Below, piece after piece: positions 1-64,000 of a stretch of DNA of 64,000 nt. Both the position numbers and the translations under genes were made by a program. Where the stretch lies: positions 1 to 64,000 of the forward strand of contig JALTZJ010000029.1 of the NCBI GenBank assembly GCA_027046245.1, given 5' to 3'. The number at the start of each line of letters is the position of its first letter. Positions within the stretch are counted from its first letter, which is position 1. The DNA is from Acidilobaceae archaeon. Lineage in GTDB: Archaea; Thermoproteota; Thermoprotei_A; Sulfolobales; Acidilobaceae. Under the pieces are notes generated by a model. The model searched no databases and had not been told where the DNA came from. It worked only from the letters and a program-made list of their open reading frames with translations.

Positions 1-18
1 GGGGAGGTAAGAGGGGGA

Positions 19-459
19 ATGAAGGTCTCATACAAGGGCTCCTTCACGCTACCCAAGCCGCCCGAGGAGGTCTTCGAGTTCCTAACCGACCCGAACCGCT
101 TCGCACGCACATTCCCAGGATTCAAATCAGTAGAAGTAGACCCAGAAGGATTCACGATAAAGGTTAAGCTAGCACTAGGCCCCCTCAGGGGGGACGCCAG
201 AGTAAGGGGCAAAATCGTGGAGGCCGAGAAGCCCAAGAGAGCAGTAATAAAGGGCGCAGGATCAGGAGCCGGCAGCACAATAGACTTCACACTAGAATTC
301 ACCGTAGAACCCAGCGATGGAGGCTCCAAGGTGGACTGGGCCTTCAACGGCGACGTAGGAGGCCTAGCAGCCTCCATGGGAGGCAGAGTACTAGACCCAA
401 TGGCAAGAAGGCTAATAAACCAGATAGTCGAGGGCATCAAACGAGAAATTCAGAAATGA
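19..459 (+). CDS. CoxG-like SRPBCC-fold protein
   Basis: 146-residue protein of the CoxG (carbon monoxide dehydrogenase subunit G) type within the START/SRPBCC fold. Visible features are the opening beta strand and helix (KPPEEVFEFLTDPNRFART), the FPGF stretch near residue 33, a Gly-rich turn (GAGSGAG, about residues 79-85) and an amphipathic C-terminal helix. Length is normal for the family. In bacteria CoxG helps membrane attachment or maturation of molybdenum hydroxylases; the exact role in archaea is uncertain. The ATG follows a strong purine-rich site (GGGGAGGT at 1-8). The next gene downstream is XdhC-like, which fits a molybdenum-enzyme accessory operon whose structural genes would lie left of the window. 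Confidence 0.82.
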   Translation: MKVSYKGSFTLPKPPEEVFEFLTDPNRFARTFPGFKSVEVDPEGFTIKVKLALGPLRGDARVRGKIVEAEKPKRAVIKGAGSGAGSTIDFTLEFTVEPSDGGSKVDWAFNGDVGGLAASMGGRVLDPMARRLINQIVEGIKREIQK

Positions 460-564
460 CAAAACAACATGACCCCGTGAAATACACACCCACGCAACCC
501 CCAGGAAGGGAATGGGGGGAGAAAAAAGGGGCACCCCCTCCAGGCGGGGGGAGGGCGTAGCCTA

Positions 565-1455
565 TTGCCGGAGGCTAGCGGCTCGGGCTCCTTCCGCGAG
601 TTCAACGACCTCCTGGATAGGCTCTTAAGAGAGGAGAAGGAATTCGTAGTTGCAATAGTAGTCTCGGTGAAGGGCTCTGCAGCGGCCAAGCCCGGGGCAA
701 AGGGAGTCATACTACCAGACGGCACAGTCCTAGGATGGCTAGGCGGCTGGTGCAGCGAGAGAAGCATTATATCAGTAGCGCTGGAGGTCCTAGCCCTAGG
801 CAAGCCCAAGCTAGTAAAGCTAGTGATGAGCGGAACAGGGGCAGGAAGAGTAGGAGAGGACGTTATAGAGGTTTCAACTCCCTGCGGGGGCGAGGTCCTC
901 CTCTACCTAGAACCAGTATACCCTCCTATACAGGTGGCAGCACTAGGCGACGCTAGAGTAGTCAAAGCCGTCACGGCTTACGCGAGAATCCTGGGCCTCA
1001 AGACACTAGCACACACTATCCAAGGAGAGGAAGTAGAAGCCGACAATACACTGAAGAGCCTGGAAGACCTGGCTACCACTAGAATAGACCACTACACCTA
1101 CGTAGTACTAGCATCAATGGGAAACACAGACTACGACCTAAAAGCACTAAACAAAATACTAGAAAAGAGACCAGCAAAAATATACCTAGTAGCCAGCCGT
1201 AGACGAGCAGAAGACATAGCAAGAAAACTAGCAAGAAAAGGAATACCCCCCGAAAAACTAGCAAAAATAGAATCACCAGCAGGAATAGACCTAGCAGCCA
1301 CAACACCCGAAGAACTAGCACTAAGCGTAACAGCAGCAATCATAGCAGACCTCAGAGGAGGAACCAGGAAACCAATGGAAGAGCTAAGAGGGGCTCCGTT
1401 TAAAAAGATAGCAGAAAAACTAGCCTCGCAGAAGCAAGAAACAATAAAAAGCTAG
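565..1455 (+). CDS. XdhC/CoxI-family molybdenum-enzyme maturation factor
   Basis: 296 residues. The N-terminal half carries the XdhC signature: VKGSAAAKPGAKGVI (about residues 34-48) followed by GWLGGWCSE, where the usual motif is G-W-I-G-G-G-C; the extra Trp in place of Gly is a mild oddity. The C-terminal half is Rossmann-like (YVVLASMGNTDYDLKAL, about residues 180-196). XdhC proteins bind molybdenum cofactor and load or sulfurate it for xanthine dehydrogenase and CO dehydrogenase-type enzymes. The TTG start lies about 10 bases after a GGGGGGAGGG tract. Third positions become A-rich toward the 3' end, unlike most genes in this window. Confidence 0.85.
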   Translation: MPEASGSGSFREFNDLLDRLLREEKEFVVAIVVSVKGSAAAKPGAKGVILPDGTVLGWLGGWCSERSIISVALEVLALGKPKLVKLVMSGTGAGRVGEDVIEVSTPCGGEVLLYLEPVYPPIQVAALGDARVVKAVTAYARILGLKTLAHTIQGEEVEADNTLKSLEDLATTRIDHYTYVVLASMGNTDYDLKALNKILEKRPAKIYLVASRRRAEDIARKLARKGIPPEKLAKIESPAGIDLAATTPEELALSVTAAIIADLRGGTRKPMEELRGAPFKKIAEKLASQKQETIKS

Positions 1456-1635
1456 AACCCCTCACCGCACAACATTCTAAGCACTCATACACGACAATAA
1501 ACGTATAACTATGTATCCATATATCTGAATAGTGTTTTGTATCATGGTTTGGCTCATCTTGCTCCGGGTTCCTGCATAGCCCTTAAAAGGGTAGACCAAC
1601 CCACGGGATAACCAGGAAACCAGCAAAAACCAGGC

Positions 1636-1811
1636 GGACAAACAAAAAGAACACTACAACCCCCGCTCCCTGAGCTTCAGGAACAGGTCTATAACGTCTC
1701 TGCACTCCTCGGACAAACAAGAAGAACATTACAACTTGTGCAACGTTGCGGGGAGCCCATCGGAGCTCCGGGCTAGGGCTCGGGATCGACAAACAAGAAG
1801 AACACTACAGC
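1636..1811 (+). CRISPR. CRISPR-like mini-array: three 25-base repeats, two spacers
   Basis: Three near-identical 25-base units lie at 1636-1660, 1711-1735 and 1787-1811, sharing the core CAAACAAGAAGAACACTAC with one or two differences each. The two intervening segments are 50 and 51 bases and unrelated to each other. The repeat has no internal palindrome and ends in ACAAC or ACAGC, like the short 24-25-base repeats of some crenarchaeal arrays. The last copy is altered at both ends, as expected of a leader-distal repeat. An A+T-rich stretch about 1490-1560 could be the leader. No cas gene is visible in the window. Read on the minus strand, repeats and spacers are open, so short coding repeats are an alternative. 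Confidence 0.5.
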
Positions 1812-1961
1812 AGCTGCGACTTTGAGCCATGCCAGTGATATCATGAAGGCTCTCCTGAGGTCCTCCGAGCGCCAGTACAAGAACATGAATATCGATGCTG
1901 AGAGGGCTAGGGCTGCTAGCCAGGCTGCGGGGTAGAGCCAGGCCGGGTAGTCACCGGGCAC
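1773..1961 (-). CDS. Small two-helix membrane protein, hypothetical
   Basis: 62-residue frame starting with GTG. Two hydrophobic stretches are visible (AAWLAALALSASIFMFLYW and AWLKVAAAVVFFLFV), separated by a charged RSEDLRR turn. The C-terminal VVFFLFV is encoded by the third 25-base repeat read in reverse, so the gene either evolved into the repeat or the end of the frame is fortuitous. It lies about 50 bases downstream of the small helical ORF ending at 2013 on the same strand. I do not recognise a family. Real expression is uncertain. Confidence 0.3.
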   Translation of the reverse strand: MPGDYPAWLYPAAWLAALALSASIFMFLYWRSEDLRRAFMISLAWLKVAAAVVFFLFVDPEP

Positions 1962-2682
1962 GGTTCATCCCCCGCGAGCCACGGGGTCCCCGCCGGGGCG
2001 AGCCGCCCTGCCTCACCTTCCGTTTCTTCCTCCCCCGTACCTCCTTGCCAGCTCCCGCAGCCTTGCCTCTGCCTCCTTGAAGCTTAGCTTGTACGGGGCC
2101 TCCGCTATCACGTCTATTATCTCCTCGTCTGGCAGCCCCAGCTTTCTTCCTAGGCGTAGGAGCCTGTCTAGCTCCCTCCCGACCTCGTCCCTGTACTCCC
2201 TTACTAGCCTGTCCGCCCTGACTGCACGTGTAGGCAAGTGGCTCCTCCGGTGGCCTAATGTGTATTAGCTTGGGTATAAGCTCTGCTAGCCTCTCGTAGT
2301 CACCAGTGTTGTACGTGGCTAGCCTGAGCCCCCTCTCCGCGGCGTGTAGGGCCAGCGCGGCGTCGTTTCGAAGCCTCAGGCTCAAACCAGCCCTTACAAG
2401 CATCGCTGTAGCCCGCCTCCTAAGCTGGCCTACCCTTGCTGGCTCCTCCCAGGCTCCGTACCTCCTCAGGGTGTTTAGCGCTCTCTGGGCGTCTCCGGGG
2501 CATAGCCTGCCCCGAGCCTCCATGTCACTGAGCTCGTCCCTCAGGAGCTCGCTATAGCAAACCTCCCCCTCGTGCCTCCGGAACCAGGCTAGGAGGGGGT
2601 GGTGTAGGCCCATGCTGTCGGCTAGATAGAGGGTTATAGACACGTCGGTGTTAACCATGTACCTGCACTTCCTCTCGGCCAC
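1951..2682 (-). CDS. PIN-domain protein (VapC-like) with read-through C-terminus
   Basis: The first about 145 residues form a PIN-type ribonuclease domain: NTDVSITLYLAD with the first acidic ligand, an acidic SELLRDELSDME helix, then NDAALALHAAERGLRLATYN and TGDYERL supplying later Asp ligands, closing with LIPKLIHIRPPEEP. PIN toxins cleave RNA using Mg or Mn. The frame stays open for about 95 more Arg- and Gly-rich residues that do not look like protein; another frame over that stretch (2013-2237) does. The true C-terminus is therefore probably near 2230, with a lost stop codon or a frameshift. GTG starts at 2682; ATG at 2658 is an alternative. It follows a small membrane ORF by three bases. 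Confidence 0.6.
   Translation of the reverse strand: MAERKCRYMVNTDVSITLYLADSMGLHHPLLAWFRRHEGEVCYSELLRDELSDMEARGRLCPGDAQRALNTLRRYGAWEEPARVGQLRRRATAMLVRAGLSLRLRNDAALALHAAERGLRLATYNTGDYERLAELIPKLIHIRPPEEPLAYTCSQGGQASKGVQGRGREGARQAPTPRKKAGAARRGDNRRDSGGPVQAKLQGGRGKAAGAGKEVRGRKKRKVRQGGSPRRGPRGSRGMNRAR
2013..2237 (-). CDS. Small charged helical protein beside the PIN gene
   Basis: 74 residues starting with TTG inside the 3' part of the PIN reading frame. The sequence is strongly helical and charged (REYRDEVGRELDRLLRLGRK, then LPDEEIIDVIAEAPY and FKEAEARLRELARRYG). Its composition is protein-like, unlike the overlapping tail of the PIN frame. It could be a separate gene translated by overlap, an antitoxin-like partner of the PIN protein, or the original C-terminal part of the PIN protein separated by a frameshift. 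I do not recognise a named family. Confidence 0.45.
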   Translation of the reverse strand: MPTRAVRADRLVREYRDEVGRELDRLLRLGRKLGLPDEEIIDVIAEAPYKLSFKEAEARLRELARRYGGGRNGR

Positions 2683-2685
2683 CCG

Positions 2686-2844
2686 CTACCGCCTCCTGAG
2701 CATGGCTAGCCCCATGACTCCCAGCGCCGCCATGCCTATCCCGCCAAGCACCACGGCAGCCTTCACGGAGTCAGGCGCCTCCCGGTACTCCCAGAGGTCC
2801 ACGATTACCTGCGAGGCCACCATGACTAGTATGAGTATGGTCAA
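2686..2844 (-). CDS. Small membrane protein upstream of the PIN gene, hypothetical
   Basis: 52-residue frame starting with TTG, or 45 residues from the ATG at 2823. The N-terminus TILILVMVASQVIVDLW and the C-terminal AAVVLGGIGMAALGVMGLAML form two hydrophobic helices around a charged EYREAPDSVK turn, and the protein ends in Arg-Arg-Arg. The stop lies only three bases before the PIN gene start, so the two are likely cotranscribed. The TTG lies inside the solitary 25-base repeat copy at 2839-2863. No family recognised. Confidence 0.4.
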   Translation of the reverse strand: MTILILVMVASQVIVDLWEYREAPDSVKAAVVLGGIGMAALGVMGLAMLRRR

Positions 2845-2863
2845 ACAAGTAGAACACTACAAT
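2839..2863 (+). repeat. Solitary fourth copy of the 25-base repeat
   Basis: Matches the consensus of the 1636-1811 repeats at 22 of 25 positions, with changes at positions 3, 12 and 25. It stands about 1 kb from the array with the PIN cluster in between. It could be the far end of an array interrupted by insertion, or a dispersed repeat. Confidence 0.6.
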
Positions 2864-2911
2864 GTCTCCCGCTACTCATATCGCCTGCGATTAAAGCATA
2901 GCTCATGTTGA

Positions 2912-3568
2912 GCGACGCCTTCTCCGCGAACCCTAGCCGGCGAGGCGGAAACCTGTAGGCCCCACGGAACAGTAATATCGATACCTGTTTCAAACAAGGG
3001 GAGAAGACCCGCCGAGGACTGTAAGGCCAAGCTAAGGTTCAGGCTTAAAGGCCAAAACGGGTGGAGCAGGTGGTTCGAGCTACACTGGGCAGACAATCCA
3101 GAAGACAGCATCAATGAGGCATACAAGCCCCAAACCATAGCCCCAGGCGAGGAAGCCTACATAGACGTAATAGCATACCACACCAGGAACCCGCCACCAC
3201 AACCCTACACCACAGCAATAGCAATAGGCCCGAGAGACACAAGAACAGAATACATGCCCCAAGCAACCCCAACAATACTCACGTTTTACGCAAAACCCTT
3301 CCTAAGAGGCCCCCTAGCAATAAACCCTTGCAAAGGGGATCCTCCAACAATAGAATACCTAAAACCTCCAACGAACGAAACATACAACGCCGAAATACTA
3401 ATTACATGCGGAAACACGACAACAAAAACAGAGATTGACATAGACATAAAGGCGGACCGTAAAACACTACAAATAACAGTCAAACCTCCCAATAAACAGT
3501 CCCCAACACCAACATACACATACACAAGAAAAACACCGCAAGATCCCCCAACAACACTAAACAACTAA
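2912..3568 (+). pseudogene. Beta-sandwich-like secreted protein frame lacking a start
   Basis: Open frame of about 218 codons after the TGA at 2909. The first ATG is at 3254, yet clearly protein-like sequence begins far upstream: VISIPVSNKGRRPAEDCKAK (about 2975-3034), then RFRLKGQNGWSRWFELHWAD and TIAPGEEAYIDVIAYHT. Paired Cys residues and alternating hydrophobics suggest an extracellular beta-sandwich. There is no ATG, GTG or TTG before 3254, so either the 5' end with its signal peptide has been lost or a frameshift separates it. The 3' part is Thr-, Pro- and Asn-rich with A-rich third positions, unlike neighbours. No named family recognised. Confidence 0.5.
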
Positions 3569-3635
3569 AGACGAGGCCCGGACCCCGCGCTCCACCCGCC
3601 TCCTCAGGGCGTGTAGGAGGAGGGATTTGAGGGGG

Positions 3636-3714
3636 TGGTGCGGCCGCCGGGATTTGAACCCGGGACCACCGGCTTGGAAGGCCGGCGTCCTAGTCCAGGC
3701 TAGACGACGGCCGC
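3636..3714 (-). tRNA. tRNA-Gly (TCC)
   Basis: Full cloverleaf on the minus strand. Acceptor arms GCGGCCG and CGGCCGC pair perfectly, the discriminator is A, and CCA is encoded at 3636-3638. The anticodon stem CCGGC/GCCGG encloses the loop CTTCCAA with anticodon TCC. The T arm reads CCCGGGTTCAAATCCCGG. No intron. Confidence 0.95.
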
Positions 3715-3764
3715 TCCCGCGCAGGGACTGCTCCGTAGTGTGGGCTTTGGCTTGCCCTGGGGGT

Positions 3765-5666
3765 TTAAGTGTTGGCCTGCTTTATGCCTAGCTTCTCCTT
3801 TATCCAGTCTAGTTTTAGTTCTAGCCTCTTCCTGCGGTGTCTTGGCTGTGCTGTGACGCTGTGGCCGTGGCCTCCCTTCTTGAAGACTACTAGTTTGCTT
3901 TCTTTGCCGTGTTTGAGCATTGATACGTGCATTGCTAGGGCCTGGTCTATGAAGCAGCGGTAGTCCTCCATGCTGTGGATTATGAGTAGTGGGGTCTCGG
4001 CCTTCGCAGCGTGGTAGGCGGGGCTGGCTTTTATGTAGCGTTGGGGGTCTTCGTGGGGAGGGGCTCCTAGGTAGTCATGGTCCCACCAGTATCCTATGTC
4101 GCTGGCCCAGTAGTCTGCTATCCAGTCGGCTATGCCGTTCTCGCTCACTGCCGCCTTGAAGCGGCCTCCCGCCTTCACGGTCATAACGTTGGTCATGTAG
4201 CCGCCGTAGCTTATCCCGGTGACCGCCATCCTATCGGGGTCGACTGGGTACCTCTTCTCTACTTCGTCTAGGAAGTCTATGAGCTGCTTGTAGTCCACCT
4301 CCCCCATGCCGCCCTTGAGGTCGGCGTAGTCCTCGCTGTACCCGTCGCTCCCCCGGGGGTTTGCATAGGCCACTATGAAGCCCTCCGCGGCGAAGAGCTG
4401 CATCTCCGGGTGGAACTGGTAGCCGTACATCCCCTTAGGGCCGCCATGTATGAATAGTATCAGGGGCCTCCTCTCCCCGTAGCTCGGCGCGCCATCCGGG
4501 GGCTGCAGGACCCAGCCCTCCACTGTGTCGCCCTGGCTCTCCACAACGAGCCTCTCCGGCCTGGCTAGCCGTCTGCCCCGGAGCCACTCGTTGAGCCTAG
4601 TCAGCCTCTCCAGCCTGCCCTCCCCTGGGAGCCTGTATAGCTCGGGGGGCTCCGTGGGGCTACTCACAACCAGGTACGCCTCGCCGCCCGTGGCGGCTGC
4701 CTGGTGCACGTAGTAGTCCCCCCGGGCAGCGTCCCTGAGGCTGCCGTTCTCCTGGGCAATCGCCAGTACGCTCCTCCCAGAGTCTAGGTAAGTGAAAGCA
4801 ACGCCGCCCCACAGGTCGCCGGCAACGCTAACCACGTTCCTGTCTAGCCTGCTGCAGGTGATGCACTCGAGGGCGCCCCCCGGCTCTAGGAGGTGGAGCT
4901 TGTAGTGGGTCACAGTGCCCCTCTCGAGCCCGTGCATAGCCAGCGCGAGGCCCTTTTCAGTGCACTTCATGCTCCCTATGCTCACACCCTCAGCAACGAC
5001 CTCTCCCTTCCCAGAGCCGCTCCTCAACTCTACTAGCACGTGCCTGTCAGGCCTCCTCCAGTCTGTGGCGACAGCAGCGTAGAGCCTGCCCCCGCACGCC
5101 TCAGCTGCTACAGGCTCCCCCTCAACGCCTAGCTCGACGTTATCGACGTGCCCTGACTCCGCGTCAACCATGTAGAGGCGCTGCTCAACCCCGGCAACCA
5201 GGCCTTCACCCTCAACCCACAAGGGCAGCCTACTAGTGGCGACGTAATCCTCGTCATAGCCATCATCAACTTTCCTATAGCCGCCTACCAGGAGAGTGTC
5301 ATCCCCCGCCCAGCGGAGGAGCCAGACGCCGCGGAAGAAAGCCGCTAGAGGCCTCCAACCCCCTCCCGGCGGAGACAGGAAGACCCAGCCCCTCTCCCCC
5401 GCATCCTTGCCCTCAGCCTTGAAGCCGTGGGGCCTCCCCGTGAAAGCCAGAAGCCCCCGAGGCGAGACAGCCAGAGAGCCGGGCGACTCTAGCGAGAGAG
5501 ACTCCCAGGCGCCGCTACCCCGGCTAACCCTAAGCTCGTACAGGTACCTGTTGCCCTCCAAGTCGGCCCGTTCAACCTGGAATGCAACGCCGCTGGAGGA
5601 GGCGGTGAGCCCTCTGATCCTAGCGATCCTAAGCACGTCCTCGATAGCAAGGAGGTCCCCAGTCAT
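3765..5666 (-). CDS. S9-family peptidase (acylaminoacyl-peptidase/prolyl oligopeptidase type)
   Basis: 633 residues. The N-terminal two thirds are repeated beta-strand blades of a seven-bladed propeller; the C-terminal third is an alpha/beta hydrolase. The oxyanion region HGGPKG is near residue 409, the catalytic Ser sits in GISYGGYM near 486, Asp in MEDYRC near 566, and His in GGHGHS near 601. The triad is complete and the length matches archaeal acyl-peptide hydrolase-like enzymes. It probably hydrolyses short or N-acylated peptides in the cytoplasm; no signal peptide is seen. ATG start. It is divergent from the ABC exporter genes, and a TATA-like element lies between them. A second S9 enzyme is at 47443-49197. 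Confidence 0.93.
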   Translation of the reverse strand: MTGDLLAIEDVLRIARIRGLTASSSGVAFQVERADLEGNRYLYELRVSRGSGAWESLSLESPGSLAVSPRGLLAFTGRPHGFKAEGKDAGERGWVFLSPPGGGWRPLAAFFRGVWLLRWAGDDTLLVGGYRKVDDGYDEDYVATSRLPLWVEGEGLVAGVEQRLYMVDAESGHVDNVELGVEGEPVAAEACGGRLYAAVATDWRRPDRHVLVELRSGSGKGEVVAEGVSIGSMKCTEKGLALAMHGLERGTVTHYKLHLLEPGGALECITCSRLDRNVVSVAGDLWGGVAFTYLDSGRSVLAIAQENGSLRDAARGDYYVHQAAATGGEAYLVVSSPTEPPELYRLPGEGRLERLTRLNEWLRGRRLARPERLVVESQGDTVEGWVLQPPDGAPSYGERRPLILFIHGGPKGMYGYQFHPEMQLFAAEGFIVAYANPRGSDGYSEDYADLKGGMGEVDYKQLIDFLDEVEKRYPVDPDRMAVTGISYGGYMTNVMTVKAGGRFKAAVSENGIADWIADYWASDIGYWWDHDYLGAPPHEDPQRYIKASPAYHAAKAETPLLIIHSMEDYRCFIDQALAMHVSMLKHGKESKLVVFKKGGHGHSVTAQPRHRRKRLELKLDWIKEKLGIKQANT

Positions 5667-5748
5667 GCCCCCAGGGCCACCTCCAAGGGAATCCCGGAGG
5701 AGGCCTGCAGGGGCCTTAGCCGCGGCTGGAGCCAGACGGTGCGATACT

Positions 5749-5759
5749 CTTATTTAAGT
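5749..5759 (+). promoter_or_regulatory. TATA box for the ABC exporter operon
   Basis: CTTATTTAAGT, about 40 bases before the TTG start at 5798. It is nearly palindromic and could also serve the divergent S9 peptidase gene. Confidence 0.5.
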
Positions 5760-5797
5760 AGACGGCTATACACGCATTTACCTACGGGTCCCGATAC

Positions 5798-6787
5798 TTG
5801 GCTGAACCCGCTGTCGAGGCCCAAGGGCTTATCAAGGAGTTCAATGGCTTCCGGGCAGTGGACGGAGTCTCCTTTACCGTTGCTAGGGGCGAGCTCTTCT
5901 CGCTTCTAGGCCCAAACGGGGCGGGTAAGACCACTACTATAAAGATGCTGAGCACCCTGCTCAGACCCACCAGAGGCGATGCACTAATAGAGGGGTTCAG
6001 CATAATCAGAGAGCCAGGCAGGGTTAGGGAGGTGATAGGCCTTGTACCTCAGGACTTCACCGCCGACGACGAGATGACAGGGTGGGAGAACGTGTACACC
6101 CAAGCACGACTCTATGGCCTTGGCAGAGCCGAGGCTAGGAAGAGGGCCAGCGAGCTTCTCGAGGTTGTAGGCTTAACCGAGGCGGCCCATAGGAGGGTAG
6201 CAACGTATAGTGGAGGGATGAGGAGAAGACTAGAGATAGCTATGAGCCTGGTACACGAACCCCGAGTAACATTCCTCGACGAGCCCACCCTTGGCCTTGA
6301 CGTCCAGTCTAGGAGAAGCCTCTGGAAGCTCATAATAGAACTGAAGGAGAGGGGTTCTACAATAATACTTACTACTCACTACATGGAGGAAGCCGAGAGG
6401 CTCTCGGACAGAGTAGCTATAATGCATAGAGGCAAGATAGTGGCTGTAGGCACGCCTGGCGAGTTAAAGGCTAAGATAGAGGGAGACACTATATACATAG
6501 AACCCATAGATCCGGGGGAGGCCGAGGATCTCCTTAAGGCGCTAAGAAGGGAAGGCTTCAAGGCGGAACTCGTAGATGGGAGAGTCGCTGTAAGGGTTGA
6601 AAGCGCGGAAACCATTCTACCCAAGGTGATGTCCGTTATCAACGGGTTTAGGCTTAAGAGCGTAAGCATAGCGAAGCCAAGCCTGGAAGAGGTATTCCTA
6701 AGGCTCACAGGGGAGAGCCTCAGCAGCGGAGAGGAGCCGGTAGACACTTTCAGATACAGGAGGCTCCTCAGGGGTGTAAGGAGGTGA
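5798..6787 (+). CDS. ABC exporter ATP-binding subunit (DrrA type)
   Basis: 329 residues. Walker A GPNGAGKTT (about residues 38-46), Q-loop VPQD, signature YSGGMRRRL (about 137), Walker B VTFLDEPTLGLD (about 156-167) and the switch His in LTTHYM are all intact. A C-terminal extension of roughly 100 residues after the core is usual in DrrA-like ATPases. It should power export of a small molecule or lipid together with the permease encoded immediately downstream. TTG start. The purine-rich GAGGTGA at its own stop codon is a plausible ribosome site for the next gene. Confidence 0.92.
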   Translation: MAEPAVEAQGLIKEFNGFRAVDGVSFTVARGELFSLLGPNGAGKTTTIKMLSTLLRPTRGDALIEGFSIIREPGRVREVIGLVPQDFTADDEMTGWENVYTQARLYGLGRAEARKRASELLEVVGLTEAAHRRVATYSGGMRRRLEIAMSLVHEPRVTFLDEPTLGLDVQSRRSLWKLIIELKERGSTIILTTHYMEEAERLSDRVAIMHRGKIVAVGTPGELKAKIEGDTIYIEPIDPGEAEDLLKALRREGFKAELVDGRVAVRVESAETILPKVMSVINGFRLKSVSIAKPSLEEVFLRLTGESLSSGEEPVDTFRYRRLLRGVRR

Positions 6788-6796
6788 CTTAGAGAG

Positions 6797-7657
6797 GTGG
6801 GTCTAGCTAGAAGCGTAGACGCAACCCTGGTTCTACTCAGGCGCGAAGTGCTTAAGTGGGTAAATAGGAGGCCTGTGCTAGTGATTAGCTTGGCCACTCC
6901 CATATTCTGGATAGCCCTCTTCGGCAAGAGCTTCAACCTAGCCAGCCTGATAGACTCGACTATATCATCTACGGCTCTAGGGCCTGCCGCGGAGGCCGCT
7001 AAACAGGCGATTCTTGAGGCGGTGAAGAGGCTCTTCGGCACAGATGACTACTTCACCTATGTGGCAACAGGCATGCTTGCTGTGTTCGCCCTATTCCAAA
7101 GCATGTTCGGAGCCGTAGGAGTAGTATTCGATAAGAGGATAGGCTATATGACAAGGCTCCTAGTAGCCCCCATACCCAGGGCTAGCATATTCGCTGCCAA
7201 GGTGCTAGGAAGCCTCGTCAGGATAACCGTGCTAGCCGCAGTACTCCTCGCTGTCGCCGCAGCCCTAGGCCTTAAACTAAAACCCGGCATTACCCCGATA
7301 GACTTGCTAGTGTCGTGGCTAGTTCTCATGCTTCTAAGCGCGGGGCTCTCCTCCCTATTCACAGGGTTAGCATTCAACATAGAGAACCAGGAAGTCCTAT
7401 TCGCACTAGCAAATCTAATCAACCTGCCTCTAATGTTCAGCTCGAGCGCCCTCTTCCCCCGAGAGCAGATGCCGGAATGGCTAAAGGTGATCGCCGGCGT
7501 AAACCCCATTAGCCACGCGGCAGACCTAATACGCTACTTCCTAATAGGGAAACCCCTTGACGACCCCCTAGCCAGCACCATCTACCTCGCAGTGCTTAGC
7601 TTAGTACTAACCGCTGCCGGCTACACTCTAGCCCTCAGAGGAATGAAGGAGGCCTAG
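6797..7657 (+). CDS. ABC-2 type membrane permease
   Basis: 286 residues with about six hydrophobic helices (for example VISLATPIFWIALFG, YVATGMLAVFALFQSMFGAV, ITVLAAVLLAVAAALGL, SWLVLMLLSAGLSSLFTGLA). The arrangement, including the gated FPREQMPEWLKVIAGVNPIS segment before the last helix, is typical of ABC-2 exporter permeases. GTG start nine bases after the ATPase stop; the two surely form one operon. The substrate cannot be inferred. Confidence 0.9.
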   Translation: MGLARSVDATLVLLRREVLKWVNRRPVLVISLATPIFWIALFGKSFNLASLIDSTISSTALGPAAEAAKQAILEAVKRLFGTDDYFTYVATGMLAVFALFQSMFGAVGVVFDKRIGYMTRLLVAPIPRASIFAAKVLGSLVRITVLAAVLLAVAAALGLKLKPGITPIDLLVSWLVLMLLSAGLSSLFTGLAFNIENQEVLFALANLINLPLMFSSSALFPREQMPEWLKVIAGVNPISHAADLIRYFLIGKPLDDPLASTIYLAVLSLVLTAAGYTLALRGMKEA

Positions 7658-7707
7658 CCCTAGGCTGTGTGCAGGCACGCCACGATCACTGAGGGCAATA
7701 AGTGTAG

Positions 7708-8718
7708 ATGTGGAGCAAGCGGTTAATGGTGCGGGGGAGTGTGACACCGGTGGGCCGCAGCGTGTGCCTGGCACTTGCTAATAGATTAGCTGAGGCCTCC
7801 TCCTATGTGTTAGAAAACTGTGACTGCATGCTTCTCTCGGGAGGAGTAGACACAGGCTTCCTAGCTGCTAGCCATCCGAAGCCCAACACGATGACGGCGG
7901 TCACCGTGGATCTTGGAGGCCCTGACGCGGGCTACGCATCACTAGCAGCCTCGAGGCTCGGCATGGGCCACGTGGTGCTCAGGCCTAGCGAGGCCATGTT
8001 CCTGGAAGCGCTGGCAAGCGCCGTTGATATAGTGGAGACCATTGACCCTGTGGAGGCAGCCGCGGATGCTGTCCACGTGCTAAGCGCCGGCCTAGCCAGG
8101 GCCCTGGGATGCCGCTGCCTAGCGACGGGCGACGGAGGCGACGAGATGTTCCTAGGATACTCATTCCTCCTAGACAAGCACCCAGAGGAGCTTCGCGAGT
8201 GGCAGAGGGCTATGGCGAGAGAGGCCTGGCTCCCCACGATACCTCTAGCAAGGACCCTGGGACTAGAAGCTAGAGCCCCCCTATACAGTGTTGAAGCCAA
8301 GAGGATAGCGCTAGACGCCCCCCTGAACTGCCTAGTAGGCCTCCACAACGGCAGGCGCTGGGGCAAGCTACTGCTACGCCTCTACCTAGAAGCTCGGGGC
8401 CTGCCAGAGCTTGCGTGGAGGCCCAAGACGCCAGTCACCAGCGGCTCAGGAAGCCTCGAGACGTTGAAGAGGCTCGCAGCAAAGCTAGCGCCAGAACCCA
8501 GGAGCCTGGAGCCCCTGCTAGGCTTCACGCCACCCTCTAGAGAGCACGCACTCCTAGCGAAGCTACTCACAGCAAGGAAACCCCCTCCCCCGCCCTGCAG
8601 GGGAGACGCGGGGCAGCGCTGCCCCATCTGCGGGAGATGCATGACTCCACGAGGGCACTGCAGGTTCTGCGGCGCGGTGAAAACCCCGAAGGGCGTAACG
8701 GTTTATCGCGGGCTGTGA
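7708..8718 (+). CDS. Asparagine-synthase-like ATP-pyrophosphatase with C-terminal zinc ribbon
   Basis: 336 residues. A PP-loop (LLSGGVDTGF, about residues 45-54) and the GDGGDEMFLGYS motif near 146 mark the synthetase domain of the AsnB family, which activates a carboxylate with ATP for amidation. The usual N-terminal glutaminase domain is absent, so ammonia or another nucleophile would be needed. The C-terminus carries CPICGRCMTPRGHCRFC, a Cys-rich zinc-ribbon-like tail (about residues 309-325). This suggests a modifying enzyme acting on a macromolecule rather than asparagine synthesis, but that is inference. ATG start; it follows the ABC permease by 50 bases. Confidence 0.72.
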   Translation: MWSKRLMVRGSVTPVGRSVCLALANRLAEASSYVLENCDCMLLSGGVDTGFLAASHPKPNTMTAVTVDLGGPDAGYASLAASRLGMGHVVLRPSEAMFLEALASAVDIVETIDPVEAAADAVHVLSAGLARALGCRCLATGDGGDEMFLGYSFLLDKHPEELREWQRAMAREAWLPTIPLARTLGLEARAPLYSVEAKRIALDAPLNCLVGLHNGRRWGKLLLRLYLEARGLPELAWRPKTPVTSGSGSLETLKRLAAKLAPEPRSLEPLLGFTPPSREHALLAKLLTARKPPPPPCRGDAGQRCPICGRCMTPRGHCRFCGAVKTPKGVTVYRGL

Positions 8719-8799
8719 CGACACGGGGTTACCCGAGGGCCCCAAAAATAAGCGAGAGGAGAGGGGGCCCTGTGGAGAGAGGTAGAGACGCCGAGCCCG

Positions 8800-9207
8800 C
8801 TACAAGCCCCTACTCAGCATGAGGCCCAGCATTACTGCTCCGAGGCTCGCGAGGAAGGCTAGGGCCGCTGCTATCCTGGCGTTGCCCGGCTTCTTCTCTG
8901 CAGCGTGGAAGGCGTAGCCCGCGAGGGCCGCCACAACTATGAACGTCACTATCTTCTCGCCAACCCTGCCCGTAGGGGTGCCGAAGCGGAACCAGGAGCC
9001 TATGTCGCCGTAGAGCATGTAGGCGTTCACTATGCCTACGAGGCCAAGGGCCAGCAGGCTAGCTACGCCGAGGCGGGCAGCCAGCTTGAACGCCTCGCCA
9101 CCCCGCCCGGCTGTGAGCGCCATCAACGCTAGGCTGCCAAGCCACAGCCCCGCGAATACTATATGTAGGAAGGTGAGCGCGAGCCCAGCCATGCCCTGCT
9201 CAGCCAA
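8800..9207 (-). CDS. Four-helix membrane protein (CopD-like)
   Basis: 135 residues with four hydrophobic helices. The first, FLHIVFAGLWLGSLALMAL, has the His and Gly-Trp spacing seen in CopD/DUF2269-type membrane proteins, which have been linked to copper or haem handling. The loop YGDIGSWFRFGTPTGRVGEK lies between helices 2 and 3. Function is not determined. TTG start at 9207 (ATG at 9192 also possible). A TATA-like GTATAGTG on the minus strand is about 40 bases upstream. Confidence 0.6.
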   Translation of the reverse strand: MAEQGMAGLALTFLHIVFAGLWLGSLALMALTAGRGGEAFKLAARLGVASLLALGLVGIVNAYMLYGDIGSWFRFGTPTGRVGEKIVTFIVVAALAGYAFHAAEKKPGNARIAAALAFLASLGAVMLGLMLSRGL

Positions 9208-9308
9208 GGCCAGATCCCACCCCTAACACGCTACACCTACAAGAACACTATACATCGAGAATCGAGTTTAAAGCCTGAAACACTACTAGGCACAGTCAAA
9301 ATACTAAG

Positions 9309-9330
9309 CCCCCCAGGAAAGAAGGGGGGG
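9309..9330 (-). terminator. G/C hairpin between genes
   Basis: A run of C (9309-9314) pairs with a run of G (9324-9330) across a short A/G loop, just past the promoter region of the membrane gene and just after the 3' end of the metallopeptidase-like gene on the minus strand. The minus strand then becomes T-rich. Confidence 0.4.
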
Positions 9331-9334
9331 TTGA

Positions 9335-9745
9335 CTAGCTCCAGCCAGCCTCCCTAATAGCGGCTTCAAGCAAGCCGCGAGACTCAAGCTCCCGGAGAAG
9401 CCTCCTCACGCGCCTCTCGTTAACGAGCCGCCCGTGGGGCCTGAGACCCCCGCTAAAACTCCTAGGGATATGTAGGAGTTCGTGGATGAGCACTGCAACC
9501 CTCTCCCGCGGCGGCAACCTGTAGAACCTCTCACCTATAACCTCAATCACGTAGCCAGGCTCTACACCGAGTCCAACGAGCCAGGCCCTACTAACCCCGT
9601 GGATCCTAGCAAGGCTAAGACTCCTACTACCCCAGCTAGCAACGCACCCCACACGCTCAAGCCTAACATACCCAAACTCCTCGAGACCACCAACAATAAC
9701 CCTAAGGGCTCTACATACGTCAGGCGCGCTAGTATAGCGGATCAC
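9335..9745 (-). CDS. Putative zinc metallopeptidase (HELLH motif)
   Basis: 136 residues from the GTG at 9745. The motif VLIHELLHIPRSFSGGLRPH gives two His ligands and the catalytic Glu; a third ligand could be the His in RPHGR. The pattern matches the small archaeal putative metallopeptidase family of unknown substrate. The frame is open for 67 more codons upstream, but those residues are Pro- and Gly-rich and do not look like protein, so I use the internal GTG. No membrane segment. Confidence 0.6.
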   Translation of the reverse strand: MIRYTSAPDVCRALRVIVGGLEEFGYVRLERVGCVASWGSRSLSLARIHGVSRAWLVGLGVEPGYVIEVIGERFYRLPPRERVAVLIHELLHIPRSFSGGLRPHGRLVNERRVRRLLRELESRGLLEAAIREAGWS

Positions 9746-9973
9746 CGCACCAGCCCCCGCCCCGAGCCCCCAGGGAGCGATAGGAGCATCAATAGTATGA
9801 GCGGTGCCCCCTGAAGGGAAGTATCGAAGACCTAACAAGGGAGGGGAGAGAGGATGGGGCTCGGATGCTCCCCTGGACTTCACTGCCCCTCCAGCCGGGG
9901 GGCTCCCCCGGTGGGGGTTGAAGCCAGGGCTCCTCACAGCCCTCATTGCCTCTCCTGGTTCAGTTGTAGCGGG

Positions 9974-10900
9974 TTAAGTGGGTCTCCACTTGACTACTCC
10001 ATTCTCCTCCATCTTCTCTGCTAGGCCTCTCTCCTCTAGTAGTCTGAGGTGTGAGAGGGTTTCGCCCATTGCGAAGAAGCGTTCTGGGAGCGGGTACTGA
10101 TTCCAGGAGTCGTAGCGGGTCCTCCATTTTACGAGCCTTGCTACATCGTATGCTGTTGCTTTGCCGAGCTGTTTTAGTATGCCTAGCACCTCCTGGAGTC
10201 TCTCCTCGTGGTGTAAGAGTAGCTCTCTGGCTCTCGCTGCCCCGCTGCTTATAGGCTTCCTGTGGCCTGGGAGGGCGGGGGTAGGGGCTAGCTTTTCCAG
10301 CCGTTTTAGTGTCTCCATGTAGTCTCCGAGGGGGTTGGTGTCTTCGTGGTGTAGGGTTACGTGGGGCGTTATCCCGGGTAGGAGGGTGTCCCCTACTAGG
10401 GCGGGTTTGCCGGGGCCCTGGGTGTAGATTAGGTGGCCTGGTGTGTGGCCGGGCGCTGGGATTGCCTGGTAGTCCGTGCATGGGAGGGGCTCTCCCGGCG
10501 CTAGGGGCTCGGCCTCCTTTGCTATTACCTCGTAGGCGTCGGCGGCTCTGAGTGCGGGGTGGTAGCCTAGTATCTCCTTTGCCTCGTCCTGGGGCATGCC
10601 GTGCCTCGTGAATAGCTCTAGGGTGTCTCTTATGAAGCCCTCCACGCCGCCCTCGTAGCGTAGCACCTCCGCGAGGTCGCCCCTGGGCACGAGCACCTTG
10701 ACTCCGAGGGCTTCCCTGAGGACTGCGGCTGCTGTGAGGTGGTCCACGTGGAAGTGGGTTGCAGCCACGTAGGCTAGCTCGCCGGGGTCTATGCCTAGCA
10801 GCCTCAGAGCCCTGAGGAGTGCTAGGAGGCTGGGAGCGTAGTGCATCCCCGGGTCCACGAGGGCGGGGCCGCACCTGGTCTCCAATAGGTAGGCGTTCAC
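9974..10900 (-). CDS. Metallo-beta-lactamase-fold hydrolase with C-terminal winged helix
   Basis: 308 residues. The metal site THFHVDHL is near residues 47-54, further ligands are PAPGHTPGH near 150 and the Asp in VGDTLLPG, and the last His is in ALPGHRKP. The C-terminal about 90 residues form a winged-helix-like tail (LGKATAYDVARLVKW, then LSHLRLLEERGLA), the arrangement found in the LACTB2/BLACT_WH group. These enzymes act on thioesters, RNA or similar bonds; substrate unknown. GTG start, no operon partner within 70 bases. A long overlapping minus-strand frame at 9960-10874 is a shadow. Confidence 0.85.
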   Translation of the reverse strand: MNAYLLETRCGPALVDPGMHYAPSLLALLRALRLLGIDPGELAYVAATHFHVDHLTAAAVLREALGVKVLVPRGDLAEVLRYEGGVEGFIRDTLELFTRHGMPQDEAKEILGYHPALRAADAYEVIAKEAEPLAPGEPLPCTDYQAIPAPGHTPGHLIYTQGPGKPALVGDTLLPGITPHVTLHHEDTNPLGDYMETLKRLEKLAPTPALPGHRKPISSGAARARELLLHHEERLQEVLGILKQLGKATAYDVARLVKWRTRYDSWNQYPLPERFFAMGETLSHLRLLEERGLAEKMEENGVVKWRPT

Positions 10901-11047
10901 GCTACCTAGGGCCTTGATAGGCAGGGGGACAGGGATCCTACGGGTACCGTGGGCTGCCTCATCTATGATGGGTGCATCTATGACTCGCCACCCCTCTCCA
11001 AGTTAAGAGATTCTATGGGTTGCTGCGGAGCTAATCCACCGATTCCT

Positions 11048-14000
11048 TCACCCTTCTTTGTTGCGCCTCTCCTCGAGGAGCTTTTCTAGCGCGAGGGAGG
11101 CAAGGTAGACTAGCCTGGCGTAGTCCTCCACGTAGCTCCTGAGGGCCTCCTCCTGCCGCCTCGTTAGCCTAGCGCCCCTTACAGGCTCACTCAGAGCCTC
11201 GACCACTCTTTCAAGCCTGGGTTCCTCCAGCTCCACGCCACCAGCCTCTATCACTGCTGTTAGCCATGATGGGCTCTCTGCTTGGAGCCCCAGCTCCTCT
11301 GTCATGCAGCGAAGACAGCGTGCCTCCCTTGCCAGGCTAGCCAGGATCTTCAACCCGCCGGCCTCAAGCTCTCTAGCCTCCACCTCCGGGTTGAAGGCGT
11401 AGAGTTGGAGGCCCTCGTAGGCCTTGTCTCTGTAGACACGGTACTCTAGCTCGGCCAGGGGCTCGGGGGGCCTGGTTGAGCCCGCCACTACTACGTCAGC
11501 CGCTGACAGCGTCTCAGAGCCGTCGTAGTAAGCCACAGCCACCGCTCTAAGTGGTACCATGACGCCGGGGGACTCCACGGGGTGGCTGATCGCCGCTATC
11601 GCGGCCCTGCCCAGGTGCCTGCCAGGCCTAGGCACCCTCACCCTGAAGCCTGGGAGCCTCACTTCTAGGCTCTGCCTCGCCGCTAGGAGCCCGGCGACCC
11701 TGGATGCCCACTCCAGGGCCGCCTCCCAGCGGTAGCCCAGGCCTTGTAGGGCGGCGTAGGCGTGCTCGTCTACTGCTAAGAGTAGCACCTCGTCTAGCCT
11801 CTCCGGCCTCCACCCTGCAACGCCTGAAGCAATGGAGGCCCAGTCCAGGGAGTCTAGGAGCCCAGCGGCGCTCTCCTCGTGCACCTCAAGGAGCCTCCTC
11901 TCCCCCGCGGTATAGACACTGTACTTTACGAGGCCTAGGGGGACTCCCACAGCCCTCCTAAGGTAGACTCCGAGGACTGCTAGGCCGAGCCTGAGCATCT
12001 CGCTCGGCGCCCCCTCCGGCGCCTCAACCAGGAGGCCGTACGTGTAGTCCCTGTACTCGCCAGCCACCGGGGCGTCTAGGGCGAAGACCTCCCTGGGCCT
12101 GTAGACCCTGACACCGCCTCCCGCCTCAAGGGCCCTGGGCTTCCTCGCCTGCACCCGCCAGACACAGCGGTGGGGCCGCTTCACTAGTAGCCCGAAGCCC
12201 CGGCGGGGCGGGTAGACTATTGCGAGGGACTCGCTGGCTAGGAGCCCCGATGCGTAGTCCCTCAGCAGCCTCGGCTCCTCGCCCCACCTCTCCTTGGCCC
12301 ACCTGTAGTTCTCCACAGCGTCCATCAGCCACTCCGGCTCCCTCGCCTCGAGGGCCGAGCGTAGGGGCCACTCCACGACCCGCTGAACACTCCGAGGCCT
12401 CCCAGGCGGGTGGACGAGCCTCGCCACTACAGCGTCATGGGCAGGGTCTAGGCAGCCGGGCTGGAACTTCTCCACCAGGTCGCACCTGCCTATCTCCTCC
12501 AGCTCCCTCCTCCACCCGCCGCCCGGGTCCTCTAGGACCCTCTTCACCCCGTAGGGCGGCCCGTACTCGTAGAAGTTGAGCCTCTCCCAGAGCCTCTGGA
12601 GAGCCGAGTGGTCGAGCCTCCCATCTCTGAACACCCCCGCGGCCTCCAGCGCCTCTCTCTCGAGCCTCGTCAGCTCGGCACCGAGAGCCCTTAGCATGGG
12701 GCTGAGGAGCTTCGCCGCGCCCGTGAATAGGGCTTTGTAGTGGTTCCCCGGGTTGATCTGAACCCTTTCTAGGGGGAGGGAGAGCCAGTCCATGAGGGCG
12801 TCGAGGCCCTGCTCTAGGAGCTGCCTGTCCCAGCGCCCCCGAGGTATAATTATGGACTCCGCGTACTCAATGCCCTCCCTTCTACCCTTCCTGCCCTCCC
12901 TCTGCCAGAACTCCCTCACATCTCGGGGTAGACCGACCTGCACTATCCTAACGACTCCTCCTATGTCTATGCCCTGGGTGAGGGTGCGGGGCGTTACTAT
13001 GAGGCGTAGCTCGCCCCGCCTCGCTGCCTCCTCTATCCATGCCCTCTCCTCCTTCGGGACCAGGTGGTGGTGAGCTGCTACAGGCGCACCCGGGCCTAGG
13101 ATCTCCCTCAGCGCCCTTACTAGCCTCTCGGCCTCGTTTATGCTCCTCGTGAATGCGAGGGTCAGCCCCTGGGGCTCCGCCTCGCCCCTAGCATAGACCT
13201 CTAGCACCTCTACCGGGTCGGGCGCGGGCTCCGGGGCCTCAACCCCCTGAGCCTTGAGGTACTCCACTACTATGTAGGCCTTGCCTGGGAAGACCGTGGG
13301 ATCCCTGAGGGCGCCGGCGATCTCGCCGGGGAGCTTGAGGCCCCTGCGCTCCGCCTCTTCAAGCAGCCTTCTCCTCAGCCCCTCCAGGTCCTTGCCCAGG
13401 ACTACTAGCACCCTGGTCTCGGCCCTGAAGGGCTCCCCTTCGACTACCGTTGCGGGCCTGCCGGTGGCCCTGGCTAGATGCGCTGCCAGCTCCTCCGGGT
13501 TTGCTAGCGTCGCGGAGAGCACCGCTACTCTCAGGCGGCTGCTCATAGTGGCTAGCAGCTCAGCCATAGCGAGGAGGAGCGCCACTCCGCGGGGGTCATA
13601 GTAGTCTAGCTCGTCTAAGACTAGGAGGTCTAGCTCCTGGAGGAGGGGGCTGAGGAGGGCCGAGCCCGGCTCCGCTAGGTGCTTCTTGAGCTCGTGCATC
13701 AGCATAGCAGGATTAGTAGCTACAATCCAAGCACCACGCACCCGAGCCCTCAGCCCCCTCACGCTCCTCTTAGCAACGCTGTCGACGGCAGCCACCGGAA
13801 TGCCTAGAGCCTGGGAGTACTCGTGGAGCCTGGAGAGCTGGTCCCACGCCAAGGCGAGGGTAGGGTAGACTGCAAGCACCCTGACCCTGACTCCTCGAGC
13901 CGCCATGGAGGCGGCCCAGGCAAGCCAGGCCTCCGTCTTCCCAGACCCAGTGCCGCTCACTAGAACAAGGCTACCGCGCTCCAGCGCCTTCACAGCTTCG

Positions 14001-14167
14001 AGCTGGTGCCTGTAGAGGCGCCTGCCTCGGAGCCTAGTGGAGGCGAAGCCCGGGTGTAACTCCTCGAATCTAACCTGCGATGGGGCGGGCCTGCTGCCGG
14101 GGATTCTGAGGGCCTCAACTACATTATAGCCCCTACTCCTTAGAGCCTCAAGGCTGCCGCCGCTCAA
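11048..14167 (-). CDS. Large SF2 DExH helicase (Lhr/Hrq1-like)
   Basis: 1039 residues. Walker A SGTGSGKTEAW lies near residues 69-79, the DExH-box reads DELD near 183, motif III is SATLANPEE near 215, and the second RecA domain carries TPRTLTQGIDIGG near 390 and the arginine-finger region REGRKGRREG. About 500 residues follow the helicase core; they include a CLRC pair near residue 945 but no domain I can name. Related archaeal helicases (Lhr, Hrq1/MrfA type) unwind DNA in repair. TTG start; the gene is divergent from TmcA across 177 bases. Assignment to the helicase superfamily is firm, to the subfamily tentative. Confidence 0.85.
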   Translation of the reverse strand: MSGGSLEALRSRGYNVVEALRIPGSRPAPSQVRFEELHPGFASTRLRGRRLYRHQLEAVKALERGSLVLVSGTGSGKTEAWLAWAASMAARGVRVRVLAVYPTLALAWDQLSRLHEYSQALGIPVAAVDSVAKRSVRGLRARVRGAWIVATNPAMLMHELKKHLAEPGSALLSPLLQELDLLVLDELDYYDPRGVALLLAMAELLATMSSRLRVAVLSATLANPEELAAHLARATGRPATVVEGEPFRAETRVLVVLGKDLEGLRRRLLEEAERRGLKLPGEIAGALRDPTVFPGKAYIVVEYLKAQGVEAPEPAPDPVEVLEVYARGEAEPQGLTLAFTRSINEAERLVRALREILGPGAPVAAHHHLVPKEERAWIEEAARRGELRLIVTPRTLTQGIDIGGVVRIVQVGLPRDVREFWQREGRKGRREGIEYAESIIIPRGRWDRQLLEQGLDALMDWLSLPLERVQINPGNHYKALFTGAAKLLSPMLRALGAELTRLEREALEAAGVFRDGRLDHSALQRLWERLNFYEYGPPYGVKRVLEDPGGGWRRELEEIGRCDLVEKFQPGCLDPAHDAVVARLVHPPGRPRSVQRVVEWPLRSALEAREPEWLMDAVENYRWAKERWGEEPRLLRDYASGLLASESLAIVYPPRRGFGLLVKRPHRCVWRVQARKPRALEAGGGVRVYRPREVFALDAPVAGEYRDYTYGLLVEAPEGAPSEMLRLGLAVLGVYLRRAVGVPLGLVKYSVYTAGERRLLEVHEESAAGLLDSLDWASIASGVAGWRPERLDEVLLLAVDEHAYAALQGLGYRWEAALEWASRVAGLLAARQSLEVRLPGFRVRVPRPGRHLGRAAIAAISHPVESPGVMVPLRAVAVAYYDGSETLSAADVVVAGSTRPPEPLAELEYRVYRDKAYEGLQLYAFNPEVEARELEAGGLKILASLAREARCLRCMTEELGLQAESPSWLTAVIEAGGVELEEPRLERVVEALSEPVRGARLTRRQEEALRSYVEDYARLVYLASLALEKLLEERRNKEG

Positions 14168-14344
14168 TCCGCCCCCAACAGGACTAATTGTTATCCCCTG
14201 GAGGGGCTGGGTCTAAGGAGGGGCCTGCTCTCAGGTTAATAGGTTGCCCCTTGTAGCGCTAGATTGGAGGCCTTCACCGGCCCCACGCTTCCCCAGCACC
14301 CGGGAAAAAGGGTAGATGAAAGGCTGTGCCTGGTGGCTTGAGCC

Positions 14345-16918
14345 GTGGCGAGGCCGCGGGAGGAGATCGAGGCTGAGGCTCTCAGGGTAGTGAGGGACCT
14401 GAGGAGGGCGGCTGGGAGTGACGTGGCGAAGCTACTCAGGCGTGTAGGCGAGGCGCTACGCTACAGTATCCCGGCAAGGTATAGGGTTATGCTGGTGCTG
14501 AGCGGCGGCGACCCTGTGAGGGTGGGGGCGGCTACTGCGAGGACGCTCCTCTACTATGAGAGGAGGTATAGGAAGATAGCTGGCAGCCGTGAGCTGAACG
14601 TGCTCTACGTGTTCCACGATGAGTTCGATGATGCGAGGCTTAGGAAGGAGATAGTGAAGAGGGCTGTCAAGGAGAAGGGGAGCCTGCTGAAGCAGACTAC
14701 TGCCCGCTACGAGGACAGCGATCGCTACCTCGGCACTACGTTCCAGGCCCTAGTCCTAGATCTAACTAATGATCTTAAGCCGAACGACGTCGGCAGGCTA
14801 GTGGAGGTCGTTGAGGGTGGCGGAGTCATAGTTGTGCAGGCGCCGCCCTGGGACGAGTGGGACACAAGGATGACCCTCTTCAAGAGGAACCTCCTCGTGC
14901 CAGGCTACGAGGAGCCTCGCCATGTATTCATATCCTGGTTCAAGAGGAAGCTGGTAGAGCACGATAATAACATATTCGTGTACGATCTCGACGGGAAGAG
15001 GCTCGTAAGCGGGGAGCCATTGACGGGCGCCAGGAAGGCTGAGAAGAGGAGGATCAAGATACCCAAGAAGAGGCTCTTCCCCGAGGACCTCTACAAGCTA
15101 GCGCTTACGCAGGACCAGGTAGAGGTGCTCAGGCTCCTGGAGAACCTCTATGAGAAGCCCAGGAAGAAGAGGAGGATAGTGGTAGTAACGGCTGATAGGG
15201 GCAGGGGTAAGAGTAGTATACTAGGGATAGGCCTCGTAGGGTTAGCCTACCTCCTCGGCAAGGTGAAGCACAGGGTTAGAATAATAGTGACTGCCCCGAG
15301 CCCCAGCAACGTTCAGAGCCTAATGCAGCTAGCCCTGAAGGCGGCTGAGACCCTGAAGCTCGACCCGCGCCCGGTTAGGAGGGGCGGCAGCATAATCGAG
15401 ATACAGGGTAGGAAGTTCAGCCTGGAGTACTGGGAGCCTCTGACCGCTGCTAGGATCCAGGGCGCTGATATAGTGGCGGTCGACGAGGCCAGCGGCATAC
15501 ACGTGCCGCTCCTCCACAAGATCTGGAGGGCGCACCGCCGCATGGCATTCTTCGCCACTATACACGGCTACGAGGGCGCCGGGAGGGGCTTCAACATACG
15601 CTTCCTAGGCACTGTGAAGAGCGATCCGAACACGGAGCTGCTGGAGTACAAGATGAGCGAGCCCATTCGCTACGCCGAGGGCGACCCAGTAGAGCGGTGG
15701 CTATACGATGCGCTGCTCCTAGACGCGGAGCCGGCCGAGCTAGACGATGAGGACCTGAGGGACATAAGGGAGGGGCGGCTCGAGTACCTGCGGCTAGACC
15801 CCTACTGGCTCTTCAGCCCCGAGGGCGAGGAGACGCTCCGCCAGCTCTTCGGCATCTACGTGCTCGCCCACTACAGGAACGAGCCCGACGACCTGGGAAT
15901 GCTAGCCGACGCACCCCACCACAGCATCAGGGCCGTGAAGACAGCCACGAAGGGCAAGATAGTAGCAGCGGCTCAAGTGGCAGAGGAGGGAGGCCTAGAC
16001 GAGGATCTAATAGACAAGCTGCTCCGAGGCGAGAAGACGCCGGGCAACATAATCCCGGACAGGATGCTCAAGCACAGCAGAATAAAGGAGTACGGCCGCA
16101 TGAAGGGCTGGAGGATAGTAAGGATAGCGACGCACCCCGAGGTCCAGGGGAGGGGCATAGGCTCCAGACTCCTAGAATTCCTCTACCAGGAGAGCGTGGA
16201 GAGGGGGCACGACTGGCTAGGCAGCGGCTTCGGCATAAACGAGAAGCTACTCCGCTTCTGGCTCAAAAACGGCTTCACAGCCCTACACCTCAGCCCCGAC
16301 AGGAACCCTGTAAGCGGCGAGTACACGAGCCTAGTAATGAAGCCGATAACCCGGAGAGCGGCCAAGGCTATAGAGGTGAGCGCCCGCGAGTTCAAATGGA
16401 AGCTCCTCAACAGCCTACACGACACCTACAACGACCTAGAGATAGAAGTAGCAGAGCTACTACTAGACCAGCCACCCCCAGGAGCTAAGCCGGGCTACAA
16501 GCCTGTGCTCTCCAAGGTGCAGATAGACAGGCTCTGGGTATACAACTGGGGCCCCATGACCTACGAGGCAGCCACAGACATAATAAGGGAGCTAGCAGTA
16601 GCATACTGGGCCTCAAAGCCCGAGGAAAGACCGCAGCTCAGCAAGCTAGAGAGGAGAGTACTGATAGCCAAGGCCCTACAGGCAAGGCCCTGGAGCGAAG
16701 CAGCAGAAGAGCTAGGAGTAAGGGAGCACAAGGTAATGGTGACCCTGAAAGACGCCATGAGAAAGCTCGCAAAACACTACCTAGGCCTAACAGAGGACAG
16801 CCCAGTAGGCATAGAACTAGAAGACCTCCTAGAAGGAGAAAAGATCGGTGCAGGAGACCCGGGAAGACAGGATCAAAGCAATAACGAGGGCAACGAGCCG
16901 GCGGAGGCAAACATCTAA
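14345..16918 (+). CDS. tmcA: tRNA(Met) cytidine acetyltransferase TmcA (RNA N4-acetylcytidine synthase)
   Basis: 857 residues in the order expected for TmcA/Kre33/NAT10: an N-terminal DUF1726-like region, an ATPase/RecA domain with Walker A DRGRGKSS (about residues 283-290) and the acidic VDEASGI motif, then a GNAT acetyltransferase with the acetyl-CoA loop VQGRGIGSRLL (about 599-609), and a C-terminal tRNA-binding region. It acetylates cytidine in tRNA, and in hyperthermophilic archaea also in rRNA and mRNA, using acetyl-CoA and ATP. GTG start. All main motifs are intact. Confidence 0.93.
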   Translation: MARPREEIEAEALRVVRDLRRAAGSDVAKLLRRVGEALRYSIPARYRVMLVLSGGDPVRVGAATARTLLYYERRYRKIAGSRELNVLYVFHDEFDDARLRKEIVKRAVKEKGSLLKQTTARYEDSDRYLGTTFQALVLDLTNDLKPNDVGRLVEVVEGGGVIVVQAPPWDEWDTRMTLFKRNLLVPGYEEPRHVFISWFKRKLVEHDNNIFVYDLDGKRLVSGEPLTGARKAEKRRIKIPKKRLFPEDLYKLALTQDQVEVLRLLENLYEKPRKKRRIVVVTADRGRGKSSILGIGLVGLAYLLGKVKHRVRIIVTAPSPSNVQSLMQLALKAAETLKLDPRPVRRGGSIIEIQGRKFSLEYWEPLTAARIQGADIVAVDEASGIHVPLLHKIWRAHRRMAFFATIHGYEGAGRGFNIRFLGTVKSDPNTELLEYKMSEPIRYAEGDPVERWLYDALLLDAEPAELDDEDLRDIREGRLEYLRLDPYWLFSPEGEETLRQLFGIYVLAHYRNEPDDLGMLADAPHHSIRAVKTATKGKIVAAAQVAEEGGLDEDLIDKLLRGEKTPGNIIPDRMLKHSRIKEYGRMKGWRIVRIATHPEVQGRGIGSRLLEFLYQESVERGHDWLGSGFGINEKLLRFWLKNGFTALHLSPDRNPVSGEYTSLVMKPITRRAAKAIEVSAREFKWKLLNSLHDTYNDLEIEVAELLLDQPPPGAKPGYKPVLSKVQIDRLWVYNWGPMTYEAATDIIRELAVAYWASKPEERPQLSKLERRVLIAKALQARPWSEAAEELGVREHKVMVTLKDAMRKLAKHYLGLTEDSPVGIELEDLLEGEKIGAGDPGRQDQSNNEGNEPAEANI

Positions 16919-16920
16919 AC

Positions 16921-16941
16921 CCGGGACTAGCCCCGGATTTT
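16921..16941 (+). terminator. Hairpin plus T-run after tmcA
   Basis: CCGGG (16921-16925) pairs with CCCGG (16932-16936) across a six-base loop and is followed by A then five T, directly behind the tmcA stop codon. Confidence 0.5.
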
Positions 16942-17070
16942 TAGTTTCCGAATACCGAATAGTTTAAAATGTGGAATCAGCTAGGATAGACTACTCCGCG
17001 CAGCCCTACACAACCCTCTAGCCGGGGGGAAATCGGGCTGCACGATGAGGGAGGAGGTGTTAAAGGCGTT

Positions 17071-17773
17071 ATGGTCTGGAAGAAGGAGAAATTCCAGTGG
17101 AGCATTACCCTGGAAGAGGTGCCAGGCCTAGGCATACGGTGGCCGGGCTACAAGATTACAATAACGTTCTCGTGCAGCGATGAGGAGAATAACGAGAAGA
17201 AGGATAGTATATATAGTTATAGAGACACGGATAGGCCCCTCTGGGCTGCAGCCGTTTAAACCGTGTAGACCTGCCAAATCCACCATAAAGGTAGAGCTAG
17301 TCGGGTGTAGTAGAGTTAGCGAGGTTCAAGAAGCCTGCATTAAATCTAGTGAGTGGAAAGGCGGTATAGCAGTTATATTCTGGTATATTCTGGTCTAAAG
17401 CTGAGTCGACTACAGGCACCTCCGAGGATGTGCTGCGCAAGTTTTTAACTGAAAAAAATACTCTGAGAACCTAGTAAGTAGCTTAGACGGGTTCTGCGAA
17501 GAGCTAGCGGGGATCGCTAGAGAAAGAGGGGGCGATAAGGCTGGTAAGGATGTTTACAGCTTATGTGTAAAGAGGCTGCTAGTCCCTGTGCTGGCAATTC
17601 TAGGCAGGGCGGGCGATTTCGTCTTAGGCCCTGGGGGCTCTCGGTGCGGCTTTGATTCATCTAGGGTGGCTGGCGTGCTTGAGTGTAGGAGAGGCTCGAT
17701 TATTAGGGCTTATGGCGAGCTGGTTAGGGGGTTGCTCGAGGAGTGTAGCAAGCCCTACTTGAAGAGGGGCTGA
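17071..17773 (+). pseudogene. Frameshifted gene of unknown function
   Basis: A coherent protein can be followed across several frames. Segment one from ATG 17071 reads MVWKKEKFQWSITLEEVPG onward; the frame then shifts by one between about 17195 and 17255 into PFKPCRPAKSTIKVELVGC and SSEWKGGIAVIFW. At 17374-17393 the ten-base unit TATATTCTGG is present twice in tandem; removing one copy joins that frame to SKAESTTGTSEDVLRKFL. An A7 tract (17452-17458) then returns to the earlier frame, giving SENLVSSLDGFCEELAG through LLEECSKPYLKRG to the TGA at 17771. Intact length would be about 230 residues. I do not recognise the family. Programmed slippage at A7 is possible but does not explain the other breaks. 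Confidence 0.6.
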
Positions 17774-17880
17774 GGGGCTCTGGAAGGGGTGGAATTCTTC
17801 ACTGGGCCCCCCTCGTGTATCGTGGGGCCTCTGTTTTGGAGTCACTCTTCATTGCCCTGGTTTGTAGTGGTTTCGTGGAG

Positions 17881-17888
17881 GGTTTATT
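17881..17888 (+). promoter_or_regulatory. TATA-like box before the importer operon
   Basis: GGTTTATT in an otherwise G-rich stretch. Transcription starting about 25 bases downstream would begin near or after the GTG at 17907, which favours the TTG at 17937 as the start of the binding-protein gene. Confidence 0.4.
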
Positions 17889-17936
17889 GGTGCTGTTTGC
17901 GGCGGCGTGGGTTTTGGAGGGGGTGTCCAGGGGGCT

Positions 17937-19361
17937 TTGGAGGGCGAGTCCAGGGTTCTCGCAGCTATAGCTCTGCTGGCTTTGATCGTTGTAGGCGGTT
18001 TGGGAGTGCTTTACCTCAAGATTAGTGATTTGGAGAGGAGGTATTCTGAGATTAGTGGTGCCCTGGAGGAGCAGGCTGCTAGGCAGGAGAGGAGTGTTGA
18101 GGAGCTAGGCGCTACTGTTGGTGACCTAGCTGGCAGGCTAGATGAGTTGTCTAGGAGGCTCGAGGAACTTGCTTCGGGGCAGGAGGCCTCTCGGGAGAGT
18201 GTTGAGGAGCTTGCCAGGCAGCTCGCCGAGTTGAGGGCTCAGCTTGACTCGCTGAGGGCTCAGGTCGAGGCGCAGGGGGAGGCTCAGGCTGATGTCGCCG
18301 AGCAGCTAGCTGCCTTGGAGGAGAGGCTCTCCCTGTTGGAGGAGAGGCTTGCCGGCGTTGAGGAGCGCCTACTCTTCCCTGTGACTGTTGTCGATGGCAG
18401 CGGGGACGAGGTTATAGTTTTTGAGAGGCCGGAGAGGATAGTGAGCATTGCTCCCAGCGCCACCGAGCTAATCTACTATCTCAACCTACTGGATAGGCTG
18501 GTCGGGGTAGACGACTACAGTGACTGGCCGCCGAGCGTGGCTGAGGCCCGGGAGAGGGGAGAGATCGCTAGTGTAGGCGGCTTCTGGAGCCCGAGCGTTG
18601 AGGCCATACTAGATCTTCAGCCCGACCTCGTCGTCGGAGTCGCCACCGCCCCGCCCCACCATGAGCTGAAGAGGGTGCTGGAGGGCTACGGCATCCCAGT
18701 GATCCTGCTGCCGGCTGAGAGCATCTATGACGTCGCCGAGGCCGCCGTCATACTGGGGAGGGCTACGGGGCAACTGGTAGAGGGCTACACAGTCTCATTC
18801 AAGATAAAGATGGCTGCAGGCTACGCCCTAGCACTGCTCCAGGGAGTAGAGCCCGTGAGGGCCGCCGCCGTTGTCTGGGTTAACCCGCTCTTCGTCGTAG
18901 GCTCCGGCAACTGGGAGCACGAGGCTATGGAGCTAGCAGGCATGACCAATGTTTATGGCGACCTGGAGGGCTGGCCTCAGGTTAGCCCCGAGTCTCTCCT
19001 GGAAAGGGCCCCTGAGATCATAGTCATGACGGGCCATAACTACGGCCTCACGCCCGACGACCTGAAGAGCTACCTCGAGGAGCAGCTGGGTGACGCAGCC
19101 AACGAGATACCTGCAGTGGCAGGCGACAGGATATACCTGCTGGGAGGCGACTACGAGAACGCCTTCGTAAGGCCCAGCCCGCGCACCGTGGTATCAGTGT
19201 ACGTGCTGGCAGTGATAGCCCACCCACAAGCATTCGGCCTAACAGTAGAGGATATACCCAGAGTGGTCACGCCTGACAACCTAGACGTGGTTTCCCTGCT
19301 AGAGGAGCGGGGAGCCCCGGCTGAGCTACTAGACTTCCTAAGGGTGGCCCTACAGCCTTGA
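17937..19361 (+). CDS. Membrane-anchored BtuF/FepB-like binding protein with coiled-coil stalk
   Basis: 474 residues from TTG 17937 (a GTG at 17907 adds ten residues). One N-terminal helix (VLAAIALLALIVVGGLGVLYL) is followed by about 110 residues of heptad-rich coiled coil (for example RLDELSRRLEELASGQEASR and ALEERLSLLEERLAGVEERL). The rest is a class III periplasmic-binding fold: RIVSIAPSATELIYYLNLLD, then DLVVGVATAPPHH, VGSGNWEHEAMELAG and VAGDRIYLLGGDY. Such proteins capture ferric chelates or cobamides outside the membrane and deliver them to a BtuCD-type ABC importer, encoded directly downstream with a four-base overlap. The long stalk is unusual. Confidence 0.88.
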   Translation: MEGESRVLAAIALLALIVVGGLGVLYLKISDLERRYSEISGALEEQAARQERSVEELGATVGDLAGRLDELSRRLEELASGQEASRESVEELARQLAELRAQLDSLRAQVEAQGEAQADVAEQLAALEERLSLLEERLAGVEERLLFPVTVVDGSGDEVIVFERPERIVSIAPSATELIYYLNLLDRLVGVDDYSDWPPSVAEARERGEIASVGGFWSPSVEAILDLQPDLVVGVATAPPHHELKRVLEGYGIPVILLPAESIYDVAEAAVILGRATGQLVEGYTVSFKIKMAAGYALALLQGVEPVRAAAVVWVNPLFVVGSGNWEHEAMELAGMTNVYGDLEGWPQVSPESLLERAPEIIVMTGHNYGLTPDDLKSYLEEQLGDAANEIPAVAGDRIYLLGGDYENAFVRPSPRTVVSVYVLAVIAHPQAFGLTVEDIPRVVTPDNLDVVSLLEERGAPAELLDFLRVALQP

Positions 19362-20329
19362 GGGGCTTGAGCCTCGCCGGCCCCGCGGCCCTCCTAGTTT
19401 TAGCTTCCCTAGCCAGCCTCCACGTAGGCCCCGCCAAGCCCGGGCTCCCGGAGATAGTGGCCGCCCTCCTGGGAGGCGGCGACCCGGCGGTCGAGGCTAT
19501 AGCCAGGTACAGGCTCGTCAGGCTCTTGGCGGCAGCCGCTATAGGGGCAGGCTTGGCGGCAGCTGGTGCGGGAATGCAGTTCACCCTGAGGAACCCCCTG
19601 GTAGACCCATACCTTCTCGGGGTGAGTAGCGGGGCGAGCCTGGGAGCCCTGGTAGCGGTTGTCTTCCTAGGCCCTAGCCCCTGGCTGATCCAGCTCCTAG
19701 CCTTCCTAGGCGCGGTCTCGGCGTACCTTGTAGCCGTGGGGGTCTCAGGGCTAGCAGGCCTCACGGGCGCCAGCCTTATAGTAGTGGGGGTAGCGGTAGG
19801 CTACCTGGGTTACAGCGGCTCCGTGCTCCTCATGAACCTCTACCCTGATAGGATCCCCTTCGCCTTCTCATGGCTCCTGGGCACGGTGGCCTACACTACT
19901 CTCAGGGACCTCGAGTGGCTCGTGCCCCTCACCCTGGCCAGCCTCATAGTGCTAGCAGTCCTTGTCAAGAGGGTAGAGGCCCTTAGCCTGGGCGAGGAGA
20001 GGGCTGAGAGTCTGGGGGCGGGGGTTAGGGTTACTAGGCTCCTAGTGGTCTCCGCGGCTAGCCTGGCAGCCAGCAGCTCTGCAGCGGTAGCGGGCCCCAT
20101 AGGGTTCGTTGGCCTGGCTGCTCCCTGGCTAGCTAGGCTCCTGGGCGAGAGCCGGTATTCTAGGGTTCTTGTGGCGAGCCTCCTATGGGGTGCACTCTTA
20201 GTCGTAGCAGGGGACCTCGCCGCTAGGCAAGCCGCAGCCCCAAGGGAGCTACCGCTAACCCCCCTCATGAGCCTCATCGGGGCGCCGCTCCTAGCCTACC
20301 TAGCTGTTAGGGGTAAGCGGGGGTGGTAG
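19358..20329 (+). CDS. BtuC/FecCD-type ABC importer permease
   Basis: 323 residues, highly hydrophobic, with about ten helices. Family marks are GAGMQFTLRNPLVDPYLLGV (about residues 69-88), the GVSSGASLGAL segment, and the C-terminal GPIGFVGLAAPWLARLL coupling region that contacts the ATPase. The TTG start overlaps the stop of the binding-protein gene by four bases (TTGA), implying translational coupling. It forms the membrane channel for the iron-chelate or cobamide importer. Confidence 0.92.
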   Translation: MRGLSLAGPAALLVLASLASLHVGPAKPGLPEIVAALLGGGDPAVEAIARYRLVRLLAAAAIGAGLAAAGAGMQFTLRNPLVDPYLLGVSSGASLGALVAVVFLGPSPWLIQLLAFLGAVSAYLVAVGVSGLAGLTGASLIVVGVAVGYLGYSGSVLLMNLYPDRIPFAFSWLLGTVAYTTLRDLEWLVPLTLASLIVLAVLVKRVEALSLGEERAESLGAGVRVTRLLVVSAASLAASSSAAVAGPIGFVGLAAPWLARLLGESRYSRVLVASLLWGALLVVAGDLAARQAAAPRELPLTPLMSLIGAPLLAYLAVRGKRGW

Positions 20330-20335
20330 AGGGCT

Positions 20336-21091
20336 TTGGACTGCATAGTGGAGGCCGAAAAGCTGGTGGCCGGCTATAAGCGTGGAGAGCCCGTGCTGAG
20401 GGGCGCCAGCCTAAGGGTGGAGCCTGGAGAGGTGGTGGCGCTCCTGGGCCCCAACGGCTCCGGGAAGACAACGCTCCTCAGGGTTCTAGCCGGCCTATTG
20501 AAGCCGTGGAAGGGTGATGCTAGGATCTGCGGCCACCCCCCGGGCAGCACCGAGGCAAGGAGGCTACTCAGCTACCTGCCCGGCGTGCCGGGAGAGGACG
20601 AGAACATAAAGGCCCTAGACCTAGTAGTGGCCGGCCGCTACGGCGTCAGCAAGGGCCTCTCATGGAGCCGGAGCGACTGGGAGGCCGCCTGGCAGGCCCT
20701 AGAGAGGCTCGGCGTCGACAGGCTGGCGGAGAGGAGGCTCAAGGAGCTCAGCGCCGGGGAGAGAAGGCTCGTAGCGCTGGCGAGCGCCCTGGCACGAGGC
20801 GCTAGAGCACTGCTACTCGACGAGCCCTTCGAGAACCTCGACCTAGCTAATAGGAAGCGGCTTGCCTCGGTGCTCAGGGAGGAGGCTCGCCGCGGGGCAG
20901 CAGTGCTCATAACCCTCCACGAGCCCACGCTGGCCCCCGTGGCTGATAAGATGTACATACTCCTGGGAGGCGAGCTAAGGACTCCTAGAACCTCTGAGGA
21001 GATGGCTAGGCTGCTCCAGGAAGCCTACAACGTGCCGATAGAGCTAGTCGAGGCGGGGGGAAACATTGTAGCCCTCCCCAGGATATGGTAA
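20336..21091 (+). CDS. FecE/BtuD-type ABC importer ATPase
   Basis: 251 residues. Walker A GPNGSGKTT is near residues 39-47, the signature reads LSAGERRLVALA (the common form is LSGGQ), Walker B ALLLDEPFENLD and the switch His in ITLHEPTLAP are present. TTG start six bases after the permease stop. Completes the three-gene importer with the stalked binding protein and permease. Confidence 0.92.
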   Translation: MDCIVEAEKLVAGYKRGEPVLRGASLRVEPGEVVALLGPNGSGKTTLLRVLAGLLKPWKGDARICGHPPGSTEARRLLSYLPGVPGEDENIKALDLVVAGRYGVSKGLSWSRSDWEAAWQALERLGVDRLAERRLKELSAGERRLVALASALARGARALLLDEPFENLDLANRKRLASVLREEARRGAAVLITLHEPTLAPVADKMYILLGGELRTPRTSEEMARLLQEAYNVPIELVEAGGNIVALPRIW

Positions 21092-21150
21092 GCAGAGTGG
21101 CGGGGCGGGATGAAGAATCCACGGGAGCCGAAGGCCCCGACTACACGGGA

Positions 21151-21164
21151 AGGTGTGGACACCT
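21151..21164. terminator. Short perfect hairpin between convergent genes
   Basis: AGGTGT and ACACCT enclose two bases, between the end of the importer ATPase gene and the end of the eIF2B-like gene coming from the other side. No T-run. Confidence 0.3.
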
Positions 21165-21167
21165 GTC

Positions 21168-21953
21168 TCACCGGACCGCTCCAACATCACCTAGCAGCAT
21201 ATCCCTAAGGGATCGAGCCACTCCAGGCCCGGGCCTTAGGGAGCCGTACTCCGTTACCAGGAGCGAGGCCGCCTTCCACGGGACAGCCTCGAAGACCGGG
21301 CTCCAGCCGCCCCTCTCAAGGCGCTCCACACCCCTCGGGTAGGAGCTGCAGCCGGCCTCCGGCAACGCCTTAGTGGCGTCAGCCAGCACCGCGACGGGCT
21401 TGCCGAGCAGCCTGGCTGACGCCGCTAGAGCGCCACTGCCAACCTTGTTAATGAAGCACTCGTCTAGTATAGCGTCTGCTCCTAGGGCTACCGTGTCGCT
21501 CCTCTCCGCCGCGGTGAACGCTGCTGAGTCACCTAGCACCTCCACTCTTAGACCCGATCGGGCTAGTAGCTTCGCGAGCTCTAGGCCCTCGCCTCCGGGC
21601 CTGCTCTCGAGCACCACCACCAGCCTGGGCCTCGCCTCTATCAGGGCCCTGGCAGTGGTGCCGCTATAGCTGAGAGTTGCCACCCGCGAGTCCTCCAGGA
21701 GTCCCCGCGCCAACGAGGCTATCCTAGCCTCTGCTTCCTCGACATGGCCCAGCAGGCTACGTAGAGAGTCTTCGAGGGCTTCTGGCTCGCCGCAGAGCCT
21801 AGAGACCAGTAGGGAGAGGAGCCTCAAGGGGGCGGCCCAGGGCGCCGCGGCCTCTATCTCCCCTGCGGCTCTACAATCGACGCCCCAGCCCTCCTCAAGG
21901 TCTAAGAGGGCTGCCCTTAGTATCTCCCTGAAGACCAAGCTGGCCCCCTTCAC
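21168..21953 (-). CDS. eIF2B alpha/beta/delta-like protein
   Basis: 261 residues. The C-terminal Rossmann-like part is typical of the eIF2B/ribose-1,5-bisphosphate isomerase family: VATLSYSGTTARAL (about residues 90-103), VVVLESRPGGEG, then GADAILDECFINKVGSGALA and KPVAVLADATKALP. It is shorter than archaeal ribose-1,5-bisphosphate isomerases (about 320 residues), so a regulatory or methylthioribose-related role is equally possible. GTG at 21953 is the first canonical start, but a protein-like helix (LGEALERARRERVKG) continues upstream in frame, and GTG 22006 lies in another frame. A noncanonical start or a small frameshift near the 5' end should be considered. Confidence 0.72.
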   Translation of the reverse strand: MKGASLVFREILRAALLDLEEGWGVDCRAAGEIEAAAPWAAPLRLLSLLVSRLCGEPEALEDSLRSLLGHVEEAEARIASLARGLLEDSRVATLSYSGTTARALIEARPRLVVVLESRPGGEGLELAKLLARSGLRVEVLGDSAAFTAAERSDTVALGADAILDECFINKVGSGALAASARLLGKPVAVLADATKALPEAGCSSYPRGVERLERGGWSPVFEAVPWKAASLLVTEYGSLRPGPGVARSLRDMLLGDVGAVR

Positions 21954-22131
21954 CCGCTCCCTCCTAGCCCTCTCCAGAGCTTCACCCAGCCTAGATCCAG
22001 GTCGTCCCAGGCCACACCACCCTCCGAAAGCCGTTAGACCTGGTATCCGTGTATCTCCGTGTACTTGCGAGTATTAAGAAGCCCTGGACGCTAGTAGTGG
22101 TTAGTATCCGGGTTAGGGGTGCTACTCTGCA

Positions 22132-23214
22132 TTGCTTGACGTGTTATTCGCTTGGTGGTGGCTGGGCCTGCTCGAGGCCCTAGTGCTAGCCGGGGTTATG
22201 GGGCTCGTCGTCCTCAACGCTGACAAGCTGGTGGGCGAGGCGCCCAGGAGCCTGGCAGCCCTCAGGGGTATGATGCTATTCACTGTTGCAGCGATGATAG
22301 GAGCATACATCGCCGTCGTGGGCTTATCCCTTTACATGCTGGAAGCGTATACGGGCCTGCAGTTCGAGAGCCTAGCGTTCCTAGCCGGCCTAGCCGCCGC
22401 TGGCATGCTACTCTTCCAGTGGCTCCTCAGCCCCTACCTGATAAACGCAGTCTACGCTGCAAGGCCTCCGGGCCCCAGGGAGGAGTGGCTGGAGCGCGAG
22501 CTGGAGGAGCTAGCGAGGAGGAGCGGCATACGGAAGCCCAAGCTTGTGATCGCTGAGGTGGCGATGCCTAACGCCTTCGCCTACGGCAGCCCCCTCACCG
22601 GGAGCTACGTCGCCGTAACCCGGGGCCTGCTAAGGCTTCTTAGCAGGGACGAGGTGAGGGCTGTCCTAGCCCACGAGGTCGGACATTTGAAACATAGGGA
22701 CGTGTCAGTGATACTGGCGCTCACACTACTACCGGTGGCGGCCTACTTCATAGGCAGAGCGCTCATATGGCTGGGCCTGCTCGGCGGCGACGGGGAGAGG
22801 AGGAGTAACCCACTAGTGATAGCAGCTATAGGGGCGGCACTGCTAGCTGCGGGCTTCCTCTTCGAGCTAGCGGTAGCCCACTTCAACAGGCTAAGGGAGT
22901 ATTATGCTGACGCTCATAGCGCCTTGGTGACGGGGGCTCCCAGGGCCCTCCAGAGGGCTCTAGCCAAGCTCCACCTAGCCTACGAGTCGAGGCCCGAGCT
23001 GAAGGCTGAGGCCGAGGAGAGGAGCCTAGCTGCTATGCTCTACATAGTTGCCCCCCTGGTCGAGCTGAGCGGCGGCTACTTCTACGACGTGGACTACTAC
23101 GTGGAGCAGCTTAAGAGGCAAAAAGTGAACCCCGTGCTGGAGCTATTCAGCACTCACCCGCCGATACCGAAGAGGCTACGCTTCCTGGATAGACTCGCTA
23201 TGGGGGCCCGCTGA
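22132..23214 (+). CDS. htpX: M48-family membrane metalloprotease (HtpX-like)
   Basis: 360 residues. Two N-terminal hydrophobic helices, a linker, then the zinc motif LAHEVGHLKHRD (HExxH near residue 181), two further helices (LALTLLPVAAYFIGRALIW and IAAIGAALLAAGFLFELAVA) and the third ligand Glu in REYYADAHSA near 255. HtpX proteins degrade damaged membrane proteins from the cytoplasmic face. TTG start. The C-terminal THPPIPKRLRFL is also typical of the family. Confidence 0.92.
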   Translation: MLDVLFAWWWLGLLEALVLAGVMGLVVLNADKLVGEAPRSLAALRGMMLFTVAAMIGAYIAVVGLSLYMLEAYTGLQFESLAFLAGLAAAGMLLFQWLLSPYLINAVYAARPPGPREEWLERELEELARRSGIRKPKLVIAEVAMPNAFAYGSPLTGSYVAVTRGLLRLLSRDEVRAVLAHEVGHLKHRDVSVILALTLLPVAAYFIGRALIWLGLLGGDGERRSNPLVIAAIGAALLAAGFLFELAVAHFNRLREYYADAHSALVTGAPRALQRALAKLHLAYESRPELKAEAEERSLAAMLYIVAPLVELSGGYFYDVDYYVEQLKRQKVNPVLELFSTHPPIPKRLRFLDRLAMGAR

Positions 23215-23310
23215 GGATTAGCCCGGCCGAGCCGGCCCAGCGCCTCGGAGAAGACTCTATATAAGCCTCTATGGACTCCCCTCCCTCCGGCTCCTCCACG
23301 CTGGCTCCAC

Positions 23311-23320
23311 GCTTAAGTAT
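23311..23320 (+). promoter_or_regulatory. TATA box for the Alba gene
   Basis: GCTTAAGTAT, about 45 bases before TTG 23361, giving a short leader. A second TATA-like CTATATAAG stands at 23257-23265. Confidence 0.5.
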
Positions 23321-23360
23321 TCTCCTCTTTGGCGGGTTGAGTGAGGGGTGTTGCGTAGCG

Positions 23361-23651
23361 TTGAGTGTGGAGCCTCACAGACCTAACACCATACTCGTGG
23401 GCAGGAAGCCTCCCATTAACTACGTGATGGCAGCGCTGAAACTCTTAAACGAGGAGGGGGTCGAGGAGGTGGTGATAAAGGCTAGGGGCCGGAACATCTG
23501 CACCGCTGTGGAGGCCGTCGAGATGCTGAAGAACCTGTTCCTTAAGAATGCGGAGGTCAAGGAGGTCAACATATACAGGGAGGAGCTGGTAGACGACCAG
23601 GGGAGGCAGAGGAGCGTCACAGCCATAGAGATAGTAGTGTCGAAGAAGTAG
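23361..23651 (+). CDS. alba: Alba chromatin protein (Sso10b type)
   Basis: 96 residues from TTG 23361, the normal Alba size. The motifs [18 protein letters not shown] (with the DNA-contacting and acetylatable Lys region), [20 protein letters not shown] and ITAIE-like C-terminal strand are clear ([12 protein letters not shown]). Alba is an abundant dimeric nucleic-acid-binding protein that coats DNA and RNA in Crenarchaeota. The frame is open 30 codons further upstream, but those residues are not Alba-like and overlap the TATA element, so I use the internal start. Confidence 0.95.
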
Positions 23652-23713
23652 GCGTCACGCGGGGCCTCACCTTTTTAGGGGCCGCCGCGGCTTCCACCGT
23701 TACACGGCTGCGT

Positions 23714-23836
<123 letters not shown>

Positions 23837-23963
23837 CTCCTACCACCCTAAATACCTCGGAAGCCGAGCATTCCCATCCCTTCTGGGGTGTAGGGTCTCG
23901 GCTAAGAGCGGCGGCCTTGAGGAGCTGAGGAGCAGGGTCGTAGAGGGCCCCATAGTAGCCACG

Positions 23964-25313
23964 ATGATAAGCCTGGCGGCCCCCATGATAGCGGCTAGGA
24001 TACTAGCAAGCATACAGGAGAGCGTAGACGCCGTTTTCCTGGGGAGGGTAAGTGCGGCGGACCTGGCGGCCCCCGTGGCTGTGTGGCCCCTCCTCATGGT
24101 CTTCAACGGCCTCAGCTTTGCCGTGACTACCGCTGCTGTGAGCATGGTGAGCCAGCTAGTTGGGGCCCGTAGATACGAGGAAGCAGAGGCCGCTGCCGGG
24201 AAGTTGATGGGCCTCATGCTGATACTAGCGGTGCTCGGCGCCGCGGCGGTCGCATTAGCAGCGCCCCCCGTGTTCAAGCTGCTAGGCCTGCCCCCGGGAG
24301 TCTACGAGTTGAGCGTGGCCTATGCAGTGATAGACGCCCTAGGACTTCCCTTCATGTTCACTCTCTTCTTCTTCAACGCCACGAGGAGCAGTCTAGGCGA
24401 TACTAGGACGCCCTTCAAGCTCAGCAGCCTTAGCAGCCTCCTAAACCTGGCGCTAGACCCGCCCCTCATATTCGGCCTGGGCCCTGTGCCTGGGCTGGGA
24501 GCTGTGGGGGCTGCCCTGGCTACGTCGCTCAGCAGGGCCGTAGCGGGGGGCGTTGCCCTCTACCTACTCTTAACTGGGCGAGGCGGCCTGAGGGTGAGGC
24601 CCCGGCTCCCCGACGCTGCCACCCTGCGCTACGTAGCCTCTACGGGGGGCCCCATCGCCGGGCAGCAGCTACTTGTAAGCACGGGCTTCCTAGTAATGAT
24701 GGGCATCGTCGCTAGGCTGGGCGAGGCCGTTATGGCGGCTTACAACCTGGGCCTAGCCATTATACACCTCGTCCAGACGGCAACCTGGGGCTTCAGCAGC
24801 GCCACCGCCACAATGGTCGGCCAAGCCCTGGGCGCCGGGATGACTGGAAGGGCCAGGAGGGTGGCCCTCACAGGTATCGCTATAGTCTCCGGTGTGCTGG
24901 CAGCGGGCAGCACGGTCCTCTACCTGGCAGCCGGGCGAGTAGTAGTCCTGCTAACCGATATCCCGGAGGTAGCCGAGATCAGCGTGGAGATGATAAGGAT
25001 ACTAGCCCCCGGTGTACCATTCCTAGGAGCCTTCTTCGCATCCATGGGTGTCGCTAGGGGCAGCGGCTGGACCCTGGTAATGAGCCTGCTGAACATAGCG
25101 CGCCTATGGCTCCTGAGGATACCCCTGGCAGCCCTCCTAGCGCTCCACCTAGGCTGGGGCCATACAGGCGTCTGGACAGCTATGACTGTGAGCAACGTGG
25201 TTGCAGGGCTGCTAGCGGCTGGATGGGTCCTCAAAGGCTCCTGGGCTAGGCCCCGAGTCAAGCGGATAGGGCCCAAGGGGGAGGCGAAGACGGTGGAGGC
25301 TAGGCTAAACTAG
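23964..25313 (+). CDS. MATE-family multidrug/metabolite antiporter
   Basis: 449 residues with about twelve helices in two homologous halves; ILASIQESVDAVFLGRVS near the start and the matching FLVMMGIVARLGEAVMAAYN of the second half are MATE-like. These carriers expel organic cations or lipids using sodium or proton gradients. The ATG at 23964 starts inside the first helix. Protein-like residues (SGGLEELRSRVVEGPIVAT) precede it in frame with no ATG, GTG or TTG; CTG 23883 would add 27 residues, and the TATA-like CTAAATACC near 23848-23856 would fit a nearly leaderless start there. Confidence 0.88.
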   Translation: MISLAAPMIAARILASIQESVDAVFLGRVSAADLAAPVAVWPLLMVFNGLSFAVTTAAVSMVSQLVGARRYEEAEAAAGKLMGLMLILAVLGAAAVALAAPPVFKLLGLPPGVYELSVAYAVIDALGLPFMFTLFFFNATRSSLGDTRTPFKLSSLSSLLNLALDPPLIFGLGPVPGLGAVGAALATSLSRAVAGGVALYLLLTGRGGLRVRPRLPDAATLRYVASTGGPIAGQQLLVSTGFLVMMGIVARLGEAVMAAYNLGLAIIHLVQTATWGFSSATATMVGQALGAGMTGRARRVALTGIAIVSGVLAAGSTVLYLAAGRVVVLLTDIPEVAEISVEMIRILAPGVPFLGAFFASMGVARGSGWTLVMSLLNIARLWLLRIPLAALLALHLGWGHTGVWTAMTVSNVVAGLLAAGWVLKGSWARPRVKRIGPKGEAKTVEARLN

Positions 25314-25348
25314 GCTAGGCTTAGGTGGATGAGTGGAGGAGGAGCCCT

Positions 25349-26131
25349 TCACTCGCCCCATCTCCACTCCGGCGGCCTCCTCGACTCCACGAATGACCTG
25401 GCAGCCCGGGCCACAGTCTCCCTCCTTGACAGCGAGACCAGCGCCTCGGCTCCGAGGGCTAGCAGGCTCCTCTTCTTCCACTCCCTAAGCAGCTTGACGC
25501 TCCTCATGGCCGCTACAGGCTCGTTCCTCATAATCCTACCCACTAGATCCCTGACAGCACCTTCAAGCTCCTCAGCGCTATCTACAAGCACGCTGGCGAG
25601 GCCGAGCCTGTAAGCCTCCTCGCCGCTCAACTCGCCGCCCGCAAGGGCAAGGAGCGACGCCCTCCCGGGCCCCAGCACCTGGGGCCCCATAGTGGTGAGC
25701 CCCGGCGCTACAAGGCCCCAGAGGGCTTCTGGCCAGAGGAGCCGTGCATCCCTGGTAACCACTACGAAGTCGAATGCCCAGAGGAGCTCGCTTCCACCGC
25801 CGGCGGCGACGCCGTGAACAGCTGCTATCGATATCAGCCTAGTGCCTAGCAGGTCATTCACCAGGCAGACTAGCTCCTCGAATAGTGCACCTCGCTCCTC
25901 AGCCCCCCGGGCTCCTGCAACCTCCGAGAGATCCGCCCCGGCGCTGAAGGCGCGGCCCTCACCCCTAAAGGCAACGAAGAACACGTCACTCCTCTTCTCA
26001 AGCTCCCTCAGGGCCCGCCTAGCCTCGCCGAGGAGACCAGTGTTCATAGCGTTGAGCTTACCGGCGCGGGAAAACACTATCCAGCCTATAGGCTCCTCGA
26101 CCTCGACCCTAACCAGTCCCTCGCCAGCCAC
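25349..26131 (-). CDS. Enoyl-CoA hydratase/isomerase family protein
   Basis: 260 residues from GTG 26131. The oxyanion-hole motifs are AFRGEGRAFSAGADLSEV and AAVHGVAAGGGSELLWAFDF; the two acidic catalytic positions of crotonases are present as Glu in GGGSE and in WPEALWG. Such enzymes hydrate, isomerise or hydrolyse acyl-CoA thioesters, most often in fatty-acid or aromatic degradation. The open frame extends to 26218, but that upstream part runs through a TATA-like element (TTTGTATATC on the minus strand) and is not crotonase-like. Convergent with the MATE gene. Confidence 0.87.
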   Translation of the reverse strand: MAGEGLVRVEVEEPIGWIVFSRAGKLNAMNTGLLGEARRALRELEKRSDVFFVAFRGEGRAFSAGADLSEVAGARGAEERGALFEELVCLVNDLLGTRLISIAAVHGVAAGGGSELLWAFDFVVVTRDARLLWPEALWGLVAPGLTTMGPQVLGPGRASLLALAGGELSGEEAYRLGLASVLVDSAEELEGAVRDLVGRIMRNEPVAAMRSVKLLREWKKRSLLALGAEALVSLSRRETVARAARSFVESRRPPEWRWGE

Positions 26132-26396
26132 GGCTACCCCCTCAAGGCCTAAAAGAGGGAGCCCCGCGGGCCTGGAGGGCGCGGGGCGGATAGAAAACCG
26201 GGCGATATACAAAAGCAATGAAAAGGCTCAGCCGGGCACCTGCTACCAATAACACGGGGGCCGGTGACCGGGATCACCGGCTCCGAGGCCCCACAGACGC
26301 ATTCACTACACGGGGGGAGCCTGTGGCGAGCTGGCTGAGAGGCGAGGCCCCCTCCCTCCGAGTCTACGTGGAGAGACCCGGGGTGTCTGGCTGGAG

Positions 26397-27350
26397 TTGC
26401 GTGGGAGGCTTTCCAGGCTTCTGGGGCTTGTGAGGGCTAGCGTCGCCGCTACGGGGCTTCCTGTCCCGGCTCCCCGCGACGTGGTTTACCGCTGGGCTCT
26501 TCGGGGTAGCGTTAGGCCCGAGTCTAGAGGGAAGGTGGGCTTCTATACTGGCGGCCTCTACCAGCTGGCGCCCTACATTAAGGTTAGCGTGTCCATGCTC
26601 GAGCGTCTTGAACGTCTCGGCCTCTTCGAGGCGGGCCTCTCGGCTTCTAGGATAGCAGTTAGGCTCAGGGTCGCCGGGTTCCTTGTGAGGCCTCCTCTAT
26701 GGGAGGTTGAGAGGAGCGAGTCCATAGTCTCTACCATCTACCGATTAATGTCTAGCGTCGTAGACGGCCTCTTCTACCCCTACAAGCGGGACCTCTACAC
26801 GGGGGTTATACTCTACGAGCTGGGGCTCGAAGAAGACTTTGCCCGGCACGCTAGGCGGGTGGCTAGGGCTATCGAGGAGAGCGGAGCCTCGGAGCTGGTA
26901 ACCATCGACCCGCACACCACCCATATACTGAGGAGCGTTATGCCCCGCTACGTCGACGGGTTCGGGGTGCCTGTGAAGAGTTATCTCGAAGTCCTCGACG
27001 AGGCCGGCTACGAGCCCCCCAGGCTGGATACAGAGGCGGTGCTTCACGATGCATGCTATTATGCACGATTCGAGGGCGTAATAGGACAGCCTAGACGGCT
27101 ACTGGGGAAGGCGCTGCGGCTCAAGGAGCCCCCTAGGAGTGGGAGGCGCACCTTCTGCTGCGGAGGCCCCCTGGAGGCGGTCTCGCCCGCCCTATCTAAG
27201 AGGATCGCCAGGCTCAGGATGGACGAGCTATCAAGGGTCTCCGGGACAGTGATAGTAGCCTGCCCTATCTGCATGATAAACCTTGAGAGCGTTGCCCCCG
27301 AGGGAGTCAGGGTCGTCGACGCGTCTCAGGCCTTGAAGGGCCTGCTATAG
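26397..27350 (+). CDS. CCG-domain Fe-S protein (HdrB/GlpC/LutA-like)
   Basis: 317 residues. Two cysteine-rich CCG-type motifs are recognisable: HDACYYARF near residue 219 and, further on, TFCCGGPLEAV with ACPICMINL near the C-terminus. Such domains bind an iron-sulfur cluster and serve in heterodisulfide reductase, glycolate or lactate oxidases and related electron carriers. The N-terminal ferredoxin domain of some relatives is missing, so electrons probably come from a partner not seen here. TTG start. Its end overlaps the convergent PIN gene by six bases. Confidence 0.78.
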   Translation: MRGRLSRLLGLVRASVAATGLPVPAPRDVVYRWALRGSVRPESRGKVGFYTGGLYQLAPYIKVSVSMLERLERLGLFEAGLSASRIAVRLRVAGFLVRPPLWEVERSESIVSTIYRLMSSVVDGLFYPYKRDLYTGVILYELGLEEDFARHARRVARAIEESGASELVTIDPHTTHILRSVMPRYVDGFGVPVKSYLEVLDEAGYEPPRLDTEAVLHDACYYARFEGVIGQPRRLLGKALRLKEPPRSGRRTFCCGGPLEAVSPALSKRIARLRMDELSRVSGTVIVACPICMINLESVAPEGVRVVDASQALKGLL

Positions 27351-27782
27351 GGCGTCGCTCCACTCCACCTCAAGCCTGCCGCTAGACTCTCTATAGTATA
27401 TGCTTGGTATCCCGTGGAGCCTGAGGCGCCTCCTGAGTATCCTATCGCTCGTTGCTACATAGATCCTAGCCCCCCGAGCCTTCAACTTCAAAGCCGCAGC
27501 CTCCAGGCTGTCGTCAGCATCGACTCCCCCCGAGGCCTCTATCACCTCTACTCCTAGCCTGTCCAGGAGGCATAGAGCCGCTGCTGCAGCCCTCCTCAGG
27601 CTCGGCCTGGGACTGCTGGCTGCGAGTCTTCTGAGCTCCTCTACGACGGTGCTAGTGGTGGCTAGCCTCACGGGGGCCAGGACAGCCTCCTCTATCATGC
27701 TGGGGGCCGCGAGGCCCCGGGCCATCAGGATAAGGGTGTTTGAGTCTAGGAGGACGAGGGCTACTCTCTCACTAGCCCCCAT
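27345..27782 (-). CDS. PIN-domain protein (Fcf1-like) of the aIF2-gamma cluster
   Basis: 145 residues from ATG 27782. LLDSNTLI supplies the first Asp, TSTVVEELRRLA an acidic helix, GVDADDSLEAAALKLKARGA the central acidic pair, and YVATSDRILRRRL the last Asp, followed by GIPSIYYRE. This resembles the Fcf1/Nob1-like PIN proteins linked to rRNA processing. The gene overlaps the end of aIF2-gamma by 22 bases, and eS6 lies just upstream, an order conserved in many archaea, which supports a ribosome-related role. An upstream in-frame start at 27842 lies inside aIF2-gamma and is less likely. Confidence 0.82.
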   Translation of the reverse strand: MGASERVALVLLDSNTLILMARGLAAPSMIEEAVLAPVRLATTSTVVEELRRLAASSPRPSLRRAAAAALCLLDRLGVEVIEASGGVDADDSLEAAALKLKARGARIYVATSDRILRRRLRLHGIPSIYYRESSGRLEVEWSDAL

Positions 27783-29053
27783 CCTATGAGCCTCCACCTG
27801 CCGTGTATCCTCCTGCTCAGCGCGACCCTCGCGCCGTCCCAAGCCACGACGGGCCTCCTCAGCCTCACTTCTAGCTCGTCCTTCCCGGCCCTGGTAACTG
27901 TTCCTAGGGTTATCGCTGTGCCCACGCTGAGCATGAGCATCTCGCCTTTCCTAACGGGTTCAACCCTCATCTCCTGCTTCGTGCCCACAACCTTCTCCAG
28001 CAGCTTGTACTCTATCCTCAGCGAGTCGAATACTGGAGGCGTCTTCCCGGGGAGCCCCACTATATTGCCCACTAGGTTGTCGGCCTTAGTGAGGCTGGGG
28101 TCGAGGCTAGTCCCTATAGCTACGAGGCCTCCCGGCTTGGCCTCCTTCACCTCTATGTTGCCGAAGCGGAGGCTCTCTATCCTGGTGTAGAGGGGCTCGT
28201 AGGTTATCCCGCCTCCCGGCTTCCTCACTGGGAGGCCCGGCTTTATCTCTATCTCGTCGCCTACCCTGAAGACGCCGTGGATTATCCCGCCTCCCACAAC
28301 CCCGCCCACGAGCTTCTCCGGCGGCGTGCCGGGCTTGTTCACGTCGAAGCTCCTGGAGATCCACATGAGTGGCGGGCTCTCCAGGTCCCTCTCAGGAGTG
28401 GGTATATAATACTCTATCGCTGCTAGCAGGGCGTCTATATTGGCCCTCTTCAGGGCGCTCACGGGAATAATGGGGGCGTCCTCTGCTATGGTGCCCTCTA
28501 TGAACCTCTTTATCTCCATGTAGCTCTCCCGAGCCCTCTCAGGGGTGACGACGTCGACCTTGTTCTGCACTATTATTATGTTCTTTATCCCCAGGATCTC
28601 GAGTGCAACCAGGTGCTCCCTGGTCTGCGGCTGAGGGCAGGGCTCGTTGGCGGCGATCACTATTATAGCGCCGTCCATGAGGGCGGCGCCGCTGAGCATA
28701 GTGGCCATCAGTATCTCGTGGCCCGGAGCGTCAACGTAGCTGACCCTCCTCCTCAACCTGGCCCTAGCCTGCGGGTCGCACTCACACACAGGCTCAGGAC
28801 TGAAGTTCTCCGGGAACCTACAGCCCTCGCACTCCCAAACCTCGCCATCGGCATAGCCGAGCTTGATAGTCATACCCCTCTTGATCTCCTCGCTGTGCCT
28901 CATAGTCCAGACGCCGGTTAGGGCCTGCACTAGCGTGGTCTTGCCGTGGTCCACGTGGCCTACCACGCCTATATTGACCTCGGGCTGCCTCGGCTCCTCC
29001 CCAGACAACTCCTCTAAGCCACCCCACTCAACCCAAGGATAACGCTTCCACAC
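27761..29053 (-). CDS. eif2g: Translation initiation factor aIF2 subunit gamma
   Basis: 430 residues. G1 motif VVGHVDHGKTTL is near residues 30-41, a zinc knuckle is formed by CEGC and VCECD (about 74-91), G3 is VDAPGHE, G4 VQNKVD, and the C-terminal beta-barrels are complete. The GTPase subunit of aIF2 carries initiator Met-tRNA to the small subunit. GTG start about 38 bases downstream of a TATA box on the minus strand. It sits between eS6 and a PIN gene, the common archaeal arrangement. Confidence 0.97.
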   Translation of the reverse strand: MWKRYPWVEWGGLEELSGEEPRQPEVNIGVVGHVDHGKTTLVQALTGVWTMRHSEEIKRGMTIKLGYADGEVWECEGCRFPENFSPEPVCECDPQARARLRRRVSYVDAPGHEILMATMLSGAALMDGAIIVIAANEPCPQPQTREHLVALEILGIKNIIIVQNKVDVVTPERARESYMEIKRFIEGTIAEDAPIIPVSALKRANIDALLAAIEYYIPTPERDLESPPLMWISRSFDVNKPGTPPEKLVGGVVGGGIIHGVFRVGDEIEIKPGLPVRKPGGGITYEPLYTRIESLRFGNIEVKEAKPGGLVAIGTSLDPSLTKADNLVGNIVGLPGKTPPVFDSLRIEYKLLEKVVGTKQEMRVEPVRKGEMLMLSVGTAITLGTVTRAGKDELEVRLRRPVVAWDGARVALSRRIHGRWRLIGWGLVRE

Positions 29054-29090
29054 TAATTAACACGGGGACCCCAGGTAAAACGCAGAGTCA

Positions 29091-29100
29091 AATTAAAATC
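29091..29100 (-). promoter_or_regulatory. TATA box for aIF2-gamma
   Basis: GATTTTAATT on the minus strand, about 38 bases before GTG 29053; transcription would start roughly 13 bases before the start codon. Confidence 0.55.
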
Positions 29101-29136
29101 ACGAGGCCCGGGGAGCCTCCCTCCCTACAGGTAGCT

Positions 29137-29847
29137 TTACTCTTTCTCCTCATCGCCGTAGTATACTACTACGTTTAGCTGTGCCAGCGCGGTCTTCCTC
29201 CTCTCGGCCCTCGGATCCGGGATCACCCTGCCCCTCACAGTCTTCCTACGCCTCTCACCCTTCTCCCTGGGGTGGAAGCCCGGCGGCCCGCTGAGGAGTA
29301 TCTTCTTCTTCCCGCTCCCGGGCACTCCAGGGTGCATGGGGAAGCCTGTAGCGTCGCTTCCACCCCTTATCTTGAACTTGAGTCCATCGTAGCCTATGAT
29401 GCTGCCATCGAATACGTCACCTATCTCTAGCCCTGCAAGCCTCACGTGCACCTCCTCGGGCACCGCTACCTGCCAAGCTTTAGCCCTGAAGGCCTCGGCC
29501 TCGGCCTCAAGGTTGCCGGCGGCCTCGCCTAGTAGCTCCATGCTAACCTCGACCTCGTAATCGCCCAATCCATCCTTAACCTCGACTTTGAACGGCACAT
29601 TTACCTTACCGCCTTCCTCGTTGCGGAACCTCAGCGTCATAACGCCTACTTCGCCGAGCCCTAGCTCCTCGTAGAGCTTCTTGCTTACCCTAGCCAGGGG
29701 CAGCTCGGTCCTCTCCTTGTCCTTCGTCTTCTGCTGACTCTCCTTGTACTCTATATCTTCGACTCCCTTAACCTTGACCTTGACTACCTTGTCCCCTGCG
29801 CGGGGGTCTGAGATGACTATCCTGAGTGGGGGCCTCTCGCTGCTCAA
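29137..29847 (-). CDS. rps6e: Small-subunit ribosomal protein eS6 with internal insertion
   Basis: 236 residues. The start RIVISDPRAGDKV and the C-terminal half (GLEIGDVFDGSIIGYDGLKF, RGGSDATGFPMHPGVPG and GERRRKTVRGRVI) are characteristic of eS6. Between them lies about 100 residues of additional, charged sequence (about residues 35-135) absent from the short archaeal versions of about 125-150 residues. The insertion is in frame and protein-like (SKKLYEELGLGEVGVMTLRF). It is probably a lineage-specific domain on the ribosome surface. ATG or equivalent start; followed by aIF2-gamma on the same strand. Confidence 0.9.
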   Translation of the reverse strand: MSSERPPLRIVISDPRAGDKVVKVKVKGVEDIEYKESQQKTKDKERTELPLARVSKKLYEELGLGEVGVMTLRFRNEEGGKVNVPFKVEVKDGLGDYEVEVSMELLGEAAGNLEAEAEAFRAKAWQVAVPEEVHVRLAGLEIGDVFDGSIIGYDGLKFKIRGGSDATGFPMHPGVPGSGKKKILLSGPPGFHPREKGERRRKTVRGRVIPDPRAERRKTALAQLNVVVYYGDEEKE

Positions 29848-29955
29848 CTCCTACACGCACCTCCCTCCAGCCCGGACCCCTATCCTAGGGCTACTAGGGG
29901 TCCAGATACTCCTATCCGCTGGCTCTAGCCGGGAGACCTCCGGGGCTTAATAATC

Positions 29956-30825
29956 TTGGCAGGCCCCCTCCTTGATAGCAGGGTGGCTGGCTCCTTGGCT
30001 GAAGAGGTTAATCTAGAGCTTCTCTACGACGTGCTCAGGTGGCCTGAGGACCTGGATAGTCTCTGGCAGAGGCTCGAGCTAGTGAGGCGCGACATGGCAG
30101 CGCTCCTCAACCACGAGTGGCTCTCCTGGCTAGCTGGTAGACAAAAGGTCAGGCTGCTAGACGCTATGGGCGGGGCTGGCATAGCAGGCGTAGCCCTAGC
30201 CCTAGAGCTTAGGGATCGCGGCGTCGAGCAGGTCGAGCTCTACGTGCTCGACGCGAGGGCCAGAGCGCTTGAGAGGGCCCGGGAGTTCACCCGGCAGGCC
30301 CTCGGCGTCGAGGCAGTCACTATACAGGCCGACGTGGCTGAGGCACATATTTATGTGAAGTACGCTGACGTGGCAATCGTCTATGGGAACAGCGTGCCTC
30401 ACCTAGACGCCTACCACCTAGTGAGGGCCGCTGCTAGCCTCGCGGCTAGCCTAAAGCCCCGCGGCAGCCTAGTGGTTGACGTGCTAGACCTAGTGAGGGA
30501 GTTCGGGTCGAGGGGTTACAGGGACGTCATAGTGGAGCACTCTGAGCCGGGCGCGGTAGTTACGAGCTATCACTACAGGTACGAGCCGAGGAGAGGCCGC
30601 TACCTGAGGGTGCTCGTGGAGCAGCCCACCGGGAGGACGACGCTCCTCAGCTTCCGTCCCTGGGATCCTGCAGGGGTCGCCGCGCTCCTCTGGACCCTCT
30701 TCCGCGACGTAGACGTAATTGAGAGTCCGGTGAAGAGGGATCACTACCTGGTCCTAGCCCACGGGCCTCGCGGGGTTAGCCCGGAGGCCTTCGGAGAAAC
30801 GCCTAGAGCCTTGGGGCCACGCTAA
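29956..30825 (+). CDS. SAM-dependent methyltransferase, class I
   Basis: 289 residues. Rossmann motif I is LLDAMGGAGIAGVALALEL (about residues 57-75), motif II acidic residue in ELYVLDARAR, then a DVAEAHIYVKYADVAIVYGN stretch and a KPRGSLVVDVLDL post-motif strand. The substrate cannot be deduced; an N-terminal helical segment of about 50 residues precedes the fold. TTG start. Divergent from eS6 across about 110 bases. Confidence 0.75.
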   Translation: MAGPLLDSRVAGSLAEEVNLELLYDVLRWPEDLDSLWQRLELVRRDMAALLNHEWLSWLAGRQKVRLLDAMGGAGIAGVALALELRDRGVEQVELYVLDARARALERAREFTRQALGVEAVTIQADVAEAHIYVKYADVAIVYGNSVPHLDAYHLVRAAASLAASLKPRGSLVVDVLDLVREFGSRGYRDVIVEHSEPGAVVTSYHYRYEPRRGRYLRVLVEQPTGRTTLLSFRPWDPAGVAALLWTLFRDVDVIESPVKRDHYLVLAHGPRGVSPEAFGETPRALGPR

Positions 30826-30906
30826 AAGCCTTCAATCCACCCCGGATAAGAAGCCTAGGTAGCCCTATATATGAGGGTATGCCTAGAGCATGGAGGTGTT
30901 TAGCTG

Positions 30907-32733
30907 TTGAGCGAGGGTAAACGGCTGAGGCAGCCCATAGTAGTCGTGCTGGGCCACGTGGACCACGGCAAGACCACGCTGTTAGACAGGATCAGGCGCA
31001 CCGCCGTGGCCGCGAAGGAGGCCGGCGGGATAACGCAGCACATAGGAGCTAGTATTGTGCCAGCGGACGTGATAGAGAAGATAGCTGAGCCCCTCAAGAA
31101 GATTATCCCTGTTAAGCTAGTGATACCCGGGCTCCTCTTCATAGACACTCCGGGGCACGAGCTGTTCAGCAACCTGAGGAGGAGGGGTGGTAGCGTAGCG
31201 GACTTCGCAATACTAGTCGTAGATATAATGGATGGCTTCCAGCCCCAGACCTACGAGGCCCTTGAGTTGCTCAAGGAGCGAAGGGTACCCTTCCTGGTGG
31301 CGGCGAACAAGATAGATAGGATACCCGGCTGGCAGCCCCATCCAGGGGAGCCCTTCATCTTTAGCTTCCGCAAGCAGAGCCCCGACGTGCAGGCAGAGCT
31401 AGAGAGGAGGGTATATGAGATCGTTGGGAAGCTCTACGAGCAGGGCCTGCCAGCCGACCTGTTCACCAGGATAAGGGACTTCACCAAGAAGATCGCAGTC
31501 GTGCCTGTCTCTGCCAAGACTGGAGAGGGGGTGCCAGAGCTGCTAGCCGTCCTAGCAGGGCTTACGCAGCAGTACCTGAGGAATAGGCTGCGCTACGCAG
31601 AGGGCCCCGCTAAGGGGGTTGTGCTCGAGGTTAAGGAGATGCAAGGCCTCGGCACAGTGGTCGACGCCATAATCTACGACGGCGTGATCAGGAAGGGAGA
31701 CATCATAGTGGTGGGCGGGAAGGAGGGGCCCATAATAACAAGCGTGAGAGCCCTCCTGATGCCCGCGCCCCTCCAAGATATAAGGAGCAGGGAGGCCCGC
31801 TTCGTCACCGTGGACGAGGTGCACGCCGCCGCGGGAGTCAGAGTGGCGGCACCTCACCTAGACGACGTGATAGCCGGTAGCCCGCTCCTAGTCGCGAGGA
31901 ACGAGGAGGAAGCAAAGCAGCTGGCGGAGAAGGTTAAGAGCGAGGTCGAGGAGCTGAGGATGCGAACCGACAATATAGGAGTCGTGGTTAAGGCAGACAC
32001 CCTAGGCACCCTAGAGGCCCTCGTGGAGGCCCTCAAGAGGAGGGGGATCCCTGTTAGGATAGCCGATATAGGCCCTGTGACCAGGAACGACGTGCTAGAC
32101 GCCGAGGTGACCAGGAAGCATGACCCCTACCTGGGGGTCATACTTGCATTCAACGTTAAGGTGCTGCCTGAGGCTGAGGAGGAGGCCTCTAGAGCCGGTG
32201 TGAGGATCTTCAGGAACAACGTGATATACAGGCTCCTAGAGGAGTACGAGGAGTGGGTTAAGAGGGAGAAGGAGGCTGAGCGCCGCCGCAGGCTGGACGA
32301 GCTCGTGAGGCCGGGCAAATTCAGGATACTGCCGGGCTACGTGTTCCGCAGGAGCGACCCAGCTATAGTGGGTGTCGAGGTGCTAGGCGGCGTCATAAAG
32401 CCGGGCTACCCCGTAATGGACGAGAACGGCAGGCAGCTAGGCAGGATCCTAGCTATAAAAGATAGAGACAGGAGCCTCCCGGAGGCCAGGCTCGGCATGG
32501 CGGTGGCGGTGAGCATACAAGGACGCATCCTAATAGGGCGCCACGTCGACGAGGGCGACATACTATACACCGACGTACCAGCAGAGCACGCATACAAAAT
32601 ACTAACAGAGTTCCGCGACATAGTATCAAAGGACGAGCTAGACGTGCTAAAGGAAATAGCAGAGATAAAGAAGAGAGCCGGAGACCAGGGCTACCAAAGA
32701 GTACTACTCCGCCTCAAAATGCGGAGAGCCTAA
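30907..32733 (+). CDS. infB: Translation initiation factor aIF5B (IF-2 homolog)
   Basis: 608 residues, the usual archaeal size. G1 VLGHVDHGKTTLLD (about residues 13-26), switch I GGITQHIGAS, G3 DTPGHELFSN, G4 ANKID, then domains II-IV with the long helix EEYEEWVKREKEAERRRRLD linking to the C-terminal beta-barrel. The GTPase promotes ribosomal subunit joining. TTG start; Ndk follows on the same strand, 58 bases downstream. Confidence 0.96.
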   Translation: MSEGKRLRQPIVVVLGHVDHGKTTLLDRIRRTAVAAKEAGGITQHIGASIVPADVIEKIAEPLKKIIPVKLVIPGLLFIDTPGHELFSNLRRRGGSVADFAILVVDIMDGFQPQTYEALELLKERRVPFLVAANKIDRIPGWQPHPGEPFIFSFRKQSPDVQAELERRVYEIVGKLYEQGLPADLFTRIRDFTKKIAVVPVSAKTGEGVPELLAVLAGLTQQYLRNRLRYAEGPAKGVVLEVKEMQGLGTVVDAIIYDGVIRKGDIIVVGGKEGPIITSVRALLMPAPLQDIRSREARFVTVDEVHAAAGVRVAAPHLDDVIAGSPLLVARNEEEAKQLAEKVKSEVEELRMRTDNIGVVVKADTLGTLEALVEALKRRGIPVRIADIGPVTRNDVLDAEVTRKHDPYLGVILAFNVKVLPEAEEEASRAGVRIFRNNVIYRLLEEYEEWVKREKEAERRRRLDELVRPGKFRILPGYVFRRSDPAIVGVEVLGGVIKPGYPVMDENGRQLGRILAIKDRDRSLPEARLGMAVAVSIQGRILIGRHVDEGDILYTDVPAEHAYKILTEFRDIVSKDELDVLKEIAEIKKRAGDQGYQRVLLRLKMRRA

Positions 32734-32791
32734 AGCCCCCGAACATTAAAGACCCCCGCAGCCCGGCCGCCCGAGTAACGGTGGCTCCCCC

Positions 32792-33214
32792 ATGGCGGTC
32801 GAGCGCACCCTACTACTAGTCAAGCCTGACGGCGTCGAGAGGGGCCTCATAGGCGAGGTAATCTCCAGGCTAGAGAGGAAGGGCTTCAAGATAGTCGCCC
32901 TCAAAATGCTCAAGATGACCCGGGAGCAGGCAGAGGAGTTCTACAGCGTGCACCGCGAGAGGCCATTCTTCCAGGAGCTAGTAGACTTCATAACCAGCGG
33001 CCCCATAGTGGCAATGATCGTCGAGGGGGAGAACGCTGTAGAGACTGTCAGGATCATGATAGGCCCCACCGACGGCCGCAAGGCCCCGCCCGGCACGATA
33101 AGGGGCGACTTCAGCCTAGACATAATGGAGAACATAGTGCACGCCAGCGACAGCAAGGAGAGCTTCGAGAGAGAGCATAAGATCGTATTCAAGCCCGAAG
33201 AGATAATAGGCTAA
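32792..33214 (+). CDS. ndk: Nucleoside diphosphate kinase
   Basis: 140 residues. [18 protein letters not shown] at the N-terminus, [20 protein letters not shown] in the middle, the Kpn-loop region and the catalytic His in [15 protein letters not shown] near residue 117 are all present. It transfers the terminal phosphate from ATP to other nucleoside diphosphates. ATG start; a TATA-like ACATTAAAGA lies at 32743-32752. Confidence 0.97.
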
Positions 33215-33378
33215 AGGGAAGCCGCCAGCCAAACCTCCCCCCGGGCTTTAGCCTGGGTCAAACAGTCCTCCACCGAATAAGTTGCCCTCTCACAGGCTTT
33301 TCCATTAACTTGGCGCCGTGGGGTGTGTAGGGTATAGGGGCTCTCAGGAGGCTAGCAGGCACCCTGCTCATAGTAATC

Positions 33379-35394
33379 TTGGGAGTAGCGGTACTCGCCC
33401 TCATACAGGGCGGCGGAGACGGGGGCTCGGGAGCACCTCCTCAGGAGCCGGAACCATTCACTGCCACGGAAACCCCTAGCTACGAGGTTATAGAGCCTAG
33501 GGCGGGGGAGGCCCGGTCTTACGAGGCGTCCTCGGGCGGCGCTGGCGAGGCCGGGGTGAGCGATGCTCCCAGCTATCTGCTCTCTGTGGAGCCTCGTGTA
33601 GTTGTTGCACCCCCTGGTTCCAGTTTCACTCTGTCCATGAGCCTAGCGGGGCTAGACGGGTTCTCTGGCGGCGTTGATGTCGGGCTTGCAGGGGTCTTCT
33701 ACTATGGTAGCGGCTTTGTTAGCGAGCCTCCGAGGGCCCTAGTACTTGGGGATCTCTTTAGGGTTGATAGGGTGTCTCTGCCGCCTGGAGGCGGCTCTGC
33801 TGGTGTAGTCGTTGAGGTGTCTAAGGATGCCCAGCCGGGCAACTACCTGTTGGCCCTCCAGCCGGTCCATGACGGCTTGCTCGGGGCCTCTGTTATAGTT
33901 AACGTCTTCGTTCCCGCAGTGCCCGGCTACGCAGTTATACCGGAGCCCCCTGAGAGGCCTGTCGAGCCCTTCCAGGACGTAGTAGTGAAGCTGAGAGTGG
34001 TGCCAGTCGGCGACTACAGGGGAGAGGTCTACCTTAACGTGGAGTATGAGGGTGTGAAGCTCGTGAGCCTCGAGCCCCGCAGCGGCACGCCGCCCTTCAC
34101 AGCGGAGCTAGTCTTCAGGCTAGAGAGCTACGAAACAGTATGCGAGGAAAACGGCGAGTGTAGGAGCGTCGAGGCAGACCCCTGGAGGGGCCTCGCCGAG
34201 GGCGGCGTTAGCAACGGTAACCGGTTCATCCTAGTGAGTGCTAGCGGCCCCGACGCTCCTCCAGCCCGGGCAGTGATTCTAGTGGGCCTGGAAGAGCCTC
34301 CCAGGAGGCCTGGCCTCTTCGAGACCCTCTTCCGCATCCTGCTATTCCCCCTCTACCTGGCCCTAAGCATATCCCTCTCTACAGTCACAGGAGCAGCGCT
34401 CACCCCCCTAGCCGCCACAGCCCCAGTGCCTACAGTCTACCTAGAGGCCGGGGCAGCAGCGCTGGAGCCCTACAAGCTCCTGGCGCCTCAGGAGGTGCAG
34501 CAGGCTCCGGGAGACGGCGGGACTGGAGGCCCCCTAGAGGCAGAGGGGCACTGGCTGAGAGCGGCTATAGTGAGGAAGGACGGCGGATACACCAGCGTGT
34601 TAAGGATAGCTGCTGTAAGCGAGGCGAAGCCCGCGTCAATAATGGTGCCCAGTCCCCGGCTGATAGGCTCAGCCACTCTCTGGGTCTACGCCCCTGGAGC
34701 TGGAGACAACGTAGAGTTGAGGCTCTACTCTCCTCGAGGCGGGAAGGCGCCCGCGGAGCTACAGATAGTATCGCGGGGCAGCGACTCGCTTGAAGCAGTC
34801 ATCCGCTCTAGGAGCCCGGAGACAGCTACAGTGATACTTGAGGCCGTGGCTGACGGTAGGGTGCTAGACAGGGTCGAACTAGACCTCGTGCCTCCACCCT
34901 CTCAGCAGACATACGCAATAGTATTCGCCAGGCCCGGCGACAGGGTGCTATTAACCGTGCCCCTCCTCATGAGAGACGCCATTATCTATCCCCAGTCCCT
35001 GGAGCAGCTAGACCCCTGGGTTGAGAGGTTCGAGCCCAGGAGCGCCGGGGCGGGCCCCCTGCAGCTGGCAGTCTACACCCAGTACTACAATATCTACTAC
35101 TACTACCCTGCACCCGGTGGCGGCTACCAGAAGCAGGGGGAGGAGACCCGGGAGATCCCGGGGACGGGCAGGATAGAGTACCGGGAGCTGCTTAGTAACA
35201 TGGCCGTAGCGCAGCAGGATCGTGGGTTCGCAGTCGTGGAGCTGAGACTCTCCGATGAGGCCAAGCCGGGAATGTATGTGGTCAGGGTGAGCCCGCCGCC
35301 GAGCTACTCAACTATAAGCTTGGCCATAATAGTGTCGTGGCCCCCGGATCCTGCAGAGCTGGAGCCCCTAATAGTCAAGGTGTACAAGGGCTGA
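33379..35394 (+). CDS. Large secreted or surface-anchored protein, unknown family
   Basis: 671 residues from TTG 33379. The visible chain begins with only half of a hydrophobic helix, while the in-frame codons before it read GALRRLAGTLLIVILGVAVLALIQ, a complete signal anchor. No canonical start exists between the TAG at 33328 and 33379, so initiation is probably at a noncanonical codon (ATA 33334, CTC or CTG 33364) or, less likely, at TTG 33310 with readthrough of the TAG. The rest is rich in beta strands, Pro and Gly, with an internal hydrophobic segment (LFRILLFPLYLALSISLSTV, about residues 317-336) and a Tyr-rich stretch near 570. Function unknown; probably extracellular. Confidence 0.75.
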   Translation: MGVAVLALIQGGGDGGSGAPPQEPEPFTATETPSYEVIEPRAGEARSYEASSGGAGEAGVSDAPSYLLSVEPRVVVAPPGSSFTLSMSLAGLDGFSGGVDVGLAGVFYYGSGFVSEPPRALVLGDLFRVDRVSLPPGGGSAGVVVEVSKDAQPGNYLLALQPVHDGLLGASVIVNVFVPAVPGYAVIPEPPERPVEPFQDVVVKLRVVPVGDYRGEVYLNVEYEGVKLVSLEPRSGTPPFTAELVFRLESYETVCEENGECRSVEADPWRGLAEGGVSNGNRFILVSASGPDAPPARAVILVGLEEPPRRPGLFETLFRILLFPLYLALSISLSTVTGAALTPLAATAPVPTVYLEAGAAALEPYKLLAPQEVQQAPGDGGTGGPLEAEGHWLRAAIVRKDGGYTSVLRIAAVSEAKPASIMVPSPRLIGSATLWVYAPGAGDNVELRLYSPRGGKAPAELQIVSRGSDSLEAVIRSRSPETATVILEAVADGRVLDRVELDLVPPPSQQTYAIVFARPGDRVLLTVPLLMRDAIIYPQSLEQLDPWVERFEPRSAGAGPLQLAVYTQYYNIYYYYPAPGGGYQKQGEETREIPGTGRIEYRELLSNMAVAQQDRGFAVVELRLSDEAKPGMYVVRVSPPPSYSTISLAIIVSWPPDPAELEPLIVKVYKG

Positions 35395-35432
35395 GTGGCG
35401 GCCTGGAGGCGGTGTTGTGGAGGAGGGCCGGG

Positions 35433-35507
35433 TGGTGCCGCCGCGGGGATTCGAACCCCGGACCACCCGGTCTTCAGCCGGGCGCTCTCCCGCTGAGCTA
35501 CGGCGGC
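35433..35507 (-). tRNA. tRNA-Phe (GAA)
   Basis: Minus-strand cloverleaf. Acceptor arms GCCGCCG and CGGCGGC, discriminator A, encoded CCA at 35433-35435. Anticodon stem CCCGG/CCGGG holds loop CTGAAGA, anticodon GAA. T arm CCGGGGTTCGAATCCCCG. No intron. Confidence 0.95.
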
Positions 35508-35631
35508 GCCTAGCCGCCGTGGGTTAGTGGCGGTGGGAGCGAGGGTAATAAGTGGTGTGTTGGTCTGGGAGGGCCACGGTTATATGCTCTACTCGGTCTA
35601 CTCTATTTTTATTGCGGGGTGAGTTGCCGGG

Positions 35632-36513
35632 TTGATCCTCTTCGATTGGGGCACGTATAACGGGTTGACTAAGCTCCCCGCGGCTGCTAGCCTGGGTATG
35701 AAGCTCACGGAGATACCGCCGAGGGAGCTAACCCGGAGAAGGTATGGTGATGAGTACTTTGATAGCTACAGGGAGTTCGCTACTAAGGCTTTCACCACTA
35801 TTACAGCCCACGCGCCCTACTATAACGTTGTCAGCGTCGATAGAGACGTCATGGAGCGGAGTTGGCGGGGCCTGATAGACGCTGCAAGGAAGGCTAAGAG
35901 GGCGGGGGCACAGATCTACAATCTGCACCTCGGCTGGAGGGCTTTCCTCGACCAGAGGGACCTCGAGTACGCTGCCGAGTTCATTAAGAGGCTCCTAGCA
36001 GAGGTAGGGGACCAGATGGTTGTGAGCGTGGAGGTGCCCTATACTAGGAGGATGCTTGGCGACTGGGAGGAGATCAGGGCCCTCAGGGAAATGACTGATC
36101 CCGAGAGGGTAATTGTGAGCGTTCAGCTGGAGAACGCCTGGCTCTACGAGACCGGTGCCGGCGACACTGGACGCTTCGAGGAGGCTAATAGTGCTGCCAC
36201 CGAGGAGTTCTGGGGGCAGATGCTGCAGAAGACGCTGAAGCTGAGCAGCGGCTACATAAGCCTCAGGTTCAGCCAAGTGATAGGCTTCGCCTTCGGCAGG
36301 AGGATCCTGAAGAAGAGGGTGCCCCTCGGTAAGGGATATCCAGACCTCGAGCCCCTCAGCAGGGCGCTCGCCCGGTTCATAGTGAAGGAGGTAAGGGAGA
36401 AGGACCTACCGCTCAGCATGCACATAATCTACACCGGGCCCCCTGAGAGTAAGTACCGCGATACTATAATGCTCTACGCCGCCATAATGATTGAGGCGGC
36501 GGCCCACCTATGA
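35632..36513 (+). CDS. Endonuclease IV/xylose-isomerase-like TIM-barrel protein
   Basis: 293 residues of AP-endonuclease-2/xylose-isomerase-like (AP2Ec) type. Candidate metal ligands in the expected order are His in TAHAPYYN (near 59), His in NLHLGW (near 99), Glu in VSVEVPY (near 134) and His in SMHIIYTGP (near 263). Family members are Nfo-type DNA repair nucleases or sugar isomerases. The stop overlaps the start of the following helicase gene by four bases (ATGA), which supports a DNA-repair role by context. TTG start downstream of a TTATAT TATA element near 35579-35586. Confidence 0.75.
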   Translation: MILFDWGTYNGLTKLPAAASLGMKLTEIPPRELTRRRYGDEYFDSYREFATKAFTTITAHAPYYNVVSVDRDVMERSWRGLIDAARKAKRAGAQIYNLHLGWRAFLDQRDLEYAAEFIKRLLAEVGDQMVVSVEVPYTRRMLGDWEEIRALREMTDPERVIVSVQLENAWLYETGAGDTGRFEEANSAATEEFWGQMLQKTLKLSSGYISLRFSQVIGFAFGRRILKKRVPLGKGYPDLEPLSRALARFIVKEVREKDLPLSMHIIYTGPPESKYRDTIMLYAAIMIEAAAHL

Positions 36514-38312
36514 AGCTGAAGCTAGAGCCGAGGCCGTATCAGCGGGAGGCTGCTGAGTGGGCGCTGAGGCGTGGAAGAGGAGTAGTATGCCTGCCCACTG
36601 GAACGGGTAAGACCCTCATAGCTGCCCTCTGGGCCTGGAGGCTCCTCGACTCTGGCCGGGCCCGCCGCGTCCTTTTCCTAGAACCCACCCGTTTCATGGT
36701 CGAGCAGGTGGCGTTATTCCTGAGGGAGAAGACGGGTCTTGAGGCGGCGGTCTTTCATGGGAGCCTGCCCCGCGGGTATCGGAGGGAGGCCGCTAGGAGG
36801 GCCAGGATCGTAGTAGCTACTCCCGAGGCTGTGGCAGCGGATATGGAGTTCTTCAGGGAACTCGGATTCGACGCCGTAGTGGTCGACGAGTGCCATCATA
36901 CCACGGGGCAGGACGCGTATGTCAAAGTAGTCAAGGGCCTTGATTTCAGGTACAGGCTAGGCCTCACCCCCCTCGTGCCGCCGGGGCGGAGGAGGGAGCT
37001 AGAGGAGAGCATAGGAGAGATATGGTGCCGTGGCTGGGACGACCCAGGGGTAGCCCCCTTTATCCCGGCGTGGGCGGGAGAGGTGTATGAAGCTCCCTTC
37101 AACGATGCCGAGGCCGGGTTGTATGAGGCGATCGAGGCTAGGTGGGACAACGCAGGAAGACGGGGGGAGAGGAGTCTACTGGGTAACGCTCTCCGGTGGC
37201 TAGCTCGTGACGGCCCCTTAGCTCTGAGGGAGAGCTTTGAGAGAGGGGAGAGGCTGCGGCGCCTCCTCCAGGGGCTCGAAAGCCTCATCTACAGCCCCCG
37301 CGTGAGGCCCCTTCACAAGCTCGACTCCCTCCTTAGAGCCCTCTCCGATCATGAGGGCTTCCAGAAGGCTGTAGTATTTGTTGAGAGAGTGTCGGTGGCT
37401 GAAGCCGTAGCTAGGAAGCTCGAGGCCGCTGGCTACACTGTAGCCACCCTTATAGGCAGGCGCTGGGGCGACCCGGCAGCGGCTCTGGCGAGGGCTAGGA
37501 GGCCCGAGACGAGAATCATAATTGCTACTAGCGCGGGAGAAGAGGGGATAGACCTGCCCGAGGCCGACCTGGTAGTTATATGGAGCAACGTGGCTAGCCC
37601 CCTGCGCTTCGTGCAGAGGCTTGGCCGCATGCTCAGAGCCCGTGGCGGGGCGGCAGGGGCTAAGCAGAAGTACGCTGTCTTCATAGCAACGCCCGACACG
37701 GTAGACGTGGACAGCCTGGCGGATAGCATAATGGAGGCCTCTAGGGCGGGGGTCGCCGTCCACGTCTCCCCTGATATCGTGAGAAGACTACTAGAGCAGA
37801 GTAGAAGACGCAGGATACTAGAGGCCCTTGAAGAGGAGCCCATGACCCTTGACCTGCTAGCGCAGGCCCTACAGGCGCCCGCCAAGAGGCTCGAGGCCCA
37901 CATTAAATGGCTCCTAGCTAGGGGGCTACTACTCTATATCCACACCAGTGCCGGCAAGGTCTACGCTCCCAGCTATAAGCTAGACAAGCTGAGGCACCGC
38001 TGGAGAAAAGCGCTCACGCCGAGGAGAGACGTGGAGGCAACCATTGTACTAGACACCCCTGGAGGCGGCAAGAAAAGATTGAAAGGCGACAGGTGGAACG
38101 TCGGCAGCCAGGCTCAGAGCCTACTGGCCAGATGGGGCAGAATAGAGCGCGTCAAAGCCTACCCTAGACTAGTAAAAGGCGGAGTGGAGTACATGCTCTC
38201 GGCCTCATACTCGTTCCCCATAGAATCACGTGAAGCCCTAGACGTGGTACTCGACAACGCCTATAGCGTTGAATGGGGAGACAAGCCCAAGATACCAGAG
38301 CCCTCAAGCTAA
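36510..38312 (+). CDS. SF2 DExH helicase (Hef/XPB-like) with C-terminal winged helix
   Basis: 600 residues. Walker A LPTGTGKT (about residues 28-35), motif Ia LEPTRF, DECH box VVVDECHHTTG (about 127), the second RecA domain with IIIATSAGEEGIDLPEADLV and RFVQRLGRMLRARG, then a winged-helix segment (RRRRILEALEEEPMTLDLLA onward) and a basic C-terminal domain. The DECH box with following histidines recalls Hef/FANCM and XPB-like repair helicases. Translationally coupled to the AP2Ec barrel gene. A firm subfamily assignment is not possible by eye. Confidence 0.87.
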   Translation: MKLKLEPRPYQREAAEWALRRGRGVVCLPTGTGKTLIAALWAWRLLDSGRARRVLFLEPTRFMVEQVALFLREKTGLEAAVFHGSLPRGYRREAARRARIVVATPEAVAADMEFFRELGFDAVVVDECHHTTGQDAYVKVVKGLDFRYRLGLTPLVPPGRRRELEESIGEIWCRGWDDPGVAPFIPAWAGEVYEAPFNDAEAGLYEAIEARWDNAGRRGERSLLGNALRWLARDGPLALRESFERGERLRRLLQGLESLIYSPRVRPLHKLDSLLRALSDHEGFQKAVVFVERVSVAEAVARKLEAAGYTVATLIGRRWGDPAAALARARRPETRIIIATSAGEEGIDLPEADLVVIWSNVASPLRFVQRLGRMLRARGGAAGAKQKYAVFIATPDTVDVDSLADSIMEASRAGVAVHVSPDIVRRLLEQSRRRRILEALEEEPMTLDLLAQALQAPAKRLEAHIKWLLARGLLLYIHTSAGKVYAPSYKLDKLRHRWRKALTPRRDVEATIVLDTPGGGKKRLKGDRWNVGSQAQSLLARWGRIERVKAYPRLVKGGVEYMLSASYSFPIESREALDVVLDNAYSVEWGDKPKIPEPSS

Positions 38313-38376
38313 AAAACCCCGGCTCCTAAACCAACCGGGCCTAGAGTATCTAGAGCCTAGAGCCCGCGAAGGTGGG

Positions 38377-38430
38377 TCTCCCCTCCACGGGGGGCCTGGA
38401 AGCCCGTGGGCTTCACTCGTGGAGGGGAGA
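38377..38430. other. Nested inverted repeat (13-base arms)
   Basis: TCTCCCCTCCACG (38377-38389) is perfectly complementary to CGTGGAGGGGAGA (38418-38430). Inside lies a second perfect hairpin, AAGCCC/GGGCTT around two bases (38400-38413). It sits between the helicase stop and the archaemetzincin start and could be a terminator, a cruciform or a structured RNA. Confidence 0.7.
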
Positions 38431-38457
38431 GGGGAGGCTTGGACTGTTTAGTAGGGG

Positions 38458-39003
38458 GTGTATGGCTGGTTGAGTGTTACGGTGTTGTTGCAGCCTGTGG
38501 GGCCTGTGGATGCAGCTCTACTTCGTTCTGTTGCTCGTAGCGTTGTCAGGGCGCTTCCTGTGAGGGCTAGGGTTACGGTTAATATCACTCCTGTGGAGCC
38601 CCCGTTGGACGCCTTTGACTGGGATAGGCTGCAGTATAGGGCTGACGAGTTGAATGGTGTTCTCTATGGCCTCTATAGGGGCTTCACGGGTAGTGGTGTG
38701 AAGGTTATTGGCGTCGTGGATGGCGACGGTTATGTTGAGAGGTTGAACTTCGTCTTCGGGCTTGCGAGCCCCGAGTTGGGCGTCGCTACAGTTTATACTG
38801 CTAGGTTGAGGGGGGCCCGGTTCGGTGAGAGGCTAGTTAAGGAGGTGCTTCACGAGCTGGGCCACTTGTTGGGTTTGGGTCATTGTAGTAATCCTAGGTG
38901 TGTAATGAGTTTTAGTAATAGCGTTGATGAGGTTGACGGGAAGGAGGCTTGGTTCTGCGAGGAGTGTAGTCTTAGGTTGAGGAGGCTCGTGGGGGAGGCC
39001 TAG
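38458..39003 (+). CDS. amzA: Archaemetzincin zinc metalloprotease
   Basis: 181 residues. The extended zinc motif HELGHLLGLGHCSNPRCVMSF (near residues 138-158, split here as HELGH, LGLGHC and NPRCVM) and four Cys of the following structural site (CSNPRC, FCEEC) define archaemetzincins. These are small, broadly conserved proteases of unclear physiological role. GTG at 38458; the TTG at 38470 is an equally good start. Convergent with the archease gene, which it overlaps by four bases. Confidence 0.92.
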   Translation: MYGWLSVTVLLQPVGPVDAALLRSVARSVVRALPVRARVTVNITPVEPPLDAFDWDRLQYRADELNGVLYGLYRGFTGSGVKVIGVVDGDGYVERLNFVFGLASPELGVATVYTARLRGARFGERLVKEVLHELGHLLGLGHCSNPRCVMSFSNSVDEVDGKEAWFCEECSLRLRRLVGEA

Positions 39004-39452
39004 ATGTCTACGACGAACTGGACTTTCCAGCAGGTGTCGTTTTCCCTCTTTATCTCCATTTGGGCGTATGTCATGGCCTTGACGTAGGTTCTGTGCTCGT
39101 GGCGTTCTGGGTCGAAGGGCTCGCCCCATGCTGCAGATACTATCCTCCAATCGTCGTCGCCCCTCTTCTCTATCCTGCATACTCTGAACACGCTAAACAT
39201 TAGGCCCTCCGAGTCAGTGTATGCTAGGAATGACTCTATCCAGCGGTAGAGTAGGTTCTCAAGGTCTACGCCATCAACTTCTACGTCGACCCTACGCCGG
39301 GGCTCTACTTTGCCCGTGTCGGTGGCGACTTCGTAGACTGCCAGTGCCGCTTGCTCGAAGGCCTCCTCGAGGGTGCGGCCCCAGGCCTCTATTAGTACGT
39401 CGGCTGTGTGCTCGCTGTGCCTGAACCCCGGGCACGGCGCCTCTCCACTCAC
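39000..39452 (-). CDS. Archease
   Basis: 150 residues. FRHSEHTADVLIEAWG (about residues 10-25) and the acidic metal-binding residues around YTDSEGLMF and EPFDPERHEHRTYVKAMTY are characteristic of archease. It activates the tRNA ligase RtcB by promoting guanylation, so it supports splicing of intron-containing tRNAs such as the tRNA-Pro in this window. ATG or GTG start at 39452; convergent overlap with the archaemetzincin gene. Confidence 0.95.
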   Translation of the reverse strand: MSGEAPCPGFRHSEHTADVLIEAWGRTLEEAFEQAALAVYEVATDTGKVEPRRRVDVEVDGVDLENLLYRWIESFLAYTDSEGLMFSVFRVCRIEKRGDDDWRIVSAAWGEPFDPERHEHRTYVKAMTYAQMEIKRENDTCWKVQFVVDI

Positions 39453-39521
39453 CGCCCCTCCCCCCTTCCAGAGTCTAAACTAAGAGGCGCTCGGAGGCTG
39501 TTATAGGCGAGGAGCTGCGGG

Positions 39522-40214
39522 TTGGCGGGGGCTAGCATAGCTGAGCGGCTGAGCGGCGAGGAGGTATTCAGGGTGCTTAAGTCGAGCCTTAGGGTTGATT
39601 GGCGCGACTACGTCGCTCTAGTAGCCTATGAGCTTGACCGGGATCCCTTCGCGGTGCTTGCAGCCATTATACTGAGCCAGAATACTAGCGATAAGAATAG
39701 CATCAAGGCGTATCTCCGGCTTAGGGAGGAGATTGGCGTAACGCCCGAGGCTATACTCGATGCTAGCGAGGACTCGCTAATAGAGGCTATAAGAGTGGCG
39801 GGCCTGCCTAGGCAGAAGGCCAGGGCCCTCAAGGCCCTGGCGGGCCTCGTGGCCGAGCACGGGGGCAGCGAGTGGCTCCTCAAGGAGAACCCCTGGAGGG
39901 TTAGGGAGGAGCTGCTCAGGCTCCCCGGAGTCGGCCCTAAGACTGTCGACGTCTTCCTCAGCATATACAGGAGGGCCCCCGTGTTCGCCGTGGACACCCA
40001 CGCTGCGAGGATAGCCAAGAGGTGGGGTCTGGTAGGGGAGAAGGCGGGATACCGGGAGATAAGCAGGGCCCTACTGGAGTTCTTCGGGGCTGAGAGGGCT
40101 GAGGAGGCCCACAGGCTCCTCATAGCCCTAGGCCGCACCTATTGTAGGGCTAGGAATCCGAGGTGCGGGGAGTGCCCTCTCAGGGAGGTATGCCCGAGTG
40201 CCCGGCTGCATTAG
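39522..40214 (+). CDS. nth: Endonuclease III-type DNA glycosylase/AP lyase
   Basis: 230 residues. The helix-hairpin-helix LPGVGPKTVDVFLSIY contains the catalytic Lys, the catalytic Asp is in VFAVDTHAARIAKRWG, and the C-terminal four cysteines CRARNPRCGECPLREVC follow the C-x6-C-x2-C-x5-C cluster spacing. The enzyme removes oxidised pyrimidines and cleaves abasic sites. TTG start. The next gene begins 25 bases before its end. Confidence 0.95.
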   Translation: MAGASIAERLSGEEVFRVLKSSLRVDWRDYVALVAYELDRDPFAVLAAIILSQNTSDKNSIKAYLRLREEIGVTPEAILDASEDSLIEAIRVAGLPRQKARALKALAGLVAEHGGSEWLLKENPWRVREELLRLPGVGPKTVDVFLSIYRRAPVFAVDTHAARIAKRWGLVGEKAGYREISRALLEFFGAERAEEAHRLLIALGRTYCRARNPRCGECPLREVCPSARLH

Positions 40215-40729
40215 CTGTGGCGAAGCCCAGGAGAGACTCGTGGCTCGTAGAGGAGCTGTACGACACGCTGTTCCTCGGAGACCCCGGCGCTAGAGTCGTG
40301 CGTACAAGGTTCCCTGGGGTGCTCCTAGTTTATAGTAGCCTGGAGCCTGCACGCCTGGTACCCCTGTTCCGCAGAGTGGAGCACAGCTTCCTCCAACGAC
40401 TGGTTCCGGCCCAGCGGTGCATAGTAGAGGCTTCCCCGGGGGATCCTGAGAGGCTCGTAGAGGAGATGGCACGACTACTCGCGGCTGCGGAGGTTAAGGA
40501 GGCTAAGCTACTAGCGGTTATGAGGGGGGCCGGCAAGGAGGTATACAGTGGTAGTAGGAGCCTGGAGCACGCCATGGCGAGGGCGGGTGTCAAGCCATCC
40601 CGGAGGGCTCACCGCTACGTGGTAGCCCTCGAGAGCGTTGACAGGCTCCTAGTAGCCGCAGCCGGTATTACCCGGGGATGCGGGTTGGGCTGCATCCTAG
40701 TGGACTTCACCCCTCTAAAGCTTACCTAG
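40190..40729 (+). CDS. Small THUMP-like protein (tentative)
   Basis: 179 residues from ATG 40190, which follows an AGGGAGGT ribosome site; a start at 40163 would lack one. The central part, RFPGVLLVYSSLEPARLVPL and VEHSFLQRLVPAQRCI, resembles the single THUMP RNA-binding domain of Tan1-type proteins, followed by a segment with YVVALESVDRLLVAAAG. In eukaryotes Tan1 assists tRNA acetylation by the Kre33 homolog of TmcA; an analogous role here would be inference only. The gene is coupled to nth by overlap. Confidence 0.5.
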   Translation: MPECPAALAVAKPRRDSWLVEELYDTLFLGDPGARVVRTRFPGVLLVYSSLEPARLVPLFRRVEHSFLQRLVPAQRCIVEASPGDPERLVEEMARLLAAAEVKEAKLLAVMRGAGKEVYSGSRSLEHAMARAGVKPSRRAHRYVVALESVDRLLVAAAGITRGCGLGCILVDFTPLKLT

Positions 40730-40735
40730 TACTAG

Positions 40736-40772
40736 CGCCTCACCCCTTAACTTGCGGGTCGCTGGTGAGGCG
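40736..40772. promoter_or_regulatory. Inverted repeat flanking the promoter of the Orc1/Cdc6-like gene
   Basis: CGCCTCACC (40736-40744) and GGTGAGGCG (40764-40772) are perfect complements and enclose the TATA-like CCTTAAC region, 20 bases before the GTG start. Position suggests an operator. Confidence 0.5.
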
Positions 40773-40792
40773 TGTGAAGGGGTGGCGCGAAA

Positions 40793-42049
40793 GTGTTCCC
40801 AAGGGCTAGGCAGCGCATAATAATGGATCACAAGGTATTCGACGAGAGCTGGCTGCCGCCCAGCCTCCTGGTGAGGCGCAGAGAGGCCGAGGAGCTGATA
40901 AGCCTCCTACTCGAGAGGATAGAGAGTGGCGTGGGCCTAGCCAACCCGATACTCATATACGGCGCGAGGGGAGCAGTGGGGATAGGCAAGACCACTCTAG
41001 CGAAATACGTTGCTATGAAGACGGCGGAGGAGGCTAGGAAGAGGGGTTTCAACGTAAAGGCTGTAGCGACTAACCTCTTCAGCTCGCCCTCGATCCACCA
41101 GATACTATCGATGATAGTCAAGGGCGTGGGCCTCAACATAGCGGTACACGGCAACCCAGTGCTTGACACGCTAAAAGCGATAACCGATAATCTCGCGAGG
41201 AACAACTCCTACCTGATAGTAGTGTTGGACGAGTTCCAGAGCATGATCCTGAGCCCCAAAGTCCAGCCCTCCGACATCTACACCCTAATCCGCTACTATG
41301 AGGCCGTACCGCTGGTAGACGGGATACCCAGGATAGGATTCATAATAGTGGTGAGCGATCAGGTCAGCGTGTTCCATATGAGGGAGAAGCTGCCCCAAAT
41401 AGAGTCGCAGATAGCACACAGGGTGGGCCTCGACAGGTACAAGCCAAGTGAGATCTACACGATACTAGAGCAGAGAGCCGAGCTAGGCCTCAGGGAGGGA
41501 AGCTGGGGGCCGCCTCAACTCGAGATGATAGCAGAGGCTACCGGCGCCCCCAAGTTCAGCGGTAGCGCTAGACTCGCGATAAAAGCCCTATACAACGCTG
41601 CGATACTAGCAGAGCATAGGGGATACGGCGAGATAACCCTGGAGGACGTGAGGGAAGCCCTCAGCAGGGTCAGCGACCTGGGGATCGGGATAAAAGACCT
41701 CCAGAGCCTCCACCTCCACGAACTCATACTACTCCAAGCCCTGACAGTAGCCGCTAGAAGGGGCGACGAGTGGGTGAAGGCTGGCGACCTAAGAAAACTC
41801 TATGAAGAGGTAGCATCTATGTATGACGTGAAGCCCCTAGGCTACACCCAGTTCTACGAGCACATAAGGTTCCTAGCGAGGAGCACGCCGATAGTGGACA
41901 TGAGGATGAGCGGGAAAGGCCATAAGGGTAGAACCACCTTCTACAGGCTATCACCCTTCATACCGCCAACCCACTTCTCAGAGCTACTAGAAACGATAAT
42001 ACTTGAGAAGCTCTCGCGTGACCCTAAGAGGGGGGCAAGCCTCTATTAA
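40793..42049 (+). CDS. Orc1/Cdc6-like AAA+ ATPase
   Basis: 418 residues. An AAA+ core with the P-loop IYGARGAVGIGKTTLAKY, which has two extra residues between the Gly pair compared with ordinary Cdc6, Walker B LIVVLDEFQSM (near residue 145) and sensor-1 region FIIVVSDQVSV. The C-terminal about 110 residues (LLQALTVAARRGDEWVKAGD, then YEHIRFLARSTPIVDMRM) form a winged-helix DNA-binding domain. This is the layout of archaeal replication initiators. No origin recognition boxes are evident in the short upstream region. GTG start; ATG at 40823 is an alternative. Confidence 0.75.
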   Translation: MFPRARQRIIMDHKVFDESWLPPSLLVRRREAEELISLLLERIESGVGLANPILIYGARGAVGIGKTTLAKYVAMKTAEEARKRGFNVKAVATNLFSSPSIHQILSMIVKGVGLNIAVHGNPVLDTLKAITDNLARNNSYLIVVLDEFQSMILSPKVQPSDIYTLIRYYEAVPLVDGIPRIGFIIVVSDQVSVFHMREKLPQIESQIAHRVGLDRYKPSEIYTILEQRAELGLREGSWGPPQLEMIAEATGAPKFSGSARLAIKALYNAAILAEHRGYGEITLEDVREALSRVSDLGIGIKDLQSLHLHELILLQALTVAARRGDEWVKAGDLRKLYEEVASMYDVKPLGYTQFYEHIRFLARSTPIVDMRMSGKGHKGRTTFYRLSPFIPPTHFSELLETIILEKLSRDPKRGASLY

Positions 42050-42117
42050 CCCCTATCAACGATAGCCCGCCACACGCCGTGACGACTCGAGGGGGTTAGA
42101 GGGGGGCCTGGTCAGCC

Positions 42118-42381
42118 TTGGACGTGGAGGAGCTTTTCTGCAAGGGAGGCAGGATCCGTGTTCTGAAGCTGCTACTCGAGAAGGGCTCTATGAATATAAC
42201 GCGGCTAGCCCGCGAGACCGGGCTCCACCATAAAGTCGTCGTTAAGCATATCGAGTACCTCAAGCAGCTGGGGCTAGTAGAGGAGAGGAGATTCGGAAAG
42301 CTTAGGCTAGTAGAGGTTAACTTTAACGATCCGCGTGCTGTTGCTCTCCGCGAGATCCTGAGGAGCCTAGAAGCCCTCTAA
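42118..42381 (+). CDS. Winged-helix transcriptional regulator (ArsR-like)
   Basis: 87 residues, essentially one winged-helix domain: RVLKLLLEKGSMNITRLARE (helices 1-2), TGLHHKVVVKHIEYLKQLGL (recognition helix) and LVEERRFGKLRLVEVN (wing). It is probably a DNA-binding regulator acting as a dimer. TTG start. The 3' end overlaps the convergent TrmB-like gene by about 59 bases, unusually long for convergent genes. Confidence 0.78.
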   Translation: MDVEELFCKGGRIRVLKLLLEKGSMNITRLARETGLHHKVVVKHIEYLKQLGLVEERRFGKLRLVEVNFNDPRAVALREILRSLEAL

Positions 42382-43135
42382 GCCATTCAGCCACGGGGGC
42401 TGCATAACTCGGGCTCCTCACTAGCAGCCCCCTAGCCTCGCCCCTCTGGCTAGGCACCACTATAATCACCCCCTCGCTGGTGACAGCCATATCGGGCAGC
42501 CATGTCGACAGCCTAGCTGCGGGCTTCAAGGGCTCCGGCACCGCCTCCACCCAGGGCGCTGCCACGGCAACCACTACAAGGCGGCCCCTGCTCCTCAAGG
42601 CGTCCACCAGGCCCGCCAGCCTGGCAGCGTGGACTAGGAACACGTTGCTAACGGTGATGTAGCCTGAGCCTGCCTCGTCTACTAGCTCCGCAGCGGCGCT
42701 GAAGACAGAGCTTATACCCTCAAGCACGGTAGTCTCCTCCCTCTCCCATCTCCTAGCTAGAGCCTCAAGGCTCGACGCTACATCCATGACCTCCCTAGCC
42801 CTCCTCCTAGCCTCCTCCTCTATCCTGGCTATCTCGCTAACAGCGACGGCGTTGGGAGGGACGGCACGGTACCAGCCCTCCTCTGTGGGGATCACGAAGC
42901 CCTTGGACTCGAGAACCCTCACTACATCATATATTCTGGGGAGGGGCACGCCGCTCATCGAGCTAGCCTCCCTGGGATTCCTAGCCCCCCGCAGTATGGC
43001 TAGGTATAGCCGGGCCTCGTACTGGGTCAGCCTGAAGCTCCTCTGCAGTCTCTCCACGAACTCGTCGATGTCGCCGCTGCTAGAGCCCAGAACCCTCCAC
43101 CCCCTCCACGCCACTTGAATGGAGCAGCGATGCAA
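42323..43135 (-). CDS. TrmB-family transcriptional regulator
   Basis: 270 residues. The N-terminal winged helix is TrmB-like (LTQYEARLYLAILRGARNPR and VPLPRIYDVVRVLESKGFV), followed by a coiled linker (ARIEEEARRRAREVMDVAS) and an effector-type domain of about 130 residues resembling the phospholipase-D-like sugar-sensing part of TrmB proteins. Such regulators often control sugar transport and metabolism. The start at 43135 is not certain; GTG 43114 is also in frame. A palindrome overlaps its TATA region. Divergent from a CBS protein and near a sugar nucleotidyltransferase. Confidence 0.8.
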   Translation of the reverse strand: MHRCSIQVAWRGWRVLGSSSGDIDEFVERLQRSFRLTQYEARLYLAILRGARNPREASSMSGVPLPRIYDVVRVLESKGFVIPTEEGWYRAVPPNAVAVSEIARIEEEARRRAREVMDVASSLEALARRWEREETTVLEGISSVFSAAAELVDEAGSGYITVSNVFLVHAARLAGLVDALRSRGRLVVVAVAAPWVEAVPEPLKPAARLSTWLPDMAVTSEGVIIVVPSQRGEARGLLVRSPSYAAPVAEWLRGLLGSSGSRGEQQHADR

Positions 43136-43163
43136 CAGTCAATCTAGGAGTCCCGCTGCTCGT

Positions 43164-43182
43164 AGAGGGCCACGAGCCCTCT
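43164..43182. promoter_or_regulatory. Palindromic operator candidate at the divergent TrmB/CBS promoter
   Basis: AGAGGGC (43164-43170) and GCCCTCT (43176-43182) are exact complements around CACGA. The right arm abuts CTTTAAG, a TATA-like element in minus orientation about 45 bases before the TrmB start, consistent with autoregulation. Confidence 0.5.
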
Positions 43183-43232
43183 TTAAGGGGGCCGTGGGCT
43201 TCCTCTATTTTAGCCTTGGGAGTGGGTGAGCT

Positions 43233-44003
43233 TTGTCGATATTTGACAGGGTCGCGGAGCACTATTCTAAGCCTCTCACCGTTATACAGGCTTCTAGCAC
43301 CGTCGAGGACGCCTTACGGGAGGTTGTGGAGCTCGGCGCTAGGAGGCTAGTAGTGGAGGCTGCCGGCAGGGTAGTTGGCGTGGTTGAGCCTCTAACTCTC
43401 ATCGACGCCCTAGCCTCGGGCCTCGACTTCTCTAGGGCGCGGGTTTCGGGCCTCCGGCTAGCGCCCCCCGTAACTATAGATCCCGGCACTCGCGTGGTAG
43501 AGGCCATGGAGGTCATGGCCGAGCAGGGGGTCTCAGCGTTGATAGTAGAGGCTGGCGGCAGGCCCCTTGGACTATTTACTAGCTGGGACGCTGTAGCGGC
43601 ATTCGAGCAGGGCGACTTAGAGGAGCCGATCCTATCCTTCGGCCCCCCTTCTAGGAGGACTACGAGCCCCTGGACGCCTCTATCTGAGGCCGTGAAAGTC
43701 ATGGCTGCTAGGAAGGCCACAGCGCTGATCCTCTCGGAGACAGGCGTGCCCAGCGGGCTCCTAAGCTTACGAGGCGTCATAAGCCACCTACTCGCGGGCG
43801 GCACCATGGCTAGCCACGCCATGGACGTGGCAGACCCTCTGAAAGCAGTTGTGCCGAGTGATGCGACTGTGAGCGAGGCAGCAGAGGCCATGGCCACTAG
43901 CTGGAACGAGGCAGCAGCTATGACGGCCCATGGACGCCTAGTAGGAGTCATCACCGAGGAGGACATTATAGTGATGACCGTGGAGGCTATTAGGAGGAGG
44001 TGA
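43233..44003 (+). CDS. CBS-domain protein (two CBS pairs)
   Basis: 256 residues made of four CBS motifs: LTVIQASSTVEDALREVVEL, VTIDPGTRVVEAMEVMAEQG, TPLSEAVKVMAARKATALIL and AVVPSDATVSEAAEAMATSW, each followed by a strand with a VxVxxP- or GVITEED-type ending. CBS pairs bind adenosine nucleotides or SAM and sense energy or metabolite state. No output domain is attached. TTG start. The sugar nucleotidyltransferase gene follows after six bases and may be cotranscribed. Confidence 0.87.
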   Translation: MSIFDRVAEHYSKPLTVIQASSTVEDALREVVELGARRLVVEAAGRVVGVVEPLTLIDALASGLDFSRARVSGLRLAPPVTIDPGTRVVEAMEVMAEQGVSALIVEAGGRPLGLFTSWDAVAAFEQGDLEEPILSFGPPSRRTTSPWTPLSEAVKVMAARKATALILSETGVPSGLLSLRGVISHLLAGGTMASHAMDVADPLKAVVPSDATVSEAAEAMATSWNEAAAMTAHGRLVGVITEEDIIVMTVEAIRRR

Positions 44004-44009
44004 TCTACT

Positions 44010-44753
44010 GTGAACACTGAGAGGGGGGTCCAGGCGGCTATACTGGCGGGGGGCGAGGGCAAGAGGTTCCGGCCCTACACAGAGCTACTCCCCAAGCCCA
44101 TGGTGCCCCTCGGCCCCGAGGAGAGGCCCCTACTGGAGTATATACTACGCTGGATCGCGAGGCACGGCGTCAAGCGCTTCGTCTTCCTCCTAGGCTATAG
44201 GTGGAAGCAGGTCCGCAACTACTTCGACGAAGGCGACAGGTGGGGGGTTGAGATAGAGTATAGTATAGACGAGGAACCCTATACTGGTACGGGAGGCGCC
44301 CTGGCGAAGGCCCTCGACACTGGGAAGCTCAGGGCCCCCACAATCCTGATCTGGTACGGAGACATCGTAGCCCCCCTAGACGTCAAGACGCTCCTAGAAG
44401 AGCACGAGTCCTCGGGGGCCGCAGCAACCCTCGCAGTAGCCGACCGCTACAAGGTCCCCGTAGGCGTCGCCGAGGTCGCAGGAGACGGGAGCGTGGCTAG
44501 GCTCAGAGAGAAGCCATGGGTCGACCTCAAGGTTACAATAGGAATACTAGCCCTCGACCTAGAAGCGCTAAAGGAGGCCAGGGAGGCCCTCGGCACGAGC
44601 TTCGACATAATGGAGCACATGATACCCTGGCTAATAGGGAGGGGCCACACTGTTAAGGCCTACATACACAGTGGCCCCTGGTACGACGTTGGGAGCTGGG
44701 AGAGGTACCAGAAGTTTGACCCCAGAGAGTTCAAGGAGTTCCTCGAGGCCTAA
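44010..44753 (+). CDS. Sugar-phosphate nucleotidyltransferase
   Basis: 247 residues. The pyrophosphorylase signature AILAGGEGKRFRPYTELLPK (residues 9-28) and KPMVPLG are followed by the metal Asp in LIWYGDIVAPLD and a Lys in RLREKPW. It should form an NDP-sugar (TDP-, UDP- or GDP-linked) from a sugar 1-phosphate for glycosylation. The left-handed-helix domain of GlmU-like relatives is absent. GTG start. A similar enzyme is encoded at 57080-57847. Confidence 0.9.
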   Translation: MNTERGVQAAILAGGEGKRFRPYTELLPKPMVPLGPEERPLLEYILRWIARHGVKRFVFLLGYRWKQVRNYFDEGDRWGVEIEYSIDEEPYTGTGGALAKALDTGKLRAPTILIWYGDIVAPLDVKTLLEEHESSGAAATLAVADRYKVPVGVAEVAGDGSVARLREKPWVDLKVTIGILALDLEALKEAREALGTSFDIMEHMIPWLIGRGHTVKAYIHSGPWYDVGSWERYQKFDPREFKEFLEA

Positions 44754-45159
44754 CGGCGGGGAGGAGCTGGAGGGCACAGCGCTCAGGATCTACCTCTACA
44801 TCCTAGAGCATGGCCCCGCCGGGCCAAGGCAGGTGGCCAGGGCCCTAGGGGTGAGCCCGAGCACCGCGCACAGGCACCTGAAGAGGCTAGCCGAGGCAGG
44901 CCTAGTCAGGGAGACGGGGGAGGGCTACGAGGTAGTCAAGCCCGCTAGGATAGAAGGCTTCATCTATGTAGGCCGCCGCCTAGTCCCCAGACTCCTAGTC
45001 TACAGCGGGTTCTACGCAGGCCTAACCCTTGGCTGGCTCGCCTGGGCCCTCATAGCGGGGCTCCACCCCGAGCTACTGCTACTAGCCGTCACAAACGGGC
45101 TAGCAAGCATCCTAATGGCCCTGGAGGGCCTCTCAGCCCTGCGAAGACTCAGAGGCTAG
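44716..45159 (+). CDS. Winged-helix regulator with two membrane helices
   Basis: About 147 residues if begun at TTG 44716, which lies inside the preceding gene. The recognisable protein starts near ELEGTALRIYLYILEHGPAG and is a winged helix (ARALGVSPSTAHRHLKRLAE, AGLVRETGEGYEVVK), followed by a linker and two hydrophobic helices (FYAGLTLGWLAWALIAGL, LLLLAVTNGLASILMALEG). CTG 44767, inside GGGGAGGAGCTGGAG, is an attractive noncanonical start just after the upstream stop. A membrane-bound DNA-binding protein is suggested. Neighbour is a sugar nucleotidyltransferase. Confidence 0.7.
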   Translation: MTPESSRSSSRPNGGEELEGTALRIYLYILEHGPAGPRQVARALGVSPSTAHRHLKRLAEAGLVRETGEGYEVVKPARIEGFIYVGRRLVPRLLVYSGFYAGLTLGWLAWALIAGLHPELLLLAVTNGLASILMALEGLSALRRLRG

Positions 45160-45167
45160 CATGGCGC

Positions 45168-45189
45168 GGCGTTCCGGGCTCGGAACGCC
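45168..45189. terminator. Perfect 8-base hairpin
   Basis: GGCGTTCC (45168-45175) and GGAACGCC (45182-45189) pair around six bases just behind the winged-helix membrane gene. A further copy of GCGTTCC follows at 45191-45197. No T-run, so termination is a guess. Confidence 0.5.
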
Positions 45190-45257
45190 CGCGTTCCAGG
45201 GCCGCCACTAAGACTCTGGAAGCCTTAGCCTGTAAACTGTGGAAGCCCCTTTAGGGG

Positions 45258-47384
45258 GTGACTAGCCGCTTGGATCTTAGCATTAGTACTAGAGGGTTGC
45301 TGGTGAGGGGATTAGTTGCTCTACTCCTGGGCATCGCTGTCTCATTCCCGATAGCCTACTTACTGTTAGCCCCTGCCACTGGAGTAGAGCCGGGTAGCCA
45401 GGGGTCGGCCGGCTACGGTGTGACGCCTGTTAGGGTAGGGCCCGGCTATACAGACGTGGAGGAGCTGGGGAGAGGCGGAGCCGGCGACTTCATCGTCTTA
45501 GAGAGACTTATAGACGTGATCGCTTCTGCGAGGAGCTACGGGGCGCCACTCTATGATGTTTACGGGCCTGTAGTTCGGCCGTTGATGGCAACTATCACGG
45601 CAGCTGCTGTGCCGGAGGCTCAGGCAGTTGGGGGCGGCGCTAGCGTTATAGGGACGAATGTCCAGGTTGAGGGCGTTGACGAGGGTGACATTGCCGACAT
45701 CAGCAGTGACGGCCGTCTCGTAGCCGTGGCCAGGGGCGGCGAGGTGCTTGTTCACGACATAGTAGGCGGCGGGGCCCCGGAGAGCATCGCGGGGCCGGGC
45801 GGCGAGGCAGTAGCCCTCTCCTTCATAGATAATAGGCTCCTTGCCATAGTCTGGGATGGCCTTAGGGGCTCTGAACCAGGCCTGCTCCCCAGGCACGTCG
45901 AGCTTTGGCTGGTGAGCCTGGAGAACCCCAGGGAGCCTGGAGTAGTTGAGAGACACAGAGTCTCAGGCAGCTACATAGCTCTCAGGGTCGATGGCGGAGT
46001 GGTGCTGCTTGTTACCGATACTACTCCGGGGCCTGGGGAGAAGGGGCTGCCATGGCTCGATAATAAGCCACTTACGGATGATAGCCTCGCCGCTCTGGAT
46101 CCCCTGCCGCTTAGCGTGATCCAGGTTACCCTGATGAAGCCTGGAGAGGCTGCTGAGAGCATCGTAGTGGCGGCTGGCTTGAACGTTAGAGTAGTTGCAG
46201 GATACGGGACCATAGCCCTCGCCTGGACGACGCCCTACGACCCCTCTCTGCTAGAGTCTCTACTCAAAGAGTCCGCGGTGGCTGCGGGGGCTAGAGCGGA
46301 GAGGATCGTTGAGGCTCTGGAGGAGGGTACAACCCCGGTAGTTGTGGCCCTCGGTGATGAATGGCTTAACCGGAAGGATCTGCTAAACACGCTCATTGAT
46401 AAGCTGGCGGCGGGACTAGAGGAGAGGCCCGGACCTTATACTAGCGTGGCGTTCATAAGCTACGAGGATGGCCTGAGGGTTCTGGGCAAGACTGTAGTGA
46501 GGGGCGCCCTCTTAGACCAGCTCGCCCTTCACCCCCTCGGCGACGGCCTATACGTGGTCGCCACTACAGTGATGATGCAGGGCCGCATAGTAACGGTGAG
46601 CTGGGATGCTCCTGTTACTCCTCAGCCAGATGAGGTGACTATAGTAGTCAGGAAGGGAGACTATAGAGAGGCTATAACGGTCACTCCCGGCGTCGAGGAG
46701 GGCGACGGGGTCGGGAGCGTCTATACACTCATATACAGTATGATATACTATGAGGGGGCAGCGTATAACTCCGTCTATGTCGCTGCTGTTGACGGCAGCG
46801 TTGTGGGAAGCCTGGAGGGCTTCGGCGAGGGTCTCAGGCTCAGGGCCGCCAGGCTCGTGGGCAGCATAATGTACGTCTCCGCATATACCGTGAAAGACCC
46901 GGTTTATGCGGTAGACCTCAGTGATCCTAGAGAGCCCAGGCTGCTCGGGGAGCTTAAGATGCCTGGCTGGAGCGAGTACCTCCACCCACTGAATGAGGAG
47001 CTACTGATAGGCGTCGGCTTTACCGATGATGGCAGGAACAAGCTAGTCCTCATAGACGTTAGTGACCCCCTGGATCCCAAGCTGGTGGACGAACTCGTGC
47101 TGGAAGGCGTGAGGGTCTACGCTGCCCGTGACGAGTACCACGCCTTCACCTACGACCCCGAGACTGGGAGGGTATACCTAGTGGCGAGGGGCCCCATAGG
47201 GAGCCTCGGCGTGCTAGCGGTAGACGTGAGCACTGACGGCCTAGAGCTAGCAAAGTTCATCGAGGCGCCTGGAGCCCTAAGGGTGTTCGCGGCGGGCGAC
47301 AGGCTAGTAGTCGCCGCTAGGGACTACGTAGTCCTCTACGACAGGGAGACCCTGGAGCCACTGCTTAGAGCGCTAGGCTCCTAA
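45258..47384 (+). CDS. Secreted C-terminal beta-propeller domain protein
   Basis: 708 residues. One N-terminal signal-anchor helix (LLVRGLVALLLGIAVSFPIA, about residues 14-33) precedes VIGTNVQVEGVDEGDIADIS, the mark of the archaeal secreted proteins with a C-terminal beta-propeller (COG4880, Beta_propel). Repeated blades such as YAVDLSDPREPRLLGELKMP and LVLIDVSDPLDPKLVDELVL follow. Function unknown; thought to be extracellular and perhaps adhesive or enzymatic. GTG start. Convergent with the S9 peptidase gene. Confidence 0.85.
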   Translation: MTSRLDLSISTRGLLVRGLVALLLGIAVSFPIAYLLLAPATGVEPGSQGSAGYGVTPVRVGPGYTDVEELGRGGAGDFIVLERLIDVIASARSYGAPLYDVYGPVVRPLMATITAAAVPEAQAVGGGASVIGTNVQVEGVDEGDIADISSDGRLVAVARGGEVLVHDIVGGGAPESIAGPGGEAVALSFIDNRLLAIVWDGLRGSEPGLLPRHVELWLVSLENPREPGVVERHRVSGSYIALRVDGGVVLLVTDTTPGPGEKGLPWLDNKPLTDDSLAALDPLPLSVIQVTLMKPGEAAESIVVAAGLNVRVVAGYGTIALAWTTPYDPSLLESLLKESAVAAGARAERIVEALEEGTTPVVVALGDEWLNRKDLLNTLIDKLAAGLEERPGPYTSVAFISYEDGLRVLGKTVVRGALLDQLALHPLGDGLYVVATTVMMQGRIVTVSWDAPVTPQPDEVTIVVRKGDYREAITVTPGVEEGDGVGSVYTLIYSMIYYEGAAYNSVYVAAVDGSVVGSLEGFGEGLRLRAARLVGSIMYVSAYTVKDPVYAVDLSDPREPRLLGELKMPGWSEYLHPLNEELLIGVGFTDDGRNKLVLIDVSDPLDPKLVDELVLEGVRVYAARDEYHAFTYDPETGRVYLVARGPIGSLGVLAVDVSTDGLELAKFIEAPGALRVFAAGDRLVVAARDYVVLYDRETLEPLLRALGS

Positions 47385-47390
47385 GAGTAA

Positions 47391-47441
47391 GAGGCTTAAA
47401 AAGCCTCGTAGGGGCCGGGGAGCCGGGGTTTAGTGCTCCCC
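47391..47441. terminator. Two consecutive hairpins between convergent genes
   Basis: GAGGCTT and AAGCCTC (47391-47407) pair across AAA, and GGGGAGC with GCTCCCC (47417-47441) across eleven bases. They fill the gap between the propeller gene and the convergent peptidase gene and may end transcription from both sides. Confidence 0.6.
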
Positions 47442-47442
47442 G

Positions 47443-49197
47443 CTAGAGCCCCTTCTCTTTTTCGACTAGGAACTCTAGGAGGGGCCAGATTATCTTGACA
47501 GCCTCCCTAGCGGTGTTTATGGCGTGGCCCATGTCAGGGGCTATGTGGGCTTCGAAGGTCTTCCCCTTCTCTCCCGCTTCCCTCATGAAGCGTAGCACGG
47601 GTTTCAGGGGTGTGCGGCTGTCGTTCTGCGGGTGTATTATGCATAGGGGGTCCCTCATGTTATCTATGTGTGTGATGGGGCTCCTTTCCTTCCACAGCTC
47701 TCTCCTGCCCGCGAATAGGTACTCTATGAAGTACTTGAAGGCGGCGTCGCTCAGCTCGTACATCTCCTCCCAGTCAGCCACGCTGGCGCCGGCTACTCCC
47801 GCCTTGAACACGCCGGGTTTCCGTGTGAGGGCGCAGAGGGTCATGTAGCCGCCGTAGCTGTAGCCTGCTATGTATAGGCTACTGGCTAGCCCCGACTCCC
47901 TGGCCCAGCGGGCAGCCGCGGCTATGTCTTCTAGCTCGCCGCCGCAGGGGTCGCCTACTATCTTTAGCCTCCACTCCTCGCCCATGCCAGTGCTGCCCCT
48001 GTAGTTCGGCATTACTACGTGGAAGCCTGCTGCCGCTAGGGAGGCCGCCATTATGCTCCACTGGTCGTAGTACGCTGCGAAGGGGCCGCCGTGGACTAGT
48101 ACCACGGTGGGGCCTGGCTTGGGCGCCCTTCCACTGTAGATTACTAGCGTTGGCACCTTCTCTCCGTCGAAGCTCTCAATCCATACTAGCTCTCTGCCTG
48201 CGAGGGCCTCGGGGAGCCACCATGGCCTGGCTACGGCTGCCACTCTCTTGGGCTTCCTGCCCGGGGCAGCCTCTACTATCTCTGGGGGCTCTACCAGGCT
48301 GCTCCTGCCCACTGCCAGGCCGCCGCGCCATATGGGGGCTGAGTATATGAAGCCCTCTGGCAGCTCGACTTCGTATCCGTCGAGGAACGCCTTTGACCTG
48401 TAGTCTCTCGACGCCACCACCGCTATATGGCCCCCTCTCACGTCGATGAAGCTTATCTCCCTTGGGGAGAAGCGCTCCAGGTCCTTGCCCTCAAGCTCTA
48501 GGGGCTCCACCTTCATTCCGTCGGGGTCTAGCCTGTAGAGGCTCGCCGAGTCGCTGCGGAGGGCGGCGAACACTATGCCGCCGTCCTCTGCTACCCTGGG
48601 GAGCACCACCGAGGAGGCCTCCCCAGCATCGAACACCCTTAGCTCCCCGGTTTCCGGGTCGGCCACGAAGCCCTTCTGGAAGGCACTGGAAGGATCTAGT
48701 AGTATGGTTCCAGCTAGGAGGCCCCGGCTCGCGGAGGTCGCCACGACCAGGCCCTGAGCCTTGACTGCAAGCCTAGCACTCCTTCCAGGCTCAACGATCC
48801 ACACGCCCACAGCGTCCATAGTAGCGCCCGATACAGCTAGCCTCCCGCCATCATTAACTACAACGTTGAATATCCTGAGAGGCTCAAGCTCCTTCACGAC
48901 CTCCTCCTCGCCCGGCCGCCCGACCCGGAGCAGCACCACTACGCTCTGCTCGGCTCCCTTGGACACGTCACGAGCCGCGGGAACTATATCGAACTCCGCT
49001 CTAGGCTCGAAGGCGGCAAGCAAGGGCTCCCTGTTCAGCTTTACTAATCCACCGCTGGTTACCTGGAAGACTCCTGACTCGCCGCTCCGGAGACCCGTAG
49101 CTACTAGCGTCTCATCAGCCGCCACGCCTAGCGGCACTATGGTGCCAGCATCGACTAGATCCAGAAGCTCCTCCAGCAGCCTGGATATCCTCCTCAA
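47443..49197 (-). CDS. S9-family prolyl oligopeptidase-like peptidase
   Basis: 584 residues. A beta-propeller of about 320 residues is followed by the hydrolase domain with HGGPFAAYYD near residue 370, Ser in GYSYGGYMTL near 446, Asp in HPQNDSRTPL near 525 and His in DMGHAIN near 557. The triad is complete. It is about 50 residues shorter than the S9 enzyme at 3765-5666 and closer in length to Aeropyrum-type acylaminoacyl-peptidase. Cytoplasmic; TTG start. Confidence 0.93.
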   Translation of the reverse strand: MRRISRLLEELLDLVDAGTIVPLGVAADETLVATGLRSGESGVFQVTSGGLVKLNREPLLAAFEPRAEFDIVPAARDVSKGAEQSVVVLLRVGRPGEEEVVKELEPLRIFNVVVNDGGRLAVSGATMDAVGVWIVEPGRSARLAVKAQGLVVATSASRGLLAGTILLDPSSAFQKGFVADPETGELRVFDAGEASSVVLPRVAEDGGIVFAALRSDSASLYRLDPDGMKVEPLELEGKDLERFSPREISFIDVRGGHIAVVASRDYRSKAFLDGYEVELPEGFIYSAPIWRGGLAVGRSSLVEPPEIVEAAPGRKPKRVAAVARPWWLPEALAGRELVWIESFDGEKVPTLVIYSGRAPKPGPTVVLVHGGPFAAYYDQWSIMAASLAAAGFHVVMPNYRGSTGMGEEWRLKIVGDPCGGELEDIAAAARWARESGLASSLYIAGYSYGGYMTLCALTRKPGVFKAGVAGASVADWEEMYELSDAAFKYFIEYLFAGRRELWKERSPITHIDNMRDPLCIIHPQNDSRTPLKPVLRFMREAGEKGKTFEAHIAPDMGHAINTAREAVKIIWPLLEFLVEKEKGL

Positions 49198-49454
49198 AGC
49201 TGCAACCCCGCCTACAGGCTATCCATAGGAACCGTAACGCTCGGCTCCCGAGAATATCAATTTTAGTAGAGCATGCGGCAGACAGCCGCAGAGTATTCAA
49301 TAGTGTACCGTTGAATCTTTCTATTCACTATTAAGTGTATCCAGCGTACAGCGGTACACGCCGGACACGCCGGGGCCCGAGGAGAACCCATAGAGCCCCA
49401 GACAGGGCACACCGAGGAATCCAGCGGGAAGGGGAAGGAGGGAGGGCGACCCAG

Positions 49455-50522
49455 TTGACGAGCGAGAATTCCCCAGGAGAGCCGGGCTCCCTAGCGGAGC
49501 TCAAGGGACTCAAGGTTCTAGTCTTCGGAGCCGGAGGCGGAGGAGACGCCCTAGGAGCCACACACCTCTACCTGAAGCTCCGCAGCCTCGGAGCGGAGCC
49601 CCTCCTAGGCAGCATAGTATGGGAACGCAGAGTAGTCGACCCAGAGCCGGGACCCATACCCTTAGAGCAGGTTAAGCCCGTCAAGGCCTTGGCTCCAGGC
49701 CTGGGCCTCGTAACAGGCGATAGCAGGGCCGCCAGGAGGGGCGTCGAGGTATGGCCCCAGCTAGCCAGAGCAGCCAAAGCCCTAGGAGTAGAGGGAGTCT
49801 ACCTAGACGCTTCTAGGGGCGGAGAAGGCCTCAAGGAAGCCCTCAAAGCAGCCGTGGACCTGCTTAAACTAGACGCCGTAATAGGCGTAGACGTGGGCGG
49901 AGACATGCTAGCCTGGGGATGCGAGGAAGAGCTATGGAGCCCCCTGGCAGATGCAATGAGCCTCCACGCACTATCATCACTACAAGGCTCGGCCATAGCA
50001 TGGGTAGAAGTCCTCAGCCCCGGTGGAGACGGCGAGCTACCAAAAGAGAAGGTACTAGAGAGGATAGCAGAGGCGGCCAGGCAACAGGGCCTAATAGAGG
50101 CGACGGGCCTCTCCAAAAGCGAGTACCGATTCCTCAAGGCAATAGAAGACCTCTTCGTGAGCGAGGCCAGCAGAACGCCCCTACGGGGCTTCGAAGGCAT
50201 CACAGGAACACTAGCAATGAGAGGCGGGGAACGAAGAGTATCCATAGACCCGGTAAACGCGGCAGCATACATAGTAACGGCGGAAGCAGCGGCACAGGTA
50301 AACAAGATACACAGCCTAGTAGCAGGAACCAGGAGCGTCAGGGAAGCCGCTGACAGGCTCAACAATGCATGCATTTATACCGAGCTAGACCTAGAGGAGG
50401 ACCTCGATAAGGGAATCGCAGACTCGCCGCTAGAAGCAAGAGAAGCCGGAAGAAGAAGGCTAAGACAAAAGGGATGCACACCACCCCCCGGCTGCCCGGT
50501 AATGACCACGGTTACAGGCTAA
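49455..50522 (+). CDS. DUF1152-family protein
   Basis: 355 residues from TTG 49455. The Gly-rich VLVFGAGGGGDALGATHLYL near residue 20 and VIGVDVGGDMLAWGCEEEL are typical of DUF1152, a mostly archaeal family without assigned function but with a nucleotide-binding look. The frame is open 40 codons upstream, but that stretch is an Arg-rich unlikely peptide; a GGAGGGAGGG tract supports the internal start. The far C-terminus (CTPPPGCP) may be accessory. A TATA-like TTCACTATTAAG lies near 49323-49334. Confidence 0.8.
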   Translation: MTSENSPGEPGSLAELKGLKVLVFGAGGGGDALGATHLYLKLRSLGAEPLLGSIVWERRVVDPEPGPIPLEQVKPVKALAPGLGLVTGDSRAARRGVEVWPQLARAAKALGVEGVYLDASRGGEGLKEALKAAVDLLKLDAVIGVDVGGDMLAWGCEEELWSPLADAMSLHALSSLQGSAIAWVEVLSPGGDGELPKEKVLERIAEAARQQGLIEATGLSKSEYRFLKAIEDLFVSEASRTPLRGFEGITGTLAMRGGERRVSIDPVNAAAYIVTAEAAAQVNKIHSLVAGTRSVREAADRLNNACIYTELDLEEDLDKGIADSPLEAREAGRRRLRQKGCTPPPGCPVMTTVTG

Positions 50523-50700
50523 AGGAAGAAGATTGAAGAGGAGGGGCCGCGGCCTTGGAGCGTGGAGGGGCCGGGGAGGGGAGAAGCGTTATCCATTCAT
50601 GCGCTAGCTAACCCCGACTCCCCTAGGCAAGCTAGGCTAACCCTACTCTTGCAGGCTCCCCCTCTTTCCCGGGGGGCTTTACTGCTCCTCTCCTCTACTC

Positions 50701-51057
50701 TTACTCTTCCAGGGCTGCACCGTGAGCCCTTGTACGGGCCTTCATCTCTGCTATCGTCTCCTCTAGCATGTCGATCCTCTCTATTAGGAAGTATATTGTC
50801 TCCTCTAGCTCCTTGTAGCGGCCTTCTAGCCTGACAGTCTTCCTCCTGAATTCCCTTTCTAGCCTGTCTACCTTGTTGCTTAGGGCGTGGAGCATCTTCT
50901 CGGTCTCACCCTGGTCTCCCCGGGGCGTGAATCCCTTCTCCAGGCCGAGCTTAATGTAGAACTTGATGACGTCTGTAACCTGCACGCCCAGCTCTGCAGC
51001 TCGCTGCTTCAGCTCCCTGTAGGTGCTCTCTGGCAGGCTGAGATGCACTGTAGGCAT
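50701..51057 (-). CDS. Ribbon-helix-helix protein with C-terminal coiled coil
   Basis: 118 residues from ATG 51057. MPTVHLSLPESTYRELKQRA and VQVTDVIKFYIKLGLEKG form a ribbon-helix-helix DNA-binding unit; the remainder is a long coiled coil (LSNKVDRLEREFRRKTVRLE and IYFLIERIDMLEETIAEMKA). It could be a transcription factor or antitoxin-like protein that multimerises through the coil. An in-frame extension to 51189 is rejected because a TATA box (about 51098-51107) and a GGAGGGG site lie between. Divergent from another ribbon-helix-helix gene. Confidence 0.75.
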   Translation of the reverse strand: MPTVHLSLPESTYRELKQRAAELGVQVTDVIKFYIKLGLEKGFTPRGDQGETEKMLHALSNKVDRLEREFRRKTVRLEGRYKELEETIYFLIERIDMLEETIAEMKARTRAHGAALEE

Positions 51058-51233
51058 AGCCGCGGCCCCTCCACTAAAGAGTAGTATCCCAATCTTCCTA
51101 TTAAGCTCTTTCGACAGGAAGCGCCAGACTCCAGTCTTCTCGCTACAAGAGGAGTACAGAGGATCGGGGGCCTGCATGCAAAAATCCATGGACGACCCTA
51201 CATGTGAGCCTGGGCCGGGGAGGGAGAAGCTAG

Positions 51234-51410
51234 ATGATGCGTGTAGTGAGCTTCAAGATCGAAGAGGACCTGCTAGAAATGCTAGAGGAGTTCGCGAGGA
51301 AGAGGGGGCTTAGCAAGAGCGAGGTAATCAGGAGAGCAATCCTCGAGTACATAAACGAGAGGCCCGATCTCAAGCCCTACATCGGCAGGAGAATGAAGAT
51401 CTACAGCTAG
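51234..51410 (+). CDS. Small CopG-like ribbon-helix-helix protein
   Basis: 58 residues, starting ATG-ATG at 51234 after GGGGAGGGAGAAG. The strand [20 protein letters not shown] and the helix-turn-helix [20 protein letters not shown] are a textbook ribbon-helix-helix domain. Such short proteins bind DNA as dimers and act as antitoxins or local repressors. No toxin is seen next to it. Divergently arranged with the coiled-coil ribbon-helix-helix gene, so cross-regulation is possible. Confidence 0.8.
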
Positions 51411-51555
51411 GCCCTCAACATAGCCCTTTCAACTACTCGGTAGGAGACAGGGCGAACCCCCTAGGGACGGAAGAGAGCTTAGATTGCATTAAAACGTCGC
51501 GGGCCGTCCTAATGCGTGCCTGGGGGCGGCCTTCGAGGCGTGGCATAGGAGGATT

Positions 51556-52455
51556 TTATTGTAGAGCTAGTAGGTATCGTAGTATGTCGGTTCTTGTTAT
51601 GATTCCTATTGGTTTCCCGCTCTGGCTGAGCACTAGTAGCCTGCCTACTCCGTGGAAGTCCATGTAGCGCATCGCCTCTATCAGGGGCTCGTCTTCGCTT
51701 ATCGAGAAGACGCTTCTCCTCATGTACTTGCTTACGGGGGCGTCTAGGTCCTCTCCCTTGGCTACTACCATTGCTATGTCGCTAGTCGTTATGAATCCTA
51801 TCACGTCGCCGTCCTCATCCACGACTGGGGCTCCCCTTATTCCATGGTTGTATAGGATCTTAGCCACCTCCCGTAGGGGCTCGTCGTGTTTCACCGTTAT
51901 GAGCCTCCTCTTTATCACGTTCCCGACTATCTCGTCCGGTATGACAGCCATTTTCTTTACCTCTACTAGTATCTCGCTAGCGCTCCTACTAACCCGTCTC
52001 ACCACGCCCTCAATGGTGACTTTCTTGCGGGGCACGCTCTCTATCCTGACGTTGTCGCCCTCCTTTATCGGGCTCACGTCGCCCGCTATCCTGACAACGG
52101 CTCTTATGGGCTCGGCCCCGAAGAGGCCCATTATCTCGAGGCCTGTTGCGCTGTAGCGTAGCTCGCCCCCCTCCTTCTTCACCACTACCTGGCCGTAGCC
52201 TACGTTGACTCCTAGGTGGCTATAGCTGCCTAGGACCTCGTAGGCTTTCAGCGTGGGCACGTAGCCGCCGGCGGGGCCGGTGCGGCTCTCCACGAGGCCC
52301 AGGCTTTTAAGCCACATGATTATATTCCTGACTGTGCCCTCGTCTTTGCCCAGGATTCTTGCGACCTCCTTACTCTTTATCATCCTCTTCTTCTCCTCGT
52401 AGAGTTTGACTAGCGTCTCAAGGACCTCCCGTTGGATTGCAGTCAGAGGCCTCAA
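51556..52455 (-). CDS. Winged-helix plus CBS-pair transcriptional regulator
   Basis: 299 residues. N-terminal winged helix (LTAIQREVLETLVKLYEEKK, VARILGKDEGTVRNIIMWLK, LGLVESRTGPAGGYVP), a middle beta-rich segment, then a CBS pair (EPLREVAKILYNHGIRGAPV and EPLIEAMRYMDFHGVGRLLV with following GVI or GIIT-type turns). The layout suggests a regulator sensing an adenosyl ligand. TTG start, about 40 bases downstream of a strong TATA box on the minus strand. Confidence 0.87.
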   Translation of the reverse strand: MRPLTAIQREVLETLVKLYEEKKRMIKSKEVARILGKDEGTVRNIIMWLKSLGLVESRTGPAGGYVPTLKAYEVLGSYSHLGVNVGYGQVVVKKEGGELRYSATGLEIMGLFGAEPIRAVVRIAGDVSPIKEGDNVRIESVPRKKVTIEGVVRRVSRSASEILVEVKKMAVIPDEIVGNVIKRRLITVKHDEPLREVAKILYNHGIRGAPVVDEDGDVIGFITTSDIAMVVAKGEDLDAPVSKYMRRSVFSISEDEPLIEAMRYMDFHGVGRLLVLSQSGKPIGIITRTDILRYLLALQ

Positions 52456-52495
52456 CCCGCCGGCACCTCTTAGTTAGACACTTACAGAATAGACG

Positions 52496-52506
52496 GATAT
52501 ATATGA
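52496..52506 (-). promoter_or_regulatory. TATA box for the CBS regulator
   Basis: CATATATATCC on the minus strand; spacing to TTG 52455 gives a leader of about 19 bases. Confidence 0.6.
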
Positions 52507-52599
52507 TGCTAATTGAAAGCGCCGGGTTAAAAGGGGATGACGTGAAGGAGCCTGTATTACCCGGGGATTCCCCCTTGCACCAGCTAATCAATCCCTGGG

Positions 52600-53343
52600 C
52601 TAAGAGGGTCTTCGGTCCCCCTTCTTGTCCCCCCTCCTGCCGCCGCTCAGTATCATCTTGAGGAGGTGCTGCGGCACCGAGAATACCTCGCCGGCTATCT
52701 TCCTTATGTAGTCGTCGTCGGGCAGCGTCTTCTCTAGGTAGTTGAGCCTGAGTGCTAGGGCCTGCTTCATTGCCTCCTTGGTTATCCTATCCCTAACCTC
52801 TCCCTTCTGTATGGCGTCTGCTATCCTGAACGCTATGTAGAAGCGTGCATACTTGCTTGCCAGCTTCTTCTTCTCGGGGAAGGCCTCCACCAGGGCTCTC
52901 AGAAGCCTTTCGAAGCTCTCCTCATCAACGAATCCGAAGTACATCTCTGTGAGCTTGAGGCGGAGCATCCTCGCCACAGTGTTATCGTCTAGCTTACCCC
53001 CGAGTAGGGCCTCCACCCTCATGCGGGCCTCTTCGGGAGGGCTAGTCAAGAGTATGCGGATGGCCTCCTCGTACCTGACCTCGTCGCTGAAGAGCCTGTC
53101 AAAGAGCTCGGGGTGGCTCTTGTCGACCCCCATGCCGTGCTTGCCGACAACGTAGAGCGTTGCCAGCTCCTTCTCGTACAAGTCCGGCGGCGTGCTGGCA
53201 CCCCTCAAGGGCTCAACGCCCTCAGCCTCGTACAGCCTCTTGAGAATAGCGACTGCCCTGCCCCTATCGATACTAGAGCCCTGCTCGTACTCGCTCAGTA
53301 TCTCCTCCCAAACATCCATAGCCAGGGAGAGCCTACGCTTCAC
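52600..53343 (-). CDS. Crenarchaeal conserved protein (probably DUF2192)
   Basis: 247 residues from GTG 53343. Mostly helical and charged; recognisable blocks are GRAVAILKRLYEAEGVEPLR, STPPDLYEKELATLYVVGKH and HPELFDRLFSDEVRYEEAIR. From memory this is the DUF2192 family, restricted to Crenarchaeota and without known function. The frame is open to 53403, but a TATA-like GCTATAAGG just beyond 53410 would put transcription start near 53390, so a start at 53343 or ATG 53319 fits better. Confidence 0.6.
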   Translation of the reverse strand: MKRRLSLAMDVWEEILSEYEQGSSIDRGRAVAILKRLYEAEGVEPLRGASTPPDLYEKELATLYVVGKHGMGVDKSHPELFDRLFSDEVRYEEAIRILLTSPPEEARMRVEALLGGKLDDNTVARMLRLKLTEMYFGFVDEESFERLLRALVEAFPEKKKLASKYARFYIAFRIADAIQKGEVRDRITKEAMKQALALRLNYLEKTLPDDDYIRKIAGEVFSVPQHLLKMILSGGRRGDKKGDRRPS

Positions 53344-53669
53344 GCTAACGCCTCTCTGCCTCCTAGCAGGCGCTCTAGCCAAACCCACTGCACCCCATAC
53401 CACGTCTCATACCTTATAGCATGCCCACTATCCTACCCCTCCCACACCGCCTCCCCACGGCTATACTGCTCTCCCCCTGGGGAGGGAGGGGCGCCTCTAC
53501 GGCTACATAGCATTCCCTCTACCTTTCTACCTTACCCTTTAGCCTCACGGGCCGTCATGGCCCCTCCTTAGGGGGCCATTGGGGGGCTGGAGCCATTGAC
53601 TCCTGTTTACCCCTCATACACCTTTATATCCAGGTGGTTTGGGGCTGTGGGGGAGGGGTCGCCCCGGGG
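53344..53669. other. Intergenic region between divergent genes
   Basis: 326 bases with no convincing gene. It holds a TATA element for each flanking gene (near 53414 on the minus strand, 53621 on the plus strand), a C-rich tract, and a perfect 8-base hairpin ATGGCCCC/GGGGCCAT (53557-53564 and 53572-53579). Confidence 0.6.
53621..53629 (+). promoter_or_regulatory. TATA box for the methyltransferase gene
   Basis: CCTTTATAT, 41 bases before TTG 53670, giving a leader of about 15 bases. Confidence 0.6.
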
Positions 53670-54314
53670 TTGAGTACTGCTGGCTTGTTTGACGAGTTGT
53701 GGGATAGGTATGATGAGTGGTATGAGAGGAATAGGGTGATAGCGGAGAGCGAGGCTAGGCTTGTGGAGTCCCTTGTGCGGAGGAGGCCCGTTGTTGAGGT
53801 TGGCGTTGGTACCGGGTGGTTCGCTTCCCGGGTCTCCGCTGAGGCAGGTGTTGATCCTAGTGTTGGGATGCTCCGTGTGGCCCGGCGCAGGCTTCCGGGT
53901 AGCCTGTTGGTGGTGGGGGTTGGTGAGAGGCTGCCTTTGAGGAGCGGCGTCTTCGGCACTGTATTTATAGTTGTTACTATCTGTTTCGCCGATGATCCTG
54001 AGGCGCTTCTACGCGAGTCTAGGAGGGTTCTCATGCCTGGGGGCGAGCTGGTAGCCTGTATAGTGCCTGCTGAGAGCCCGTGGGGCAGGCTTTACATGGA
54101 GCTGGGGAGGCGTGGGCACCCCTTCTATAGTAGGGCTCGCTTCGTCACGGTGGAGTGGCTAGTCTCCGCCGTTGAGGGGGTCGGCCTCGCTGTTGAGGGG
54201 GTTTACGGTACCTTGAGGGCTCCGCCCGGCCTTGTAGAGGGGGTAGAGGAGCCGGGAGTTTACGAGCCTGGAATGGGTTTCGCCTGTGTTAGGGCTGTGA
54301 GGAGCGGCGTTTAG
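53670..54314 (+). CDS. SAM-dependent methyltransferase (class I)
   Basis: 214 residues from TTG 53670. LFDELWDRYDEWYERNRVIA is a typical entry; motif I reads VVEVGVGTGWFASRVSAEAG, then GVDPSVGM-like VDPSVGMLRVARRR, and GTVFIVVTICFADDPEALLR as post-motifs, ending with RVLMPGGELVACIVPAESPW. This is the UbiE/Methyltransf_11 layout; substrate unknown. The frame opens slightly earlier (53634), before the predicted transcription start. Ends inside the convergent SufS gene (26-base overlap). Confidence 0.82.
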   Translation: MSTAGLFDELWDRYDEWYERNRVIAESEARLVESLVRRRPVVEVGVGTGWFASRVSAEAGVDPSVGMLRVARRRLPGSLLVVGVGERLPLRSGVFGTVFIVVTICFADDPEALLRESRRVLMPGGELVACIVPAESPWGRLYMELGRRGHPFYSRARFVTVEWLVSAVEGVGLAVEGVYGTLRAPPGLVEGVEEPGVYEPGMGFACVRAVRSGV

Positions 54315-55542
54315 CCCTCTCTGCTGCTTCGTGGAGGGCGGCTGCTAGGGCCTCGGCCTCGGAGGGGCAGTTGTAGAGGTAGAAGCTAGCCCTCACGCTG
54401 CCGCCTGGCATGGATATCCTGTCGTGGAGTATGTGGGCGCAGTGGAGCCCTGTGCGGACGGCTATCCCCCTTCTGTCGAGTAGTAGGCCCACCTCTTCGG
54501 GGCTCATCCCTTTCAGGGTGAAGCTTACTATGCCGTGCCTCCTCTCGGGCTCGCTGGGGCCGGCGTAGCGGAGTAGGCCCTCCCCTGCTAGGGGCTCCAG
54601 GGCCTTCATGAGCCTCCCTACTAGCTCGGCCTCGTGCATAGCCACCCTATCGGGTCCCACCTCTCTCAGCATGTCAGCCGCCTCCGCTAGGCCTACCGCT
54701 TCTATTATCGGGGGCGTTCCGGCTTCGAAGCGCCAGGGCGGCTCGGCCCACTCCACCTTTACCTCTCCCGCTTCGAGCTTTACTCTCGAGACCGTGCCTC
54801 CGCCGCCCATGTGCGGCTCTAGCTCTTGGAGTAGGTCTCTGCGGCCCCAGAGTACTCCTATCCCGGTGGGCCCCATCATCTTGTGGCCGCTGAAGGCGGC
54901 CAGATCTACCCCCAGCTTCTTGAAGTCTACTGGCATGTGGGGCACGCTCTGCGCAGCGTCGAGCACTACTATCGCTTCCATTTTATGGGCTTCCCTTGCA
55001 ACCTCCTCCACCGGGGCTACTGCCCCTGTCACGTTGCTCACGTGGCCGAACGCGACGACCCTAGTCTTCTCGCTCAGGTACTCAGGCAGCCTGCTCCATA
55101 GGGGCACGCCGTCCGGGCCTACGGGGAGGAGTTTGAGCTTTGCACCCGTCATCCTGGCAGCGGCTAGCCATGGAAGGAGTGTGCTGTGGTGGTCGGCCTC
55201 GGTTACTAGCACCTCATCACCGGGGCCTATCAGCTTGTTCGCGGCTAGTAGCATGGCGGCGGTCTGCATCGCCTCCGTGGTGTTCCTAAGGAATACGACC
55301 TCGTCCCATGATCCGCCTACGAGGCGCGCCACCCGCTCATGGGCCTCCTCGTAGGCCCTGCTAGCCTCCCTGCTGAGCCTGTGTATACCCCTATGTACGT
55401 TGGCGTAGCTCCTGTAGGTGAAGCTCTTCATAGCCTCTACTACACGCCGGGGCTTCAGCGTGCTAGCAGCATTATCCAGGTAGACTAGCCCCCCTTCTAG
55501 CTGGGGGAACTCGCTGCGCAGCGACTCGCAGTCCAGAGCCAA
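54289..55542 (-). CDS. sufS: Cysteine desulfurase (SufS-like, class V aminotransferase fold)
   Basis: 417 residues. YLDNAASTLKPRRVVEAM opens the fold; EADHHSTLLPWL, LDAAQSVPHMPVDF and the PLP Lys in AFSGHKMMGPTGIG are present, as is the catalytic Cys in RTGLHCAH near residue 366. The enzyme takes sulfur from cysteine for Fe-S clusters or thio-modification. TTG start, four bases after the stop of the small TusA-like gene, so the two are probably cotranslated. Confidence 0.93.
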   Translation of the reverse strand: MALDCESLRSEFPQLEGGLVYLDNAASTLKPRRVVEAMKSFTYRSYANVHRGIHRLSREASRAYEEAHERVARLVGGSWDEVVFLRNTTEAMQTAAMLLAANKLIGPGDEVLVTEADHHSTLLPWLAAARMTGAKLKLLPVGPDGVPLWSRLPEYLSEKTRVVAFGHVSNVTGAVAPVEEVAREAHKMEAIVVLDAAQSVPHMPVDFKKLGVDLAAFSGHKMMGPTGIGVLWGRRDLLQELEPHMGGGGTVSRVKLEAGEVKVEWAEPPWRFEAGTPPIIEAVGLAEAADMLREVGPDRVAMHEAELVGRLMKALEPLAGEGLLRYAGPSEPERRHGIVSFTLKGMSPEEVGLLLDRRGIAVRTGLHCAHILHDRISMPGGSVRASFYLYNCPSEAEALAAALHEAAERAKRRSSQP

Positions 55543-55545
55543 GGC

Positions 55546-55791
55546 TCAGCCCCTCTTCCTAGCTAGAACCCTATAGGTGCCCAGCAGGTCGTCCCTATCT
55601 AGTATCTCGTAGTCGAACCCCTCATCCTCAAGTATCTCGAGGAGAGTGTCGAAGCCTAGGACTACGTCCTCGCCGACAATCTCTAGCTCCTCCCCCCGCC
55701 TAGCCTCGCTCAGCTCGACCAGGAGCCTATACTGGGGCTTGTCCCTGCACGACTCGAAGGCCTGCGTAGTCACCAGGATAAGCCTGGCCAA
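55546..55791 (-). CDS. Small TusA-like sulfur-carrier candidate
   Basis: 81 residues. The order of elements matches the TusA/SirA fold: VTTQAFESCRDKPQYRLLVE (a single Cys before a helix), RRGEELEIVGEDVVLGFDTL (strand plus helix), then EDEGFDYEILDRDDLLGTYR and the terminal VLARK strand. The usual CPxP motif is replaced by CRDKP, so this is a distant relative at best. Position immediately before a cysteine desulfurase makes a sulfur-acceptor role reasonable. GTG or ATG start at 55791. Confidence 0.5.
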   Translation of the reverse strand: MARLILVTTQAFESCRDKPQYRLLVELSEARRGEELEIVGEDVVLGFDTLLEILEDEGFDYEILDRDDLLGTYRVLARKRG

Positions 55792-55976
55792 CGCCCCTAA
55801 AGCACCCCTCCACGAATTAACATAGACGAGTAAGGGGCTCTGATTACAGTTCCCGGGGGAGACGCACCTATTAGTAAATGTAGAACCCTGAGAGGAGATG
55901 CTATGCGATTTACCCCCTGCGGCTGCACACCAGCCTTCCTGGATGGCTTGCAGAAGGGTGAAGGGGCGGGTTCCGC

Positions 55977-57017
55977 ATGGCTCCCTCGTGGGACGTGGTG
56001 GATCTTCTCCTTGAGGCTGTCAAGCTCCGCGGTCCTAGTGGCTTCGAAGAGGAGGTCGCGGAGTGGGTGTCCTCCAGGCTCTCAGAGCTCGGCTTCGAGG
56101 CTAGTAGGGATGCGTTTGGCAATGTGTGGATAGAGCTTGGAGGCGGTGGAGGAGGCGGCTTGGTGCTGGCCGCTCATATGGATGAGCTTGGCTTCCTAGT
56201 CACGGGGGCTGAGGAGAGCGGGCTCCTAACCTTCAGGCCTCTGGGCGGCATAGATGACCGGGTTCTGCCGGGCGTCCACGTAGAGCTGCTGAGCGAGACG
56301 GGAGTAGTGGAGGGGGTGATAGGCATCAAGCCTCCTCATCTGCTGAGCGAGGAGGAGAGGGGCAGGCCGCCTAGCTGGAGGGAGCTGAGGATAGATATAG
56401 GGGCCTCAAGCAGGGAGGAGGCTCAGGAGCTTGTTAAGCCCCTCACGCCGGGCGTCTTCAAGAAGCAGGTATCCACCCTCAACAGGGGCAGGCTTCTGGC
56501 CGTGAGGAGCCTAGACGACAGAGTGGGGGTAGCCATACTGCTAGCCCTGGCAGCTGCGGTTTCCGAGGGCAGGGTTAAGCCTCGGGGCAGGCTAGTCCTA
56601 GCCTGGACCGTCCAGGAGGAGGTCGGCCTCCGCGGCGCCAGAGTGCTAGCCAAGCGGCTAGGAGCCAGTGCAATGGTGGCGGTGGACACCATGGCCTGCT
56701 GCGACCCCGTAGTTAACGGCTCAATGCGCCTAGGCGGCGGTCCCGTGCTGAGGCTCCACGACAACCGCTACATGGCGCCCAGGCCCCTCAGGGAGCTGCT
56801 GGCAAGGGCCGCCGCTAGAGCCGGCGTAGAGTACCAGGTAGCCAGTGCTGGAGGCACTACTGATGCAGCCGCATTCATGGAGGCCGGAGTACCGAGCGCG
56901 GCCATAGGAGTCCCAGCGCGCTACGCCCACAGCACGGCGGAAACCGTGCACCTCGACGATGTGAGAGCAGCGCTGAGACTAGTAGAGGCCCTGGTAGAGG
57001 AGGAGGTAAAAATCTAG
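55977..57017 (+). CDS. M42-family aminopeptidase
   Basis: 346 residues. Metal ligands appear in the usual order: His in LAAHMDELG (near residue 63), Asp in RSLDDRVG, the Glu pair in WTVQEEVGLRGA, Asp in VAVDTMACC, and His in RYAHSTAETVH. M42 enzymes form large tetrahedral particles that trim peptides in archaea. Length is normal. ATG start; a Gly-rich insert (GGGGGGGL) near 55 replaces a turn. Confidence 0.93.
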   Translation: MAPSWDVVDLLLEAVKLRGPSGFEEEVAEWVSSRLSELGFEASRDAFGNVWIELGGGGGGGLVLAAHMDELGFLVTGAEESGLLTFRPLGGIDDRVLPGVHVELLSETGVVEGVIGIKPPHLLSEEERGRPPSWRELRIDIGASSREEAQELVKPLTPGVFKKQVSTLNRGRLLAVRSLDDRVGVAILLALAAAVSEGRVKPRGRLVLAWTVQEEVGLRGARVLAKRLGASAMVAVDTMACCDPVVNGSMRLGGGPVLRLHDNRYMAPRPLRELLARAAARAGVEYQVASAGGTTDAAAFMEAGVPSAAIGVPARYAHSTAETVHLDDVRAALRLVEALVEEEVKI

Positions 57018-57079
57018 CGTATCATTAGCCCGGCCCCCAGGGGAGCAAGCCTTCGAAACGGCTTCCCCCCTTCCATCTT

Positions 57080-57847
57080 TTACTGTTCACCGCCGGAGCC
57101 GTTACCACCTTTTAGGGGCACCACTCTGAGGCCCCCCATCTCAGCGAGATCCCTTGACGCCTCCTCGAGGTCCTTATGGGTGTCAATGCTCCTCCAGTAG
57201 TATGGCGGGGTGTCGTACTTCACCGCTACGAGTCTGCCCTCTCTCGCGAGATCGGGGAAGCCCCTCTTCTCTATATCGCCTCGCTCGGGCAGGTACTCTA
57301 CGATCTCGGGAGTGAAGGCGTAGACTCCGGCATTCATCCAGTAATCCCTGACCACGGGCTTCTCTATGAAGCCCTTCACCCGGCCGTCCTCTCCTATCTC
57401 GAGCAGGCCATAGGGGCTCCTCAATGGCACGGAAGCCATCGCAGCTACAGCGCCGCTCTCCCTTATAGCCGCGAAGAGTCCCTGCGGATCAATATTAGTT
57501 AGGACGTCGCCGTTAACCACGATACTATAATCCTCGCGCTCTATAAGGTGCGCAGCGTTACGCAGCGCCCCCCCAGTACCTAGCGGCTCCTCCTCGACTA
57601 CATACACTATCCTAACGCCGAACCGCTGCCCACTACCCAGAGCCTCCACGAGCTTCTCCTTCAAGTACCCCGCCAGAACCACAATCCTCTCTATACCAGC
57701 ACTCCTAAGCCACTCAAGCTGCCACACTATCACAGGCTTACCCGCAACCTCCAGGAGAGGCTTAGGCGTCTCGAGAGTGAGAGGCCTCAACCGCTTACCA
57801 TAGCCGCCCGCCAGTATCAACGCCTGAACCAAGGCCCGGGAAACCAC
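57080..57847 (-). CDS. Sugar-phosphate nucleotidyltransferase
   Basis: 255 residues. Signature ALILAGGYGKRLRPLTLETP (about residues 9-28), LEVAGKPVIVWQLEWL, metal Asp in VVNGDVLTNID and Lys in GFIEKPVV. It should synthesise an NDP-sugar for glycosylation. Slightly larger than, and clearly distinct from, the enzyme at 44010-44753; the C-terminus ends without a beta-helix domain. GTG start at 57847; TTG a few codons downstream is also possible. Confidence 0.92.
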   Translation of the reverse strand: MVSRALVQALILAGGYGKRLRPLTLETPKPLLEVAGKPVIVWQLEWLRSAGIERIVVLAGYLKEKLVEALGSGQRFGVRIVYVVEEEPLGTGGALRNAAHLIEREDYSIVVNGDVLTNIDPQGLFAAIRESGAVAAMASVPLRSPYGLLEIGEDGRVKGFIEKPVVRDYWMNAGVYAFTPEIVEYLPERGDIEKRGFPDLAREGRLVAVKYDTPPYYWRSIDTHKDLEEASRDLAEMGGLRVVPLKGGNGSGGEQ

Positions 57848-58264
57848 CCCCCACAGACAGTTAGCCCCGTAGGAGCCCCCTCCCCAAGCGGATGAGAGGG
57901 GCGCCGGAGCCTAGCCCGGCTCCCCCCTTTTACGGAAAGACTGCTAGGCGGAGAGCCCCGTAGGGGATGTAATGGGGTGAAGGATCTAGAGGGGGCCCCT
58001 TATGGCTCGGGGCGAACACCTCTTAGACGTGCCTCCAGTACAGGGGTAGTAAGCTTGGAGGCTTCTAAACACTTGCCCTCATCGAGCCCCTTGACGGGGG
58101 CCCTCAAAAACACTCTTGTAGCCCCTCCAGTGAGGCCTCTGCATCGCTTCTCTGCTTCTAGGGGGAGGAGGGGCTGTTGGCGATGGAGGGATCCCTAGCC
58201 TCTTCCCCGGGGGCCGTGGGGCCCGCGGGGCTGTGTCGCCGGGTTGACTGTTTGGTGGTTTCCG
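57848..58264. other. Gene-poor intergenic stretch
   Basis: 417 bases with only short frames (the longest plus-strand one, from about 57977, is Ser- and Arg-rich and not convincing). It contains several G/C-rich potential hairpins and runs such as GGGGGCCGTGGGGCCCGCGG near 58206-58225. A structured RNA is conceivable but I find no motif of SRP or RNase P RNA. Confidence 0.5.
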
Positions 58265-58612
58265 TTATTCTCCGTATTCTCCCATCTGTTCTAGGACGAA
58301 TTCGTAGTATTCCTCTTTGGCTTGCTCTAGTTCCTCTTTTCTGTTGCGCCTGACTAGGGGTTTTGCTAGGGTTTTTGTTGTGAGTACTTTTGCTTCTTCG
58401 CTGACGCCCTCTCTACCTCTGTATCGCTTTAGGTCCTCGGGCTTAGCCTCTATCTTGTAGCCGCAGTTCCTACAGACAAGGTATACCTTGTCCTCGTTCT
58501 TGTCCTTCATGGGAACCATTATGCCTCCACACTTGGGACAGAACTTCAATCCGTCTCCCCCTTTATCCTCGAGCGCCGGGCCTTTCTCCGCTTCCGACCT
58601 CCGAGGCCTCAT
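58265..58612 (-). CDS. TFS/RPB9-like zinc-ribbon protein lacking the C-terminal ribbon
   Basis: 115 residues. The N-terminal zinc ribbon FCPKCGGIMVPMKD and YLVCRNCGYKIEA matches transcription factor S and RNA polymerase subunits RPB9/RPA12. The second, C-terminal TFIIS-type ribbon with its catalytic acidic pair is absent; instead the chain ends in a charged helix (RRNRKEELEQAKEEYYEFVL). It cannot stimulate transcript cleavage like true TFS but could still bind the polymerase. ATG start, downstream of a very A+T-rich promoter region (58613-58690). Confidence 0.75.
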   Translation of the reverse strand: MRPRRSEAEKGPALEDKGGDGLKFCPKCGGIMVPMKDKNEDKVYLVCRNCGYKIEAKPEDLKRYRGREGVSEEAKVLTTKTLAKPLVRRNRKEELEQAKEEYYEFVLEQMGEYGE

Positions 58613-58698
58613 AAGTGGTTACTTATAGGCCTCGGGCCGGATACGTCCACATATTAATTATACTTCTAATATTTAAATTTTTGTGGTTATAATTGTAT

Positions 58699-59580
58699 TT
58701 ATCTGTTGCCGAGCTGTTCCGCTAGGAACCGGGGGTCATACCACTCTACTCTCCGCCGCCAGATTATATGGGCTCTCGGGTCAGGCTTCCTAGGGGCTCC
58801 CCCTAGTATCTTGAGCCTGGCGCCGCAGCGGGGGCATGCGCCCTCCGGGGTTAGGCTGCTACTCGTGTAGTAGCCCCTGCTCCTGGAGATTAGGGGGGTG
58901 CCGCAGCGGGGGCAGTCGGTGTCCCTCTGGCTGTAGATGCCTGCGTGTACGTAGGTTAGGGGGTGGCGGCGGCGTAGTGCTTCGTAGAGGCTCCGTACGG
59001 GGCCTCCACCCTGGGGGTCCTCCACATGCACGTGTAGGGGTAGCTCGTTGCTCTTCGCCGCCTCTAGTGCTGGCAGGGCGTGCTCCATGGAGGCCACCGG
59101 CATGTACACGTCTACCTCTACGTGGAGGCCGGCCTCCACCGCTTTATCGACGGTGCGTGAGAGCCTCACATTCATAGCCGGCTCCCCCGTGTAGGCTGCA
59201 ACATACTCCGCCTTCAACACTGAGGCCCCCTGCAGGCTGCTCTTACCGGGCTCCAGGGCCCCTATGCTCCTGACAGCCAGCACTCCAGGGAGCCCCGTGA
59301 AGCCCCGGGCTGCGACCCAGGACTCAGGGGAGTCGAGCACCGCCAGGGCAGCTCTCCACCTCGAGACTATCCCAGCTACTACTCTCAGGGGAAGCTCTAC
59401 GCCCTCGGGGGCGCCGGTGGTCTCAAGATGGCTACACTCCTCCCAGCCCCCGCAGTCCAGGCGGACCCCGGGAGGCGGCGGCACCACTATCCTGGCTGCG
59501 ATCATCCCAGGGTATGCATGGTAGAGGGGCACAGCCTCAACTAGTCCAAGCCCTAGAGCCACAACCCTGACCCTAGTCAA
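58699..59580 (-). CDS. Radical-SAM-like barrel protein without the CxxxCxxC motif
   Basis: 293 residues. The C-terminal part resembles pyruvate-formate-lyase-activase-like radical SAM proteins of the AmmeMemoRadiSam group: LHVEVDVYMPVASMEHALPA, ELPLHVHVEDPQGGG and then YVHAGIYSQRDTDCPRCGTP with a zinc-ribbon-like CPRCG pair repeated (ACPRCGARL). The N-terminal half, where CxxxCxxC should bind the cluster, shows only DCGGWEEC. It may be a cluster-free paralogue that binds the same partners or substrate. Start at 59580 ATG or GTG. Followed by a small membrane protein gene upstream on the same strand. Confidence 0.55.
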   Translation of the reverse strand: MTRVRVVALGLGLVEAVPLYHAYPGMIAARIVVPPPPGVRLDCGGWEECSHLETTGAPEGVELPLRVVAGIVSRWRAALAVLDSPESWVAARGFTGLPGVLAVRSIGALEPGKSSLQGASVLKAEYVAAYTGEPAMNVRLSRTVDKAVEAGLHVEVDVYMPVASMEHALPALEAAKSNELPLHVHVEDPQGGGPVRSLYEALRRRHPLTYVHAGIYSQRDTDCPRCGTPLISRSRGYYTSSSLTPEGACPRCGARLKILGGAPRKPDPRAHIIWRRRVEWYDPRFLAEQLGNR

Positions 59581-59589
59581 CCCCGCTAC

Positions 59590-60225
59590 TCAGCCCCCTC
59601 CCCCAACACTAACCCTATACAATGCGTAGACTAGAGCGGCAACAGCTATCGCTGCGCTGACCGCAGAAGCCAGGGGCACGGAGAAGGGCTCTCCGCCGGT
59701 GAACGCTAGGTAGAGGGTCTCCGGCAGGTTATCACTCGCCAGCAAAGGATTAACAGCGACAACGACATCCAACGGAGCCCCTAGAAGGTAGGCTGTAAAC
59801 ACCGTCAGGGCCCCGCCCACAACGTAGCCCAGGAACCCCGCGGCCAAGCCCTGAAGCCTGCCGCCCAGCACCAGTGCGGCTAGCCCCGAGAAGAGGGCTA
59901 GGGGCAGCCCGCCGAGCCAAGCAGAAAGGGCCACCAGCAAGCCTAGAACCAGAGAGCCCTCCCCCGCGCCGCCGAGGAGGCCGGCAACAAGGCCCCCCAG
60001 GAGGGATGCAGCTGTGAGGGCGGCTAGGAAGCAGGCAGTGGCGGCCACGCCACAACGCCACCGAGACCCGGGAACCAGCCATGCACCGCCGTAGGCTGCC
60101 GCGAGCCACAGCCAGGATGTAAGCCCGATAGAGGCGGAGAGCCTATCCCCAGCCAGCCCCAACGCCCCCGGCCAGCCGCTCTCCAGGCCGGCGGCGAAGC
60201 CCGCAGCTAGCGAGCCCAGCACCAC
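59590..60225 (-). CDS. Polytopic membrane protein, unknown function
   Basis: 211 residues with about six hydrophobic helices (for example WLWLAAAYGGAWLV, CFLAALTAASLLGGLVAGLL, LVALSAWLGGLPLALFSGLA, FLGYVVGGALTVFTAYLL, ASAVSAAIAVAALVYALYRV). Between helices five and six lies a loop NPLLASDNLPETLYLAFTGG that may be functional. I do not recognise a family. GTG start; stop lies nine bases before the radical-SAM-like gene, so both are probably one transcript. TATA-like TAATTATAAATTA at about 60315-60328. Confidence 0.6.
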   Translation of the reverse strand: MVLGSLAAGFAAGLESGWPGALGLAGDRLSASIGLTSWLWLAAAYGGAWLVPGSRWRCGVAATACFLAALTAASLLGGLVAGLLGGAGEGSLVLGLLVALSAWLGGLPLALFSGLAALVLGGRLQGLAAGFLGYVVGGALTVFTAYLLGAPLDVVVAVNPLLASDNLPETLYLAFTGGEPFSVPLASAVSAAIAVAALVYALYRVSVGGGG

Positions 60226-60341
60226 AAGGCCTCCCAGACCCCTGAAGCCCCTGGAGACACAGGAGAACTGCAGCCCCCCAGCACCCCCAGCCTAAGGACC
60301 CGCCGAGCCCATGTTAATTTATAATTATATCGGGTGCCGCG

Positions 60342-60377
60342 TGGCGGCCGCCCTCCCAGCTTCCCGGGCGGCCGCCA
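60342..60377. terminator. Perfect 12-base inverted repeat
   Basis: TGGCGGCCGCCC (60342-60353) is complementary to GGGCGGCCGCCA (60366-60377) with a 12-base loop. It lies just past the end of the broken ATPase gene and before the promoter of the membrane gene, suggesting a terminator; each arm is itself palindromic. Confidence 0.6.
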
Positions 60378-60390
60378 TCACCTACGACGG

Positions 60391-60769
60391 CTAACTGAAT
60401 CCTCTTTTAGCCCTCTCGTAGATCCCCTTTGGGTCTAGTTTGAGGAGCGAGTCTACTCCTGTTTCGACGGCTTCCGCTAGCATAGCCTTGTAGACTGGGT
60501 AGTGGGGTTTATAGTGTACTCCTTGGGAGCGGAGAACCCCCGAATCCACAGCCACAGCTAAACCCGTAACCCCACCTCCTACCCAGGAAATAACGGGCCA
60601 ACTCGCTCTTGCCAACATTGCGCGGCCCATAGACTATAGTCAGCTTCCTCGACCCCACGAAACCAGAAAGACGATCAAGCTCCGACAAACGATCATAGAA
60701 AGCAGTACCTAGCATAGTCCTATAAGACCCGTCAACATAAACATCCCCATAACCAGCCCCAACCCCCAC
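60391..60769 (-). pseudogene. Remnant of an archaeal AAA+ ATPase gene
   Basis: From 60769 on the minus strand the frame encodes FYDRLSELDRLSGFVGSRKL and the P-loop VYGPRNVGKSELARYF, the start of archaeal ATPases of the PF01637 type (normally about 350 residues). After about 70 residues the sequence becomes unconvincing and stops at 60509; a second frame ending at 60391 carries PHYPVYKAMLAEAVETGVDS and LLKLDPKGIYERAKRG. The total is far too short and two frames are involved, so this is a truncated, frameshifted remnant. Located about 100 bases from a tRNA-Glu gene. Confidence 0.7.
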
Positions 60770-60863
60770 AACAAGGGAGTAGAATAACGCCCCGTTTACA
60801 CTAGATTACCTGGGAGGACCAATAAGAGGGGAGCCCCTCAGATGGAGATGTGAAGAGGCCCGC

Positions 60864-60941
60864 TGGTGCCGCGGCCGGGATTTGAACCCGGGTCACGGGC
60901 TCGAGAGGCCCGCATACTGGGCCGGGCTATACTACCGCGGC
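60864..60941 (-). tRNA. tRNA-Glu (CTC)
   Basis: Minus-strand cloverleaf. Acceptor arms GCCGCGG and CCGCGGC, discriminator A, CCA encoded at 60864-60866. Anticodon stem CGGGC/GCCCG with loop CTCTCGA, anticodon CTC. T arm CCCGGGTTCAAATCCCGG. No intron. Confidence 0.95.
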
Positions 60942-61028
60942 TTAACACCCGCGCCTATAGACTCACTCCCGGCCTCCCGCCGGGGCTCCCCCCGGGATCC
61001 GTCACACCCTTAAACTATTCCCAGGGCT

Positions 61029-61541
61029 TTAAGCCTTGTGTTGATACTGGTGTGCGTCCTCCGTGCTACCAGTCGTGCTTGCTTCTTGGCCTCCAACGGA
61101 CTCTTCTTCGTCGCCGCCTAGTTCTTCAGCCTTTATAAGATCCTCATTCTCCCCTTCTTCACGTTTCTGACACGGTGTTTGTTCTCCTAGGAGTGCTATT
61201 ACTTCGTGGGCTAGTATTATCTGTACTATATCTATCCCTAGCGCTGCTCTCCCCTGGTTAACCTCTACTATTAGGAAGGGTAGGGGTATGGGGTTGCTGT
61301 AGTAGCTTGTCAGGGCTGCTATGTGAGCCCCTAGTGCTAGGCCTAGGCCGGCTAGCCTGATGGGGAGTCCTAGGGCGCCTGCTGCTACGTATAGGAGGCC
61401 GCCGAGGGCTACTGATAGGCTAGCCGCTAGGGGGCCTCCTGTGAGGGCGCTTACAATGCCGCCTACTAGGCCCCCCGCGGCCGCGCCTAGGACTGGGATC
61501 CCGTAGATTCTCACTATCCTCTCTAGAGGGCTGCACGTCAA
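61029..61541 (-). CDS. Membrane protein with acidic C-terminal tail, unknown
   Basis: 170 residues. Three to four hydrophobic segments (IPVLGAAAGGLVGGIVSALT, ASLSVALGGLLYVAAGALGL, RLAGLGLALGAHIAALTSYY, FLIVEVNQGRAALGIDIVQI) are followed by about 45 strongly acidic residues (REEGENEDLIKAEELGGDEE and onward) that should be cytoplasmic. No family recognised. ATG or GTG start at 61541. Confidence 0.55.
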   Translation of the reverse strand: MTCSPLERIVRIYGIPVLGAAAGGLVGGIVSALTGGPLAASLSVALGGLLYVAAGALGLPIRLAGLGLALGAHIAALTSYYSNPIPLPFLIVEVNQGRAALGIDIVQIILAHEVIALLGEQTPCQKREEGENEDLIKAEELGGDEEESVGGQEASTTGSTEDAHQYQHKA

Positions 61542-61605
61542 CGCTGCCCCGGGCCCCAGGGCCCTTTCGGGGGCTGGTGTGAAGGGTGTTTAACTCTATC
61601 CCCTT

Positions 61606-62466
61606 CTACCCTTGGCCCTCCTCCCGGGCCTCTACTAGGCCTAGGCGTTCTAGCTCTCTTACAACCTTCTCCGCCACCTCCTTGGCGGTCTCCTCGATGC
61701 TCCTCCCCGTGGTGTCTACGGTCACCACTCTTGGGTACCTGCCGGGCGGGTAGACGCAGGGGGGTAGCAGGCGTGTCCATAGGGGCTCACCTCCGTTGTG
61801 TTGCCGCGCTTTAGCACCTTCAGTACCCCACTCCACAAGGGTTTCACCTTCCAGGTCCAACCTTCTAATGAGCTTGTCAAAAGCATCAGCTAGCTTCTTG
61901 AGACGTTCAAGAGTCTCGTATGATTCTATGGGCTTCCCTCGCGCTTGTATTCTGTGCCACGCCTCCTCTGGCTCGACCCTGAGGTATACTAGTACGTGGG
62001 GTGGCGGGGCGTAGGCGTTCACCAGCTCGACCCACCACTGGGGCGGGGGCTCCGCGCTGCCGAGGGCCACGCTAGACTGGTAGACTATACTACTGTACTT
62101 GTACCTGTCCAGCACAAGCACCCCAGGGTTCTCGCCCACGACCACCCCAAGGTCACCCGAGAGGAGGTGGCCGAGCCTGTCAGCGGCAAAGAGGAGTGCT
62201 AGGGCCTGCGGAGAGGCTAGGCCCCCGCCGACCCCGCCACCCAGCACCCCCCTTATCAGCCTGCCTACCGGGCCCTGGCTAGGCTCCTTAACAACTATGA
62301 CCCGGGCCCCGCCTAGTACACTTCGCAGGTGCTCGGCGAGGAGCTTACTGTGTGTTGAGAGCCCTGCACCATCAATCCCTTCAAACGCTATAGTGGCAGT
62401 TTTGGACGTTTCACACTCGCGCTGTACACGCGCTGCGGCGCCCATGGCAACCATCCATTTGTTCAT
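61606..62466 (-). CDS. tmk: Thymidylate kinase with altered P-loop
   Basis: 286 residues. FEGIDGAGLSTHSKLLAEHL takes the place of the P-loop: the invariant Lys of GxxGxGK[ST] is Leu. The substrate-site motifs LVLDRYKYSSIVYQSSVA and VLVYLRVEPEEAWHRI, plus the RGKPIESYETLERLKKLADA lid region, are otherwise as in dTMP kinases. It should phosphorylate dTMP with ATP, provided other residues replace the Lys. It is about 70 residues longer than bacterial enzymes, mostly at the C-terminus. ATG start. Confidence 0.82.
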   Translation of the reverse strand: MNKWMVAMGAAARVQRECETSKTATIAFEGIDGAGLSTHSKLLAEHLRSVLGGARVIVVKEPSQGPVGRLIRGVLGGGVGGGLASPQALALLFAADRLGHLLSGDLGVVVGENPGVLVLDRYKYSSIVYQSSVALGSAEPPPQWWVELVNAYAPPPHVLVYLRVEPEEAWHRIQARGKPIESYETLERLKKLADAFDKLIRRLDLEGETLVEWGTEGAKARQHNGGEPLWTRLLPPCVYPPGRYPRVVTVDTTGRSIEETAKEVAEKVVRELERLGLVEAREEGQG

Positions 62467-62638
62467 AGAGGTTAGTCCTGGTTGTTTTTGGTTTGTTTGG
62501 GGATACCGCTAGGGACGAGCAGGCCGGGGTGCAGGGATAGTGCGCATGCTTTTGCAATTCGTGGTTTGAGTGGCTAGACCTGAGGAAATAACGTGATAAC
62601 CCTTGTCACGGCTTATTTTATTTGCTGGTGTGTAAGGC

Positions 62639-63055
62639 GTGCTAGAGAATGACGAGGCTGCTGTGTTTGCTGCTATAGTTCTGTTGTTGCGGCGTGTTGA
62701 CGTTTATAATTCTTCGTTTAGCTTTGAGGCGTCATATCGACTAGCTAAGGCTCTAGAGAGGGAGCCGTGGGCACGCGTTACGTATATGCGGAATGGACGG
62801 GCTAGGATAACTATCTATCCGCCGGTTTCTACTCGGGCAATGGAGCTCGTATCGCGTGAGACGCTAAGTGACGAAATAGACTTGTTAGCTCGTAGCGGGA
62901 GGCTACAGCGTGTCGTACAGCTCCTACGATTGATTAATCCAAGTGGGCAGTGGAGGAGGCGCGTAGGGAAGCTTAGGTATAGGGCTGTGCGCGAACTACT
63001 AGAAGCTGGAGATATCCCGTGGCTACGGAGGGCACTGAGGGACCTCCGCAAGTAG
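62639..63055 (+). CDS. Hypothetical protein
   Basis: 138 residues, basic and mostly helical (VFAAIVLLLRRVDVYNSSF, RLAKALEREPWARVTYMRN, LSDEIDLLARSGRLQRVVQL, AVRELLEAGDIPWLRRALRD). GTG start. Third positions are less GC-rich than in the body of the window. I do not recognise the family; the C-terminal half could bind nucleic acid. Confidence 0.55.
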   Translation: MLENDEAAVFAAIVLLLRRVDVYNSSFSFEASYRLAKALEREPWARVTYMRNGRARITIYPPVSTRAMELVSRETLSDEIDLLARSGRLQRVVQLLRLINPSGQWRRRVGKLRYRAVRELLEAGDIPWLRRALRDLRK

Positions 63056-63076
63056 TTATATACCTATGGATATGGA

Positions 63077-63421
63077 GTGAGTACAGTTCTATTACTCGAC
63101 GTGCTAGTTACCAGTTCTCAGCTGGCAAAGCAGCCTGGGAATATTCACTCCTCGCATGGGTTCCGTTTTTACTCAACAAGACTAGCTGCATTGCATTCCA
63201 AGGTCTCAAGACGTGGAAGCGTAAAGTTTAAGTTAAGTTCAACGAATGCGCGCGTACCGGGTGAAGATATGGATGTTGTGGGTTCAATTACTAGTGCCAT
63301 TACATACCTTGTTAATGCAGTGCCCGAGGCAGTGCCTGAGGTGCTAGTCGAGTATGTTATTGTGATAGCAGTCCATGCGGCATACACTACTCTCCGCCGC
63401 TTTGTAAGACGCGGCGACTAG
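63077..63421 (+). CDS. Hypothetical protein with a C-terminal hydrophobic helix
   Basis: 114 residues from GTG 63077 (ATG 63270 would leave the C-terminal half only). The C-terminus VLVEYVIVIAVHAAYTTLRR is a likely membrane helix followed by basic residues. The N-terminal half is Ser- and Arg-rich and less convincing. Base composition is A+T-richer than neighbours to the left. No family recognised. Confidence 0.35.
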   Translation: MSTVLLLDVLVTSSQLAKQPGNIHSSHGFRFYSTRLAALHSKVSRRGSVKFKLSSTNARVPGEDMDVVGSITSAITYLVNAVPEAVPEVLVEYVIVIAVHAAYTTLRRFVRRGD

Positions 63422-63459
63422 TACACGTAAACTAGATGAAAAGCCCCTGCTCACAATTC

Positions 63460-63987
63460 TCACGTTTGAATTACTGAATTGAATAACAAGTCAGCGTTAT
63501 ATGTTCTTTTAACTCGTGCTACGGCATCTTCAAATGTTTCAGTTTCAGTAATTCTGAATTTGACGCCGCCAGGAGGTACTACGATGAAATGTATACCATC
63601 TTCACCTGAGGTTCCAACATAACCCGAAAATCCACGCCACTGGAAGATACCATTCTTTACTTTTGCCTCACCACGTGTAAACATCCTGCGGAAAAGCTCA
63701 TCCTCACCGGGGCCTACTGTCTCCTTCCACGTCTCATATCTCAGGGCTGCGTGCCAGCGTAAGAGTTTGAGTGTTTCATCATCAACATCGTGGGGGCGTT
63801 CCATTGCCGCCCGGTATACTAGGCTCCTTGTCATTGGACCCATGACTGTGCGTTTCACGTGTAGTGGAATACGCTTCCACAGGCTATCGTAAATTATCAT
63901 TCCCTTACTGTGATGTATCAATGTAACAGCTATAGTGGGGCCTAGCTCTTCTGGTGTTGTAGCATGTAGTCGTGTTAACATCTTCAC
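63460..63987 (-). CDS. Hypothetical protein of the right-end region
   Basis: 175 residues. Protein-like throughout (ELGPTIAVTLIHHSKGMIIY, YRAAMERPHDVDDETLKLLR, FRITETETFEDAVARVKRTY) with mixed alpha/beta character and several His and Trp residues. GTG start at 63987, ATG two codons on. Coding bias is markedly less GC-rich than in the rest of the window, suggesting a different origin. I do not recognise the family. Confidence 0.6.
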   Translation of the reverse strand: MKMLTRLHATTPEELGPTIAVTLIHHSKGMIIYDSLWKRIPLHVKRTVMGPMTRSLVYRAAMERPHDVDDETLKLLRWHAALRYETWKETVGPGEDELFRRMFTRGEAKVKNGIFQWRGFSGYVGTSGEDGIHFIVVPPGGVKFRITETETFEDAVARVKRTYNADLLFNSVIQT

Positions 63988-64000
63988 AAGGATGTAGATA

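Follow-up and report, generated by a model that had tools for sequence, protein, structure and literature searches.

How is a protein translated when the codons of its membrane anchor lie ahead of the first ATG, GTG or TTG in the frame? This question is raised by a 687-codon open reading frame (ORF; positions 33331–35391 on the + strand, stop codon 35392–35394) in the window analysed here, a 64,000-nt stretch of a metagenome-assembled Aeropyrum contig (C29 of genome G000, which comprises 1.38 Mb in 73 contigs and is 76% complete).

An anchor encoded ahead of the first canonical start

The frame is closed upstream by an in-frame TAG (33328–33330, +), beyond which lies a neighbouring gene (32792–33214) that we take to resemble nucleoside diphosphate kinase. 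A frame scan bore out the original prediction that no in-frame ATG, GTG or TTG occurs between this TAG and TTG 33379, and that a TTG at 33310 shares the frame and precedes the TAG; it also revealed an in-frame GTG at 33325, directly abutting the TAG, that the prediction had not listed. TTG 33379–33381, the earliest canonical start in the ORF, falls inside the hydrophobic codons at 33352–33408 (LAGTLLIVILGVAVLALIQ, +), in agreement with the earlier claim that an anchor is encoded ahead of any usable start. The best 19-residue hydropathy window reaches 2.59 for the full anchor, compared with 1.01 for a protein started at TTG 33379, and we judge this TTG to be unused.

Translated from ATA 33334–33336, the coding sequence (33334–35394, +) would yield (M)GALRRLAGTLLIVILGVAVLALIQ, with a complete anchor in which a short, basic N terminus (GALRR) leads into the hydrophobic helix, as is characteristic of signal anchors, followed by predicted β-rich domains and an internal hydrophobic helix. 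A structure model of poor confidence (mean pLDDT 48.2) consists of an N-terminal helix (residues 2–25) and a loose linker, then β structure (residues 80–317), a helix (residues 328–354) and further β structure. The product is probably an anchored extracellular protein. Searches of Pfam and NCBIfam gave no family match. With the single sequence as query, relatives were found in 3 of 40 near genomes, its own included, the closest homologs sharing 31% and 27% identity; no ortholog was detected in this way in the single-contig finished Aeropyrum genomes G002 (1,595,994 bases) and G004 (1,669,696 bases), for which a profile returned weak, short N-terminal matches only. The profile search added a partial match in G001 and matched 28 of 214 genomes of the order, many of these matches being short and weak. 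In the genome contig database, the single sequence retrieved no relatives and the alignment retrieved two.

A candidate start signal at ATA 33334 and its rivals

The key signal, absent from the original prediction, is a Shine–Dalgarno (SD)-like GGGGTG at 33320–33325 (+; score 15), 8 nt before ATA 33334; under wider limits, a second SD register of equal score precedes the same codon at a spacing of 6. To place this site among the genes of its genome, we used 142 conserved G000 genes with a single possible canonical start, the commonest being TTG (63 of 142). An SD score of at least 12 was present in 122 of them, with modal spacings of 7 and 8 (25 + 28, or 53 of the 122), and the spacing peak in G002 (143 genes) likewise lies at 7 and 8. 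Among codons 0–5 after the TAG, ATA alone has an SD of at least 12 at a spacing of 7–8. GGGGTG provides a complement to the 16S 3′ end (GGATCACCTC, a sequence taken from G002, not G000) at the modal spacing of the genome. The site departs from SD-directed archaeal initiation at ATG, GTG or TTG in that the codon so placed is ATA, a near-cognate codon one base from AUG, with G at −3.

The comparison with orthologs suggested alongside the original prediction placed ATG opposite this ATA in L008 and L013, two of the three homologs closest to the focal gene. In L008, GGTATGGGGGCTCTGGGGAGG pairs with the focal GGTATAGGGGCTCTCAGGAGG (18 of 21 identical), and the aligned starts read ATA GGG GCT CTC AGG AGG in the focal gene, ATG GGG GCT CTG GGG AGG in L008 and ATG GGG GTA in L013. 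The third close homolog, L006, was placed elsewhere by MAFFT and, by eye, has an apparent TTG start after GGGGTG at a spacing of 10. All nine homolog loci inspected by eye carry a canonical start codon in frame ahead of the anchor. ATA, CTC, CTG and stop readthrough had been named as the possible ways to begin this protein. Among them ATA emerges as the best option because its SD lies at the modal spacing, a G precedes it at −3 and ATG is aligned with it in two of the three closest homologs; CTC, which is not one base from AUG, was set aside, and readthrough is disfavoured for the reasons given below. On this sequence evidence, we consider it rather probable that the focal gene is a normal membrane-anchored protein gene whose translation is directed by the SD to AUA 33334.

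A start at CTG 33364–33366, guided by AGGAGG at 33346–33351 (+) and giving (M)LIVILGVAVLALIQ without the two arginines, has a slightly more favourable calculated SD duplex (−9.1, compared with −8.6 for ATA), and three other G000 genes have CTG as their proposed start. However, its spacing is 10 rather than 7–8 (though 18 of the 122 genes use 10), the base at −3 is A, and residues shared with L008 would be lost: L008 begins MGAL and L013 MGV, each with a basic residue ahead of the anchor, and the counterparts of these residues in the focal gene are encoded upstream of 33364. We therefore regard this start as unlikely. Much the same absence of a canonical start would result if most cells carried ATG at 33334–33336 and the assembled base were an unrepresentative variant or a consensus error. 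A single transition separates ATA from the ATG of the homologs, the assembly consists of 73 contigs and the genome of one relative is a metagenome-assembled genome; yet the small number of broken genes counted below fits poorly with general base error, and finished genomes contain similar proposed starts. A single error at 33336 would still accord with that count, and the explanation as a whole seems improbable to us. Nor do we give much weight to recent silencing, which would make the ORF a decaying pseudogene that has lost its start. The missing canonical start and the small number of near genomes with a match are in keeping with it, but all 687 codons are still open, the SD is intact, and the same pattern is found in a threonyl-tRNA synthetase gene, which is expected to be essential.

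The two readings that retain a canonical start fare worse. TTG 33379 is the sole such codon nearby, and TTG is the most frequent start in this genome, but the duplex ahead of it reaches only −3.2 and the protein would keep half an anchor, whereas the nine homologs, read by eye, retain the full hydrophobic stretch after their starts; we consider it very unlikely. Readthrough of TAG 33328 could draw on either TTG 33310 or GTG 33325, both in frame ahead of the stop, but the SD sits downstream of TTG 33310, whose own upstream site is weak and interrupted (duplex −6.0); both points disfavour readthrough. We found neither a start with its own ribosome-binding site upstream of the stop nor a conserved extension, and none of the nine homolog loci needs a stop to be read; readthrough strikes us as scarcely credible here.

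If initiation does occur at AUA 33334, the 16S 3′ end would pair with GGGGUG 33320–33325 and set AUA into the P site 8 nt downstream, where the initiator tRNA would tolerate the third-position mismatch; TAG 33328 would then be merely the end of an untranslated leader. Under such a mechanism, AUA would be decoded by initiator Met-tRNA and the focal gene would be expressed.

Proposed near-cognate start sites in other Aeropyrum genes

A partial survey of stop-to-stop ORFs covered 754,939 bases of G000 (13,804 of them N) and 1.2 Mb of G002, giving 473 and 513 ORFs, respectively, with a known upstream stop at E ≤ 1e-8, and a stricter set of 407 and 440 at E < 1e-20. Besides the focal gene, we judged by eye that five genes in G000 and two in G002 lack a usable canonical start, and all seven have a near-cognate ATA, CTG or ACG 7–8 nt after a strong SD. 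Three lie in the window, all on the − strand. A metallo-β-lactamase-fold ORF (9974–10981) would start at ATA 10981–10979, with GGGGTG at 10994–10989 (spacing 7), its first canonical codon being already within the conserved part. An eIF2B-related ORF (21168–22010; NCBIfam matches below cut-off) would start at CTG 22010–22008 after GGAGGGTGG at 22025–22017 (spacing 7); its start was compared with G002 only, in which the homolog has TTG. What supports these two cases is the position of the SD, along with alignments of lesser strength (identity 41% and 40%). The third, a TrmB-like regulator (42323–43090), would start at CTG 43090–43088 after GGGGGTGG at 43104–43097 (spacing 7); a TTG and a GTG, both weakly supported, also lie upstream in its frame. 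Elsewhere in G000, a catalytic threonyl-tRNA synthetase (L082, 13726–15147, −; thrS is its best NCBIfam match, below the cut-off of that family) has a proposed CTG start, and a second metallo-β-lactamase-fold ORF (L064, codon at 3619) a proposed ACG start. In G002, ACG is the proposed start of a SPOUT–THUMP methylase (L120, codon at 1257) and of a methyltransferase (L171, 4501–5154, codon at 4504), which has an ATG eight codons further in, inside the conserved part.

The strongest evidence for these starts comes from columns of aligned ortholog starts, read by eye. The threonyl-tRNA synthetase column has CTG in G000, where each of the five other Aeropyrum genomes has GTG or TTG; the L064 gene has ACG in G000 and TTG or GTG in the other five; and the TrmB-like regulator has CTG in G000 and TTG or ATG in the other five. 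In the methyltransferase column (L171, L191), the codon is ACG in G002, ATT in G004, ATG in G001, G003 and G005, and TTG in G000; in G004 a further ATG lies seven codons upstream, the SD falling within that extension. The SPOUT–THUMP gene keeps both ACG and the SD in the two finished genomes, with an additional ATG nine codons upstream in G004; TTG or GTG lies nearby in G000, G001 and G003, and in G005 the start could be either GTG or CTG.

These genes were selected from larger sets by successive filters and inspection. Initially, 39 of 251 ORFs were flagged. A larger pass singled out 53 of the 473 G000 ORFs and 55 of the 513 from G002, which were sorted by eye; most were rejected as antisense ORFs, as alignments entering leaders or because the start fell only a few codons within the aligned region. 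A different filter yielded 10 sites in G000 and 11 in G002, of which five and two were kept. Under a stricter start-less filter (T = 8), 16 of the 407 G000 ORFs and 18 of the 440 G002 ORFs remained, with an SD site named in nine and five; given that near-cognate codons account for just three of these nine and two of these five sites, this filter alone is not decisive. Three candidates were left aside: in G000, a presumably RNase HII-like ORF (C9, 39460–40179, −) and what we take to be a MeaB-like GTPase (C15, 5651–6646, +) have no obvious canonical start before the conserved part, the former offering a CTG lacking an SD of at least 12 at a spacing of 7–8 and the latter GTA or CTG; both were set aside as unclear. 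In G002, ORF b5147 was excluded because its ACG, despite a very strong SD, is followed four codons later by an ATG.

A G at −3 is present at all eight proposed starts, compared with 61% of single canonical starts and 42% for codon position 1 in G000. We also considered genes that lack an SD-supported canonical start, and scored the codons lying at an SD spacing of 7–8 before the conserved part (32 sites in 26 genes, sites within one gene not being independent; the eIF2B case fails this filter and the focal gene is not included). Near-cognate codons occupy 11 of the 32 sites against a background of 12.8% (P = 0.0015), and CTG, ACG, ATA or ATT occupy seven against 5.8% (P = 0.002). The enrichment is moderate, and the test is partly post hoc, since it was drawn up once the first cases were already known. 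Six of the 11 near-cognate sites are proposed cases, and the other five (three AGG, one ATC and one ATA) are probably due to chance.

Random base errors explain the odd starts poorly, because the loss of five starts among 407 genes through such errors should be accompanied by about 60 premature stops in the aligned codons, of which about 35 would be detectable as genes in two pieces, whereas G000 has four split genes among 469, together with one 3′-truncated ORF that ends well before its partner, and because a finished genome has the same type of proposed start. In G002, the split-gene count is 12 of 455; these counts may include antisense artefacts and miss pieces shorter than 60 codons. A separate observation in G002 concerns one presumably thioredoxin-reductase-like gene (C1, ~642982–643512, −), which together with a neighbouring ORF seems to be split between two overlapping frames.

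The initiation machinery was also searched. A match to aIF1 (SUI1) was found in 24 of 26 genomes, including five other Aeropyrum genomes, and in neither G000 nor G006; since G000 is 76% complete, the lack of a match there means little. The aIF1 sequences from 12 of the 24 loci (three of the five from Aeropyrum) showed nothing unusual by eye, and an ARAGORN search for the initiator tRNA returned one CAT tRNA in 1.2 Mb of G002.

Aeropyrum already uses UUG more often than any other start, and a strong SD combined with a G at −3 seems to allow AUA, CUG or ACG, and perhaps AUU, to act occasionally as start codons. We see the evidence as about evenly poised on the broader proposal that the genus has an extended start set, in which these features would make AUA, CUG, ACG and AUU routine in roughly 1% of conserved genes, an aminoacyl-tRNA synthetase among them, with start identity drifting freely within ortholog columns.

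Comparison with known initiation systems

Gene finders usually take just ATG, GTG and TTG as starts, so genes of the kind proposed here would be truncated or mis-started. ATA, CTG and ACG starts in several genes of one genus would be unusual if true, and Aeropyrum would then offer a natural system for studying how much mismatch the archaeal initiation machinery accepts at each of the three start-codon positions. The closest comparison is with A. pernix, of the same genus, for which starts are given as 52% TTG, 28% ATG and 20% GTG (Yamazaki et al. 2006, cited in PMC5911459), with a relaxed first position, an SD at −15 to −4 and enrichment of G at −3 (PMC5911459). The sites found here share the relaxed first position, the SD and the G at −3, but the portion of PMC5911459 used for this comparison makes no mention of ATA, CTG, ACG or ATT. 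Within the titles and abstracts of the open-licence literature that were covered, we found no report of ATA, CTG or ACG starts in Aeropyrum.

Initiation at near-cognate codons is, in general terms, already known. Among bacteria, AUU is the start codon of infC. GTC is that of Streptomyces sigR, as described in PMC5472188, and among 61,358 ancestral AUG starts PMC5622118 gives switches to CUG in two and to AUU in one. The genes proposed here resemble infC and sigR in having an unusual codon as the sole start of the gene. Those bacterial cases are isolated ones, and annotated genomes may conceal more such starts. The present sites make up 5 of 407 conserved genes in one genome and 2 of 440 in another, involve several codon types and occur in an archaeon.
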